DNA of 45,086 bases from a virus. This document shows positions 1-45,086 of the stretch, one piece after another (position 1 is the stretch's first letter; each line of letters starts with the position of its first letter). The translations under genes and the position numbers were made by a program. The stretch spans positions 1 through 45,086 of the IMG/VR virus record IMGVR_UViG_3300025132_000077. One strand, given 5' to 3'. Under the pieces are notes generated by a model. That model did no database searches and had not been told where the DNA came from. It saw only the letters and a program-made list of their open reading frames with translations.

Positions 1-13
1 GAGGAAGATGACG

Positions 14-217
14 ATGACTAAAGATGAGATATTGCTAAATATAAAAGAAATTGTAGAGCATTTACAGTGGATTGTAGAAAACCCCGAAGAAGCTGAAGCT
101 TATGGGATTGACGAGAAGTATATAGCTGAGCAATCTTATAAGCTTACTGACTACTGCATGAAGAATTACGAACTGGAGAAAGAACTATATGAAGCTACCA
201 ACACCCGAAGAGTTTGA
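14..217 (+). CDS. Small hypothetical protein
   Basis: Acidic, helical-looking protein of 67 residues with no motif I recognise. Two in-frame ATGs occur at 8 and 14. I chose 14 because the purine-rich GAGGA at 1-5 then sits 8 nt upstream, whereas it would abut the ATG at 8. The gene overlaps the next one by 29 bp in another frame, as is common in this packed early block. The window begins just before it, so any upstream operon members are not visible. Confidence 0.6.
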   Translation: MTKDEILLNIKEIVEHLQWIVENPEEAEAYGIDEKYIAEQSYKLTDYCMKNYELEKELYEATNTRRV

Positions 218-401
218 AAAGATTTGCACTGAGCATCTATGGTTGTTTACCCTAGAGCCAGATTTAACACGAGCTGCCGAAGGCTTGAAGACATATAACT
301 ATATTGTAGATGTTATCAAGAAAGGTGGCTCAGTGTATAAGAAGATACACCGCAAAGCTTTTGAAGACTTTATTGATGCAACCAAAGAGGCTAAGCCATG
401 A
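189..401 (+). CDS. Small hypothetical protein
   Basis: 70-residue protein with a mixed helical composition and no recognisable domain. A GAGAAAG ribosome-binding site precedes the ATG. Its start lies inside the previous gene and its stop overlaps the next start as ATGA at 398-401, which points to translational coupling in an operon of small early genes. I cannot assign a function. Confidence 0.6.
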   Translation: MKLPTPEEFEKICTEHLWLFTLEPDLTRAAEGLKTYNYIVDVIKKGGSVYKKIHRKAFEDFIDATKEAKP

Positions 402-577
402 AACTTAACTACAGAAATAAAGAAGAATTAATCTCTAGAGTTATTGCACAAATACAAACAGACATGTACGAAGGAGAATATCTACCTTTATTTGAATTGT
501 TAGAAAGAGTAGAGCCAGATTATTTACAAGGGTTTCTGTCGGAGGCAGAGCACTATGAAAAACTACGATGGAATTAA
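398..577 (+). CDS. Small hypothetical protein (59 aa)
   Basis: 59-residue acidic protein beginning MKLNYRNKEELIS and ending KLRWN. Its ATG overlaps the previous stop (ATGA), and its 3' end runs 23 bp into the next gene. The unbroken chain of short overlaps with both neighbours is the main evidence that it is real. No conserved motif is visible and the function is unknown. Confidence 0.5.
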   Translation: MKLNYRNKEELISRVIAQIQTDMYEGEYLPLFELLERVEPDYLQGFLSEAEHYEKLRWN

Positions 578-767
578 ACAAGGCAATGTTTTATGGCGTG
601 TAGATTATTTAGATATAAAACACGACACAGAGTATTACTTTACACTAGATGAACTACATGATAAAGCTAGTAAAAGATGCTCTCAAAACTATATTGTTAC
701 TCAGATACATGGAGACCGACTACAGCAGGAGCTTAGGTTGATGAAAGATGGAAATACAATCACTTAA
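555..767 (+). CDS. Small hypothetical protein
   Basis: 70-residue protein beginning MKNYDGIKQGNVLW, preceded by a strong GGAGG at about 540-544, 10 nt upstream. It is the last gene before a 15-bp hairpin at 768-808 and so closes the first block of small plus-strand genes. It is rich in Tyr and Asp, with no membrane segment and no family I recognise. Confidence 0.6.
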   Translation: MKNYDGIKQGNVLWRVDYLDIKHDTEYYFTLDELHDKASKRCSQNYIVTQIHGDRLQQELRLMKDGNTIT

Positions 768-808
768 TACTTAAAAGGTATTGAATACAATGAAATACCT
801 TTTAAGTA
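768..808 (+). terminator. Hairpin after the first small-gene block
   Basis: Perfect 15-bp inverted repeat: arms 768-782 and 794-808, core CTTAAAAGGTATT, loop 783-793. It begins just past a stop codon and precedes the promoter at 859-887. The stem is A/T-rich and lacks a strong T tract, so it may be a weak terminator or an RNA-processing or stability element. Confidence 0.45.
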
Positions 809-858
809 ATTAAGTTGATTGTAGCATACTTTGAACCGAAAGTCAAGTAAAAAATTAC

Positions 859-887
859 TTTACTTTTAAATTAATTTGTGATATAAT
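859..887 (+). promoter_or_regulatory. Sigma70 promoter with extended -10
   Basis: TTTACT (859-864), a 17-bp spacer, then TATAAT (882-887) preceded by TG at 879-880, giving an extended -10. The surroundings are strongly A/T-rich and non-coding. It lies about 30 bp before the 917 gene and probably drives the DUF932 and MazG-like genes. Confidence 0.65.
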
Positions 888-916
888 ACTATTTTTAAAA
901 CTAACGGAGTCCAATT

Positions 917-1174
917 ATGGAAACTTTATTTAATATCTTAGCAAGTGCAGTACATAAAATGTTTTTTAGTGGCCGTAGCAATGGTAAACTACTTGGCAAA
1001 TCTTTTATTGTCCGAAAGCGTGTAAAGAAAAATCGTTTCGGCATAGAGTCTGGTGAGTGTTTCAATATGTTACATTGTTTCAAGTGGAGTTTTTACTTGC
1101 AGCATCGTGGCTCTCGAAGCATTAGCTTCAATAATATCAAAGAAATCAACGGCTTACAGGAGGTGCAAGCATGA
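917..1174 (+). CDS. Small basic hypothetical protein
   Basis: 85-residue, Lys/Arg-rich protein with an amphipathic N-terminus (METLFNILASAVHKMFF). It is the first gene after the promoter at 859-887. ACGGAG at 903-908 supports the ATG. The stop overlaps the start of the DUF932 gene as ATGA at 1171-1174, so the two are probably co-translated. I do not recognise a family. Confidence 0.6.
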   Translation: METLFNILASAVHKMFFSGRSNGKLLGKSFIVRKRVKKNRFGIESGECFNMLHCFKWSFYLQHRGSRSISFNNIKEINGLQEVQA

Positions 1175-2121
1175 GTAATGTTTATCCTATGTGGGAAAAT
1201 AACTCTCCAATCCAAGCCATCCGAGAGGGTGGCTATGGAGAGGCTAACTTTAATATAAATACAGTACCCTTAAACTATCTCCCAGATGAGGAGTGGTTGC
1301 CAGAACTAAAATCTTCTAAGTGTGTTATCTATCGAACTGATACTGGTGAAGAGCTTGGTGTACATGGTCATAACTATCAGCCAGTACCACCGAAAAAGAT
1401 GATAGATGCCTGTAGAAATATTCTGGAGCGTTCAAGCTTAAATCTTGAAGGCATTCAAGAACGCATCAGAACCTCTCACAATGGCTCTAGAACCTTTGTA
1501 CAATATACCTTACCATCCCATAGCTACACCACTCCAGACGGAGATACGGCTTCTCTGGGGCTTCTAGCTATATCTAGCATTGATGGCACATGGCCTTTTG
1601 TCATCAGCGCAGCAGCTATACAATCTGCTTGTACAAATCTACAAGTTTTTGTAGGTGGTGAGGTAGCTGTGTATAAATCTAAGCATACTAGAAGTTTAGA
1701 TATTGATGTAGGCTCAAGGGTTATTACCAAAGCGTTAGATGTTTTTGAGAACCAACAAGACATCTGGGCTAAGTGGAGTGTTACGGACTGTACCGACAAT
1801 CAAGCTTTCTTTAAAATTGTTAATGCTTTAGGTATTACATCAGCATTAGATATTATAAAAGATACTGGTGTTGATTGGACTCCACAACAAGTAATGTCAG
1901 CAATGCCCCGACAAAATCAAGACTTACTTTATATCTGGGGAGTTTGGTTAAGAAGATATAAGACTCGTCTTGGTGCAAATATGTGGGCATTCTACAACGC
2001 TATGACCGACTGGTCTACCCATGCTCAGCCTGTTAGTAAAGCATCAATAGCAAACGTAGCTTCTGTACAGCATCAACGTCAGCGACTTGTACAAGACTAC
2101 TTTAACAAGAGGGCTGCATAA
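1171..2121 (+). CDS. DUF932 phage/plasmid-like protein
   Basis: 316-residue protein that reads as a DUF932 (TIGR03299-type) member. It has the typical N-terminal segment ending in a G-x-H-x-x-N-Y-x-P-V-P stretch around residues 64-72, a central beta-rich part (ISSIDGTWPF, AIQSACTNLQVF) and a helical C-terminus. The family is widespread in phages and plasmids near replication genes, but its biochemical role is not established. It overlaps both neighbours by a few bases (ATGA upstream, TAATG downstream) and belongs to the early operon. Confidence 0.8.
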   Translation: MSNVYPMWENNSPIQAIREGGYGEANFNINTVPLNYLPDEEWLPELKSSKCVIYRTDTGEELGVHGHNYQPVPPKKMIDACRNILERSSLNLEGIQERIRTSHNGSRTFVQYTLPSHSYTTPDGDTASLGLLAISSIDGTWPFVISAAAIQSACTNLQVFVGGEVAVYKSKHTRSLDIDVGSRVITKALDVFENQQDIWAKWSVTDCTDNQAFFKIVNALGITSALDIIKDTGVDWTPQQVMSAMPRQNQDLLYIWGVWLRRYKTRLGANMWAFYNAMTDWSTHAQPVSKASIANVASVQHQRQRLVQDYFNKRAA

Positions 2122-2390
2122 TGCTTACAGACGAGCTAACACCGCAAGAAAAAGAACTACTAGTAATAACTATGGAAGAGTGTTCAGAGCTTGCAATGGC
2201 TTGCAGTAAAGTATTGCGGTTCGGCAAGGCTGAGCACAACATGGAAAACTTACAGACTGAAAGCGCAGATGTTACAGTAATGATAAATCTTCTGGCAGAC
2301 TACAAGCTGATAAGTTATATTGGAAAACTTGAACAGATGTTCGAGAAGAAAGATAAACTATTGGAGTATAGTAGTTTGTTTGATAACTAA
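2121..2390 (+). CDS. MazG-like nucleotide pyrophosphohydrolase
   Basis: 89-residue all-alpha NTP pyrophosphohydrolase of the MazG/dUTPase-2-like class. It carries the metal-binding pattern E19-E20-x2-E23 followed by E47-x2-D50. Proteins of this fold hydrolyse (d)NTPs to monophosphates, and phage versions are proposed to clean the nucleotide pool or lower alarmone levels. The start overlaps the preceding stop (TAATG). It is short, covering one helical bundle repeat, so it probably works as a dimer. The fold is fairly certain; the substrate is unknown. Confidence 0.75.
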   Translation: MLTDELTPQEKELLVITMEECSELAMACSKVLRFGKAEHNMENLQTESADVTVMINLLADYKLISYIGKLEQMFEKKDKLLEYSSLFDN

Positions 2391-2402
2391 AAGGATTTTA
2401 AA

Positions 2403-2510
2403 TTGGCAACAGCAGCAATAGTAATAGGGTTAGCTCTCTGTAGCGCACCGCCTACCATGATAATAGTTATGGGTCTTATAACTTTGTGGGCAGAGAGCGA
2501 ACTTTTTTAA
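2403..2510 (+). CDS. Putative 35-aa membrane peptide (TTG start)
   Basis: Short reading frame starting at TTG, with AAGGA at 2391-2395 seven bases upstream. It encodes a 35-residue peptide that is nearly all hydrophobic (ATAAIVIGLALC, then MIIVMGLITLW) and ends WAESELF. It would be a one- or two-span membrane peptide. It fills the gap between the MazG-like gene and the promoter at 2519. The good ribosome-binding site and continuous hydrophobicity support it. The TTG start and short length keep it tentative. Confidence 0.4.
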   Translation: MATAAIVIGLALCSAPPTMIIVMGLITLWAESELF

Positions 2511-2518
2511 TAAAAAAC

Positions 2519-2547
2519 TTGACAAAGAAGTAAAACTGTGGTACAAT
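2519..2547 (+). promoter_or_regulatory. Strong sigma70 promoter before SSB
   Basis: TTGACA (2519-2524), a 17-bp spacer and TACAAT (2542-2547), with the upstream context AAAAAC shared by three other promoters in this window. It sits about 35 bp before the SSB start and probably drives the replication operon. Confidence 0.8.
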
Positions 2548-2584
2548 ACCACTTCATTTTTAACCAACCATGAGGAAAATAAAT

Positions 2585-3010
2585 ATGGCAATAGTATCAG
2601 GAACAGCTTACTGGGCAAGTGTTACAACACCTAACACTACTTATGAACCAGTGTATACAGTCAACCTAGTTGTAGACGAAGACACTGCTCAAGACTTTCG
2701 CTCAAAGGGCTATGCAGTAAAAGATATGGATGAAGGCCCCGCCTTAATCATTAAGCGTAAAGTTAATGGGCCAAACGGCATGGTTCGCCCTGCTCCAAAG
2801 CTTGTAGATGGAAACAAAAATCCTATTGACGAGCGTGTAGGCAACGGCTCTGCCGTAAAAGTTCAGTACAAAGAATGGGAATCTGTATGGAAAGGTAAGA
2901 CTTTCAAGGGTCTTGACTTCCAAGCCATGCAAGTCTTAGACTTAGTATCTGTCGGGACTGCTGATGGTGCAGAGTTTGATGTAGAAGATGAAATGGAGGA
3001 AGCATTATAA
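2585..3010 (+). CDS. ssb: Single-stranded DNA-binding protein (T7 gp2.5-like)
   Basis: 141-residue protein in the place where T7-like phages keep gp2.5. An N-terminal beta-rich OB-like region (VSGTAYWASVTTPNT) is followed by a very acidic C-terminal tail, VEDEMEEAL, the hallmark by which phage SSBs contact polymerase and helicase. An upstream in-frame ATG exists at 2570. I prefer 2585 because GAGGA at 2572-2576 lies 8 nt before it and would fall inside the coding sequence otherwise. It is transcribed from the promoter at 2519 and followed by primase-helicase and polymerase. The assignment rests on context and tail as much as on the domain. Confidence 0.7.
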   Translation: MAIVSGTAYWASVTTPNTTYEPVYTVNLVVDEDTAQDFRSKGYAVKDMDEGPALIIKRKVNGPNGMVRPAPKLVDGNKNPIDERVGNGSAVKVQYKEWESVWKGKTFKGLDFQAMQVLDLVSVGTADGAEFDVEDEMEEAL

Positions 3011-3011
3011 T

Positions 3012-3239
3012 ATGAACATCTATAAGAAAGAAGACGTTTCTTACGATGTTTCACTGCTAGACGAAGAAGCTCAAGCGTTGTTTGGGCTTCTTCAGCAGGC
3101 AATGATTAACGTAAGACAATACAACGATAAAGTACAACTCTTTCAAGCAGGTGCTACACATATACAGCAGTTGTTTGAAGCTAAGCTTACGGATGAAGCT
3201 ATAACCGAAGAGGACATGGATGTTGAAACCACTGAATAA
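3012..3239 (+). CDS. Small acidic protein, DUF6447-like
   Basis: 75-residue protein between SSB and primase-helicase. The segment LLDEEAQALFGLLQQAMINV resembles small phage proteins of the DUF6447 kind (a predicted helical hairpin with an acidic tail); this comparison is from memory. The ATG at 3012 directly follows the SSB stop, with GGAGG at 2995-2999. A longer frame from 2988 would run into the SSB gene and lacks such a site. Role unknown; its position suggests replication. Confidence 0.55.
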   Translation: MNIYKKEDVSYDVSLLDEEAQALFGLLQQAMINVRQYNDKVQLFQAGATHIQQLFEAKLTDEAITEEDMDVETTE

Positions 3240-3254
3240 TTACGAGGTATCAAC

Positions 3255-4913
3255 ATGGCATTTGTCAAACACAACTTGCCCTGCCACTCTTGTGGGGGCA
3301 GCGACCCTGTAAGTCAGAATGATGATGGGTCAGCCTATTGCTTTAGTTGCAATAGTTATTTTAAAGATTACGGCACAGCGGAAGTGCAACCAAAACAAGA
3401 TGATACGATAATGGAATTTACAGAGTATCAAGGAGTCGGGAATGGCTCTAGCTTTAACGCATTGGATGATAGAGGCATAAGCCTAGACACAGCTAAAAAG
3501 TATGGCGTTAGGTCTACTACGCTCAATGGTAAAGTTACTAGCCATCGCTATCCCTATTACTGCAATGGAGAGCAAGTAGCAGTAAAGATACGGAAACCCA
3601 ACAAGCAGTTTGCATGGGAAGGCAACTCCAAGGAAACTGGGCTGTTCGGAGAGCAGCTCTTCAAAGCAGGCGGTAAGTTTATTACAGTCGTAGAAGGAGA
3701 GTGTGATGCTATGGCAGCATACGAACTACTCGGAAGTAAGTGGCCTGTTGTATCTATAAAGTCGGGAGCACAAGGAGGTGCTCGTGATGTCAAGAATAGT
3801 CTAGAGTTCCTAGAATCTTTCGACACTGTAGTTCTTTGCTTTGACTCAGACTCACAGGGCAAAGATGGAGCTAAGGCTATTGCTAAACTTTTGACACCCA
3901 ACAAGGCAAAGATTATGACACTGCCAGAGGGGTTCAAAGATGCTAACGATATGCTCAAAGCTTACAAGCATAGCGCATTCGTTAGTGCTTTCTGGGATGC
4001 CAAAGTCTATACTCCATCTGGCATTCTAAATTTATCCAACCAGTTAGATGAATACAAAAAGTTACGGACAGAAAAGAAGCCGTCTATCCCTTATCCCTAT
4101 GCAGGTCTCAACAACAAGCTAGAGGGTCTAAGGTCTGGTGAGCTAGTAACTTTAACTGGTGGTACAGGTCTTGGTAAGTCCAGTGTTACAAGAGAACTGG
4201 AGCATTGGCTTATCAACCATACCGAGGATAACGTAGGCATTGTAGCACTAGAAGAGAACTGGAGTCGCACAGCAGAAGGCATCATGTCTATTGAGGCTAA
4301 TGCCCGACTGCATCTCGATAGTGTTAAGAATGCTTACACCGATGAGCAGCTAGAACATATCTACCGCAAAGTCTTTATGGGTAAGAACGAGGGTCGTGTT
4401 TGGATTCATGCACACCTCGGAGTCAATCACCTAGAAGATATATTCAGCAAGCTACGCTATCTTATTGTTGGCTTAGATTGTAAGTGGGTCGTAGTAGACC
4501 ATCTACACATGCTAGTGCTTCAAGCTCTTGAGGGTGACGAGCGCAAAGCTATTGATGGGATTATGCACCGACTGCGTTCTCTTGTAGAAGAAACAGGGGT
4601 AGGTATGATTCTAGTCTCTCACCTTCGTAGGGTTGAGGGCAATCGTGGACACGAGAATGGAATTGAAACAGGTCTATCACATTTGCGTGGCAGCCAATCA
4701 ATTGCACAACTTTCTGATGCAGTAATATCTCTTGAGCGCAATCAGCAATCAGAAGATATTATTGAAGCATCAACCACTAAGGTTCGTGTACTTAAATCTA
4801 GATACACTGGTGACGTTGGTGTAGCTTGTAGTCTTCTCTATGATGGGGACACTGGCAGGCTTACAGAAATACCCAACGACAGCTACAGTGCATTTGATGG
4901 AGATGAGCTATGA
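3255..4913 (+). CDS. DNA primase-helicase (T7 gp4-like)
   Basis: 552-residue bifunctional replication protein. A zinc-binding domain at the N-terminus has C10, C13, C29 and C32. A TOPRIM primase core follows, with VVEGECDAM near residues 145-155 and VVLCFDSDSQG near 191-202. The C-terminal RecA/DnaB-type helicase has a Walker A GGTGLGKSS at about 302-310, and the VVVDHLHML and ILVSHLRR segments correspond to Walker B and following motifs. It would unwind the fork and lay down primers for the polymerase encoded next, with which it overlaps by ATGA (4910-4913). Length matches T7 gp4 (566). GAGG lies at 3243-3246. Confidence 0.93.
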   Translation: MAFVKHNLPCHSCGGSDPVSQNDDGSAYCFSCNSYFKDYGTAEVQPKQDDTIMEFTEYQGVGNGSSFNALDDRGISLDTAKKYGVRSTTLNGKVTSHRYPYYCNGEQVAVKIRKPNKQFAWEGNSKETGLFGEQLFKAGGKFITVVEGECDAMAAYELLGSKWPVVSIKSGAQGGARDVKNSLEFLESFDTVVLCFDSDSQGKDGAKAIAKLLTPNKAKIMTLPEGFKDANDMLKAYKHSAFVSAFWDAKVYTPSGILNLSNQLDEYKKLRTEKKPSIPYPYAGLNNKLEGLRSGELVTLTGGTGLGKSSVTRELEHWLINHTEDNVGIVALEENWSRTAEGIMSIEANARLHLDSVKNAYTDEQLEHIYRKVFMGKNEGRVWIHAHLGVNHLEDIFSKLRYLIVGLDCKWVVVDHLHMLVLQALEGDERKAIDGIMHRLRSLVEETGVGMILVSHLRRVEGNRGHENGIETGLSHLRGSQSIAQLSDAVISLERNQQSEDIIEASTTKVRVLKSRYTGDVGVACSLLYDGDTGRLTEIPNDSYSAFDGDEL

Positions 4914-6679
4914 GTAATTTAGTATTTGATATAGAAGCTGACGGCCTTGAGCCAACTAAGATATTCTGTGTGGTCGCTCAAGATGTAGACACAGGCGATA
5001 TATTTACATTCGATGTGACTCAGCTTGAAGAAGCTTACGGATTGCTAAAGGCTGCCGATAAACTTATTGGACATAATATCTTGGGATATGATATACCTGC
5101 TCTCAAAGATGTTGCAGGTGTTGACCTGTCAGACAAGAAGATAGTTGATACTCTAGTTCTATCTCGATTGTTCCACCCTAATCGTGAGGGTGGTCACGGC
5201 TTAGAGTCTTGGGGTTATCGCCTCAAGTTCTCTAAGGGTGACTATGGTTCTAATCAAGGTGCTTGGGATGCTTACTGCCCAGAGATGCTAGAGTATTGTA
5301 AGCGTGATGTAGAGCTTAATACAAAAGTATATATGCACTTACGAAAAGAAAGCCGAGGCTTTACGGCACAGTCAGTAAAGCTAGAGCACGAGGTCGCTAA
5401 GATTATTGACCAACAAAGACGCAATGGTTTTTATCTAGACCTCAAGAAAGCAATGCTGCTTAGTTCCTTGTTCAGTGAAAAGCTGCAAGCCACTGAAGCA
5501 GAAGTACAAGAGACATTCAAGCCTGTGGTAACTTACACAACGCTATTGCCTCAGTACACAAAAGCAGGTAAGCTATCCAAGCGTGCTTTGATAAAAGACC
5601 ACCCCGATGGTAAGAGTATGGTTACAACTGAAAAGGAGCAGCATTCTTTGCTGTTACATGGCGAAGCGGTTCGTGTAACTGAAGAGCCTTTTAATCTAGG
5701 GTCTCGCAAACAAATAGGCGAGAGACTTATCGAGGCGGGTTGGAAGCCTAAGAACTATACACCTACTGGTCAGCCGATTGTTGACGAGGGTACACTTAAT
5801 AAAGTAAAAGGTATACCCGAAGCAGAGATGATTGCAAAGTATCTTATGCTGCAGAAGCGTTTGGCACAGGTGTCCAGTTGGATTAAAGCTACTGAAGATG
5901 ACCAGAGAGTGCGTGGCTACGTTAATCCTAATGGTGCTGTTACAGGTAGAATGACACATTCTCACCCCAACATGGCACAAATACCTAGCGCTAACTCGCC
6001 CTACGGCAAAGAGTGTAGAGCTTGTTGGTCTGTAGAAGAGGGCAATAAACTTGTAGGCATTGATGCTTCTGGCTTAGAACTACGAATGCTTGCTCACTAT
6101 ATGAACGATAAGGAGTATACAAATGAAATCCTCAACGGAGACATTCATACAACTAACCAACGACTTGCAGGACTTGAATCAAGAAATCAGGCAAAGACTT
6201 TCATCTATGCGTTACTCTACGGAGCCGGAGATGCAAAGCTTGGGACAGTGGCTAAAAGAAACCGACAAGGCGGTAAGGAACTGCGAAGACGTTTTCTTGA
6301 TAGTCTCCCATCATTTAAATCTCTTGTCCAACGAGTACAACGAGAAAGTAAAGCGGGATTTGTTAAGGGACTAGATGGTCGTAAGCTTCATATACGCTCT
6401 GAACATGCAGCACTAAATACATTACTGCAAGGTGCAGGAGCTATAGTTATGAAAGAAGCTCTAGTCATTCTCGATAAGATGCTCAAGCGTTTGCAATTAG
6501 ACGCTAAGTTTGTAGCAAATGTACATGATGAATGGCAGATAGAATGCAGCGAAGCTGATGCAGACCAAGTTGGTAAGCTAGGCGTTACAGCTATTATTGA
6601 AGCAGGGAAAAACTTAAACTTAACCTGTCCTCTTGATGGGGACTATCACGTAGGAGATGGTTGGCATGAAACCCACTAA
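4910..6679 (+). CDS. polA: DNA polymerase I family (T7-like) with 3'-5' exonuclease
   Basis: 589-residue family A replicative polymerase. The proofreading domain starts at the N-terminus with D7-x-E9 (VFDIEADGL), GHNILGYDIPAL, and the YCKRDVELN motif. Polymerase motif A is DASGLELRML (D385). Motif B is R425-x3-K429-x3-Y433-x3-YG. Motif C is VHDE (D540). Tyr433 occupies the position equivalent to E. coli Pol I F762 and T7 Y526. There is no 5'-3' exonuclease domain, as in T7 gp5. It overlaps primase-helicase upstream (ATGA) and the nuclease gene downstream by 14 bp. Confidence 0.95.
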   Translation: MSNLVFDIEADGLEPTKIFCVVAQDVDTGDIFTFDVTQLEEAYGLLKAADKLIGHNILGYDIPALKDVAGVDLSDKKIVDTLVLSRLFHPNREGGHGLESWGYRLKFSKGDYGSNQGAWDAYCPEMLEYCKRDVELNTKVYMHLRKESRGFTAQSVKLEHEVAKIIDQQRRNGFYLDLKKAMLLSSLFSEKLQATEAEVQETFKPVVTYTTLLPQYTKAGKLSKRALIKDHPDGKSMVTTEKEQHSLLLHGEAVRVTEEPFNLGSRKQIGERLIEAGWKPKNYTPTGQPIVDEGTLNKVKGIPEAEMIAKYLMLQKRLAQVSSWIKATEDDQRVRGYVNPNGAVTGRMTHSHPNMAQIPSANSPYGKECRACWSVEEGNKLVGIDASGLELRMLAHYMNDKEYTNEILNGDIHTTNQRLAGLESRNQAKTFIYALLYGAGDAKLGTVAKRNRQGGKELRRRFLDSLPSFKSLVQRVQRESKAGFVKGLDGRKLHIRSEHAALNTLLQGAGAIVMKEALVILDKMLKRLQLDAKFVANVHDEWQIECSEADADQVGKLGVTAIIEAGKNLNLTCPLDGDYHVGDGWHETH

Positions 6680-7091
6680 AGAAGACAGAAAGAAGTTTGA
6701 CATTGATTTACAGTATGGTACTGTGCGTGAAGATAAAATTGCAGACATGCTGCAGAACAAAAAGATAGAAGTAAAATCTGAGCGTGACCTGTGGCAAAAG
6801 ACAGGAAACATTTGCATTGAGTATAAATCCTACGGCAAGCCGTCAGGTATAGATGCAACTGAGTCTGACTACTGGTTTCATAACTTGTGCATCGGTGACG
6901 ATGAATACTGCACACTGGTCTTTAACACTGCAACGCTAAAGAAAATAGTAAAGCGTTTGGACAGTTTTAAAACAGTGTCGGGTGGCGACAACAGAGCAAG
7001 CCAGATGTATCTGCTTAATCTGCAAAAGCTATTCTCGTCTGATGTAATCAAAGCATTCAAGGAGTTAGAAGATGAGCAAGAAGCAGCTTGA
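6666..7091 (+). CDS. PD-(D/E)xK nuclease, resolvase-like
   Basis: 141-residue putative endonuclease. An early acidic residue (E22, in GTVREDKIAD) is followed by E35-V-K37 in the (D/E)xK position and then a TGN...IEY segment and SGIDAT. This pattern is seen in small phage Holliday-junction resolvase-like or restriction-like PD-(D/E)xK enzymes. An in-frame ATG at 6657 lies on top of the AGGAG site at 6652-6656, so the start is placed at 6666, 9 nt after it. It overlaps polymerase upstream and the next nuclease gene by 20 bp. The exact substrate is unknown. Confidence 0.65.
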   Translation: MKPTKEDRKKFDIDLQYGTVREDKIADMLQNKKIEVKSERDLWQKTGNICIEYKSYGKPSGIDATESDYWFHNLCIGDDEYCTLVFNTATLKKIVKRLDSFKTVSGGDNRASQMYLLNLQKLFSSDVIKAFKELEDEQEAA

Positions 7092-7935
7092 TAAAGTAGT
7101 ACCAGACATATACGCTATGCTTGAAAAACTTTCAGAGGGTGAGCCTCTTCCATTAACGGAGGAGGCGCTCGATGAGACATTAGCATCTATGAAAGAAGCT
7201 ATACTTCACTGGGCTACGCCTAGAGAGCGTGACAGCAACTTTACTCTACGTATGTCTAACATAGGTAAGCCTAGTAGACAACTATGGTATGAGCAACAAG
7301 ACGAGGACTCAAGGAGTGATGTTGATGGCCCGACACAGATTAAGTTTCTGTATGGTCATATCCTTGAAGAAATAGCATTGATGCTTGTACGTATGTCTGG
7401 TCACACTGTTACCGATGAACAGAAAGAGGTAAAGGTTGACGGCATAACAGGCCACATGGACTGTAAGATTAATGGTCAAGTAGTAGATGTAAAGACTGCA
7501 TCTAAGTTTGCATTCAATAAGTTTAAGAATGGCACGTTAATCTCGGATGACCCATTCGGTTATTTGGGACAGATAGCAGGCTATGAAACCGCAGAGGGTA
7601 CAAGCGGTGGTGGGTTTCTGGTTGTCAACAAAGAAAGCGGTGAGCTATGTATGTATATACCCGAAGACCTTGACAAGCCTAATATAGAAACTAAAATAGT
7701 TAAGCTGCGTGATGATTTAAAACTTGACAAGCCGCCTGAATTGTGTTATAATCCTATACCAGAGGGAAAGAAAGGCAATATGATTCTTCCCAAGGGCTGC
7801 TCGTGGTGTAAGTATAAGTTTGATTGCCACAAGAATGCCAATGATGGTGAGGGTCTACGCACCTTCAAATACTCTAACGGCTACAAATACTTCACTGAAG
7901 TAAAGTCAGAACCAAATGTGGATGAAATACTATGA
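7072..7935 (+). CDS. RecB/Cas4-type PD-(D/E)xK exonuclease
   Basis: 287-residue nuclease of the PDDEXK_1 (RecB/Cas4-like) type. The catalytic core has H96, D130, the D139-V-K141 motif and Q167-x3-Y171. Four cysteines, C225 and then C243-x2-C246-x5-C252, resemble the iron-sulphur cluster ligands of Cas4/AddB nucleases, although those usually have one cysteine N-terminal to the core. It would correspond functionally to the T7 gp6 5'-3' exonuclease used in recombination and host DNA degradation. A consensus promoter at 7724-7752 is embedded in codons for the linker before the cysteine cluster. The stop overlaps the next start (ATGA). Confidence 0.75.
   Translation: MSKKQLDKVVPDIYAMLEKLSEGEPLPLTEEALDETLASMKEAILHWATPRERDSNFTLRMSNIGKPSRQLWYEQQDEDSRSDVDGPTQIKFLYGHILEEIALMLVRMSGHTVTDEQKEVKVDGITGHMDCKINGQVVDVKTASKFAFNKFKNGTLISDDPFGYLGQIAGYETAEGTSGGGFLVVNKESGELCMYIPEDLDKPNIETKIVKLRDDLKLDKPPELCYNPIPEGKKGNMILPKGCSWCKYKFDCHKNANDGEGLRTFKYSNGYKYFTEVKSEPNVDEIL
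7724..7752 (+). promoter_or_regulatory. Consensus sigma70 promoter inside a coding gene
   Basis: Perfect TTGACA (7724-7729), 17-bp spacer, perfect TATAAT (7747-7752), with AAAAC upstream as in the other promoters here. It lies inside the exonuclease gene and would transcribe the second half of the plus-strand operon, including endonuclease I and ribonucleotide reductase. Confidence 0.7.
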
Positions 7936-8219
7936 ACCGAAAGAAGTCTAAGCGTATAAAGAAACACGCAAAGAGACTACAACTGGAGTGGGTTAGAAGT
8001 CTTCTCAGCGATGAGGAGGCTTCTAAAATCACCGAAGATAATCTCGAAGAGTTCTTGCCACAGCAAACTCACCTGTGGGCTAGACGAACAGTATACACTA
8101 GCTTTTACACAGACAAGTGGCTAACAAATAAAATAAAACAACTTATTAGAATCTTTCCAGATAAAGAGATTGAGGATATAAGCTCTGAAGATATTGCATG
8201 GAAAGCCCAACAAGGATAG
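7932..8219 (+). CDS. Small basic hypothetical protein
   Basis: 95-residue protein with a strongly basic N-terminus (MNRKKSKRIKKHAKRL) and a helical, Trp-containing remainder. The start overlaps the exonuclease stop (ATGA at 7932). Its location between two DNA nucleases and its basic head suggest nucleic-acid binding, but that is only inference; I do not recognise a family. Confidence 0.6.
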   Translation: MNRKKSKRIKKHAKRLQLEWVRSLLSDEEASKITEDNLEEFLPQQTHLWARRTVYTSFYTDKWLTNKIKQLIRIFPDKEIEDISSEDIAWKAQQG

Positions 8220-8227
8220 GGAGGCAC

Positions 8228-8704
8228 ATGAAAAAAATACGAAAAGGCTATAGGAAGGCTAGAGTTAAACGCCCAGTAGAAAAAGATGTGGTCAAAGGCT
8301 ACGACTCTAACTGGGAGTATGAACTCCATTCTGGCATCTTAGATGAATGGGAGCATCATGTGGACAAGGTTGAATACACAGTTGCCCATAAATATGAACC
8401 AGATTTCGTTAGGGAAATAGACGGCAAAAAGATTCTACTAGAAGCTAAAGGTAGATTCTGGGACAGTGCTGAGTATTCTAAGTATGTTTGGATTTCTAAG
8501 GTGTTGCCAGAAGATATTGAGCTAGTGTTTCTTTTTGCTAACCCCAACGCCCCGATGCCTGCTGCCAAAGTTCGTAAAGACGGAACAAGGCGGTCTCATG
8601 GTGAGTGGGCTTCAGCCAATAACTTTAGGTGGTTTAGTGAAGACACTATACCTGACAAGTGGATAAACGTGAAAAAGAAAGAGGACTTTAAAGATGAGCA
8701 TTGA
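8228..8704 (+). CDS. T7-like endonuclease I (Holliday junction resolvase)
   Basis: 158-residue homologue of T7 gp3, the junction-resolving endonuclease that debranches DNA before packaging and helps degrade host DNA. Visible motifs are YDSNWEYEL with E30 or E32, YEPDF with D59, and LEAKGRF with E72-x-K74, matching T7 E20, D55, E65 and K67. A C-terminal IPDKWI motif is also typical. A frame from 8198 would overlap the previous gene; I chose 8228, which follows AAGGA at 8213-8216 and GGGAGG at 8219-8224. It overlaps the DUF3310 gene by 11 bp. Confidence 0.88.
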   Translation: MKKIRKGYRKARVKRPVEKDVVKGYDSNWEYELHSGILDEWEHHVDKVEYTVAHKYEPDFVREIDGKKILLEAKGRFWDSAEYSKYVWISKVLPEDIELVFLFANPNAPMPAAKVRKDGTRRSHGEWASANNFRWFSEDTIPDKWINVKKKEDFKDEH

Positions 8705-9101
8705 CGATGCAACGCCCGAAGAGTGGAATAGAATGAACTTTAAACGAACACAAACAGGTGAGCCTACGTTTGGTGAGTACATGAAACGCTTAAACTCTAA
8801 GTATGTGTACGACAGCACTGAGGACTACGGCAATGAAGTTACTAATGATGCAGGAGATTTTGCGGATTGTTGGGCTTCAAAAGACTCTGATGATGTAAAC
8901 AGTCCTGCACATTACAACTATGGCAATGTAGAGTGCATCGAAGCTATACAAGAAAGCATGACTTCCGAAGCATTTAAAGGTTATCTCAAAGGCAACACTA
9001 TGAAATACTTGTGGCGCTACGAAAGAAAAGGTAAGCAGCAACAAGACTTACAAAAAGCGCAGTGGTACTTAAACAAGCTTATATCTCAAACGGATGGATA
9101 A
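8694..9101 (+). CDS. DUF3310 protein
   Basis: 135-residue protein. The second half (residues about 66-133) fits DUF3310: VNSPAHYN, then VECIEAI, GYLKGNTMKYLWRYERKG and a KAQWYLNKL end. The family is common in phages near replication genes and is sometimes annotated as a nucleotide kinase, without good support. The acidic N-terminal third is unrelated and variable. It overlaps endonuclease I. Confidence 0.85.
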   Translation: MSIDDATPEEWNRMNFKRTQTGEPTFGEYMKRLNSKYVYDSTEDYGNEVTNDAGDFADCWASKDSDDVNSPAHYNYGNVECIEAIQESMTSEAFKGYLKGNTMKYLWRYERKGKQQQDLQKAQWYLNKLISQTDG

Positions 9102-9102
9102 C

Positions 9103-9258
9103 ATGAACTGTTGGCACTGTGGTTCAAATATAATTTGGGGCGGGGACTTTGACATTTCAGAAGAAGACCCCGACTATGTACTAGAAACTAATATGTCTTG
9201 CCCTGAGTGTGGGACATTCTATTTAATATACAAACCAAAAGATGATGAACAAGAATAA
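9103..9258 (+). CDS. Small zinc-ribbon protein (51 aa)
   Basis: 51-residue protein with C3-x2-C6 and C33-x2-C36 (CWHCG and CPECG), which should coordinate one zinc ion as a zinc ribbon. Small peptides beginning MNCWHCG are, from memory, frequent in aquatic phages. The ATG follows the DUF3310 stop by one base, and the 3' end overlaps the next small gene by 14 bp. The function is unknown; transcription or host-takeover roles are typical guesses for phage zinc ribbons. Confidence 0.7.
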   Translation: MNCWHCGSNIIWGGDFDISEEDPDYVLETNMSCPECGTFYLIYKPKDDEQE

Positions 9259-9424
9259 ATGGTGGCGAATCTGGGCAAAATCGCTAGGAGAAAAGGTTGG
9301 AGAAACAGACAGGCAGGCAGATGCTGTTGCCCTAATCCGAACATTTTGGTGGGTCGTACACATCTTCACCTGTTTTATGATTATACTAGGTAATGCTACA
9401 AATCTAGGATGGCTAAATGGATAG
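9245..9424 (+). CDS. Small single-span membrane protein
   Basis: 59-residue protein: a basic, Trp-rich N-terminus (MNKNKWWRIWAKSLG) followed by one transmembrane helix (FWWVVHIFTCFMIILG). An ATG one codon upstream (9242) is possible. Proteins of this shape with a TDRQAD-like middle occur in other aquatic phages as far as I recall. It overlaps genes on both sides. It could act at the inner membrane, but no specific role can be read from the sequence. Confidence 0.55.
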   Translation: MNKNKWWRIWAKSLGEKVGETDRQADAVALIRTFWWVVHIFTCFMIILGNATNLGWLNG

Positions 9425-9572
9425 GAAAGAAGAAAGGCGAAACAGGTTTAATCGCAAAAAGAAATTTAAAAAACTAACAGGCTCTAAGAAAGTTAGGGCT
9501 GAAACTAAAAAAACTAAAGGAAACTCTAATGACATATCACTTTGGGACAACAATTCTGAACATAGAATTTAG
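9417..9572 (+). CDS. Small very basic peptide (51 aa)
   Basis: 51-residue frame with a Lys/Arg-rich N-terminal half (MDRKEERRNRFNRKKKFKK) and a polar end. Its ATG overlaps the previous stop by 8 bp and its 3' end overlaps the next gene by 44 bp. It fills what would otherwise be a 104-bp gap in a block with none. Support is positional; no clear ribosome-binding site or family is visible. Confidence 0.4.
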   Translation: MDRKEERRNRFNRKKKFKKLTGSKKVRAETKKTKGNSNDISLWDNNSEHRI

Positions 9573-9735
9573 AAATGGTGTAGGTTTAGATATAGAATTT
9601 TGCGACAGTAGACCTATCTGGTCTGCTGATGCAGATGGTAAACAAAAGCCCATGTATTTTGAGGGCTTGGCAGTAGGTATTCCGTTTTTTCTCATCTGTT
9701 TCGGGAAAATCGGTGACGTTGAACTAGATAATTAA
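9529..9735 (+). CDS. Small hypothetical protein
   Basis: 68-residue protein with a good AAAGGA site about 10 nt before the ATG. It looks beta-rich with one hydrophobic stretch (GLAVGIPFFLICFG) that may be a buried strand or a short membrane segment. No family recognised. It lies between small membrane-protein genes just ahead of the ribonucleotide reductase. Confidence 0.55.
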   Translation: MTYHFGTTILNIEFRNGVGLDIEFCDSRPIWSADADGKQKPMYFEGLAVGIPFFLICFGKIGDVELDN

Positions 9736-9747
9736 GGAGATTTAATA

Positions 9748-9930
9748 ATGAAACTAACTTACAAACAAAAGTATATCGCAAAAGCAGTGGCGTTGCTGAT
9801 TATTTCACCTATTTATGTGCCTGTTATGATTGTATGGGACAATAAACATCTTGTTGTAGACTTTTACAAAGAAACATTTAAGATTATTAGTGGCACACAC
9901 CCAGACCTAGAGGAAAACAAGGATGGATAA
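9748..9930 (+). CDS. Small membrane protein
   Basis: 60-residue protein with one predicted transmembrane helix (AVALLIISPIYVPVMIVW) after a short basic N-terminus, and a polar, acidic tail. AAGGAG lies about 8 nt before the ATG, one of the best ribosome-binding sites in this block. It overlaps the ribonucleotide reductase start by 8 bp, which suggests coupling. Function unknown. Confidence 0.6.
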   Translation: MKLTYKQKYIAKAVALLIISPIYVPVMIVWDNKHLVVDFYKETFKIISGTHPDLEENKDG

Positions 9931-11806
9931 ATATCAACAGTTCATACACAAAAGCCGATACGCTCGATGGCTTTCAGAAGAGGGTCGCAGAGAAACATGG
10001 GAAGAAACTGTACAACGATATGTAGATTTCTGGGTAAATCGCAAGCAAATTGACAGTAAAACAGCCAAAAAACTGTATGATGGCATACATAGTTTAAAAG
10101 TTATGCCCTCTATGCGGTGCTTAATGACCGCAGGAGAAGCTTTAGACAAGGACAATGTAGCAGGATTCAACTGTAGCTATCTTGCTATTGACTCTCCTCG
10201 TAGTTTTGACGAGCTTATGTACGTTTTAATGTGCGGAACAGGTGTAGGCTTTAGCGTAGAGCGCAACTTCATCGGTAAACTGCCTATAATTGCAGAAACA
10301 TTCCACCCAACAGACACTACAATCGTTGTGGCTGACAGTAAGATTGGTTGGGCTTCTGCATTCCGAGAGCTTATTGCGATGCTTTATGCAGGTAAAATTC
10401 CTAAATGGGACATGAGCAAGATACGCCCTGCAGGTGCTAGGCTTAAAACCTTTGGTGGTCGAGCAAGTGGCCCACAGCCCCTTGAAGATTTGTTCCGCTT
10501 CTGTGTAGAAGTCTTCCAGAAAGCAGCGGGTCGCAAGCTAACATCTATTGAGTGCCATGATGTTGTATGTAAGGTAGCTGACATCGTTGTTGTTGGAGGT
10601 GTAAGGCGCTCAGCTCTTATAAGTCTATCTAATCTTTCAGACAATCGCATGGCAAAAGCTAAAACAGGTGCATGGTGGGAAGCAGATGGACATAGACGAT
10701 TGGCTAATAACAGTGTAGCATATACAGAGAAGCCCGATTTTGAAGCCTTTATTAACGAAATGCGTACACTATATGAAAGTCGAGCAGGTGAAAGGGGACT
10801 GTTTAGTCGTGTAGCTGCTAAAAATATTGCAGCTCGTAACGGCAGGCGTGACTCTGAACAGGACTTTGGTACTAATCCTTGCTCTGAGATTATTCTACGA
10901 AGCAATCAGTTCTGTAATCTATCAGAAGTTGTGGTGCGTGAAGATGATACACCTGAAACTCTAAAAGAAAAAGTAGAGTTGGCTGCAATCATCGGTACAC
11001 TTCAAGCAACTCTTACGGATTTTAGATACTTGAGAAACATCTGGTCACGCAACACTCAAGACGAAGCCTTGTTAGGTCTAAGCATGACTGGAATTATGGA
11101 CAACAAACTTCTATCTGGTCAAGAAAGCCAAGAAGAACTTGAAAAAACATTGGAGATGTTACGTGACCACGCTATTAAAGTTAATGAAAAATGGGCTAAG
11201 AAGCTTGGGATTGAGCAGTCTGCAGCTATTACATGTGTTAAGCCAAGTGGCACTGTATCTCAGCTTGTTGATTCTGCTTCTGGCATACACCCTCGCTTTA
11301 GCAAGCACTACATTCGCAGAGTACGTAGCGATAAGAAAGACCCGCTTGCAGTCTTTATGGAAGCAGCCGGATTCCCAGTCGAGCAAGATGTAATGTCAGA
11401 GTCTTCAGCAGTGTATAGTTTTCCAGTTAAGTCTCCCGACTCTAGTGTTGTAGTAAAAGAGGTGGGTGCAATGGAACAGCTACGGCTTTGGAAGACCTAT
11501 CAGAACTTCTGGTGCGAACACAAACCAAGTATTACTGTGTACTACACTGATGATGAATATCTTCAAGTAGCACAGTGGATATGGGAAAACTTTGATATAT
11601 GCTCTGGTATATCACTACTTCCAGTAAGCGACCATGTTTATCAGCAAGCTCCTTATGAGGATATTAGTGCTGAAACTTATGAAGAGTTACTGGCTTCTAT
11701 GCCCAAGAATGTCAACTGGAACGATTTAGTTTACTTTGAGCAAGAGGATAACACTACAGGCTCACAAGAACTAGCGTGTGTCGGTGGGGCATGTGAAGTA
11801 GTATAG
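9923..11806 (+). CDS. Adenosylcobalamin-dependent (class II) ribonucleoside-triphosphate reductase
   Basis: 627-residue B12-dependent reductase of the monomeric RTPR type, which makes deoxynucleotides from ribonucleotides for phage DNA synthesis. The cysteine layout matches Lactobacillus leichmannii RTPR: C84 and C331 as the active-site pair (C119/C419 there), C320 in NPCSE as the thiyl radical site (C408), and C619-x4-C624 in the C-terminal tail (C731/C736). Spacings of 11 and 5 residues are identical. Other family segments include MPSMRCLMTAG, CGTGVGFSVE, RPAGARLKTFGGRASGP and KPSGTVSQL. It is shorter than the 739-residue enzyme. No separate radical-generating subunit is needed, but the host must supply adenosylcobalamin. 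Confidence 0.93.
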   Translation: MDKYQQFIHKSRYARWLSEEGRRETWEETVQRYVDFWVNRKQIDSKTAKKLYDGIHSLKVMPSMRCLMTAGEALDKDNVAGFNCSYLAIDSPRSFDELMYVLMCGTGVGFSVERNFIGKLPIIAETFHPTDTTIVVADSKIGWASAFRELIAMLYAGKIPKWDMSKIRPAGARLKTFGGRASGPQPLEDLFRFCVEVFQKAAGRKLTSIECHDVVCKVADIVVVGGVRRSALISLSNLSDNRMAKAKTGAWWEADGHRRLANNSVAYTEKPDFEAFINEMRTLYESRAGERGLFSRVAAKNIAARNGRRDSEQDFGTNPCSEIILRSNQFCNLSEVVVREDDTPETLKEKVELAAIIGTLQATLTDFRYLRNIWSRNTQDEALLGLSMTGIMDNKLLSGQESQEELEKTLEMLRDHAIKVNEKWAKKLGIEQSAAITCVKPSGTVSQLVDSASGIHPRFSKHYIRRVRSDKKDPLAVFMEAAGFPVEQDVMSESSAVYSFPVKSPDSSVVVKEVGAMEQLRLWKTYQNFWCEHKPSITVYYTDDEYLQVAQWIWENFDICSGISLLPVSDHVYQQAPYEDISAETYEELLASMPKNVNWNDLVYFEQEDNTTGSQELACVGGACEVV

Positions 11807-11816
11807 GGAGATATTA

Positions 11817-12041
11817 ATGGCAAAGGAAGCTAACATACTATCATTTAGGATAATTGTCAATCATTCGGGAGCCGTCTTAACTGAAATAAGCGGCTTACCC
11901 GAAGATAGACTACATGAGATATTTAAAGGAAATGAGCTTGTGCTAGTACGAAAGATTATTCGTGAGGCTAAGCCCAAGCTAGAAAAGATGCACGACTTTC
12001 TTGAAAAAGAACTGGCTGCGTTTAATAATACTACCACTTAA
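11817..12041 (+). CDS. Small hypothetical protein, last plus-strand early gene
   Basis: 74-residue protein with a beta-strand-like start and a helical, charged C-terminus. GGGAG precedes the ATG by 6-7 nt. It is the last gene of the plus-strand operon, and its 3' end overlaps the convergent DUF6321 gene by 11 bp (12031-12041), so the two transcription units meet with no intergenic terminator. No family recognised. Confidence 0.55.
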   Translation: MAKEANILSFRIIVNHSGAVLTEISGLPEDRLHEIFKGNELVLVRKIIREAKPKLEKMHDFLEKELAAFNNTTT

Positions 12042-12345
12042 CCTTATGTGACCAATAACGTGCAGATAGCTTAGATGGCTTGCTATCCTGTGCGTTATGT
12101 CTCGCATAATAACTTTTCTTTCGGGCTTTGTCCTTAGCAGTTTTAGGATTCTTGCCTGCACCTCTTACACCTTGTTGACCAAAGCGTATAGTTTTTATTT
12201 TATCGCCAACCTTAGCCACAACAACATGTGATTTGGTTTTATGATTAGGTGTACGCTTAGGCTTGTTATATCCGCTAACACCTGCCCTAGCTAATCGAGG
12301 GTCTTTCTTTTTGGCTTTACCACCTTTCTTATAATCTTCTCTCAT
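12031..12345 (-). CDS. DUF6321-like small basic protein
   Basis: 104-residue, extremely basic protein. The central part (SGYNKPKRTPNHKTKSHVVV, then IRFGQQGVRGAG and KNPKTAKDKARKKSYYARH) and the end SARYWSHKVKW match the DUF6321 family as I remember it, found in aquatic phages and some large DNA viruses. The function is unestablished; basic charge and late-operon position suggest DNA association in the virion or cell. AAAGGA supports the start. It is the last gene of the minus-strand operon. Confidence 0.8.
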   Translation of the reverse strand: MREDYKKGGKAKKKDPRLARAGVSGYNKPKRTPNHKTKSHVVVAKVGDKIKTIRFGQQGVRGAGKNPKTAKDKARKKSYYARHNAQDSKPSKLSARYWSHKVKW

Positions 12346-12584
12346 CGTTTCTTTCCTTTATGTAAACCATGTCTAGCGTGTTGCTTACCTTTTGCAGTAG
12401 CTTCTCGCTTCTTTTTGTTTGCTGCTGCAAGCTTCTTTCTACCCGCAGCAGTTGACTTGAGTTTCTTTATAGTCTTAGATGGTGCATAAACCTCACCAGT
12501 TTTACCGCTAGGCTTTCCGCTAGGTGTACGCCACTTCTGCTTTGTCCAACGCTTCAATGATTTCTGAGATTTTTTAAGAGCCAT
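12342..12584 (-). CDS. Small basic protein, DUF5872-like C-terminal part
   Basis: 80-residue Lys-rich protein. The segment SLKRWTKQKWRTPSGKPSG followed by GEVYAPSKTIKKL resembles the C-terminal half of DUF5872-type proteins, where it usually follows the ARKAQ segment that here is a separate gene at 13006-13191. AAGGAG lies upstream of the ATG. It overlaps both neighbours by a few bases. A nucleic-acid-binding role is inferred from charge only. Confidence 0.65.
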   Translation of the reverse strand: MALKKSQKSLKRWTKQKWRTPSGKPSGKTGEVYAPSKTIKKLKSTAAGRKKLAAANKKKREATAKGKQHARHGLHKGKKR

Positions 12585-12870
12585 TTCGTTTTCTCCTTAA
12601 AGCTTCCTTACCTCTTTTAGCTATTGCTGCTTGCTGTTTCTTGCCTGCAACCTTAGCTCTCTGTTCCATTACAGTGAGTATTTGTATCTTTCTGGCAAAA
12701 GGCTTTTTAATATTTTTAACCTTTCGTACTGTATCTCGTGCATCTTGAACAGTCGCATACTTAATTCTAACAGTGTCCTTTGGGTTCTCGTCAGTATATA
12801 ACCTACGACCAGAACCCTTTGGTTTTTTGCCAGTCCCTACTTTAGGGTCTTTACTTTTTTTTCTTGGCAT
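12574..12870 (-). CDS. Small basic hypothetical protein
   Basis: 98-residue protein beginning MPRKKSKDPKVGTGKKPKGSG, with RRLYTDENPKDTV and a helical basic C-terminus. A longer frame from 12924 is open, but its extra residues lack the Lys-rich character and would cover the neighbouring gene, so I chose the ATG at 12870. It overlaps its neighbours by 11-20 bp. Similar proteins sit beside DUF6321 genes in other aquatic phages as I recall; function unknown. Confidence 0.6.
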   Translation of the reverse strand: MPRKKSKDPKVGTGKKPKGSGRRLYTDENPKDTVRIKYATVQDARDTVRKVKNIKKPFARKIQILTVMEQRAKVAGKKQQAAIAKRGKEALRRKRNGS

Positions 12871-13006
12871 GGACTTTCTGTATTTTAAAGTTAGCTTCCA
12901 AAGATGCACCTGTATGCGGTACAAATTTACCAGTGTGTTTCATTAAAGTAAAAGAGCCATTCTTTTGTTTCATCCAATGATAACCTTTCGGTGCTTTAAC
13001 TTTCAT
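12851..13006 (-). CDS. Small basic protein (51 aa)
   Basis: 51-residue protein beginning MKVKAPKGYHWMKQKNG and ending in a Lys run, with SFTLMKHTGKFVPHTGASLEA in the middle. The ATG overlaps the upstream stop (TAATG), and the 3' end overlaps the next gene by 20 bp. The GYHWMK motif is one I associate with small phage proteins beside ARKAQ proteins. Function unknown. Confidence 0.55.
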   Translation of the reverse strand: MKVKAPKGYHWMKQKNGSFTLMKHTGKFVPHTGASLEANFKIQKVHAKKKK

Positions 13007-13191
13007 TACTTATAACCTCCACCTTTAGCCTTATATTCACGAGCAAGCATCTGAGCCTTTCTCGCACTCCACTGACCACTTCTACCGCCTTTTGAGCCTG
13101 CCTTAATCTTCTCAAACAATCTCTTACGCATAGTAGGCTTAGTATAATTCCCTGCTTTGTTGACTGTTGACTTCTTTTTCTTAGCTGCCAT
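13006..13191 (-). CDS. Small basic ARKAQ-motif protein (DUF5872-like N-terminal part)
   Basis: 61-residue protein starting MAAKKKKSTVNKAGNYTKPT and containing KAGSKGGRSGQWSARKAQML and a GGGYK end. This GQWSARKAQ segment also opens DUF5872 proteins of large eukaryotic viruses (from memory) and is common in aquatic phages. GGGAG lies upstream. It is one of five consecutive tiny basic genes closing the late operon; a DNA-binding or packaging-related role is a guess from charge. Confidence 0.7.
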   Translation of the reverse strand: MAAKKKKSTVNKAGNYTKPTMRKRLFEKIKAGSKGGRSGQWSARKAQMLAREYKAKGGGYK

Positions 13192-13192
13192 G

Positions 13193-13591
13193 TCACTTCT
13201 CCCTTTGTACGCCTTTGGTTTTCTCCATAGTACGCATAGCTCCTAGACCTAACATGCCCATCAACACAGGCATCATTTGACTTAAATCAAGGACTGGAAC
13301 CACAGTCGTAGATTCAGCCATAGCAAGTGCAAAGTTCGCCACTGGGATAACCAAAAAGTTACTCGCCATGCCAAGCACAGCGACCCAACCGCAAGCCGGT
13401 CTCCAACCCGCAACAAACAAACTTTTGTGCGCTGCTTCAGCCTTATTAACTTCAAGTTGAGCTTTCGCAAGCTCCTGTGCATGTCTTTCTGCCATTGTCG
13501 AAAGTTCAAATGCGATAGCATTCTTTTTATCTTTGTCCTCTATAAATTTGTCTAGTAATCCTGTAACAGGCCCGATTAATGATTGTAACAT
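13193..13591 (-). CDS. Holin, 3TM family
   Basis: 132-residue membrane protein of the 3TM holin type (Holin_3TMs). A charged, helical N-terminal half ends at a KSLFVAGWRPACGWVAVLG segment, followed by a second hydrophobic stretch (ASNFLVIPVANFALAMA) and LSQMMPVLMGMLGLGAMRT near the C-terminus. WRP and the GLGAMRT ending are hallmarks of the family. It would open the inner membrane to release the endolysin, whose gene lies directly upstream. AAAGGAGAG supports the start. Confidence 0.8.
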   Translation of the reverse strand: MLQSLIGPVTGLLDKFIEDKDKKNAIAFELSTMAERHAQELAKAQLEVNKAEAAHKSLFVAGWRPACGWVAVLGMASNFLVIPVANFALAMAESTTVVPVLDLSQMMPVLMGMLGLGAMRTMEKTKGVQREK

Positions 13592-13604
13592 AGTATTCTC
13601 TCCT

Positions 13605-13967
13605 TTAATAACTCCACATTACGCCAGTTCCATTACTATCCAAACTGCGGTTGTCGATATGGATAAAACTATTAGCGATTCCAACACCGCCAAATCCCAT
13701 TTTAATAGCTTCTTGAACGATTTTATATTTCTGTATTCCGTTGGTGACTTTAATATCTGCTGCAATACCTTTGGCATGTGTTCCCGGTTTCTCCTTACGC
13801 TTTTCGATTGAGTGGTCAGGGCTTCTGTATCCACTTGTTATAATAAACGGAAAGCCACACGCTTCCCGCAGTTCATCGAGTCTGTGTATAAAGTCTATAC
13901 ACATCTCGTTTTCTCCTGTCTCTTGACAGTTGAAATCTTCTAGTTTAAAGTATTTGAATTGGCTCAC
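13605..13967 (-). CDS. Peptidase M15-family endolysin
   Basis: 120-residue zinc D,D-peptidase of the M15_3 type that would cut peptide cross-links in peptidoglycan. Motifs are TSGYRSPDHS (45-53), H64 in GTHAKGIAAD with D71, and FIHIDNR with H103; H64, D71 and H103 are the expected zinc ligands. The start is GTG at 13967, which overlaps the giant gene's stop as GTGA, giving translational coupling. With the 3TM holin next to it, this forms the lysis pair. Confidence 0.85.
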   Translation of the reverse strand: MSQFKYFKLEDFNCQETGENEMCIDFIHRLDELREACGFPFIITSGYRSPDHSIEKRKEKPGTHAKGIAADIKVTNGIQKYKIVQEAIKMGFGGVGIANSFIHIDNRSLDSNGTGVMWSY

Positions 13968-16900
13968 ATTAACACCCCACTTATGTTAAAGGTAAATCGT
14001 TTTTCAGGGTCATCGCTAACATCTTGAGCAGCGTGTACTAATTCACCATACTTATCTTTTGCATCTTTAGTTCTATCGCTCTTAGCAGAATCAAAGTCGT
14101 ATTTGTCTGGTAAGACTTGATACTTGCCGTCACCTAAGTCTTTAAAGTTAAATGCACCAATAGTTGTAAACATTTCAAACGATGGGTCAACCATAGAAGT
14201 CAACGCTAAGTCTACTAAATCTTGGTCTTCTCGCTTACCTTTGTAAAACTCTGAAGGTGCAGTGCCGTTTCTCATTAGAGGATAATCTCTGTACTGAACA
14301 CTTGTACTGCCTCGTGCCTTTGCATTTTCTATAGCAGTTTTAAGAACATCTTGCTGTTTAGTTCCAAAGCCCTCAACACGCACATCAGGCACTTCCATAT
14401 CTAATCCTAGCTTGTTACCTAGCATATAGCGAGTAAACTGTACCGCATTCTCAGGCAGAATATTTACACCTGCTCTAAGTTTACGTTTAGTTTCTCGCAG
14501 AATAGGCGGCAGTGTCTCGTCTTTTAAAGTTGTAATCTCTTCCTTAACAGTATCAACTAGCTCACCTGTTTTCTGTGCTATGCTACCGCCTACGTTGCCT
14601 ACAAATATCATTCCTTTCATGCTTGCTTCTTTAGCAGTATCAACAAACTCGCTTGTTTTTTCGGCTACAGTATCAGCTATTTCGCCTATCTGCTCCAAGC
14701 CTCCTGTGTCTCCTGTAGTTCCCGCAGTATTTTCTGCAGTCCTACCCTCTGAGCTAAAGTCTGCACTCAACACTCCATCAACAAAGTTTTTGAAACCTGA
14801 TAGGTCGCTTTCTTCTTGACGTAAAGCACCAGACATATTCTCTGCGGTTCTTCCTTGACCACCAAAGCTAGGCAGCCTAATTGCAGCTAATCTTTCTCTA
14901 AGAGTTTTCTTGGGTTCAGTACGCTCAACAACAGGCTCAGGAGTTTCAGAAATCTTAGGTTGACCTGTAGCACCAGTCATGTTTTCTGCGGTACGACCCC
15001 TAGAACCAAAGTCCATAGTTAAAAGCTTTTTAAGTATAGAACCTGTTTTAGTGGCTGATTCTGATACTGTGTCGGTAACTTTACCTACAGCGCCCGACAA
15101 GGTATTAGAAACACTCTCATAAAGTTCGCTAGGCTTAGTATCATATTCAACCTGTTCAATCTTAACTTCGGGAGTGGGGGCAACTATAGGCTCGGCTTCC
15201 TGTACCGCTTCTGCCTGCTGCACTGTTCCTGTTCCTTGAGGTTTTTCAAGCTTTAAAATATCTCCGGCATAGATTAAATCTACATCCTTAATATCGTTTA
15301 TTTCAGCTATTTCCTGTATAGTCATGCCTTGCTCTTCAGCAATCTTAGTAAGAGTATCTCCCCTCTTGATTACATATCCACCCTCAGAGAACATTGCAAG
15401 ACCTTTTAATATGTCTTCCCTCATTTTAGGAGTTATTTTAATTGTAGGCAATTTTACAGTTCCATCCCATCGCTGATATTCTACATCCTCAATTTCAACG
15501 CCATATTTTTTACCAAAGTTATTATTTAATAGTTTTATTAAAGTTTTATTATAAAAATCATCAAACTTTTGACCGCCATAATTAACTTCTATATCTTCTT
15601 CTAATCTTTGTACTCCTTTTGCATTAGGTTCTGCATTTAAAAGTTTTTCGGCTTTTTCCTTACCAAGTGATTTGTTTACAAATGTTTCAAATTCTTCTTT
15701 GCTGTCAAATATCTCAGTGTGTGTTGTTTTCTGTACAAACGGAGTATCCATACCATCTTCGGGTCTTGTTTTAAAGTTGGTATAGCCTTCAAAAACATAC
15801 TCTCCACTATTGGGTTCATAGTAAAATCCAACGCCATTATGCTCTTTTAGTTTATTGTTCCTAAGTTTTTGAATGCGACCAGTTGTAAGCGCAAGCTGCT
15901 CATATCCTTCTTTTGCTGCAATCATCATAGCTTGTTTTAGCCCTACTAAAGCCCACTTCTTTTCATCTTTTAGCGGTAAATTTGGAACTAATCTGCGCTT
16001 ACTGCCCATATCTTCAAAAGTTTGTGATAGCTCTAAATATTGTGTATGCACAGCTTCTCTGACTCTTTCAAAATATTGTATTTCCTTTCGAATGCGGTCA
16101 GCTCTAGGTGACTGTAATTCTTCAGCAGTCATATTTTCTAGAATATCTTCTAGGTCTTCAATCTCGTCACTGAAGCGGTCTATCTGAAAACCTAGTGTTT
16201 CTAAGTCTTCTTCAGTATTTCCTGCGTAATACTCTGCATCTGATTTAGCATATCCTGCACCCCTTTTTCCTGTAGCTGCTTGAGATTTATCAGACTGAAG
16301 CTCATCAATTAATAAAGTTCTTCTTAGATTTTCAGTTGGCGTTATATCAGCCAACCTTATATGCAATAAAGGATTTTTAATTGATGGAAAATGACCACTA
16401 TGTACATAATCTTTTTGTAACTTTTTAAATTTATCTTTTAAAGCAAGTACAACTTCTCTGTAGTTTTCAGTATCTTGCCCTTCAAAACTAAAATCCATGT
16501 GATGAGGTTGTGCCTTAAAATCTTTTCCGTGTACATATCTTTCTACATATTCGTCAAAAAAATCATTAAGTAATTTGTCATACTCAGCAGGAGAATCAAC
16601 AGCTAGGTCATCCATTAAATTTAATTGAAACGGATAATTTGCAGTCATAAACCTTTCAAAATCCTCGTCAATTCCGCTATTAAACATATCTTCGGCTTGA
16701 GGGTCAGTAGGAATGTCATCAGTTGCTTCATTTCTAAATTCTGGTGATTCGTCATCTGCACGTTTAGGTACTCTTCCAACATAAACATCATAGTCAAATC
16801 CGCTGTTTTCAAAAAAATCTACAACTTCTTCTCTAGTAACTTTAGGTTTATCTTTAAAATAGCTATTAGCGCCTGTCCACTCTAGCTCTTCTTGAGAAAC

Positions 16901-19900
16901 TTTGCCCTCAAGACGTTTTAACATTACTTCGCCTGTATTAACATTATCTTTAATCTTAGAGGCTTCTTTAGCTGCAAGACTAAAAAATCCAGAAGCTTGT
17001 TTGGGTGCAAAATAACTAGCAAGTTGTTTAGCTGCCTTGCCTCCTGCCGAAAATCTATGTCTTGGGTCATTCGGGTCAAAAGCTACAGCTTCAATAGACT
17101 TAAACTGTTGAGGGTCAAATGCAATATAAGAGAAGTCATCATCATTTATATAGCTTTTTTCTAATTTGTTTTGATATTTAATCCCATCATATCCAAAACC
17201 TTTTAACATATTTTGAACATCTATGTTTAATTCTATTCGCATTAACTCATATTCTATTTTATCTAGCGCTGTTTCTCTAACGTGAGTTTTTATCTCATAA
17301 GCTTTAGCCATAAACTTTTCTATTTCATCAATAGTTTCAGATGAAATTTTAGTTCCTGATGCTTTTAAGTTAGTTAAGAACTCTCTAGCGCCATCTTCTT
17401 CCATAAAGATTTCTACAGCATCCCAAGTTCCTGCAACATTCTCCATCTCATCATCAAAAGGCTTGTATAATAATGGTTTCTTAATATTAACAACGCCTTC
17501 TTCGATAATATAGTTATCTAAATTAACTTTATTGCCTTTTGACTCAACTGCTGTTACAATAGCATTTAGCATAGAATCATACTCTTCTTGAGTTAATTGA
17601 TTCTTTTTAACTGCATATAAATCGGCAGCTTGTCCTGAATCGAAATAATCAAAGAGCATATCTCTAAGTTTTATGTTATCTGCAGCACCTTTTGTTCCTA
17701 AGTGTGCACCCAGTTCTCGTGGCATTCCAAAAGACATGAAATAAGACACATCACTAAAGAATCGTTTTGCACGGAATATTCTTCTCTTAACTTGAGAGTC
17801 TTTTAAAAATGTTTCAATCTTAGAGTCTCGTTGAGCATCAGTCAATGTTACATCAAAAGAATCTTCAGGGGTTAATTTTCGTGGCGGTTTAAATTTTGTA
17901 AGGTCTACATTGCCTCGTGCTGCAATTTTTAGAAGGGCATTTTTAGCAACCTTAGTGGCTCCAACATCAGAAATAATACCGCCAAAGAACTCACCGCCTT
18001 TATGTTTTAGTCTTGACTCAACAAAATCATGTAAAAGGTCAATAGTGTCTTTATCAAAATTAGCAAGTGAAGCTTTACTTAATTCATCTTCATCTAAATC
18101 AATTTTCAATAATTTATAATTATTTTTAAATGTTGCAGAAACATCAGAAACAAGCTTATTCAACTGACCTGTAGGGTCAATTCTTTCTTTATTATGTTGG
18201 ATAAACTCTAAAGCCTGATAGTGGTCTTCATCAACAGATAGTTCATCTCGTGCTTCTGCAAACTTTACAAGAGCATCATCATAATCTGTAGCAGCTAGTG
18301 CAGCTTTTAGTTTTGGTTTAGACTCAACATCTGTTATTTTTAAATTTCTATTTTTAATAGAATTAACAACTAAAGCTTCAGCAAGAGCAATCGCATCTGT
18401 TTCATCAGCAGGATTTTGTACTATCTCATATACACCGCTTTCAATCTGTCTAGATAGGCGCTCAACTTCTTCGTTGCTCATTATATTATCAGTAGAGTTT
18501 GCCAAAGGTCTTGAAAGCTCGTCTGTAAACTCGTCTGCTGATTTTGCTTTTCGACCCAAGAAATCTACAAGAGTGCCTGCAACTTCGCCACCTAGCTTAT
18601 ATCCTGTTCTAGTTGCTCCGGGAGCTGTTGCTTCTACATCAAACTCCGGGATTAAAAAGTCGGTAAGCTTCTCTTGTTTTTCTCTTAATCCTCTTCGATA
18701 CTGTTTAACTCTCCAGTCTCCAAGAATATTTTTACCAAAGTATGAACCAGAAAGCACAGGAACTTTTGTGCCTAGTGTAGGTATAACGCCTTGCTGATAC
18801 AGACTCATGGCATCTGAACCTAGTGGGCCTAAAGGCATAGCTAAGTAAGAAGCAGAGTTTCTTGTATATTTTGCAGAAGTTCTTGCTCTATTAAGAGAAT
18901 CTAAAAGAAGGCCATTACCACCCCAACGAGCGATGGAATCATAAATTATTTCATCCGTATCTTTATTACGCTCACTTTCACCATTAGTTCTGAGATAGTT
19001 AGTATATCTTGCCATGCCTGTCATTATTGCAGCAGCAGGAATTATTTTTCCAAAAAGTCTTCCTCTTGGGTCTTTGATTGCTCCTTTAGCCATTCCTTTA
19101 AGAACAGTATTGCTAAATGCAGCAGGATAACTTAATAGTTGAAACAGAATAGATGTTTTAGGGTTAGCCATTAAGAAAGGTTTATTTCCCGCAAGTCCAG
19201 TAGGCTGTAGAATTACAGAGTTAGTATATCGTGCTGCTCCTGCTAAATATGAGTTTTTATAAAAATCATCTTCTACTTTAGCGCCACTCTTGTACCATTT
19301 TACAGCATCTTTATAATCTATACCAAGTTCAGCAAGCTCCCCTGCTTTTCGTTTGCCCAGTGAATCTAGCTCTCTGTTTCCAAATTTAGCTAAGAACTCA
19401 ATATTGCTTTGAATCATATTCTTTCCGCTTCTGTACGAAACATTCTGAACAAACTTAGTCCACTGGTCTAGAAAATTTAAACGGAAAAATTTATTACTTG
19501 CTTTTTGCATTGTTTCATTTATAAGAGCATCACCAGTAAGCCTATCTCCTAGCTGACCCATTTCCTGCTCAATATAAATACTAAAGTTTCTCATTTCAGC
19601 AAAAGCTTCTTTAGCAGTCAAGCCATGTTGATTTTGCAGTTTAGTTTCTAAATCTTTAGTAATTCTTTTGTGAGACATACTTAAAGCATCTCCCAACCCT
19701 TTTACTGAGTTGACAAAACCTGCCTTGCTAAGATTCAACATTATTTCTGTTAAACTAGATACAGTAGCCAAACCTAAGTAAGCTACTCTATTTACTAAGC
19801 TATACGCATCTGCAGCAGTTTGCACTTTTCTGCCGTAACGCTCAAGCCCCTCTCCAGTTTGAGTTCTATAAAGTTTTTCTAAATTAGCATACATGTTATT

Positions 19901-21868
19901 AGTAAACTTCTCGCCCTTACCTTCTACTTCTTTTTTGATTCTGGCGATATAGAATTTTTCAAAGTCTTTAAAATTGTTTACACCTAATACACGATGCTTA
20001 GCTAAAGACTTGCCTGCCTGAAAAGTGTAGGCGTGGAAAGTAGTCAAAACATCAGAGTTTAAGAACTCTTCAAAATCTGAGTCATTTCCAATAGTGTTAA
20101 TTTTTCTTTTAGCTGAAAAGAAATATCCAGAGCCGTTTCCGCTGTCGATTTGATTATCTAAGTCTAGCATGTTTTTTACAGTTCGTTGAGCACCTGCGGG
20201 GGTCATGCCTGCTTTATCAACAAAAAGCTTTGCAAGTTTTTCTGGATTAGCCTCAATAGCACTTCTGCTCCACATACGAGGAACATAGTTATCTGTCATT
20301 TCGTTGATGACTTTTATTTTTTGTAGTCTTGTACCCATGTCACTATACATTTCACGAATCTCTGCAGCAGCTCTATTGATAGCTTTGTTTACAGAATCAT
20401 CAAAGTTTGCGTGTTTTATGGGCGTGGGGCTTCTAAGACTTTTACTTAAAGCATCATTTACTTCGTCAGCAAACTTAGTAGAAAAATTACTTAAAGAAAG
20501 TTCTTCAACAATTTGCCTAAATGTTTCATTATATCTACCAGTTATTTCTCGCTGCACTTCAAACAAGTCTTTTTCAATAACTGTTTGTTGAGGAGTTAAA
20601 GGTTGATATTCTTCGGCAAACTCGTGATGCAGTTTTTTCTGCAACTGTCGAGCTGTTCCAGATAAAGAAACTAAAGGAGTTAGAATTCCTGCTGTTTTAC
20701 CATAAAAATTAGATGTTAAAGAAGCTGCCATGTTAAACAACGATTGTTGTATAGCTTTGCGCTTACCCTTTCTAGTCGGTTCGTTTTTAGCTGCATTTCT
20801 AATTTCAGAAAGAATTTCTTTTCTAGAACGCTCACCACCGCCTAAATCAGACACAAACTTGCTTACTGCTTGAACTACAGGGTCTTGAGGATTTGATTCA
20901 TCAAAATCAAACAACTCACCTTGAGTTCCTTCAGGAGCATCTGTGTCTATACGAGGCGTATCTATAGCAGCTAATATTTTTTCATCTACATCAGGCTCAA
21001 ACAGGTCTAGTTGTTTAACGCCTTCAAAATTTTCTGCATCTTCTTCTACTCTTTCAATCCTAAAGGGCTGTGGTTTATCAGTTTGAGTTTTGAGTTTACG
21101 TATACCCTTGCCTGCTAAAGAAAATCCTCCAACAAGAATAGGGCCAAACGCAGCGCTTATGCCTGTTATTTTAGCAACATCTTCCCAGTTTCTACCTTCT
21201 CCAGTTCCTAAAGTTTCAAAAAGGTCTTGTCTTAGGAGTTCATCGCCTCCTCCATAAAGACCTGAAATTAAAGATGCAGACTTGTATGGATTATTAACAG
21301 CAGCAGCAGTAGTAGCCTGCAACATGCTATATAGTTTTTTAGTGGCTTGTCTTTTAGCTGCAATAGAAGCGGTTTTAGTTGCAATAGCTCCTGTGCCTAA
21401 TGTAGTCACACCTGCACCAATAGACAGCAGTGTTTCTGGATTAAACACAAAGTCAGTTACATTGTCATAGATAGAGGTTGCCCATTGTCGAGCACCTTCA
21501 GGACTAACTTGCTCCCAACTTTTTAAAAGAAAATCTAAATCTTCTTTTACATCTTGTGGAGCATCTTGTAAATTATTTATTGCAGTAATTTTAGTTTCTA
21601 AGCGATTTTGAAAATCTCGCATGGTTTCATTAATATCGTCAGTGTTAAATGAACCTGCTGAGTCTAGTAGAAAATCACCCATTCCTCGTTGCTTGTTTAG
21701 ATAATCTGCAACATTTTCAGCTTTCATAACTACGATAGGGTTTTCCCTAAAATCGTCTGTATTGCTTTGACTTGTTAAAGGCCCAGTATCAAATAGTTCA
21801 TCATATGAATATGCGTACTCATCTGCGCCTGTTCGGATAACTTGTCCGTTTTTAAATTCAATTGCCAT
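13964..21868 (-). CDS. Giant internal virion/ejection protein (2634 aa) with ART-PolyVal-like and LysM segments
   Basis: 2634-residue polyvalent protein. Residues roughly 380-1060 resemble large internal core proteins such as T7 gp16 (QPTGLAGNKPFLMANPK near 890, then a hydrophobic stretch). Around 1385-1605 there is an ADP-ribosyltransferase-like (ART-PolyVal) pattern: HLGTKGAAD, VNIKKPLL, GYDGIKYQN, then IAFDPQQFKS. Near 1840-1870 the segment LLIDELQSD resembles the EIQSD segment of phage polyvalent proteins. A LysM (YVIKRGDTLTKIAEEQG...YAGDILKL) lies near 2163-2204, and three GRTAEN motifs lie near 2291, 2339 and 2375. It sits with other internal virion genes and is likely packaged and injected. 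AAAGGA precedes the ATG. Enzymatic activity is not shown. Confidence 0.85.
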   Translation of the reverse strand: MAIEFKNGQVIRTGADEYAYSYDELFDTGPLTSQSNTDDFRENPIVVMKAENVADYLNKQRGMGDFLLDSAGSFNTDDINETMRDFQNRLETKITAINNLQDAPQDVKEDLDFLLKSWEQVSPEGARQWATSIYDNVTDFVFNPETLLSIGAGVTTLGTGAIATKTASIAAKRQATKKLYSMLQATTAAAVNNPYKSASLISGLYGGGDELLRQDLFETLGTGEGRNWEDVAKITGISAAFGPILVGGFSLAGKGIRKLKTQTDKPQPFRIERVEEDAENFEGVKQLDLFEPDVDEKILAAIDTPRIDTDAPEGTQGELFDFDESNPQDPVVQAVSKFVSDLGGGERSRKEILSEIRNAAKNEPTRKGKRKAIQQSLFNMAASLTSNFYGKTAGILTPLVSLSGTARQLQKKLHHEFAEEYQPLTPQQTVIEKDLFEVQREITGRYNETFRQIVEELSLSNFSTKFADEVNDALSKSLRSPTPIKHANFDDSVNKAINRAAAEIREMYSDMGTRLQKIKVINEMTDNYVPRMWSRSAIEANPEKLAKLFVDKAGMTPAGAQRTVKNMLDLDNQIDSGNGSGYFFSAKRKINTIGNDSDFEEFLNSDVLTTFHAYTFQAGKSLAKHRVLGVNNFKDFEKFYIARIKKEVEGKGEKFTNNMYANLEKLYRTQTGEGLERYGRKVQTAADAYSLVNRVAYLGLATVSSLTEIMLNLSKAGFVNSVKGLGDALSMSHKRITKDLETKLQNQHGLTAKEAFAEMRNFSIYIEQEMGQLGDRLTGDALINETMQKASNKFFRLNFLDQWTKFVQNVSYRSGKNMIQSNIEFLAKFGNRELDSLGKRKAGELAELGIDYKDAVKWYKSGAKVEDDFYKNSYLAGAARYTNSVILQPTGLAGNKPFLMANPKTSILFQLLSYPAAFSNTVLKGMAKGAIKDPRGRLFGKIIPAAAIMTGMARYTNYLRTNGESERNKDTDEIIYDSIARWGGNGLLLDSLNRARTSAKYTRNSASYLAMPLGPLGSDAMSLYQQGVIPTLGTKVPVLSGSYFGKNILGDWRVKQYRRGLREKQEKLTDFLIPEFDVEATAPGATRTGYKLGGEVAGTLVDFLGRKAKSADEFTDELSRPLANSTDNIMSNEEVERLSRQIESGVYEIVQNPADETDAIALAEALVVNSIKNRNLKITDVESKPKLKAALAATDYDDALVKFAEARDELSVDEDHYQALEFIQHNKERIDPTGQLNKLVSDVSATFKNNYKLLKIDLDEDELSKASLANFDKDTIDLLHDFVESRLKHKGGEFFGGIISDVGATKVAKNALLKIAARGNVDLTKFKPPRKLTPEDSFDVTLTDAQRDSKIETFLKDSQVKRRIFRAKRFFSDVSYFMSFGMPRELGAHLGTKGAADNIKLRDMLFDYFDSGQAADLYAVKKNQLTQEEYDSMLNAIVTAVESKGNKVNLDNYIIEEGVVNIKKPLLYKPFDDEMENVAGTWDAVEIFMEEDGAREFLTNLKASGTKISSETIDEIEKFMAKAYEIKTHVRETALDKIEYELMRIELNIDVQNMLKGFGYDGIKYQNKLEKSYINDDDFSYIAFDPQQFKSIEAVAFDPNDPRHRFSAGGKAAKQLASYFAPKQASGFFSLAAKEASKIKDNVNTGEVMLKRLEGKVSQEELEWTGANSYFKDKPKVTREEVVDFFENSGFDYDVYVGRVPKRADDESPEFRNEATDDIPTDPQAEDMFNSGIDEDFERFMTANYPFQLNLMDDLAVDSPAEYDKLLNDFFDEYVERYVHGKDFKAQPHHMDFSFEGQDTENYREVVLALKDKFKKLQKDYVHSGHFPSIKNPLLHIRLADITPTENLRRTLLIDELQSDKSQAATGKRGAGYAKSDAEYYAGNTEEDLETLGFQIDRFSDEIEDLEDILENMTAEELQSPRADRIRKEIQYFERVREAVHTQYLELSQTFEDMGSKRRLVPNLPLKDEKKWALVGLKQAMMIAAKEGYEQLALTTGRIQKLRNNKLKEHNGVGFYYEPNSGEYVFEGYTNFKTRPEDGMDTPFVQKTTHTEIFDSKEEFETFVNKSLGKEKAEKLLNAEPNAKGVQRLEEDIEVNYGGQKFDDFYNKTLIKLLNNNFGKKYGVEIEDVEYQRWDGTVKLPTIKITPKMREDILKGLAMFSEGGYVIKRGDTLTKIAEEQGMTIQEIAEINDIKDVDLIYAGDILKLEKPQGTGTVQQAEAVQEAEPIVAPTPEVKIEQVEYDTKPSELYESVSNTLSGAVGKVTDTVSESATKTGSILKKLLTMDFGSRGRTAENMTGATGQPKISETPEPVVERTEPKKTLRERLAAIRLPSFGGQGRTAENMSGALRQEESDLSGFKNFVDGVLSADFSSEGRTAENTAGTTGDTGGLEQIGEIADTVAEKTSEFVDTAKEASMKGMIFVGNVGGSIAQKTGELVDTVKEEITTLKDETLPPILRETKRKLRAGVNILPENAVQFTRYMLGNKLGLDMEVPDVRVEGFGTKQQDVLKTAIENAKARGSTSVQYRDYPLMRNGTAPSEFYKGKREDQDLVDLALTSMVDPSFEMFTTIGAFNFKDLGDGKYQVLPDKYDFDSAKSDRTKDAKDKYGELVHAAQDVSDDPEKRFTFNISGVLM

Positions 21869-21900
21869 CTATAAAATTCCTTTAATTACTTAATTTTAAT

Positions 21901-23892
21901 TTATTCGGTTTCTTCTTCTTTCTCACCTAAATAAAGTTTGGCATATTCATCATATAATGTTTGAAAATTATTTTTAAATTTGTCGAGTGTTTTTTCATAA
22001 AGCTCTAATTGTTGTGGAGTAGAAAACTGTTTTAATTCTTCAAAGCCTTCTTTTCTTTTTTCATATCTTTCTGCTGCTTTAACTAACTCCTTATAACGTC
22101 TATATTTCATAAGGTCTTTACTATCACCTTGGCGTGTTTCCTTTACACTAAATTTTGTTTTTGTAGGCTCTGGTATGTCTTGCAACAGAGCAACAGTAGA
22201 GAATGTAGCGCTATCAACCTCTACAGTTTCTGGTTCTTCAGTTTCTTCTTGCTGCGTGGGTTCTACTGATTGAGTTTGCAATATTTTAGTAATTGCTGCA
22301 TCATTTAGTTGTTGTTTATTTATTTCAGCAGCGTTTAAAATTTCATCAAATAAAACTGGGAAAAGCTTAAAAGTATCTTCAAAGCTTCCATATCCTCCCT
22401 CGTCTCTAGATTTTTGAATTGTGTTTATAATTTTAGTTCTTTCAGGTTTAGGCATTTTCATGTATTCTTGATACATTGTACCAATGTTTGCTTCTAAAAA
22501 TTTGTTAAAGGCTTCTTTACTGTTTGAACCTATTTTACCTTTTCTTAATGCTTCATCAAATGCCATCACAGTATAAAACATGTTTCCTTTACCTACACCC
22601 CCTCCTACTATGTTAGTATCTGAAAAATTCTCTTTTGCTTGAAGTAAGTGCATTTCTAAAGCAATGAACTTTCCTACCTCTGGCTGACCAAATTTGTCTT
22701 GTTCTGCTTTTATTCCTCCATATACAATAGAGGCTTGCAAATTAGCTTCTTGATTTTTTAAGAATGTATTAGCTGCTTCTTTGCTGCTATCTGAAATATT
22801 AGAGTTATTTAAATAGTCTTCTCTATACTGTTGAATTATTTTAGCATCATCCGTACTTAAATGATTTGTAAGAAATGATTTACCTGTATCTAACATTACT
22901 GGATTGTTTAGTATATTTGACAGATTGATGCTAGTGCTTCGATGATTAGATGAAGTTAATGTTTGATTAATTGGATTTAATTGTCCATTAGCGCCATATC
23001 CTGCAAGATACGTACTAACTAAATTACCTTTTTTACCATCTGAACCTTTAACAAATTCTGAAACCTGAACAACAAATTTACTGCCCATTTCATTTCCGTA
23101 GTTATCAAATACTTTTTGTTCTTTTAAGTCACCAACTTCTAGTATTGTATCAGGATTTCCATAGGTTGTTATGTTATGTTTTTCTACATAATCTGCAACA
23201 GCATTATATATTAAGCCATCTCTTTGGTCTAAAGAAACTTTTCTTGCGCTCTTTAAGTCTACTAGTCCTTTTCTATACTTATCATTTGCAGCTATAATAT
23301 CTGCATTGACATTGTTTGTCAACTGTTTTAGTCCGGGAAGATTTCTAATTATACTGGCTCGGTCTGCAGCTAGAGCTTTTGCATTTGTAAGATAATCATC
23401 TCTGCTAATATTATCAGCATTAAAAGCTTTAGTAAGGTCAATATCATCTTGAATTGATTTCATATAGCCTTTATAATTATCTTTAGCAATTAAATGCGCT
23501 AAAGCATCAACCTGAGTTTCGCTGTATTGTGTTCCTGTATATTTATTTACAAGTTCATTTTTAACCTTACCAGTAAAATCATGCAAATAATAAGCATCTA
23601 CACCACCATCATATGCTTTTGCTTTTTGTTCGTGTTCAGTAGCTTTAATATTATTTGCAATAATATCTTCAGCACCTATCGTTCTTAGAACTTGATTCTC
23701 AGCATTTATAAAATTATTAGTTCTTTGTTGCATATAATCTTCAGCTACACTGATAGCAACTTTTCCCGCCAATGCTTTCCATTGATTTTTTCTGGCTTTC
23801 TTTTCTTCTTCTTTTCTTAGCTTATCACTTCTATCACGAATATTAGCTAAAAGACTTTCGCCATACGCTATTGAATTTTCAAATTCTGCCAT
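21901..23892 (-). CDS. Putative internal virion protein (663 aa)
   Basis: 663-residue, mostly helical, charged protein with a coiled-coil-like N-terminus (SDKLRKEEEKKARKNQWKAL) and a charged C-terminal coiled coil. No enzyme motif is visible. It lies between the giant virion protein and the GRPIPGQSL protein, the block where podoviruses encode core proteins ejected into the host, so a structural or ejection role is inferred. AAGGA precedes the ATG by 7 nt, within 5 bp of the upstream gene's stop. Confidence 0.6.
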   Translation of the reverse strand: MAEFENSIAYGESLLANIRDRSDKLRKEEEKKARKNQWKALAGKVAISVAEDYMQQRTNNFINAENQVLRTIGAEDIIANNIKATEHEQKAKAYDGGVDAYYLHDFTGKVKNELVNKYTGTQYSETQVDALAHLIAKDNYKGYMKSIQDDIDLTKAFNADNISRDDYLTNAKALAADRASIIRNLPGLKQLTNNVNADIIAANDKYRKGLVDLKSARKVSLDQRDGLIYNAVADYVEKHNITTYGNPDTILEVGDLKEQKVFDNYGNEMGSKFVVQVSEFVKGSDGKKGNLVSTYLAGYGANGQLNPINQTLTSSNHRSTSINLSNILNNPVMLDTGKSFLTNHLSTDDAKIIQQYREDYLNNSNISDSSKEAANTFLKNQEANLQASIVYGGIKAEQDKFGQPEVGKFIALEMHLLQAKENFSDTNIVGGGVGKGNMFYTVMAFDEALRKGKIGSNSKEAFNKFLEANIGTMYQEYMKMPKPERTKIINTIQKSRDEGGYGSFEDTFKLFPVLFDEILNAAEINKQQLNDAAITKILQTQSVEPTQQEETEEPETVEVDSATFSTVALLQDIPEPTKTKFSVKETRQGDSKDLMKYRRYKELVKAAERYEKRKEGFEELKQFSTPQQLELYEKTLDKFKNNFQTLYDEYAKLYLGEKEEETE

Positions 23893-23896
23893 TTTT

Positions 23897-24478
23897 CTAT
23901 CCTTCAGGTTGAGCCATAAGGCTAGGTTGTTGTTCTACCATTTCAACTTCTGGTTGTGCTAACAAACTATCTACTTCAGGAAGGTTCTGCATATCTGCAG
24001 CCATTTCTTCATTAATAACAGTTTGATTAGCTATCATACCTTTTTGAGATGCAGTTTCTTTTAGTTCATTTATTTTGCCTTCTCGCATCTCCAAACCAAA
24101 TACATCGCCTTCTTCTTCTTCATTATCTATTTTGATGTCTAGGTCTAAACGCTCTGCAAGCGCTATTAACATATATGCAAGAGGCTCTGCAAGCATTATC
24201 ATTAAATCGGGATTAAACATTCCGTCTTGAAACTGTTCAAATAAAATAACTTCTACTAATGTCATAATTGGAACGCCTTTAGATACTCCAATCATTAAGT
24301 TAGCATATCTTTCATCTGCAGTTATAAAATCCCACAGATACATAGAAGCTTCGTGTACATCTGTAAACTTAGGAGCTTGTTCATACGGAGCAGGATTGTC
24401 AGGGTCTGAAGTTAAAGACTGGCCCGGAATCGGTCTGCCCATCTTTGATGCTTCATTTAAATAAATGTCTTGATTCAT
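23897..24478 (-). CDS. Conserved phage structural-block protein (GRPIPGQSL type)
   Basis: 193-residue acidic protein. The N-terminal GRPIPGQSLTSDPDNPAPYE motif and the segment PDLMIMLAEPLAYMLIALAER are shared by a protein family I recall from many aquatic podo- and myoviruses, always among virion genes, with no proven role. The C-terminal third is Glu/Gln/Pro-rich. GGGAG supports the ATG. It is probably a minor virion or assembly protein. Confidence 0.65.
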   Translation of the reverse strand: MNQDIYLNEASKMGRPIPGQSLTSDPDNPAPYEQAPKFTDVHEASMYLWDFITADERYANLMIGVSKGVPIMTLVEVILFEQFQDGMFNPDLMIMLAEPLAYMLIALAERLDLDIKIDNEEEEGDVFGLEMREGKINELKETASQKGMIANQTVINEEMAADMQNLPEVDSLLAQPEVEMVEQQPSLMAQPEG

Positions 24479-24492
24479 AACTATCTAGCTCC

Positions 24493-25704
24493 CTATGTAT
24501 TATAAGTTATTGGCTGATACCCTGTGCCTTTTACCATGGTGTTTATGTAAGCAGTGTGAGCTGCAGCGCCCATAGTGCTTTGATAATATGGAGACCCAAC
24601 ACCGCCATTAGCAGTAACTTCCATTTCTCTTGCATTCATGTCAACACTAGCATAGCCTCCATAGGTTACTTCAGGTGCATTATATACATCAACTCTACCC
24701 TGAGTTCCTCTTCGTGTGTCTACTTCGGTAGGGTCAACAAATTCTAAAAACTCTGTTTTTAACATTTGCTCACCTCTATCCGCTAATGTATCTACAGTAC
24801 CTTCAGTAACTGCCTCTCCAAATGTTCTGTTGTCTAAAATTTCATCATACTTGTTTTTAGCGGTATCTGCCAAGTTTTCAAAAAATGTTTTTCTTTCTAC
24901 TTTTGGCATATCTATTTTAGGTTTATAACCTTGTATGTCTGCTGTTACTTGTTCCTGCATATCTCCAAGCATATCTTGATTGCCTGTATTCATTTCAACA
25001 GTAGCGGGTTTATCTAGCAAACTTTCTTGAGTGCTTGTACCTGTTACATCTGTAGGTGCTAGGTCGGCACTTTGTTGTGATGTTATATCTGCCTGTGCCT
25101 GTTGCCCACTTAAATCTGGCCCCTGCTCCATAGCTGATTTTTGAAAAGCTTTATTAGGTGTAGGAGTAATATCTTGAGTAAAGGCATCTACAACTTTCGC
25201 ACCTTGAGTTGTGACAGTTTCAGAAACCTTAGACCATGCACTATTCGGGCCTGTAAAGAAAGTATCTGATGCAGAATCTCCCAAAAACTTTGGCATTAGG
25301 TCAGACATTCCGGGAATTTTCTTTAAAGCTGTTTTAGAAAATTCTTTTATAAAGCTAGAAACTCCATCAGTTACTGTGCGAAATGCTGCATGAGAGCCTT
25401 TAGCAAATTTATATCCTGCCTCAAGAACTTTGCCTGCACCCTTTAAAATAGGATTACCTGCTGATGTTAATGCTGTTATTCCTTTGCCTACAGCACCGCC
25501 AACAGCACTACCAATACTCGAAAAAGCACTTCCAAGCATTGCACCAATAGGCGTAAACATAAGAGCTAGCTGACCTACAATGCCAATCTTACCCATAAAC
25601 TTACCTATCTTTTTAAAAGCAGACTTAATGCCTTTGCCAATACTTTTAAAAGCAGACTTAACGCCTTTTTTAATTTTTTTAAATACTTTACTAAAAAATC
25701 CCAC
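24493..25704 (-). CDS. Putative membrane-active internal virion protein
   Basis: 403-residue protein starting at GTG, with AGGAG 9 nt upstream. The N-terminus is a long cationic amphipathic region in which KSAFK and KK-G-K units recur (FKKIKKGVKSAFK, GKGIKSAFKKIGKFMGKIG), then a hydrophobic Gly/Ala-rich segment (IVGQLALMFTPIGAMLGSAF). The C-terminal half is polar and beta-like. This resembles small internal core proteins that insert into the host envelope during DNA ejection (T7 gp14 is the functional analogue I have in mind). No enzymatic motif is visible; function inferred from composition and position. Confidence 0.6.
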   Translation of the reverse strand: MGFFSKVFKKIKKGVKSAFKSIGKGIKSAFKKIGKFMGKIGIVGQLALMFTPIGAMLGSAFSSIGSAVGGAVGKGITALTSAGNPILKGAGKVLEAGYKFAKGSHAAFRTVTDGVSSFIKEFSKTALKKIPGMSDLMPKFLGDSASDTFFTGPNSAWSKVSETVTTQGAKVVDAFTQDITPTPNKAFQKSAMEQGPDLSGQQAQADITSQQSADLAPTDVTGTSTQESLLDKPATVEMNTGNQDMLGDMQEQVTADIQGYKPKIDMPKVERKTFFENLADTAKNKYDEILDNRTFGEAVTEGTVDTLADRGEQMLKTEFLEFVDPTEVDTRRGTQGRVDVYNAPEVTYGGYASVDMNAREMEVTANGGVGSPYYQSTMGAAAHTAYINTMVKGTGYQPITYNT

Positions 25705-25719
25705 TGGTATAGTCTCCTA

Positions 25720-27987
25720 TTATGATAATGCGTTATCTAGTGCATTAATGAAATAACTTGTATCTTCTTTCTTTTTGAATACTGATTCATTACCAATAGC
25801 TGTTGCAATCATCTGTGCTCTACGCTGTTGGTCATTCTCATAAGCTTGACGAATATAATTAGCTTCATCACGCAGTTGCTGCCAAAGCTGAGCTTGTTGT
25901 TGAGAGGTTAAGTTATAAGCAATTTGTGCATTTTGTTGGTTTGCTGCATTTAATGCTGCGGTGTTAGCTGTATTAGCTTGTCTACGCCATGTAACATTAG
26001 ACTGCTCAACAGCCTGAGCATTTGCAGCATTCCATTGGTCACGTTGAAAGTCTTGAGCTTCATTAAACTTTTCAACATCTATTGCTAGTTGCGCTTGAAG
26101 TTGTGAAGCTTGTAACTCATTCCCTGCCTCAATTGCTGCTCGTCTATTAGCTTCTGTAGCATTAAACTGTTCACGAGCAGAGTTTGCAGAAGAGTTATAC
26201 TGTTGTATTTGCGTAGCTAACTGTGCCATAAACTGTTCTGTTTGTTGGTCGCTAGTTGCTGCAAACTGTCGTGCTGCATTTTCTGCAGCCTGAGTAGTCA
26301 GCATAGCCTGTTGACGATTTTGAGTTGTCAGTACATTTGATTGTTGTTCATTGCTCAAGTTAGCCATATCCATTTGTAAAAATGCTTGAGCATTCTGTAC
26401 AGCAAGTTTTGTGTTCTTATCTAAATTAGCTACATCCATATTCGCCATTGTGGTGGCATTTTGCATAGCAGCTTGTTGTTCTGCAGTAAAAGACATAGAT
26501 GTCATGCTTTGCATAAACTTACTATTAGCTAATGCTACTTGTTGTTCTGCATTAAATGAAGCCATATCAAAATTAGCACTAGTCATTGCATTTTGTATTG
26601 CTGCTTTCTGGTCTACAGTAAGTTGAGCCTGATTCATGTCAGCAGCTATCTTGCCCTCAAGCAAGTTAGTTTGCATTCTGTTGTTAAGGTTAGCTAATTC
26701 TGTTTGCTGTGCTGCTGTTAAGTTTTGAGAATCTGCTTGATTCAATGCAGTCAGATTAGCCAAACGCATTTGTTGGTCATTGCTAAGATTAGCCATTTCC
26801 ATCTGCTGTTGAAAGGCTGCATTTTTCGACAAAAAGTCCGCTGCAATTTGTTTATCTTGAGCTGTAGCATTTTGAATAGCTTGAGCGTTGCTTTGTGCAA
26901 TAGGTAGGGCACTTTGTATAATCGCATTAAATAGTGCATCTCGCCCTACACTAGAAGCACTCATACCACGCTTAGCTAGGTTAGCTTCAACCTTAGCAAG
27001 TGCAGGTCTAGCCCATGTAGGAACTTCGCCATCTTCCATTCCTGCCATTAAGGTTTCCATCTGAGCACTTACAAGAGCTTCTTCGGGCAACCCAGATAAA
27101 GTGCTTCTTACACTCTCTGGCATGTTTTCCATTTCTTCTGCAACTAACTCTGGATTATCTGCAAGCTGTTGTGCAATCTCAGAATCTTTAAGACCTTGAG
27201 TTTTTAATTTCTGTATTACTTTATTTTTGCTAATTGTTCGCTTTTGAAGTTGGTCAGCTTCGTACATGCTCATTATCTGAGCTGCCTCACCATCAGGTGC
27301 AGGTTCACCTGTTATAGCTTCACGAGCTTTAATTTCAGCAGCCTTTGTAGCTTCAATGGTAGCTACCTCGCCAGTTACTTTATCTACAAAAGCATCTGAG
27401 CTTGGGTCAAAGTCTACAGCATCAGCCATAGCTTCTTGCTCGGCTTGTGCATCTCGCTGAGCTGCTTTAGCTCTTTCTGTCATTGTAACGTCTGCTGTTT
27501 GAGCCTGAGCCTCTTCAGAAACTTGACCTTGAGCTGCCTGAGCTTCTACGCCTGTAGCTGTAGCTGCATCAAACTGTGCGCCTTCCATATCTTCAGGGGC
27601 AGTAACCTGAATAGGTGCTTGTTGTTGAGCAGCAGGAGCCATTGTAGGAGCATCAATAGTTTGTTTACCTACAGTGCCTGCTTGACCTACAGTTTGTATC
27701 TGGCTTTGCGGTGTTACAGTTCCTGCAGTATTTGGATTAATTAAATCTACATCCATTGTAGGCGCTGTTACTTCAGGCTGTTGCTGCTGAATAGAAGTGG
27801 GTGCTCCTCCGAAATCTTTTTCCTGAGTCACTATAGTTCCAGTAGGAAGATTTGTTCTTTTATCTTTATTCTTTGAAGAAGAAGCAGGAGATTTATTGTG
27901 AGCAGGGCTAGAGGGGTCATGGGGGTCCCAACCATTTCTACGTTTAGTATGGCCTCCCGAATGTAACTTTTTCATATCTTTATTCAT
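25720..27987 (-). CDS. Gln/Ala-rich repetitive internal virion protein
   Basis: 755-residue protein. The first 30 or so residues are basic, the next 200 are Pro/Gln/Thr-rich, and from about 350 to 700 it is a long Ala/Gln/Asn-rich helical array with imperfect repeats around the pattern NLSNEQQ or SFTAEQQAA-x-QNA. The end is YFINALDNALS. Long helical repeats suit a rod-like core or tail-interior protein. AGGAA precedes the ATG. It lies directly downstream of the 63-aa holin-like gene. No enzyme motif is visible; the virion role is inferred from context. Confidence 0.6.
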   Translation of the reverse strand: MNKDMKKLHSGGHTKRRNGWDPHDPSSPAHNKSPASSSKNKDKRTNLPTGTIVTQEKDFGGAPTSIQQQQPEVTAPTMDVDLINPNTAGTVTPQSQIQTVGQAGTVGKQTIDAPTMAPAAQQQAPIQVTAPEDMEGAQFDAATATGVEAQAAQGQVSEEAQAQTADVTMTERAKAAQRDAQAEQEAMADAVDFDPSSDAFVDKVTGEVATIEATKAAEIKAREAITGEPAPDGEAAQIMSMYEADQLQKRTISKNKVIQKLKTQGLKDSEIAQQLADNPELVAEEMENMPESVRSTLSGLPEEALVSAQMETLMAGMEDGEVPTWARPALAKVEANLAKRGMSASSVGRDALFNAIIQSALPIAQSNAQAIQNATAQDKQIAADFLSKNAAFQQQMEMANLSNDQQMRLANLTALNQADSQNLTAAQQTELANLNNRMQTNLLEGKIAADMNQAQLTVDQKAAIQNAMTSANFDMASFNAEQQVALANSKFMQSMTSMSFTAEQQAAMQNATTMANMDVANLDKNTKLAVQNAQAFLQMDMANLSNEQQSNVLTTQNRQQAMLTTQAAENAARQFAATSDQQTEQFMAQLATQIQQYNSSANSAREQFNATEANRRAAIEAGNELQASQLQAQLAIDVEKFNEAQDFQRDQWNAANAQAVEQSNVTWRRQANTANTAALNAANQQNAQIAYNLTSQQQAQLWQQLRDEANYIRQAYENDQQRRAQMIATAIGNESVFKKKEDTSYFINALDNALS

Positions 27988-27997
27988 CTTTTAATTC

Positions 27998-28189
27998 CTA
28001 TTCTTTATCAACAGACTTGCCCAACAATCCCTGTACAGTTTTGCTTTCGTATATACGTAAGCCTAACCAGATAATTGTTAGCAATGAAGCTATTGGAGGC
28101 AACCAAGCTACAAGGCTAAGTACGCCTGTACTAGCTGCTGCAACATCTATTACCTGTTTTGTCTCTTCCTCAATATCGCTCAGTTGCAC
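27998..28189 (-). CDS. Small holin-like membrane protein (63 aa)
   Basis: 63-residue protein beginning at GTG, with a perfect AGGAGG 6 nt upstream. A polar N-terminus is followed by two hydrophobic stretches (AAASTGVLSLVAWLPPIASL and LLTIIWLGLRIYE) and a charged tail. The WLPPIASLLTIIW...RIYESKTVQ pattern resembles small phage holins. It is separated from the endolysin and the 3TM holin by four virion genes, so it may be a second holin, an antiholin, or a membrane protein of another function. Confidence 0.65.
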   Translation of the reverse strand: MQLSDIEEETKQVIDVAAASTGVLSLVAWLPPIASLLTIIWLGLRIYESKTVQGLLGKSVDKE

Positions 28190-28204
28190 TTTGCGCCTCC
28201 TGAA

Positions 28205-28642
28205 TTATTTTAAAAAGTTTACAAATGCGTAGGTCATGCCTACAATGGCAGGTACAGCAACTATAGTAACAACTATACCAGTGAATATTTTTACTACTAA
28301 ATCACGATTCTTTGCAGCTTTATATTGACGTTGTTTTTCTTCGTCTCTGCGTTTACGTTTACAATCAGCTTGAAACTGTAACCAGTCATCATACAGATTA
28401 GCTCGACCTGCATATATCATCAACTCTCTAAGTTCCTCTTCTTGTTGCTTGAGAGACTCCAAAGCCATGAAAGCTTCCATATCAGACTTGCTACCATTCT
28501 TTTTAGCTTTCTTTGCTATCTCACTTTTAGAATCAAAGTATGATGCAGCTTGTTTTGCTACTCTAGTTAAATCCTGCCCATTAGCTATTGTTTGCTTTAT
28601 TACAGCAAAAGCGGAGTTAGCAATAGCTAGTTCAGCAAGCAT
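28205..28642 (-). CDS. C-terminally anchored membrane protein
   Basis: 145-residue protein with a helical Ala-rich N-terminus (MLAELAIANSAFAVIKQTI), a charged coiled-coil middle (EEELRELMIYAGRANLYDDW, then a Lys/Arg-rich run) and one transmembrane segment near the C-terminus (IFTGIVVTIVAVPAIVGMTYAFV). A GTG two codons upstream is open, but the ATG at 28642 has GGAG 10 nt upstream and overlaps the previous stop as TAATG. It sits between the fibre genes and the small holin; a lysis-related or envelope role is possible but unproven. Confidence 0.6.
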   Translation of the reverse strand: MLAELAIANSAFAVIKQTIANGQDLTRVAKQAASYFDSKSEIAKKAKKNGSKSDMEAFMALESLKQQEEELRELMIYAGRANLYDDWLQFQADCKRKRRDEEKQRQYKAAKNRDLVVKIFTGIVVTIVAVPAIVGMTYAFVNFLK

Positions 28643-28929
28643 TACCACGGCACTCCGACAGTCACAGACGGAGTGGCTTGTTCCGCAAGGTCAGCATCGA
28701 GGGTAGCCTCAAGAGCTTCAGTGTCTAAGTCAGCCTGTACCCAAGCAATAACATCTGCTTCTGTGAGGTCAGCATAGGATACATAGCCCTCTGCGCTTGA
28801 GTCTGGAGTAAAGCTAACAGAACCATATAATGAGGCTTTGTAATCACCAGATGTCTTAGAAACTTGCCAGTGGGCTACGATTACGCCCCCATCAGTGTTG
28901 CTTTCTAGTGTTGATATTGTGTAGTTCAT
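28642..28929 (-). CDS. Fibre-associated small protein (DUF7936-like)
   Basis: 95-residue acidic, beta-rich protein starting MNYTISTLESNTDGGVIVAHW. That opening is characteristic of a small phage family found right after tail-fibre genes (DUF7936 as I recall it). It could be a fibre assembly factor or decoration, but no function is established. GGAG precedes the ATG. Confidence 0.65.
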   Translation of the reverse strand: MNYTISTLESNTDGGVIVAHWQVSKTSGDYKASLYGSVSFTPDSSAEGYVSYADLTEADVIAWVQADLDTEALEATLDADLAEQATPSVTVGVPW

Positions 28930-28946
28930 ATTGGTTGTTCTCCAAT

Positions 28947-31900
28947 TTAAATAGCTGATATGATAAAAGCAAGTAACTCGCTATAGCGAACACCCATCCT
29001 AGTTTTTTCTTCATTGGTTTCTTCGTCAGTCCATGTAGTGCTAATAAACATCCCATAGTCACTCGCATCAAGACCTTCAGCCGAGAAAGCACTTTGTAAG
29101 TCTTGTGCTATAATTCCAAAATGAATACGTGCTTCATCACCTTTGTCAACTACTTTATCCTTCCAACGGAATTTACGTAATAAACCTTTAGCGGCTACAG
29201 CGACACGTTGTTCTGCTTCCGATAGTTCAGCAATATCTTGTTTTTCATTTCGGTCAGATGTTTGAATAGTTCCATTAGTAGCATAAATATCATCAAAACG
29301 AATAGATGAAAATCCTAAATCAATAGCGTTGTCTCGGCTAGTACCGCTAGCTTGCACTGGGTATATACTATCAACATTATTGTCAAAACGTATGCCAGTG
29401 TCTCCATTAACTATATACAAGTCAGAGCCAACACTGCCCAATGAACCAACAGCACTACCATCTCTACGTATTGCAATAATATCGCCTTGTGTGTCTAGGC
29501 GATTAAAATAGCTTACTATTGCACTGCTTCTAGTAAAAGAAGTAGGGCCATTTGGGTCTAATAGTATTCCTGTATCGCCCCCTGCTCCCGAACTATATAG
29601 TGTAGTGCTTGTTGTTCCAACTAAAACATTTCCACTAGTGTCTATTTTCATAGCGGAACCTGCATTAGTATAACCAGAACCAGAACCAGTTAAAAACTCA
29701 ATGCCACCGCTTGAAACAGAGTTTGCAATTTGTAAAGCATTTTCATCAGTTGAGGCTTGACCCATGTGTCCAATAGCAGACACCTGTACTCCACCATCTT
29801 GTTCAAACACTATGTAGGGATTATCAGCTTCTTCATTATTATCTGTATCAGCTTCTAAAATAAGAGTTGCATCACCAGACGTACCTGATGAAATATGGAA
29901 TGTACCTTGAGGACTTGTAGTGCCTACTCCCACTTTACCATCGGCTTTAAAAGTCATTCTTTCTGTGTTGTCAGTATAAATACCCAACGTGTCTGGAAAA
30001 GAAGCATGAGCATTATCTCGCCCAATAATCTTTGTTTTATCTGAGGCATTACCAAAATGTAAAACACCAGAGCCACCACTTTGACCAATTTTAACATCAC
30101 CAAATATCTCAAGTTTTTCATCTGGGTCTGTTAAACCTATGCCCAACTGACCAGAGGAGTTAATCCTCATACGTTCTGAGGCATTAGTATGGAAACGCAT
30201 ATTGTCTTCGGGGTGGTAATAAAATATCTGTCCTGCATCAGCCCCATCGTTAAAATAAACACTACCGCCATTGGTAGCATCAGAATGTAATTTAAGGTCA
30301 GCCCAACCTGCCCCTGCATTAACTCTTATTTCTTCTGAGGCACTACCTGCACCTACTGTTAAACGAGTAGAAGGCGTAGTCCCTATACCCACGTTGCCAG
30401 AGGAGTCAATTCTCATGCGTTCTGCTAACGTTGTTCCCGATGACGTATGAAAAGCTAGTTCACTGCTATAAGATGAAAACTTCGGACCAAATGCTTTTAA
30501 GTTAATGATAGATACATCACTTGAATAACTGCCGTCAATAGCTAAACCAGAACCATAGCTTGCATTAACACTAGGCGTATTGAAGATTGTGCTACTACCT
30601 GTGCCTATTGTCCCTATAACAGAACCTGCCGTAGATACTGGCAAATAAGAAAAAGCCGTTGTGTTGTTTACAGTTAAAGCTGCAGCAGTTGTAGTGCCTG
30701 TAAATGTAGGAGAAGCTAAAGGAGCTTTAGCATCTAATTGAGTTTGAATGGCGCTTGTTACACCATCTACGTAATTAAGCTCAGTTGTAGTAGCTGTAAC
30801 GCCATCAAGAAGATTTAATTCTGTTGCGGTAGAAGTTACGCCATCCAGAATATTTAATTCTGCAGTAGTTGAAGTAACACCATCTAAAATATTCAGTTCT
30901 GCAGTAGTAGATGTTACGCCATCCATAATATTTAATTCAGAAGCACTTGCAGTAATGCTTAAATCTGACAAACTAGAAACAGTACCTTTTGCATTTAACT
31001 GAGTCTGGATATTGCTTGTAACACCATCAACATAGTTTAGTTCTGCTGTGGTTGCTGTAACACCATCCATAATATTTAACTCTGCTGCGCTTGCTGTAAC
31101 TCCATCCAGAATGTTAAGTTCAGCAGCAGTAGAAGTTACACCATCAAGAATGTTAAGTTCTGCAGTAGACGATGTAACACCATCAAGGATATTTAACTCA
31201 GCAGTTGTTGCTGTTACTCCATCAAGAATATTAAGCTCTGATGCAGTTGATGTAACACCATCAAGAATATTAAGTTCAGCAGTTGTAGAGGTAACACCAT
31301 CAAGGATGTTTAGTTCGGTAGCTGTTGCGGTAACTCCGTCAAGAATATTAAGTTCTGCAGTAGTTACTGTAGCTCCATCAAGAATATTAAGCTCAGCAGC
31401 CGTTGATGTAGTTGCTAATGAAACAGCACCACTTGAAACTGTGAAATCATTAGAATCAAAAGAAGCAATACCTTTATTAGAAGTTGTTGCATCTTCTCCT
31501 GCTATTGTGATAGCGTTACCTGTTGCGGAAGTATCAATCCCTTCACCGCCTGATACTGTAAGTGTTTCTGAATCTAAGTCAATAGCAATTGTACCAGAAT
31601 CAGTAGTAATGTCTACATCTTGTGCAGTTACCTGTGCATCTACATAGGCTTTAATAGATTGTTGAGTTGCTAAAGATGTTGCGCTGTCGCTTGACAAGTC
31701 ATCTTCGTCTAAGACTGCTGTAACTGTTGAGCCTGAAGCAAGAACAAGACTATCAATGTTAGCTGTGCCATCAATGTATAAGTCTTTAAACTCTAAGCTG
31801 CTTGTACCTAAATCAATATCACTATCAGTTACTGGTACTATAGCTCCATCTTGAATACGAATCTGCTCTACAGCAGCGCTGCTTACTTCTACATATAGAC

Positions 31901-32132
31901 CAATTCTATTATTTGTAGAATCAACTTCTATTTTATTTAAGAAATCTTGGTCGCCAATTTTTCCAATTGCACCGCCTTGTCCTGCACTGCCATCGTGTGT
32001 GTGACCAGTTGTGCCAGAACTTGCATACGCAAAAGCGTTTACAATTTGATTATATTCATTATTAAAAAGAGAGGCAGAAATAAGGTTGCCGTCTGCAATT
32101 GTACTTTGTCTTGTATAGCTTGTACCTGCCAT
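28947..32132 (-). CDS. Tail fibre with ELNILDGVT repeats and S74 autoprocessing domain
   Basis: 1061-residue receptor-binding fibre. Residues about 250-460 hold 15 copies of a 12-residue unit based on [12 protein letters not shown], in two blocks (10 and 5), each ending in [10 protein letters not shown] then IQTQL. Later, [16 protein letters not shown]-type beta-helix repeats recur. The C-terminal ~105 residues form a Peptidase_S74 intramolecular chaperone starting at SDRNEKQDI (Ser near residue 958), which trimerises the fibre and then cuts itself off. The N-terminus ([21 protein letters not shown]) is a typical tail-attachment segment. AGGAG precedes the ATG. Confidence 0.9.
30745..31405 (-). 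repeat. 36-bp tandem coding repeats in the fibre gene
   Basis: Fifteen degenerate 36-bp units each encode a version of [13 protein letters not shown]. Codon use differs between neighbouring units, so the protein sequence is kept more strictly than the DNA. The two blocks are separated by a spacer of about 23 residues ([20 protein letters not shown]). Variants ELNIMDG, ELNLLDG and ELNYVDG mark block ends. Confidence 0.9.
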
Positions 32133-32136
32133 TTAA

Positions 32137-33765
32137 TTATCTCCTGCCTGTTGGGACATAGTTTACATATAAACCATTAATTGTGTAAGGTATTAAAGAA
32201 TCGTCACTACTAATAACGTATTTACTTGTATAGCAACTGCCTTGTAAGTTTTGTCGTATTAGTGGAGTATCAATAGCTCCAAAAAAATCTGTTCCGAAAA
32301 CAGCGCTACCAAAAGCTGCACCTGCTCTAACTTCGGGTAGTGTATAAGTTGCAGGCTGTGCTACGTTTGTATCATCAAAATCAAACTTAACTTGTAAGCT
32401 TGGCTGTACAGAACCTCCAGAAGCATCATCTGGAGTTATAGAAACTTTAGCATAGTGTAAAGTTTTTCGTGTTCCCATATCACCAAAATCTAAGTAAGGT
32501 GTAGAATATTCAGCACTTATATCTGCTGAGCTACCACTATATAGGAAAGTATATCCAGTATCGTGATTATATATATAGCCGTCAGTATCCCCATGAATTA
32601 TTTGCTCTACACCACTATTCAAAAACCCACTGTCTATTGCTACAGCTTCTATTCCTTTAGTTTCAGCCCATTCAAAACCCTGCCCTGTGAATGTTCCAAT
32701 AATTCCTTTTGCCAAAGTTCCTGAGTTAGCTGCGTTGTGATAAAACAAACGATACTGAGATTTGGAGCGTAAAACCACACTTGTAATTGTTAAGTTATCT
32801 ATTTGGTCAGTTATTTCACTAATTATTTTTTGAATGTTTCTGCTTACAGAAGTTAGCTCGACATCACCAATACGTGCTGTACCTGCAAGTGTGCGAATGC
32901 CGTCTGGACTCAAGAATACTAAGTCACCACCAATTTCCTGAATGCTTTGACCATCTAAGCAGCCTACGTTTTTAGTAATGGGAACTATAGCTGTAGTGCT
33001 ATCATTAGCCTCTATGTTTACAAGGCGATAAATACTATTTCTACAGAATACAATACAATCGCCACGAAAACTTTTTAATCCTGTTACTTTATCTGCAAGT
33101 CGTACAGAACCTGCTCCTGAGCCACTAAAGTTATCTATTTCATGCAAATGACTATAATAAACTACATTAGGATTCTCAGCAGTCCCTGAAACTATAGAAT
33201 GGTTACTATGTACTGTTCCTATTTTTGGAGCCTCTGTACTATTTACTGTTACTTCACTTGAGAAGAATGTTCTGGTATTTAAATTACCAGTTCCTGTCAT
33301 ATAGAAATAGTAAGGTTTGTTTGCACCATCACAAATTAAAACTTCTCCGTATGGAGATTTACTGCCTTCAAAAATACTTATAGAGCATTGAAGTTGTCCA
33401 GTTCTAGCAAGAACAGAGCGACCTGTAAATGTAGAATAGTTATCACCACTACTATGAACAGAAGCACGATTTATTTGTAGCCAAGTGGCTCCATCATTAC
33501 TAAAGAAAATGTCTGTTCCGCTACAAACTATTACGCCATCTGCGTATGTTTTAATACCTAACACACTATTTGCACTATTAGGTCTAGCTGTTGAGCTACC
33601 ACCAAAAGCTGTGAAGCCGTTAATTCTTCGATAGCCACCATCAGGGTCAACCTCAAAATTGCGTAGCGTTGTTGCAATTCCGGGCTGTCGTAGCATTTCT
33701 ATTTCGCTAATGTTGGTATTTAAACCACCCTTAGACGAAAAACCAAAAGGTTGAGAAGCTGCCAT
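32137..33765 (-). CDS. Tail hub / stabilisation protein (P22 gp10-like)
   Basis: 542-residue beta-rich protein. The N-terminus with GGLNTNISEIEMLRQPGIATTLRNFEVDPDGGYRR style segments, followed by repeated blade-like stretches (VLGIKTYADGVIVCSG, LKSFRGDCIVFCRNSIYRL, DLVFLSPDGIRTL), fits the P22 gp10 or T7 gp12-type nozzle/hub proteins that close the tail channel. It follows the adaptor and precedes the fibre, the usual order in short-tailed phages. The ribosome-binding site is weak (GAG). Confidence 0.75.
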   Translation of the reverse strand: MAASQPFGFSSKGGLNTNISEIEMLRQPGIATTLRNFEVDPDGGYRRINGFTAFGGSSTARPNSANSVLGIKTYADGVIVCSGTDIFFSNDGATWLQINRASVHSSGDNYSTFTGRSVLARTGQLQCSISIFEGSKSPYGEVLICDGANKPYYFYMTGTGNLNTRTFFSSEVTVNSTEAPKIGTVHSNHSIVSGTAENPNVVYYSHLHEIDNFSGSGAGSVRLADKVTGLKSFRGDCIVFCRNSIYRLVNIEANDSTTAIVPITKNVGCLDGQSIQEIGGDLVFLSPDGIRTLAGTARIGDVELTSVSRNIQKIISEITDQIDNLTITSVVLRSKSQYRLFYHNAANSGTLAKGIIGTFTGQGFEWAETKGIEAVAIDSGFLNSGVEQIIHGDTDGYIYNHDTGYTFLYSGSSADISAEYSTPYLDFGDMGTRKTLHYAKVSITPDDASGGSVQPSLQVKFDFDDTNVAQPATYTLPEVRAGAAFGSAVFGTDFFGAIDTPLIRQNLQGSCYTSKYVISSDDSLIPYTINGLYVNYVPTGRR

Positions 33766-33768
33766 AAA

Positions 33769-34539
33769 TTAAACTCTTTTTATTCTATCGTCAGTAAAAT
33801 AGAACGGAGTAGGCTCAATAAGATTTGAGCGCATACTGCGTAAACCTTTCTTGTAGTCATCCATAGCAAAAGAAGCTGCTTGTGGATTATCTTTAAACTG
33901 ATGAATGTAATATCTTGCACGAGCCAATAATACTACACTGTACATTTCAGGAAACACTATTTCATCAGAATAGGCACTTAATTTAGTAGGTAAGTTATAA
34001 GCATAAAACCATACTCGATATACTTTATCTGGTATTGGGCTAAGTCCAAACTTTCGTGAGTCAGGACTTCTAATTACTCTGTCGGGTTCTCCGTATGCTT
34101 GAGTATCTTCATCATCTAAGTTTTCTGCAACTCGTCTAAATTTTTTCCAATCTTCTAGAGTTGTGTATCGTAGGTTACGCCCAACATAGGGAGATGTTTC
34201 GCCTGAAACTCCTACTGTAGTTAGATAAAAATTATCCCAATCTATTGAGCCGTAATCTGTCTTAATGGAATCACTAGAAGCTTTCAGCTCATAAAATCTT
34301 TGTCCGGCTACTGTTTCTACATATACGTTTCCGTACATCGGGTCGGTTGCACCGCTTTCACCCGCTGCTAGAAAAGGCCATTGTGGTTCTTGGTTTATAA
34401 TATCAAAGTATGCTTTGTTTATGGAATCTTTTACGTGCGCTTGTATGCCTACAGCCGTAGCAAAATCAGAAGAAGTCAAAACTACTTCATTCATTTCTCT
34501 TAAAAGCTCATTAGTTAAATCTAAGTAAGTCGTTGCCAT
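33769..34539 (-). CDS. Head-tail adaptor (P22 gp4 / T7 gp11-like)
   Basis: 256-residue protein. The N-terminal helical part (TNELLREMNEVVLTSSDFATA, then KDSINKAYFDIINQEPQWPFL) and central VYRVWFYAYNLPTKLSA...FPEMYSVVLLARARYYIHQF segments fit the adaptor or tail-tube A proteins that dock under the portal in short-tailed phages. It lies between coat and tail hub, as expected. AAAGG precedes the ATG. Confidence 0.75.
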   Translation of the reverse strand: MATTYLDLTNELLREMNEVVLTSSDFATAVGIQAHVKDSINKAYFDIINQEPQWPFLAAGESGATDPMYGNVYVETVAGQRFYELKASSDSIKTDYGSIDWDNFYLTTVGVSGETSPYVGRNLRYTTLEDWKKFRRVAENLDDEDTQAYGEPDRVIRSPDSRKFGLSPIPDKVYRVWFYAYNLPTKLSAYSDEIVFPEMYSVVLLARARYYIHQFKDNPQAASFAMDDYKKGLRSMRSNLIEPTPFYFTDDRIKRV

Positions 34540-34571
34540 AGGTTATATTGCCTTTAAATTTGTTAAAGATT

Positions 34572-34591
34572 GAGGGGCTTTTACACCCCTC
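34572..34591 (-). terminator. Hairpin after the coat gene
   Basis: On the minus strand GAGGGG, an 8-nt loop, CCCCTC, then AATCTTTAAC, starting 16 nt after the coat stop. The stem is GC-rich but the T tract is poor, so it is likely a partial terminator that lowers tail transcription relative to coat. Confidence 0.5.
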
Positions 34592-34606
34592 TCTCTCTTG
34601 TTAGCT

Positions 34607-35566
34607 TTATACGTTGTAGAACGCACCAACCAGTGCTTCGTCACGGAGGACTTTAACACCGAATACGTGCAGACCACGACAGATGTCACCAAAGCTATCT
34701 GGGTCACGGATGACCTCAGTGCTAGTGATAGTCTGTGCAGTACAAATAGCAGACATGTGACCTGCAAGTAGTTTGCCATCAGCGTTGCTTGGAGTAGCTA
34801 CGTTGTTAGACTTGTACATGCTGAAGCCACGTAGTTTGCCTGAAGTTACAAGGCCGTTGCGGATTGAACCTTGACCGGCATTGAAGTCAACAGACAATAG
34901 TTTAGAACCAGACTGAGAGAGCTGCTCATAGAAGCTAGGAGGAGCTACAATCCATCGGCCTTCTTCGGGTACATTCTGCTCATCGAGAAGCTTAGCCATA
35001 CGAGCAAGCAAGTCGAGAGGGTCAGTAACGTCAAGGCCAACAGCGCCAGAACCATCATATACGCCTGCACCGAGGTGAGTCGCAGAGTCAGTTCCGAGAG
35101 TGTGGTCTGGAGATGAAGCAGATAGACCGCTAAATCCTGCTGCAATTACAGCAGTATCGAAAGCATCACGCAAAGCGTAAGCAGCAGAAGAAGCTGCAAC
35201 TTCTTTGAAGTTTACGTGAGACATAGAAGTTTCGATGTCGTCTACGATGAACTTAAAGGCGTTAGCAGTATCAACTACTAGGTTTACTTCTTGGTCAGTC
35301 AGCTTAGTAGCAGTAGTGTCGCTGCCACGAGTGTAAGAGCTAACGCTAATTACTGGCTCTTTAATGATTCGTACAGAATCACCGAAAGCAGAGATTTCAC
35401 CTTCGTAGTCAGTGTTAGTGATAGCTTCTGCAACTGATGCTTTACGGAAAAAGTTAAGAACCTTTTTGCTGTAAATAGCAGGCAAGAAGTAAGAGTTTGC
35501 TTGACCCGATACCGAGTTTGCAAAGTTAGCGTTAGTATCTGTGGAGGGTTCAAAATATTGAGCCAT
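34607..35566 (-). CDS. Major capsid (coat) protein
   Basis: 319-residue coat protein with an HK97-type fold expected. Features are an N-terminal helical arm (ANFANSVSGQANSYFLPAIYSKKVLNFFRK), the segment GDSVRIIKEPVI...DQEVNLVVDTANAFKFIVDDIE, and AAYALRDAFDTAVIAAGF, common to podovirus coats. GAGGA precedes the ATG. The gene lies between scaffold and adaptor, followed by a hairpin. Codons look more G/C-rich than in the neighbouring genes, consistent with high expression. Confidence 0.85.
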   Translation of the reverse strand: MAQYFEPSTDTNANFANSVSGQANSYFLPAIYSKKVLNFFRKASVAEAITNTDYEGEISAFGDSVRIIKEPVISVSSYTRGSDTTATKLTDQEVNLVVDTANAFKFIVDDIETSMSHVNFKEVAASSAAYALRDAFDTAVIAAGFSGLSASSPDHTLGTDSATHLGAGVYDGSGAVGLDVTDPLDLLARMAKLLDEQNVPEEGRWIVAPPSFYEQLSQSGSKLLSVDFNAGQGSIRNGLVTSGKLRGFSMYKSNNVATPSNADGKLLAGHMSAICTAQTITSTEVIRDPDSFGDICRGLHVFGVKVLRDEALVGAFYNV

Positions 35567-35599
35567 GATTATTTCCTCATTAAAAAAAGACTTAGTTTA

Positions 35600-36394
35600 T
35601 TAATTGACTACTCTGCCTTCCATAATGGCTTTGTCGATTTCTTTTTCATATTTATCATACTCAGCCATAGACAGGGCAGCAATTTCCCTTTGTGTCCAAA
35701 CCTTCGGTTGCTTGGCATCTACGCTTGTGGTTTTGGTAGAAACCATATCAGCAGCAGAAGCTTTGGCTGAAGTTTGTGATGTTTGCTTAGCACTTGGTTG
35801 AACTGTTTGAATACTGTTTTCTAACTTGTACAAGTCTATAGCTTTGACTGCTAAATCTACATCATTAGGATTATTGTATATCCAGTCTTGGATTGACTCA
35901 GGTTGAGACTTTGCCCAAGCATGGAACTCATCGCTCTTTCTAATATCGCCAAAGTCAGGATGCTTTTCAGAAAGCGTTAGTTCTGCTTCCTTACGTGCAA
36001 TCCTAGCTTCACGCTCTTCAAGAGCTGTAAGTCTACCATCCTCAATAACATCAGGTCGTTCTGCTTCAAGAGCTTGAGCTTCTTGTTCAGCTTCTATTGC
36101 TTCCTCGTGACGTACAGACTGTTCAACTTTCTGTGTCATTCGAGCTTCGGCTTCAAGTTCCTGCTCTCGTTGTTTGAACTCACTAATTTTAGTGTCATAA
36201 TGTTTCTTTAAATCGTCATAGCGTTTCTTGTAATCTACACTATCCTTTTCGGCAGGGGCTTCTTTAGAGGTGGCCTGCTTCTTTTCGTAGAAAATTCCTT
36301 CTGCACTTTCAAAGGGTTTATCATCTTGGACATACTCTTTGTTCATGTTGTAAGGGTTTGCTACTGGTTCTTGTACTTCTTGTGCTTCACTCAT
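35600..36394 (-). CDS. Capsid scaffolding protein
   Basis: 264-residue, highly charged, coiled-coil protein. Segments include YKKRYDDLKKHYDTKISEFK and ERE/EAE-rich heptads (residues about 55-145), then KHPDFGDIRKSDEFHAWAKSQ and a basic C-terminus (WTQREIAALSMAEYDKYEKE). This composition and the place directly before the coat gene fit a scaffold, which templates procapsid assembly and then exits. GGAG precedes the ATG. Confidence 0.8.
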   Translation of the reverse strand: MSEAQEVQEPVANPYNMNKEYVQDDKPFESAEGIFYEKKQATSKEAPAEKDSVDYKKRYDDLKKHYDTKISEFKQREQELEAEARMTQKVEQSVRHEEAIEAEQEAQALEAERPDVIEDGRLTALEEREARIARKEAELTLSEKHPDFGDIRKSDEFHAWAKSQPESIQDWIYNNPNDVDLAVKAIDLYKLENSIQTVQPSAKQTSQTSAKASAADMVSTKTTSVDAKQPKVWTQREIAALSMAEYDKYEKEIDKAIMEGRVVN

Positions 36395-36489
36395 ATCACT
36401 GCTCCTTTTGGGGCTTGTCGTCTTTTCTAGGTAGCCTAAATGTTAGCTAGACATTCGGGGGCTAGATACTACAAGGTGGCCTCTAGGTT

Positions 36490-36529
36490 AAAATAAAATG
36501 ATAAGGGGCTGTAAACAGGTAGCCTTATC
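36490..36529 (-). terminator. Weak hairpin after the 438-aa gene
   Basis: On the minus strand GATAAGG (containing the TAA stop of the 438-aa gene) pairs with CCTTATC, with ATTTTATTTT following. The seven-bp stem and 16-nt loop make it a weak or partial terminator, 130 bp before the scaffold gene. Confidence 0.4.
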
Positions 36530-37841
36530 GCTTGCGTACACTGGGCATTGGATTTGATAACAACATTTGATTGTGGACATCTTTATTCATGTCCTTCATT
36601 TCATCTGGAGTTAAAATACCACCCATGTACTTTTTCATCATTCCACCATCATAAGCACGTTCAGCATCATCCATCATTTTTTGGAGATTGTCTACGCCTA
36701 TTTGGTCAACTGATTTTTTGGTGAAAACAAATTCACCATCCGATAGCCTTGCGGGTATCGAATCTGATGTGCCAGTTCCGGGGCCTTCAACAGCTCCGTC
36801 ACCTGCAAATTCTCCGGCAACATCCATAATCTTGTCAAAGATACTGCCTAACTGTTTATCACCCTCTAAGGCCGATAACAAATAATCTTGTTCTTTTTCA
36901 TTTAGAGATTCTGTTAGTACAAACTCTGCATAATCTTTTTCCATTTCAGCATCAGATTTTTGTGAAGCTTTTACGGCTGCTTTTTCTTCAGATGGAATAT
37001 TGTCGTATGTATCGACAGGCATACCGCCCTCTGCATACTTCATTGCAGGTTTTTCAGTTTTACTGCGCTCTAAATCTTTTTCATCTTCTAAGCTAAGGAT
37101 TCCACCCATGTCATATCCAAAGCGTTCTTTTTCTTCAGCTAGTCGAAACTTTCTATCTTCAGGAGTTTCTTTACTTTTCATTGCATTGACAATTACGTTT
37201 GGTTCAAAACTATTTTTAATCTGGTCGAATCGTTTCTGGATAATTTCTTTAGACTTTTCAGACTTAGCTTTTGCCATAGCTTCTTCATAGCTTTTTTCAA
37301 AACGTAAATACTTAGCTTCGTCACTATCTTCAGGATATTTTTCTATAACTATTTCACCGCCTTCATCTTTCTTTTCTCTAGGCTCAGGAGAGGCAAAGGC
37401 TGTAAGCTTGTCAAAATCTTTTGGTGCTAGTAGTGGTCGAGATTCTTCATCCACTTGAGTTCTGTGTAGGTCAGCAATAAATTCTGCTATAGTTTCTTTT
37501 GATTCTACAATAGGAGTATCAGCTACTTCCTGTAAAGATTCCATTACAAACTGTTTGTCCATTTTTTTGTTACCGCCCTGTGCAAACGACAAAGAGTTTA
37601 CTAGCTTGGTGGTATCCTTCATTACTGTTTTCTTTTCTTCTTTTGCAGGTTCTTTTACATCTGTAAGGGCTTCTGCCATTTCTTCAAACTCTACTGGCGT
37701 TACACGTTCAGGGCCACGAGCAGCCACTACATCTTTACGTGCTTCAGACAGTAATGAGTCAGCTCCTTCCATAGCTTTCTGGGCTACTGAGCCTACTGCC
37801 TTTTTCATTCTTTTTTTCTTACCTTCGCCATTACAGTGCAT
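36525..37841 (-). CDS. Virion-block protein with GPGTGTSDSIPARLSDGEF motif
   Basis: 438-residue, very charged, mostly helical protein. Near residues 350-372 it has GPGTGTSDSIPARLSDGEF, a motif widespread in phage structural or tail proteins (usually SDSIPAMLSDGEFV), followed by a helical tail. GAGG precedes the ATG, 2 bp after the preceding small gene. It lies between portal and scaffold. A minor virion or assembly function is likely but not identified. Confidence 0.6.
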   Translation of the reverse strand: MHCNGEGKKKRMKKAVGSVAQKAMEGADSLLSEARKDVVAARGPERVTPVEFEEMAEALTDVKEPAKEEKKTVMKDTTKLVNSLSFAQGGNKKMDKQFVMESLQEVADTPIVESKETIAEFIADLHRTQVDEESRPLLAPKDFDKLTAFASPEPREKKDEGGEIVIEKYPEDSDEAKYLRFEKSYEEAMAKAKSEKSKEIIQKRFDQIKNSFEPNVIVNAMKSKETPEDRKFRLAEEKERFGYDMGGILSLEDEKDLERSKTEKPAMKYAEGGMPVDTYDNIPSEEKAAVKASQKSDAEMEKDYAEFVLTESLNEKEQDYLLSALEGDKQLGSIFDKIMDVAGEFAGDGAVEGPGTGTSDSIPARLSDGEFVFTKKSVDQIGVDNLQKMMDDAERAYDGGMMKKYMGGILTPDEMKDMNKDVHNQMLLSNPMPSVRKR

Positions 37842-37843
37842 GA

Positions 37844-38074
37844 TTAATCCTCTTTTCTTGTTTTAGCCTCTGTCGCCTGTTCTTTTAGTTTAAGCAACTG
37901 TGCCAGTAAATTCGCTTTCCCCTGCCTGCGGTACAGAGCCTGTTCCGATGTTTCCACCGCCAGTCCCTGTAGCTCCAACATCCGTAGGTTGTTGAGGTGC
38001 TCCTTCAGCGCCTCCCATAGCTCCGGGTTGTTGACCAGTGGCCCCAAGCGCCTCGCCATCTCCTTGTCCAACAT
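37844..38074 (-). CDS. Small helical protein overlapping the portal 3' end
   Basis: 76-residue helical protein (MLDKEMARRLGPLVNNPELWEALKEHL, then a middle GLAVETSEQALYRRQGKANLLAQLLKLKE). The motif order NNPELW...L-x-x-L...RQGK-x-x-LL-x-x-LL-x-LKE is one I recall from small proteins next to portals in other podoviruses. AGGAG lies 6 nt before the ATG. About 185 bp of it overlap the portal gene out of frame, at the point where the portal C-terminus is a low-complexity Gly/Pro/Gln tail. Function unknown. Confidence 0.65.
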   Translation of the reverse strand: MLDKEMARRLGPLVNNPELWEALKEHLNNLRMLELQGLAVETSEQALYRRQGKANLLAQLLKLKEQATEAKTRKED

Positions 38075-40082
38075 TTTGTGCTCCTATAATTTGTGCCATG
38101 ATTGCAGCTTCTTCAGGGTCATTAAGAATCTCATCGGGGTCAAGGTCAAGGCTATAAGCCAGTTCGCTGACAATCTTAGAGATTTTAACAAATGGTGCAA
38201 TAGCAGGATTCTGTGCTGTTTGCAAGAACATTGTTAGACGTTGGCTGCGTACTTCTTTTTGCATTAAGCTATTTGTGCCCATTGCATGTACTTCTAGGTC
38301 GCCTTGTATGTCTAACTCGCCTTCAAAGAACTGCATGTTCCATTGGTAGTATGCTTCGCCCAAAGGCTTTAGCAAGAAGTCATCAATGTTTTTAATGACT
38401 GTTTTAATGTTAAGTGATGCTGCACCTAACAGCATGGACATACCAGAAGCGGTACGTGTCATGCTTTGTACACCTGTTTGTCCGTGTGAGTAGCTTGGTA
38501 TGCCTGTTTGTTCATCTGCAAGCTGTCGGAACTTATCAAACATCATCATATTCTCTTGAGATGTGTTTGGAAACTTAACTCCGTAAATAGCCTGTCCCGG
38601 CATTCCTGCTTGTCTGCGGAATACTTTTCCGGGGAAAATGTCCATACTCTGTCCACCAACAAGGGCTGATTCATCTACATCAAATACTAAACTTCCTGCA
38701 AGTGCTAAGTTATCAATAGCCATACGTGCATGACCATTCATTATTTGCTGAGAGTCATCCATATTTTCAGCAACACCAATACCAAAGAAAGAATAAGGGT
38801 TACGCTCGTAAGGAAAGGCATTGTACGGAAGCCTGTAAGGAGTGAATGGATTAACCACACCCCGCAAGAGCTTCCCATTGCTAATCCAAGCATTGACTTG
38901 TACTTCATCTAAATCGTCTACCTCATCTGGAATTTCCATTCCCACTTCTCTGGCATACTCTGCATCCATTATGCCCCAATATTCTAAAACCTCGTATTGA
39001 GCTGAACCATAGTCTTCTGTGCGTTGGTCATCTTTTAGTTCATGCTCGTAATCTTTTTCAGTGTAGTTTGGCCCCATCTGTAAACATTCACGTATTGCAT
39101 CTTTCTTGAAGAATGGCATACGTGATAGTGCTCTAAGTTGAGACTTGTTCATTTTGTGGCGGTGAACAACATATTCACAATCGTCAATGCTTGTTGCTGC
39201 GGGGTCAGGGAAGAAATCCCAGATACTTACAAACTCAATGCGAGGAACACGTACTTCAAGTGGAGTATATGTACGCTCACCATTTTCATCAGTAACCCAA
39301 CGGCTAATAGTTTTGTTGTAGTTAAATGGGCCTTTTACAATGCCTGTACCAAACAACGCAGATTCAAGTAAAGCATTACGCAATTCGCTTGTGCCGTTTG
39401 ATTCTTCGATTTGGTCGTGAATTAGTACCTGCATATTTCGAGCCGCTTCCTTAGCAGGAGAACGCTCTGGTATTTCTGGAATCGGTGAAGCACCTTCTAC
39501 AAAATTTAAGTTAGATTCTTTAATAGCTTCAGACAGTGTATCCTTTACAGCAGTAAGAGTAGCTCCTGCGCCTAATACTCGCCCATCACCTTCATAACCT
39601 ACATCGTATGGGTTTTCAACTTCAAGCTCAGGAGCTGCTTCAGGCTCTTCGTATGCGGGAGGCGCACTGCTTTCTATTCCTGTTTGACCTGCTTCAAGGT
39701 GTGTATACTTTGCTATACCTTCTGGAAGCTTGGTTTCACGTACACCAATCGGGAACTGACCAGTACCAAACACAACATCTACTAGCTGACCAAATGCTGC
39801 TAGGACTTTAGTCTTAGTTACTTTAACAAATACTTTAGATTTTTCTGACTCTCGGAATCGTACATTCTTGTTGTAGATTCCTCGGAAGTTGTGATAGGCT
39901 GTTAGCCATCGCTTTTCGTCAAAGTCTCGTGCCTGTTCTGCAGCAGCATATCTGTCCTCTACGAGACCTACAAAGCGATTACGCACATCTTCTTCTAGTT
40001 CTAGTTCAAGACCGCCTGCAGTTTCCATTTCATCGAAATAGATTTCATCGGCTGTATCGAACATTTCTTTATCTTCTGACAT
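37890..40082 (-). CDS. Portal protein
   Basis: 730-residue portal of the P22-like / podovirus type, forming the DNA entry ring at one capsid vertex. Typical segments are RWLTAYHNFRGIYN near the N-terminus, VFVKVTKTKVLAAFGQLVDVVFG, EFVSIWDFFPDPAATSIDDCEYVVHRHKM near residues 280-310, and the C-terminal helical barrel part (SQRLTMFLQTAQNPAIAPFVKI). The last ~60 residues are Gly/Gln/Pro-rich, encoded where another gene overlaps. AAAGGA precedes the ATG. It lies after the terminase genes, as expected. Confidence 0.85.
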   Translation of the reverse strand: MSEDKEMFDTADEIYFDEMETAGGLELELEEDVRNRFVGLVEDRYAAAEQARDFDEKRWLTAYHNFRGIYNKNVRFRESEKSKVFVKVTKTKVLAAFGQLVDVVFGTGQFPIGVRETKLPEGIAKYTHLEAGQTGIESSAPPAYEEPEAAPELEVENPYDVGYEGDGRVLGAGATLTAVKDTLSEAIKESNLNFVEGASPIPEIPERSPAKEAARNMQVLIHDQIEESNGTSELRNALLESALFGTGIVKGPFNYNKTISRWVTDENGERTYTPLEVRVPRIEFVSIWDFFPDPAATSIDDCEYVVHRHKMNKSQLRALSRMPFFKKDAIRECLQMGPNYTEKDYEHELKDDQRTEDYGSAQYEVLEYWGIMDAEYAREVGMEIPDEVDDLDEVQVNAWISNGKLLRGVVNPFTPYRLPYNAFPYERNPYSFFGIGVAENMDDSQQIMNGHARMAIDNLALAGSLVFDVDESALVGGQSMDIFPGKVFRRQAGMPGQAIYGVKFPNTSQENMMMFDKFRQLADEQTGIPSYSHGQTGVQSMTRTASGMSMLLGAASLNIKTVIKNIDDFLLKPLGEAYYQWNMQFFEGELDIQGDLEVHAMGTNSLMQKEVRSQRLTMFLQTAQNPAIAPFVKISKIVSELAYSLDLDPDEILNDPEEAAIMAQIIGAQNVGQGDGEALGATGQQPGAMGGAEGAPQQPTDVGATGTGGGNIGTGSVPQAGESEFTGTVA

Positions 40083-40093
40083 AAATTATTCCT

Positions 40094-40456
40094 TTACAGG
40101 GGCTTGGAGATACGCATTTCTCCACCTTTAGGATTAGCCTTTACATTTAAGTTGAATCCACCACCTAGCTTTTTGTGATAGGTTAGTTCTGGACTCTTTT
40201 TAATTTTAAGTCCTACTGAAGAATTATTCGGCAGTTGCTTCTCAAAACTAAAGATATTTCTTTTATTTCCTTTATTATCTTTAAATAAGCTTGCGGTTGC
40301 GGATGTATCGCCTTTTCGTACAGTAGCAGCTACCGAGCTTCGCATATAATTTTGGTTTCCACTAACATTGCCTTCGATAGAGCCGATACCTTTGAACTCT
40401 TTACGTGCGACTAAACCACCATTGTTATATTTTATTTTCTTCTTTCCGTATTTCAT
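40094..40456 (-). CDS. Hypothetical protein between terminase and portal
   Basis: 120-residue basic protein with many Gly/Asn/Lys-rich, beta-like segments (VARKEFKGIGSIEGNVSG, SFEKQLPNNSSVGLKIKKSP, GGGFNLNVKANPKGG). A longer frame from 40468 would overlap the terminase. The ATG at 40456 follows the terminase stop by one base. No clear ribosome-binding site is present, so re-initiation after the terminase stop is likely. No family recognised. Confidence 0.55.
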   Translation of the reverse strand: MKYGKKKIKYNNGGLVARKEFKGIGSIEGNVSGNQNYMRSSVAATVRKGDTSATASLFKDNKGNKRNIFSFEKQLPNNSSVGLKIKKSPELTYHKKLGGGFNLNVKANPKGGEMRISKPL

Positions 40457-40457
40457 A

Positions 40458-42134
40458 TCAGTACCCAAAGGTTGAGTCAGACGGAGTAAATGCTGCTTCC
40501 CTTCTAAACTGTCTGAGTTGACTTATAGTGTCGTTAATACGTGGTCTAGCCATGATGAGGTAACGCAATGCATCGTATGCGTGGTCTGATGCGTTTGTAT
40601 CTACATCTTCCGGCTTAGACCTATCTAAGGGAATACTTTGAAGCTCACGTATCAGGTTGGGGCATGTATTAAATATCTGCAATCGTGGCCTACCGCTTTG
40701 TTGAAGCTTCAAGTATTCGTGAATCTGTATCTTTCCTTGTATCCTGTTTTTATCGGCTCTTCTGAGCTTGTGTCCGGCTCTCTGAAGCGTTTCTCCGACT
40801 GTTGGGCCTGTAGTACCAGTCTTGCTCCAACACGCTGTATCGAGCACTCCTTGCACAGAAAAGGGGTCTTCGTATTCCATTTCTGTAATCATGTTTGCAA
40901 GGTCAGAGCCTAGTAAGCCTTTGCGGTATAGTTCACGATATATAATCAGTGTACCATCGCTAGGGTCAACAGCTCCCCATACACAACAACTCTCCGATGC
41001 GTAACCATAGTCAATGCCTTTGCTACGCTCCCAGTGAACAGGTATCTCGAATGGAGTAATCACATGTTCAATTGGGTTAAACTCTGTGAATGCTGCACCT
41101 TCTGCAACATCCCAGTTTCCTTCTAGCAGTTGCTTCCGTTGCGTAGGTGGCAACGCATTAAGCATCTGCTCGTATCTTCCGTCTTTGGCTAAGTAAGGGT
41201 TGTCTTGCAATCTAGCCGGTATAAACTTTCTTGTTAGGCCGTCTTCGCCTCGAAAGCTTTGATTAGGCGGTGCGGGGTCTATGTAACGCTTTTTAACCCA
41301 TCCTGCACCTGCACCACCGGGGTTTGCTGTACAACGCATGTACGTTTCAATCTCAGGGTCTGTGGTACGTAGCCGTGAAGCTAGGTAGTTCCAAGCAAAC
41401 TCTGTGGGTAGATGTGTAATCTCGTCAAACCCTATAAAGCTGTATGCTTGACCTTGATAGCGATATACATCTGCATCACGCTCCAAGAATCCAAATTCCA
41501 TTTTAGCACCACTAGGGAATATCCAAAGCTTTTCGACTTCTTTGTATTTAGCTCCCGGAAATGCTTTGGGGTATAGCTCTCTACTTTTGTCGATAAGTTC
41601 TCGCAGCTCTGGCATAGACCTTCGTATGATAAGTGCTCTGTGTGATGGTCTGTGTGCAAAGCGTAAAGGGTCAATGAGCATTGCGTATGATTTACCACCA
41701 CCTGCTGCACCACCATACAGTACATCAGTCTCTCCGGCTGCGAGGAAGTCTTCCTGTGGGCCTTCGTTAGCCTTAAAGATGACATCCTCTTGTGCTTCAG
41801 CTTGTAGTGCTGTCGGGATGTCATCCAACTCTGAGGCGCTTACGAGTTTTGTTTCGTTCTCGTTTTCGAGTTTGCTGAGAGTCTTTTTGGTGTTATCTAT
41901 AGACTTCTTATAATTATCTACTTTTTGTTGGGCTGCTTTCAGTTTCTTTTGTTTTTCTCTTACCGACTTCTTGGCAGCTTTTTTAGCTTTTGTTTCTGAG
42001 TGGTAGGTATATCCTCTGCCCTTTGAGCCTTTTGGTCTACCACCCTTTCTGCGAGGTGTACCATCAGCTTTGAGTTTGAAGTTACCTTCCTCATCAGTTA
42101 GATAGTGTTCTGGATTCACCTCCCAGTCTTTCAT
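40458..42134 (-). CDS. terL: Terminase large subunit
   Basis: 558-residue packaging motor. The ATPase has Walker A GGAAGGGKS (141-149), Walker B FIGFDE (D237, E238) and the RCTANPGGAG coupling segment near 267-276. The nuclease domain has GIDYGYAS (D375) and a C-terminal NASDHAYDALRY segment. An unusual 100-residue N-terminal extension is basic (RRKGGRPKGSKGRG) and then coiled-coil. It overlaps the upstream small gene by one or two bases (TGATG) and has AAGGA upstream. It cuts concatemers and drives DNA into the procapsid through the portal. Confidence 0.93.
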   Translation of the reverse strand: MKDWEVNPEHYLTDEEGNFKLKADGTPRRKGGRPKGSKGRGYTYHSETKAKKAAKKSVREKQKKLKAAQQKVDNYKKSIDNTKKTLSKLENENETKLVSASELDDIPTALQAEAQEDVIFKANEGPQEDFLAAGETDVLYGGAAGGGKSYAMLIDPLRFAHRPSHRALIIRRSMPELRELIDKSRELYPKAFPGAKYKEVEKLWIFPSGAKMEFGFLERDADVYRYQGQAYSFIGFDEITHLPTEFAWNYLASRLRTTDPEIETYMRCTANPGGAGAGWVKKRYIDPAPPNQSFRGEDGLTRKFIPARLQDNPYLAKDGRYEQMLNALPPTQRKQLLEGNWDVAEGAAFTEFNPIEHVITPFEIPVHWERSKGIDYGYASESCCVWGAVDPSDGTLIIYRELYRKGLLGSDLANMITEMEYEDPFSVQGVLDTACWSKTGTTGPTVGETLQRAGHKLRRADKNRIQGKIQIHEYLKLQQSGRPRLQIFNTCPNLIRELQSIPLDRSKPEDVDTNASDHAYDALRYLIMARPRINDTISQLRQFRREAAFTPSDSTFGY

Positions 42135-42373
42135 CAGATTAGTTTCCTTTTATCGGCTATTTTCTTTAGACCCATGTGCGAAATAAAACGACCTGTTTTA
42201 TGTTCTAGGAATAAAGATGCTTCACGTAGACTTAGGGTTCTGTCGTTAATCATTGTTATCATCTTATCCAGTTGTTCTAGCTGTTCTGGAATCGGATTCA
42301 ACATTTCCGCATTGTCTTCGTCAAGCTCGTAGCCAAAGGGTATGGTACTACTCGTTCTCCGTATACTCTCCAT
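42134..42373 (-). CDS. Small protein between terminase subunits
   Basis: 79-residue protein. The C-terminal part (TLSLREASLFLEHKTGRFISHMGLKKIADK) looks like a small helix-turn-helix, and the N-terminus is acidic (YELDEDNAEMLNPIPEQLEQL). Such a gene between small and large terminase subunits is a pattern I recall from other aquatic podoviruses. AAGGAAG precedes the ATG, and it overlaps the small subunit gene by 26 bp. A role in packaging is inferred from position. Confidence 0.6.
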   Translation of the reverse strand: MESIRRTSSTIPFGYELDEDNAEMLNPIPEQLEQLDKMITMINDRTLSLREASLFLEHKTGRFISHMGLKKIADKRKLI

Positions 42374-42746
42374 CTATTATTACTTCCTTTTTGGCGGGGA
42401 TAACAAACAAACCTCCACCTGAGTTTACGTTCACATCTAGCCTTTCGGTTTTACCTAGTCCTACTCTATCTAATATTTGTTGTGCTGCCTGTATACGCAT
42501 ATTAGCTTGTGGGACAGGTTCGGGGCTATCCATAATCTGAATTAGTTTAGAAGCTGCTTTAGGCGCATTGAGAGCCATTATGTTTGTAGCTATATCAAGT
42601 ATCTCAGTCTTGAGAGCTTTGACTACAGCATAATGTGTGCCTTCAGCATAGCCTGCTAACTCCGCTGCAGCTTTTGTATCTCCACCGCAAGCAGGAAGAT
42701 TATCAAGAAAAGCTTGTTGTCTTGTAGTTAGTTGTTTATCAGGCAT
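42348..42746 (-). CDS. terS: Terminase small subunit
   Basis: 132-residue DNA-recognition subunit of the packaging terminase. The N-terminal helix-turn-helix (LTTRQQAFLDNLPACGGDTK, then AAAELAGYAEGTHYAVVKALK) is the usual TerS form. A helical oligomerisation part with MDSPEPVPQANMRIQAAQQILDR and a beta-like C-terminal tail follow. It is the first gene of the minus-strand late operon, about 40 bp from a consensus promoter (42783-42811), with GAGAAAG upstream of the ATG. Confidence 0.8.
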   Translation of the reverse strand: MPDKQLTTRQQAFLDNLPACGGDTKAAAELAGYAEGTHYAVVKALKTEILDIATNIMALNAPKAASKLIQIMDSPEPVPQANMRIQAAQQILDRVGLGKTERLDVNVNSGGGLFVIPAKKEVIIDGEYTENE

Positions 42747-42782
42747 TATAGTCTTTCTCGTTTTTTTGTCTATATATACTAT

Positions 42783-42811
42783 ATTATACAGGTAATATTG
42801 AGTTTTGTCAA
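42783..42811 (-). promoter_or_regulatory. Consensus sigma70 promoter for the late operon
   Basis: Reading the minus strand: TTGACA (42811-42806), 17-bp spacer, TATAAT (42788-42783), both hexamers perfect, with AAAAC upstream as in the other promoters. It fires toward terS and is the only strong promoter I find for the 30-kb late operon. A CTATATATACTATAT stretch (42770-42784) overlaps the -10 and start region and recurs at 42841. Confidence 0.85.
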
Positions 42812-42900
42812 GTTTTTTTTACAATAAACAGTAAATAATCCTATATATATACTATATAGTAGTAAAAAACACTTATTAAGGCAAGACCTGCAAATAAAAC

Positions 42901-42929
42901 TTGACAAAAGGCGAAATCCAGTGTATAAT
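42901..42929 (+). promoter_or_regulatory. Consensus sigma70 promoter, divergent
   Basis: TTGACA (42901-42906), 17-bp spacer, TATAAT (42924-42929), both perfect, pointing away from terS, with 89 bp between the two -35 elements. It would transcribe the non-coding hairpin region and the small plus-strand genes from 43731. Confidence 0.85.
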
Positions 42930-42961
42930 ATATATTAAGCCCACCGGGGTTTATAGCATAT

Positions 42962-43021
42962 ACATGTGTACACTTATATGTACATAAATCTGTACTTAGT
43001 ATACACTTAACTGCAGATTTA
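42962..43021 (+). repeat. TGTAC repeats with 12-bp period
   Basis: TGTACA at 42967, TGTACA at 42979 and TGTACT at 42991 begin exactly 12 bp apart, followed by ATACAC at 43001. A further inverted repeat, TAAATCTG (42985-42992) with CAGATTTA (43014-43021), overlaps them. They start about 30 bp downstream of the plus-strand -10. They could be operator, iteron or leader-RNA elements; nothing shows which. Confidence 0.55.
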
Positions 43022-43182
43022 TCCTTTCCTCTTCCCTTTAAAGCCCTTGGAAGCCGCCCGACTTCCCAGAACTTGCCCCTCCCTTCAAAGACTTTTAAGC
43101 TGCGGCACAATCTGGTTTACATGGCAAATCTCCGTAAAATGTGTAAGATTGTGTATATATCCCAGTACCCCCCCATGGCAGC

Positions 43183-43637
43183 TTGCCCCACACTTTGAAG
43201 TTCCTCTTAGGAACTTAAAAGTGATGGGGCAAAGACTCAAAAGTCTCCCAAAACTTTAAAGTTCCTATGGGGAACTTTAAAGTTTTGGGAGACTTTCAAA
43301 ATCTTCCAAGACTTTTAAGAAGCTCTATGGAGCTTTTAAAAGTCTTGGAAGATTTCCGTGCCTGCCTGTGAAGACTTTTAAAGTCTTTAGAGATTTTCTA
43401 GTTTACAAAAACTAGAGGAACTCAAAAAATCTTTAAAGCTTTAGCTTTCTTAAAAATCTCCAACATCTTCAACGACTTACCAGATTTTTGAGCAAGCTCA
43501 ACTTGAGTCTTCAAAGACTTTCAAAGTCTTCATTTTTTTTTATTATTTTAATGGAAATCCGTAGGATTTCTGGCACTTTTTAAACCCCTAGCCCTTTAAA
43601 ACCCTTAAAGGTTTTAAAGGGCTAGGGGTTTATTTAT
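43183..43637 (+). other. Array of long inverted repeats (non-coding)
   Basis: No credible gene lies between 42747 and 43730. This part holds successive long hairpins: 43183-43232 (22 pairs, one mismatch, one bulge), 43240-43296 (26-bp perfect stem), 43299-43355 (26 pairs with one bulge), 43371-43387 (8-bp arms) and 43581-43632 (23-bp perfect stem). The second and third share a TATG loop core. Several arms contain variants of the ACTTTAAAGT palindrome, but full stems differ in sequence, so they are not copies of one element. They lie downstream of the promoter at 42901 and may form a structured RNA or cruciform DNA. Confidence 0.8.
43514..43540 (+). terminator. Hairpin plus T tract
   Basis: AAGACTTT, one base, AAAGTCTT (43514-43530), then CA and eight or more Ts. 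It has the form of a rho-independent terminator with an A/T-rich stem and would end a short transcript of about 600 nt started at 42936. Confidence 0.5.
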
Positions 43638-43725
43638 TAATCTCTCTAGTCAGGGAAGAAAAAAATACTTTGTGAGTTCTTACGAACAAAGTATTTTTTT
43701 ATTCCTTAACTGACTAGAGAGATTA
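43638..43725 (+). promoter_or_regulatory. Long hairpin with GAGTTCTTACGA loop upstream of the 43731 gene
   Basis: Arms pair over 15 bp at the base (43638-43652 with 43711-43725), then, past a small internal loop, over 20 positions with one mismatch (43654-43673 with 43686-43705). The 12-nt loop is GAGTTCTTACGA (43674-43685). The 3' arm contains the GAGAG purine stretch 9-13 nt before the ATG at 43731, so a folded RNA would hide the ribosome-binding site. The same loop caps a different stem at 44423-44470. Confidence 0.7.
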
Positions 43726-43730
43726 AAATT

Positions 43731-44168
43731 ATGGCGACTTCAAACTTCGGCAAAATCGACCCAAATCAAATAGCAACTCAAAGACAAGTCTATGGAGTGG
43801 CTTGCCACTTTGCTAATATCTATGCCAAATCTCCTTCAGAGAGATTTGGAGCAACAAAAATGTTCCATGCCATTCTGAATAAGCATTATTCAGCTTCTGA
43901 TAGCTTTATGACTCATTCTGATGTCTCAGAATGGAGAGAATGGGATTGCATTCCAGACCAGTTTCTTTCAATGATTTCAAAGAAATCAGCAGTTAAAAAA
44001 GCTAAAACAAAAAGAGCTTCCAAGAAGCCTACGGCTTCCAAGAAGTCTACGACTTCCAAAAAATCTAATGCTACTTTGACTCAACGAGTTGAGGCAATGG
44101 AAGCCAATCAATCTCTACTTGTAGAGACTCAAACTAAAATCTTGGAGCTTCTTGAAGCTCTTAAATAA
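43731..44168 (+). CDS. Lys-rich repeat protein with C-terminal coiled coil
   Basis: 145-residue protein. Residues 1-82 form an uncharacterised, probably globular part (FGKIDPNQIATQRQVYGVAC, then FGATKMFHAILNKH). Residues about 85-112 are a Lys/Ser/Ala/Thr tract built on SKK units, encoded by 18-bp tandem repeats at 44016-44069. The end (LTQRVEAMEANQSLLVETQT) is a coiled coil. The basic linker could bind nucleic acid, and the coiled coil could oligomerise. It is the first gene after the hairpin array and ends before a textbook terminator. No family recognised. Confidence 0.65.
   Translation: MATSNFGKIDPNQIATQRQVYGVACHFANIYAKSPSERFGATKMFHAILNKHYSASDSFMTHSDVSEWREWDCIPDQFLSMISKKSAVKKAKTKRASKKPTASKKSTTSKKSNATLTQRVEAMEANQSLLVETQTKILELLEALK
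44016..44069 (+). repeat. 18-bp tandem repeats encoding SKK tracts
   Basis: Three consecutive 18-bp units: GCTTCCAAGAAGCCTACG, GCTTCCAAGAAGTCTACG and a diverged ACTTCCAAAAAATCTAAT. They encode the ASKKPT / ASKKST / TSKKSN stretch of the Lys-rich protein, and copy number could vary by slippage. Confidence 0.8.
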
Positions 44169-44186
44169 AATTAAATAAATCTATTC

Positions 44187-44209
44187 GGGAGCTTCGGCTC
44201 CCTTTTTTT
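44187..44209 (+). terminator. Rho-independent terminator
   Basis: GGGAGC, a TTCG tetraloop, GCTCCC and seven Ts, 18 nt after the stop of the Lys-rich protein gene. This is the clearest terminator in the window, and it isolates that gene as its own transcription unit. Confidence 0.92.
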
Positions 44210-44246
44210 GTCTTAAATAAATTCTATTTTAAAAGGATATAGATAT

Positions 44247-44411
44247 ATGTTTATTGTTTCTTTTGATGGTAATGCTATGGTTTGTGAGACTCAGCAAGAG
44301 GCTATAGATATAGTAGACTCTTTAACTCAAGATGGATATAACTATATAACAGTTAGCCACAATCAGCCATTAGATGTAGAGGATATGGCTGAGATAGATA
44401 TAGAGATTTAA
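44247..44411 (+). CDS. Small acidic hypothetical protein (54 aa)
   Basis: 54-residue acidic protein (MFIVSFDGNAMVCETQQEAI...), with AAGGA at 44233-44237, 9 nt before the ATG. The pattern of two strands around one helix is suggestive but no family is recognised. It lies between the terminator at 44187 and the second shared-loop hairpin. Confidence 0.55.
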   Translation: MFIVSFDGNAMVCETQQEAIDIVDSLTQDGYNYITVSHNQPLDVEDMAEIDIEI

Positions 44412-44422
44412 ATATATATAAA

Positions 44423-44470
44423 ATAAACTTCTTAGTTAGTGAGTTCTTACGAACTAACTAAGAAGTTTAT
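44423..44470 (+). promoter_or_regulatory. Second hairpin with GAGTTCTTACGA loop
   Basis: Perfect 18-bp stem (44423-44440 with 44453-44470) closed by the same 12-nt loop, GAGTTCTTACGA, as the hairpin at 43638-43725, including the flanking GT and AC. The stems are otherwise unrelated. It follows the 54-aa gene by 11 nt and precedes the 44538 gene. A T tract is absent, so simple termination is unlikely. Confidence 0.7.
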
Positions 44471-44489
44471 AAAATGGTGATGCCGTTGA

Positions 44490-44521
44490 TGTTGATAGAC
44501 GGCATTTGTTGATAGACGGCA
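44490..44521 (+). repeat. 15-bp direct repeat before the 44538 gene
   Basis: TGTTGATAGACGGCA occurs at 44490-44504 and 44507-44521. TGCCGT at 44481-44486 can also pair with ACGGCA of the first copy, making a small hairpin. The second copy ends 16 bp before the ATG at 44538, a position where it could affect translation initiation. Confidence 0.65.
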
Positions 44522-44537
44522 ATAGAGGATAAACGCT

Positions 44538-44831
44538 ATGAAGTTTGACAGCCTGTTAAATAAATTGAATAAGACTTTTCCAGAGTTAAATGCGGTAGAT
44601 GCTATAGAGTTTTATGGGCATGAGGAAATAGAAGCTGAGCAGTGTATATGGTTTAAGGGTTCAGAATGTGGCTATGCTCCAGATGGTTTACCGCTGTTTA
44701 ATTATTATATAGAGTTTGGTATTCACCGAGATACAGATGGTGTTCACCCAAAGCTAGAAAAGATATTAACAGACAATGGCTTTTACTCAGAGCCTTATGA
44801 TACAGGAACTCTAATGGCAGGGAGAATATAG
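44538..44831 (+). CDS. Hypothetical acidic protein (97 aa)
   Basis: 97-residue acidic protein. The segments DAIEFYGHEEIEAEQCIW, LFNYYIEFGIHRDTDGVHPKL and FYSEPYDTGTLMAGRI look like an alpha/beta fold, and I do not recognise the family. A GAGG lies upstream of the ATG, just past the 15-bp direct repeats. The next gene begins 2 nt after its stop. Confidence 0.6.
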   Translation: MKFDSLLNKLNKTFPELNAVDAIEFYGHEEIEAEQCIWFKGSECGYAPDGLPLFNYYIEFGIHRDTDGVHPKLEKILTDNGFYSEPYDTGTLMAGRI

Positions 44832-44833
44832 AT

Positions 44834-45010
44834 ATGAATAAGATTAAAGAATGTCAGTGGGTCATTACACCAGAGTCTATGAAAGACTTAGAAGATAGAC
44901 TTAATCTGTCTAATCCTACAGAAAAATCTATAGCTTGGTGGTCAGCTATGATGGCTTGGAACTTAGCTTGTAAGATAGTAAACGAAAGTGAAACCGAAAC
45001 TACGGAGTAG
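44834..45010 (+). CDS. Small hypothetical protein (58 aa)
   Basis: 58-residue protein with a Trp-rich middle (SIAWWSAMMAWNLACKIV) that may be a short amphipathic or membrane-associated helix, and an acidic end. GGGAGAA overlaps the preceding stop and serves as the ribosome-binding site. It is followed after 3 nt by the next start. No family recognised. Confidence 0.5.
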   Translation: MNKIKECQWVITPESMKDLEDRLNLSNPTEKSIAWWSAMMAWNLACKIVNESETETTE

Positions 45011-45013
45011 TCT

Positions 45014-45086
45014 ATGGTCAAGAAAATCCCTTTAAAATCTGGTGACGAGTATGATATACTCACTTCCGCTAGAAAGTTCTATCACC
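45014..45086 (+). CDS. Partial small basic protein, cut by the window end
   Basis: Only 24 codons are visible: MVKKIPLKSGDEYDILTSARKFYH. The KIPLKSGDEYD...RK-x-Y start is one I recall from small basic phage proteins near replication genes. GGAG lies about 8 nt before the ATG. The rest lies outside the window. Confidence 0.55.
   Translation, partial: MVKKIPLKSGDEYDILTSARKFYH

Follow-up and report, generated by a model that had tools for sequence, protein, structure and literature searches.

What does a cluster of long hairpins do in the DNA that precedes the first rightward gene of a marine phage? The window analysed here, the whole 45,086-nucleotide stretch of IMG/VR record IMGVR_UViG_3300025132_000077, represents 45 kb of the genome of an HMO-2011-type marine podovirus whose large terminase (TerL) is 70% identical to that of pelagiphage HTVC115P and about 47-50% identical to those of roseophages and HMO-2011. 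Early genes run rightward and late genes leftward, and 984 bp separate the small terminase gene terS (5' end at 42746, leftward) from the first rightward gene, here called GP1 (start at 43731). The two ends of the window (1 and 45086) do not overlap, and since cultured relatives measure 53-55 kb, the contig probably lacks some of the early region. Positions 13964-21868 encode a 2634-residue virion protein with a LysM domain, which matches an endolysin-annotated phage family and in which RNA polymerase motifs were not found.

The transcription unit of GP1

Two perfect sigma70 promoters lie back to back inside the 984-bp gap. The one on the minus strand (42783-42811) matches TTGACA-17-TATAAT at 12 of 12 positions and is directed at the terminase and late genes; it was absent from the first-pass annotation of the locus. 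The leader promoter on the plus strand (42901-42929) also matches the consensus at 12 of 12 positions with 17-bp spacing, and its -10 region recurs in relatives. An earlier statement that a consensus promoter stands upstream of the array thus holds, but the promoter lies about 250 nt 5' of the first hairpin. The leader transcript would start at about 42936, and the untranslated leader, taken from the promoter to the GP1 start, comprises about 795 nt.

GP1 (43731-44168, plus strand) encodes 145 residues that form a conserved 80-residue helical N-terminal domain, a lysine-rich, disordered and histone-H1-like stretch of variable length, and a C-terminal coiled coil. The protein matched no known family or fold, and a peptide-pattern scan confirmed no relatives. 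Downstream of the gene lies an intrinsic terminator (GGGAGCTTCGGCTCCC-T7, 44187-44209, plus strand). Because this G+C-rich hairpin with its T-run follows GP1 in the window and in seven relatives, leader and GP1 are regarded as one unit.

Architecture of the leader

All leader elements are given on the plus strand. Comparison with relatives defines a conserved leader start, E1 (AGCCCACCGGGG, 42938-42949), and the most conserved non-coding island, E2 (43097-43188), which shows 82-91% identity over ten relatives. The reading frame of E2 is not kept: its C-run varies in length and shifts the frame, one relative (L012) has an early stop, and E2 was therefore rejected as a leader peptide. The C-run itself (CCCCCCC, 43168-43174) is replaced by GGGGGG in L012, L035, L043, L048, L072 and L168, which looks like a short segment inverted in place. 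In bacterial genomes, E2 gave 12 scattered matches in unrelated genomes, about the chance level.

The array begins with hairpin 1 (43183-43232; 22 bp, imperfect), hairpin 2 (43240-43296; 26 bp, perfect, loop TATGG) and hairpin 3 (43299-43355; 20 bp, perfect, plus an inner stem past a bulge, with a compensated AC->TT change in L012). Hairpin 4 (43397-43416; 8 bp, TCTAGTTT-ACAA-AAACTAGA) is conserved in the sequence itself, and hairpin 5 (43443-43498) encloses the conserved CTTCAACGACTTAC. Segments 43369-43393 and 43508-43532 are complementary over 25 nt and constitute the 5' and 3' strands of a candidate long-range helix, the former being also able to fold locally. The leader closes with hairpin A (43581-43632; 23 bp, perfect) and hairpin B (43637-43726), a long stem with a 5' bulge and a GTTC/GAAC tip, which contains the GP1 Shine-Dalgarno site in its 3' arm and ends 4 nt 5' of the start codon. 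A second hairpin with a tip of the hairpin B type (GAGTTCTTACGA) on a different stem is located at 44423-44470, and an intergenic hairpin of the early region (768-808) precedes the METLFN gene, where relatives have tip-motif hairpins; both are on the plus strand. The five stems of the first-pass annotation, which correspond to hairpins 1 to 4 and A, are all present, while hairpin B, the two hairpins outside the leader and the 25-nt complementarity had not been listed.

According to an ungapped stem finder (cut-off score >=11), the 45-kb window contains 8 long hairpins, 7 of which fall within 43191-44470. Dinucleotide shuffles of the 1.6-kb region (n = 200) had no hairpin in 193 cases and one in 7, and shuffles of the whole window (n = 6) had 0-1 each; the cluster is far beyond chance. 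The 793-nt leader folds with -315.5 kcal/mol, compared to -171 +/- 8 for its shuffles (z = -18). The opposite strand reaches z = -16, close to this value, so folding energy alone cannot name the strand.

Conservation among relatives

Relatives were gathered by scanning viral contigs for the terminase and for two DNA patterns; this yielded 35 distinct leaders, and E2 is common to them. Leader relatives share the promoter -10 region, the start AGCCC.CCGGG, the roughly 90 nt of E2, CTAGTTTACAAAACTAG and CTTCAACGACTTAC. The order of elements, in which conserved single-strand islands are followed by an array of variable hairpins and then by the terminal hairpins A and B, is preserved in at least 31 distinct relatives, and in the close clade A and B are followed by GP1 wherever the contig extends that far. 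Between E2 and A the hairpins differ in number and sequence, being gained and lost freely; folding of a whole-leader alignment gave little because hairpin number and length differ.

Long perfect hairpins like those of the array were not seen in the stretches inspected of five cultured relatives (HTVC115P, HTVC103P, HTVC033P, HMO-2011 and CRP-1; TerL about 47-70% identical), and phages of the group can thus do without the element. A nucleotide search with 42.0-45.1 kb matched no named phage. Among Rfam covariance models, GOLLD, ROOL and OLE included, none matched the leader at its gathering score, and sub-threshold matches, mostly to miRNA models, were rejected as generic long-hairpin artefacts. 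Contigs of relatives have 50 ends in the 5 kb that precede terL, and 30 of these lie 600-1750 bp upstream of the gene. Hairpins or local hypervariability have probably broken the assemblies there, genome ends being a less likely cause.

Paired changes in hairpins A and B

The first-pass annotation took stems that differ and still pair as a sign of selection on structure, and pointed to compensatory changes among relatives as the check. Such changes are abundant. The 15 distinct forms of A, all fully Watson-Crick, and the 23 distinct forms of B together hold 826 Watson-Crick pairs and 11 mismatches, none of which is G-T or A-C. A raw mismatch count is a weak test when taken alone, since the stem finder also returns nearly pure Watson-Crick stems from E. 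coli rRNA, and the argument therefore rests on tree- and column-based counts. With E2 and GP1 as the basis of the tree, parsimony over few, related sequences with A-T-rich stems gives 68 two-sided changes from one Watson-Crick pair to another in A and B, against about 11 one-sided changes. For the 18-bp form of hairpin A (19 sequences), 12 of 12 changes on the tree affect both arms. The seven distinct 41-nt forms of A have 7 pairs changed on both sides and none on one side, with all cells paired. None of 500 shuffles reached the covariation score of A, and every slid version scored lower.

How did the pairing survive so many changes? Template switching, in which one arm serves the polymerase as template for the other, is known to perfect quasi-palindromes (PMC8794818, PMC7202029). 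In the window's relatives the paired changes occur in one step, without single-arm intermediates (the 68 against about 11), and their spectrum resembles that of single mutations, with no enrichment of G-U-accessible transitions. Transitions make up 24 of the 68 double changes (35%) and transversions 65%; with the spectrum of unpaired and coding sites, where the transition share is 0.43-0.52, two independent hits would give about 0.63 (p = 3e-6). In rRNA, 61% of instantaneous changes belong to the G-U-accessible class, and two-step changes have 78.5% G-U involvement (PMC8794818). The template-switch-maintained RNA hairpins of that study are similar to A and B in their simultaneous compensating changes, perfect stems and short loops, but they come from rRNA and RNA genes with the 61% G-U-accessible share, whereas those described here show 35% transitions and almost no G-U. 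The pattern in A and B is thus apparently the signature of replication template switching, which would renew the pairing at the DNA level.

Template switching yields paired changes without selection, and kept pairing alone is therefore no proof that structure is selected; of the earlier argument, the compensated changes stand and the step from them to selection does not. Better functional evidence is provided by the conserved position, the conserved tip motif, the Shine-Dalgarno site that is predicted to be buried in each of the 31 genomes, and the exchange of hairpin and promoter. In the sister clade, a longer-range helix has G-U over A-C cells at 36:10 on the rightward strand (cells, not independent events), an excess that fits the expectation for RNA.

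Predicted burial of the ribosome site and exchange for a promoter

In genomes with hairpin B, the predicted fold leaves the GP1 Shine-Dalgarno site a mean unpaired probability of 0.02 (maximum 0.15) and thus buries it in all 31. For comparison, 40 other genes of the window have a mean of 0.55 and a minimum of 0.24, and the value for GP1 in promoter-type relatives is 0.57.

Sister phages carry TTGACA-N17-TAGCTT immediately 5' of GP1. A second RNA fold suspected at this place ("module K") was rejected, as it is this promoter. Among 51 distinct regions upstream of GP1, 30 have the hairpin only, 17 the promoter only (a number inflated because some of these regions were collected by means of the motif itself), 4 have neither and none has both; the mutual exclusion persists among loci found by terminase. 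The second early gene (YSQR gene, MFxTHCKAVQEYSQR) tends the same way: 25 regions have the hairpin only, 7 the promoter only, 2 both and 18 neither. The hairpins before GP1, the YSQR gene and the METLFN gene have in common a tip with a bulge and GTTC-N4-GAAC, while their outer stems are unrelated. Those before the YSQR and METLFN genes stop 9-64 nt short of the start, so burial of the ribosome-binding site is not common to all copies of the tip hairpin. The sister clade has a recurrent promoter-like motif upstream of several early genes, TTGACA-N17-TAGCTT-(G/T)GAAA(A/T)CGTCAAA, and this extended form stands before GP1 and the second early gene in L030, L043, L168, L183, L186 and others. Its inverted TTGAC/GTCAA flank is possibly an operator.

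A proposed structured and processed early leader

We hypothesize that the locus is a short early unit, in which a host-type sigma70 promoter would drive the leader of about 795 nt, then GP1, up to the intrinsic terminator. Hairpin B would hold the GP1 ribosome-binding site in a long helix, leaving the full-length transcript untranslated until the helix is opened or cut. Tip hairpins would provide each gene with a translatable 5' end of its own, for which the sister clade would use a promoter instead. Most probably, host RNase III would cleave the long stems, as it does those of T7 early mRNA; the enzyme is the obvious candidate because the stems measure 17-31 bp, and a cut in hairpin B would also release the GP1 ribosome site. 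Template switching could copy one arm onto the other, so that the stems stay perfect while their letters drift. We give an even chance to this reading as a whole, that is, a structured early leader in which B locks the GP1 site, which is processed by RNase III and which mends itself at the DNA level. The architecture, the predicted burial, the hairpin-promoter exchange and the one-step paired changes come from comparison of genomes, and from these we infer transcription, RNase III cutting and the translational effect. Of the functions first proposed for the array, a structured RNA is the best supported, in the form of a leader that is presumably transcribed. A wider version appears distinctly unlikely: the hairpins of GP1 and of two or more further early genes would form a regulon under a single factor, from phage or host, that binds their common tip and opens, cuts or holds them in place of the sister-phage promoter, and about 700 nt of leader would be a stable RNA in its own right and the first of its class.

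The element would work like a phage hairpin that locks a ribosome-binding site, combined with early-mRNA processing hairpins. RNase III sites of T7 early mRNA (R1.1 and others) are likewise long hairpins between early genes of the same direction, with stems long enough for RNase III, a bulge close to the tip and recurrence at several genes, and long intergenic hairpins were indeed found at several genes of the early region here. The T7 sites have an internal loop. In contrast, the hairpins of the window have a small 5'-side bulge and putative cleavage, and one copy (B) buries a ribosome-binding site. GOLLD, ROOL and OLE, large ornate RNAs known from phages and bacteria (PMC12286853), resemble the leader in being phage-borne and structured over hundreds of bases with conserved unpaired islands; the leader differs from them in lacking an Rfam match, in its variable hairpin sequences and in running into a coding gene.

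Alternative explanations

Could hairpin B be a timing switch instead? In T4 genes e, soc, 49 and I-TevI, hairpins sequester the ribosome-binding site (PMC3014915), which is locked in the helix of the longer transcript only. By the same logic, B would lock read-through RNA, and a promoter inside the hairpin would supply an unlocked short transcript at another time. The predicted burial in 31 of 31 genomes agrees with this main rival, as does the promoter of promoter-type relatives, whose transcript would begin just before GP1. However, inspection by eye across variants recognised no conserved sigma70-like -10/-35 in the segment from the B tip to the Shine-Dalgarno site, and at other genes the tip hairpins leave the ribosome-binding site uncovered. 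Compared with the T4 hairpins, the stem is much longer and follows about 700 nt of structured leader. We regard a switch of this type as unlikely. A DNA-level role, in which hairpins or cruciforms serve replication (origin or primer site) or act as an operator or a DNA-hairpin promoter, would suit the lack of a G-U preference in the local stems on either strand, the exchange with a promoter, and the GC-skew minimum at the divergent junction. That skew is confounded by gene direction, though, and the burial of the ribosome site and the G-U excess of the long-range helix indicate RNA. An N4-like virion RNA polymerase, the prerequisite of an N4-type DNA-hairpin promoter, was not found within the 45-kb fragment, the 2634-residue protein matching a LysM/endolysin-type virion protein, and the DNA-level role seems distinctly unlikely.

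A packaging or genome-end signal is very unlikely indeed: the array adjoins terS, and this 1.15-kb region takes in 30 of the 50 upstream ends of relatives' contigs, but such clusters of ends also arise where assemblies break at hairpins and strain variation, tip hairpins also occur far from terS, and the window has no end repeats. The origin and packaging options of the first-pass annotation thus gain no support. The hairpins may also be mostly neutral palindromes, created and perfected by template switching in untranslated DNA and functionless, since mutation alone predicts perfect pairing and one-step paired changes (PMC8794818, PMC7202029) and the mid-array hairpins come and go freely. Against this stand the identical position of A and B in all 31 genomes, the preserved tip bulge, the predicted burial throughout the hairpin type and the high conservation of the islands, and neutrality seems very improbable.

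Significance

A structured leader of this kind appears to be unreported in an abundant marine phage group; a genomics paper on HMO-2011-type phages (PMC9038755) contains no mention of hairpin, promoter, intergenic or noncoding. The leader is a clean natural case of one-step compensated pair changes, in which covariation alone is an unsafe proof of RNA function. The exchange of a hairpin for a promoter at the same genes offers a testable pair of ways in which these phages may supply a gene with its own message end.
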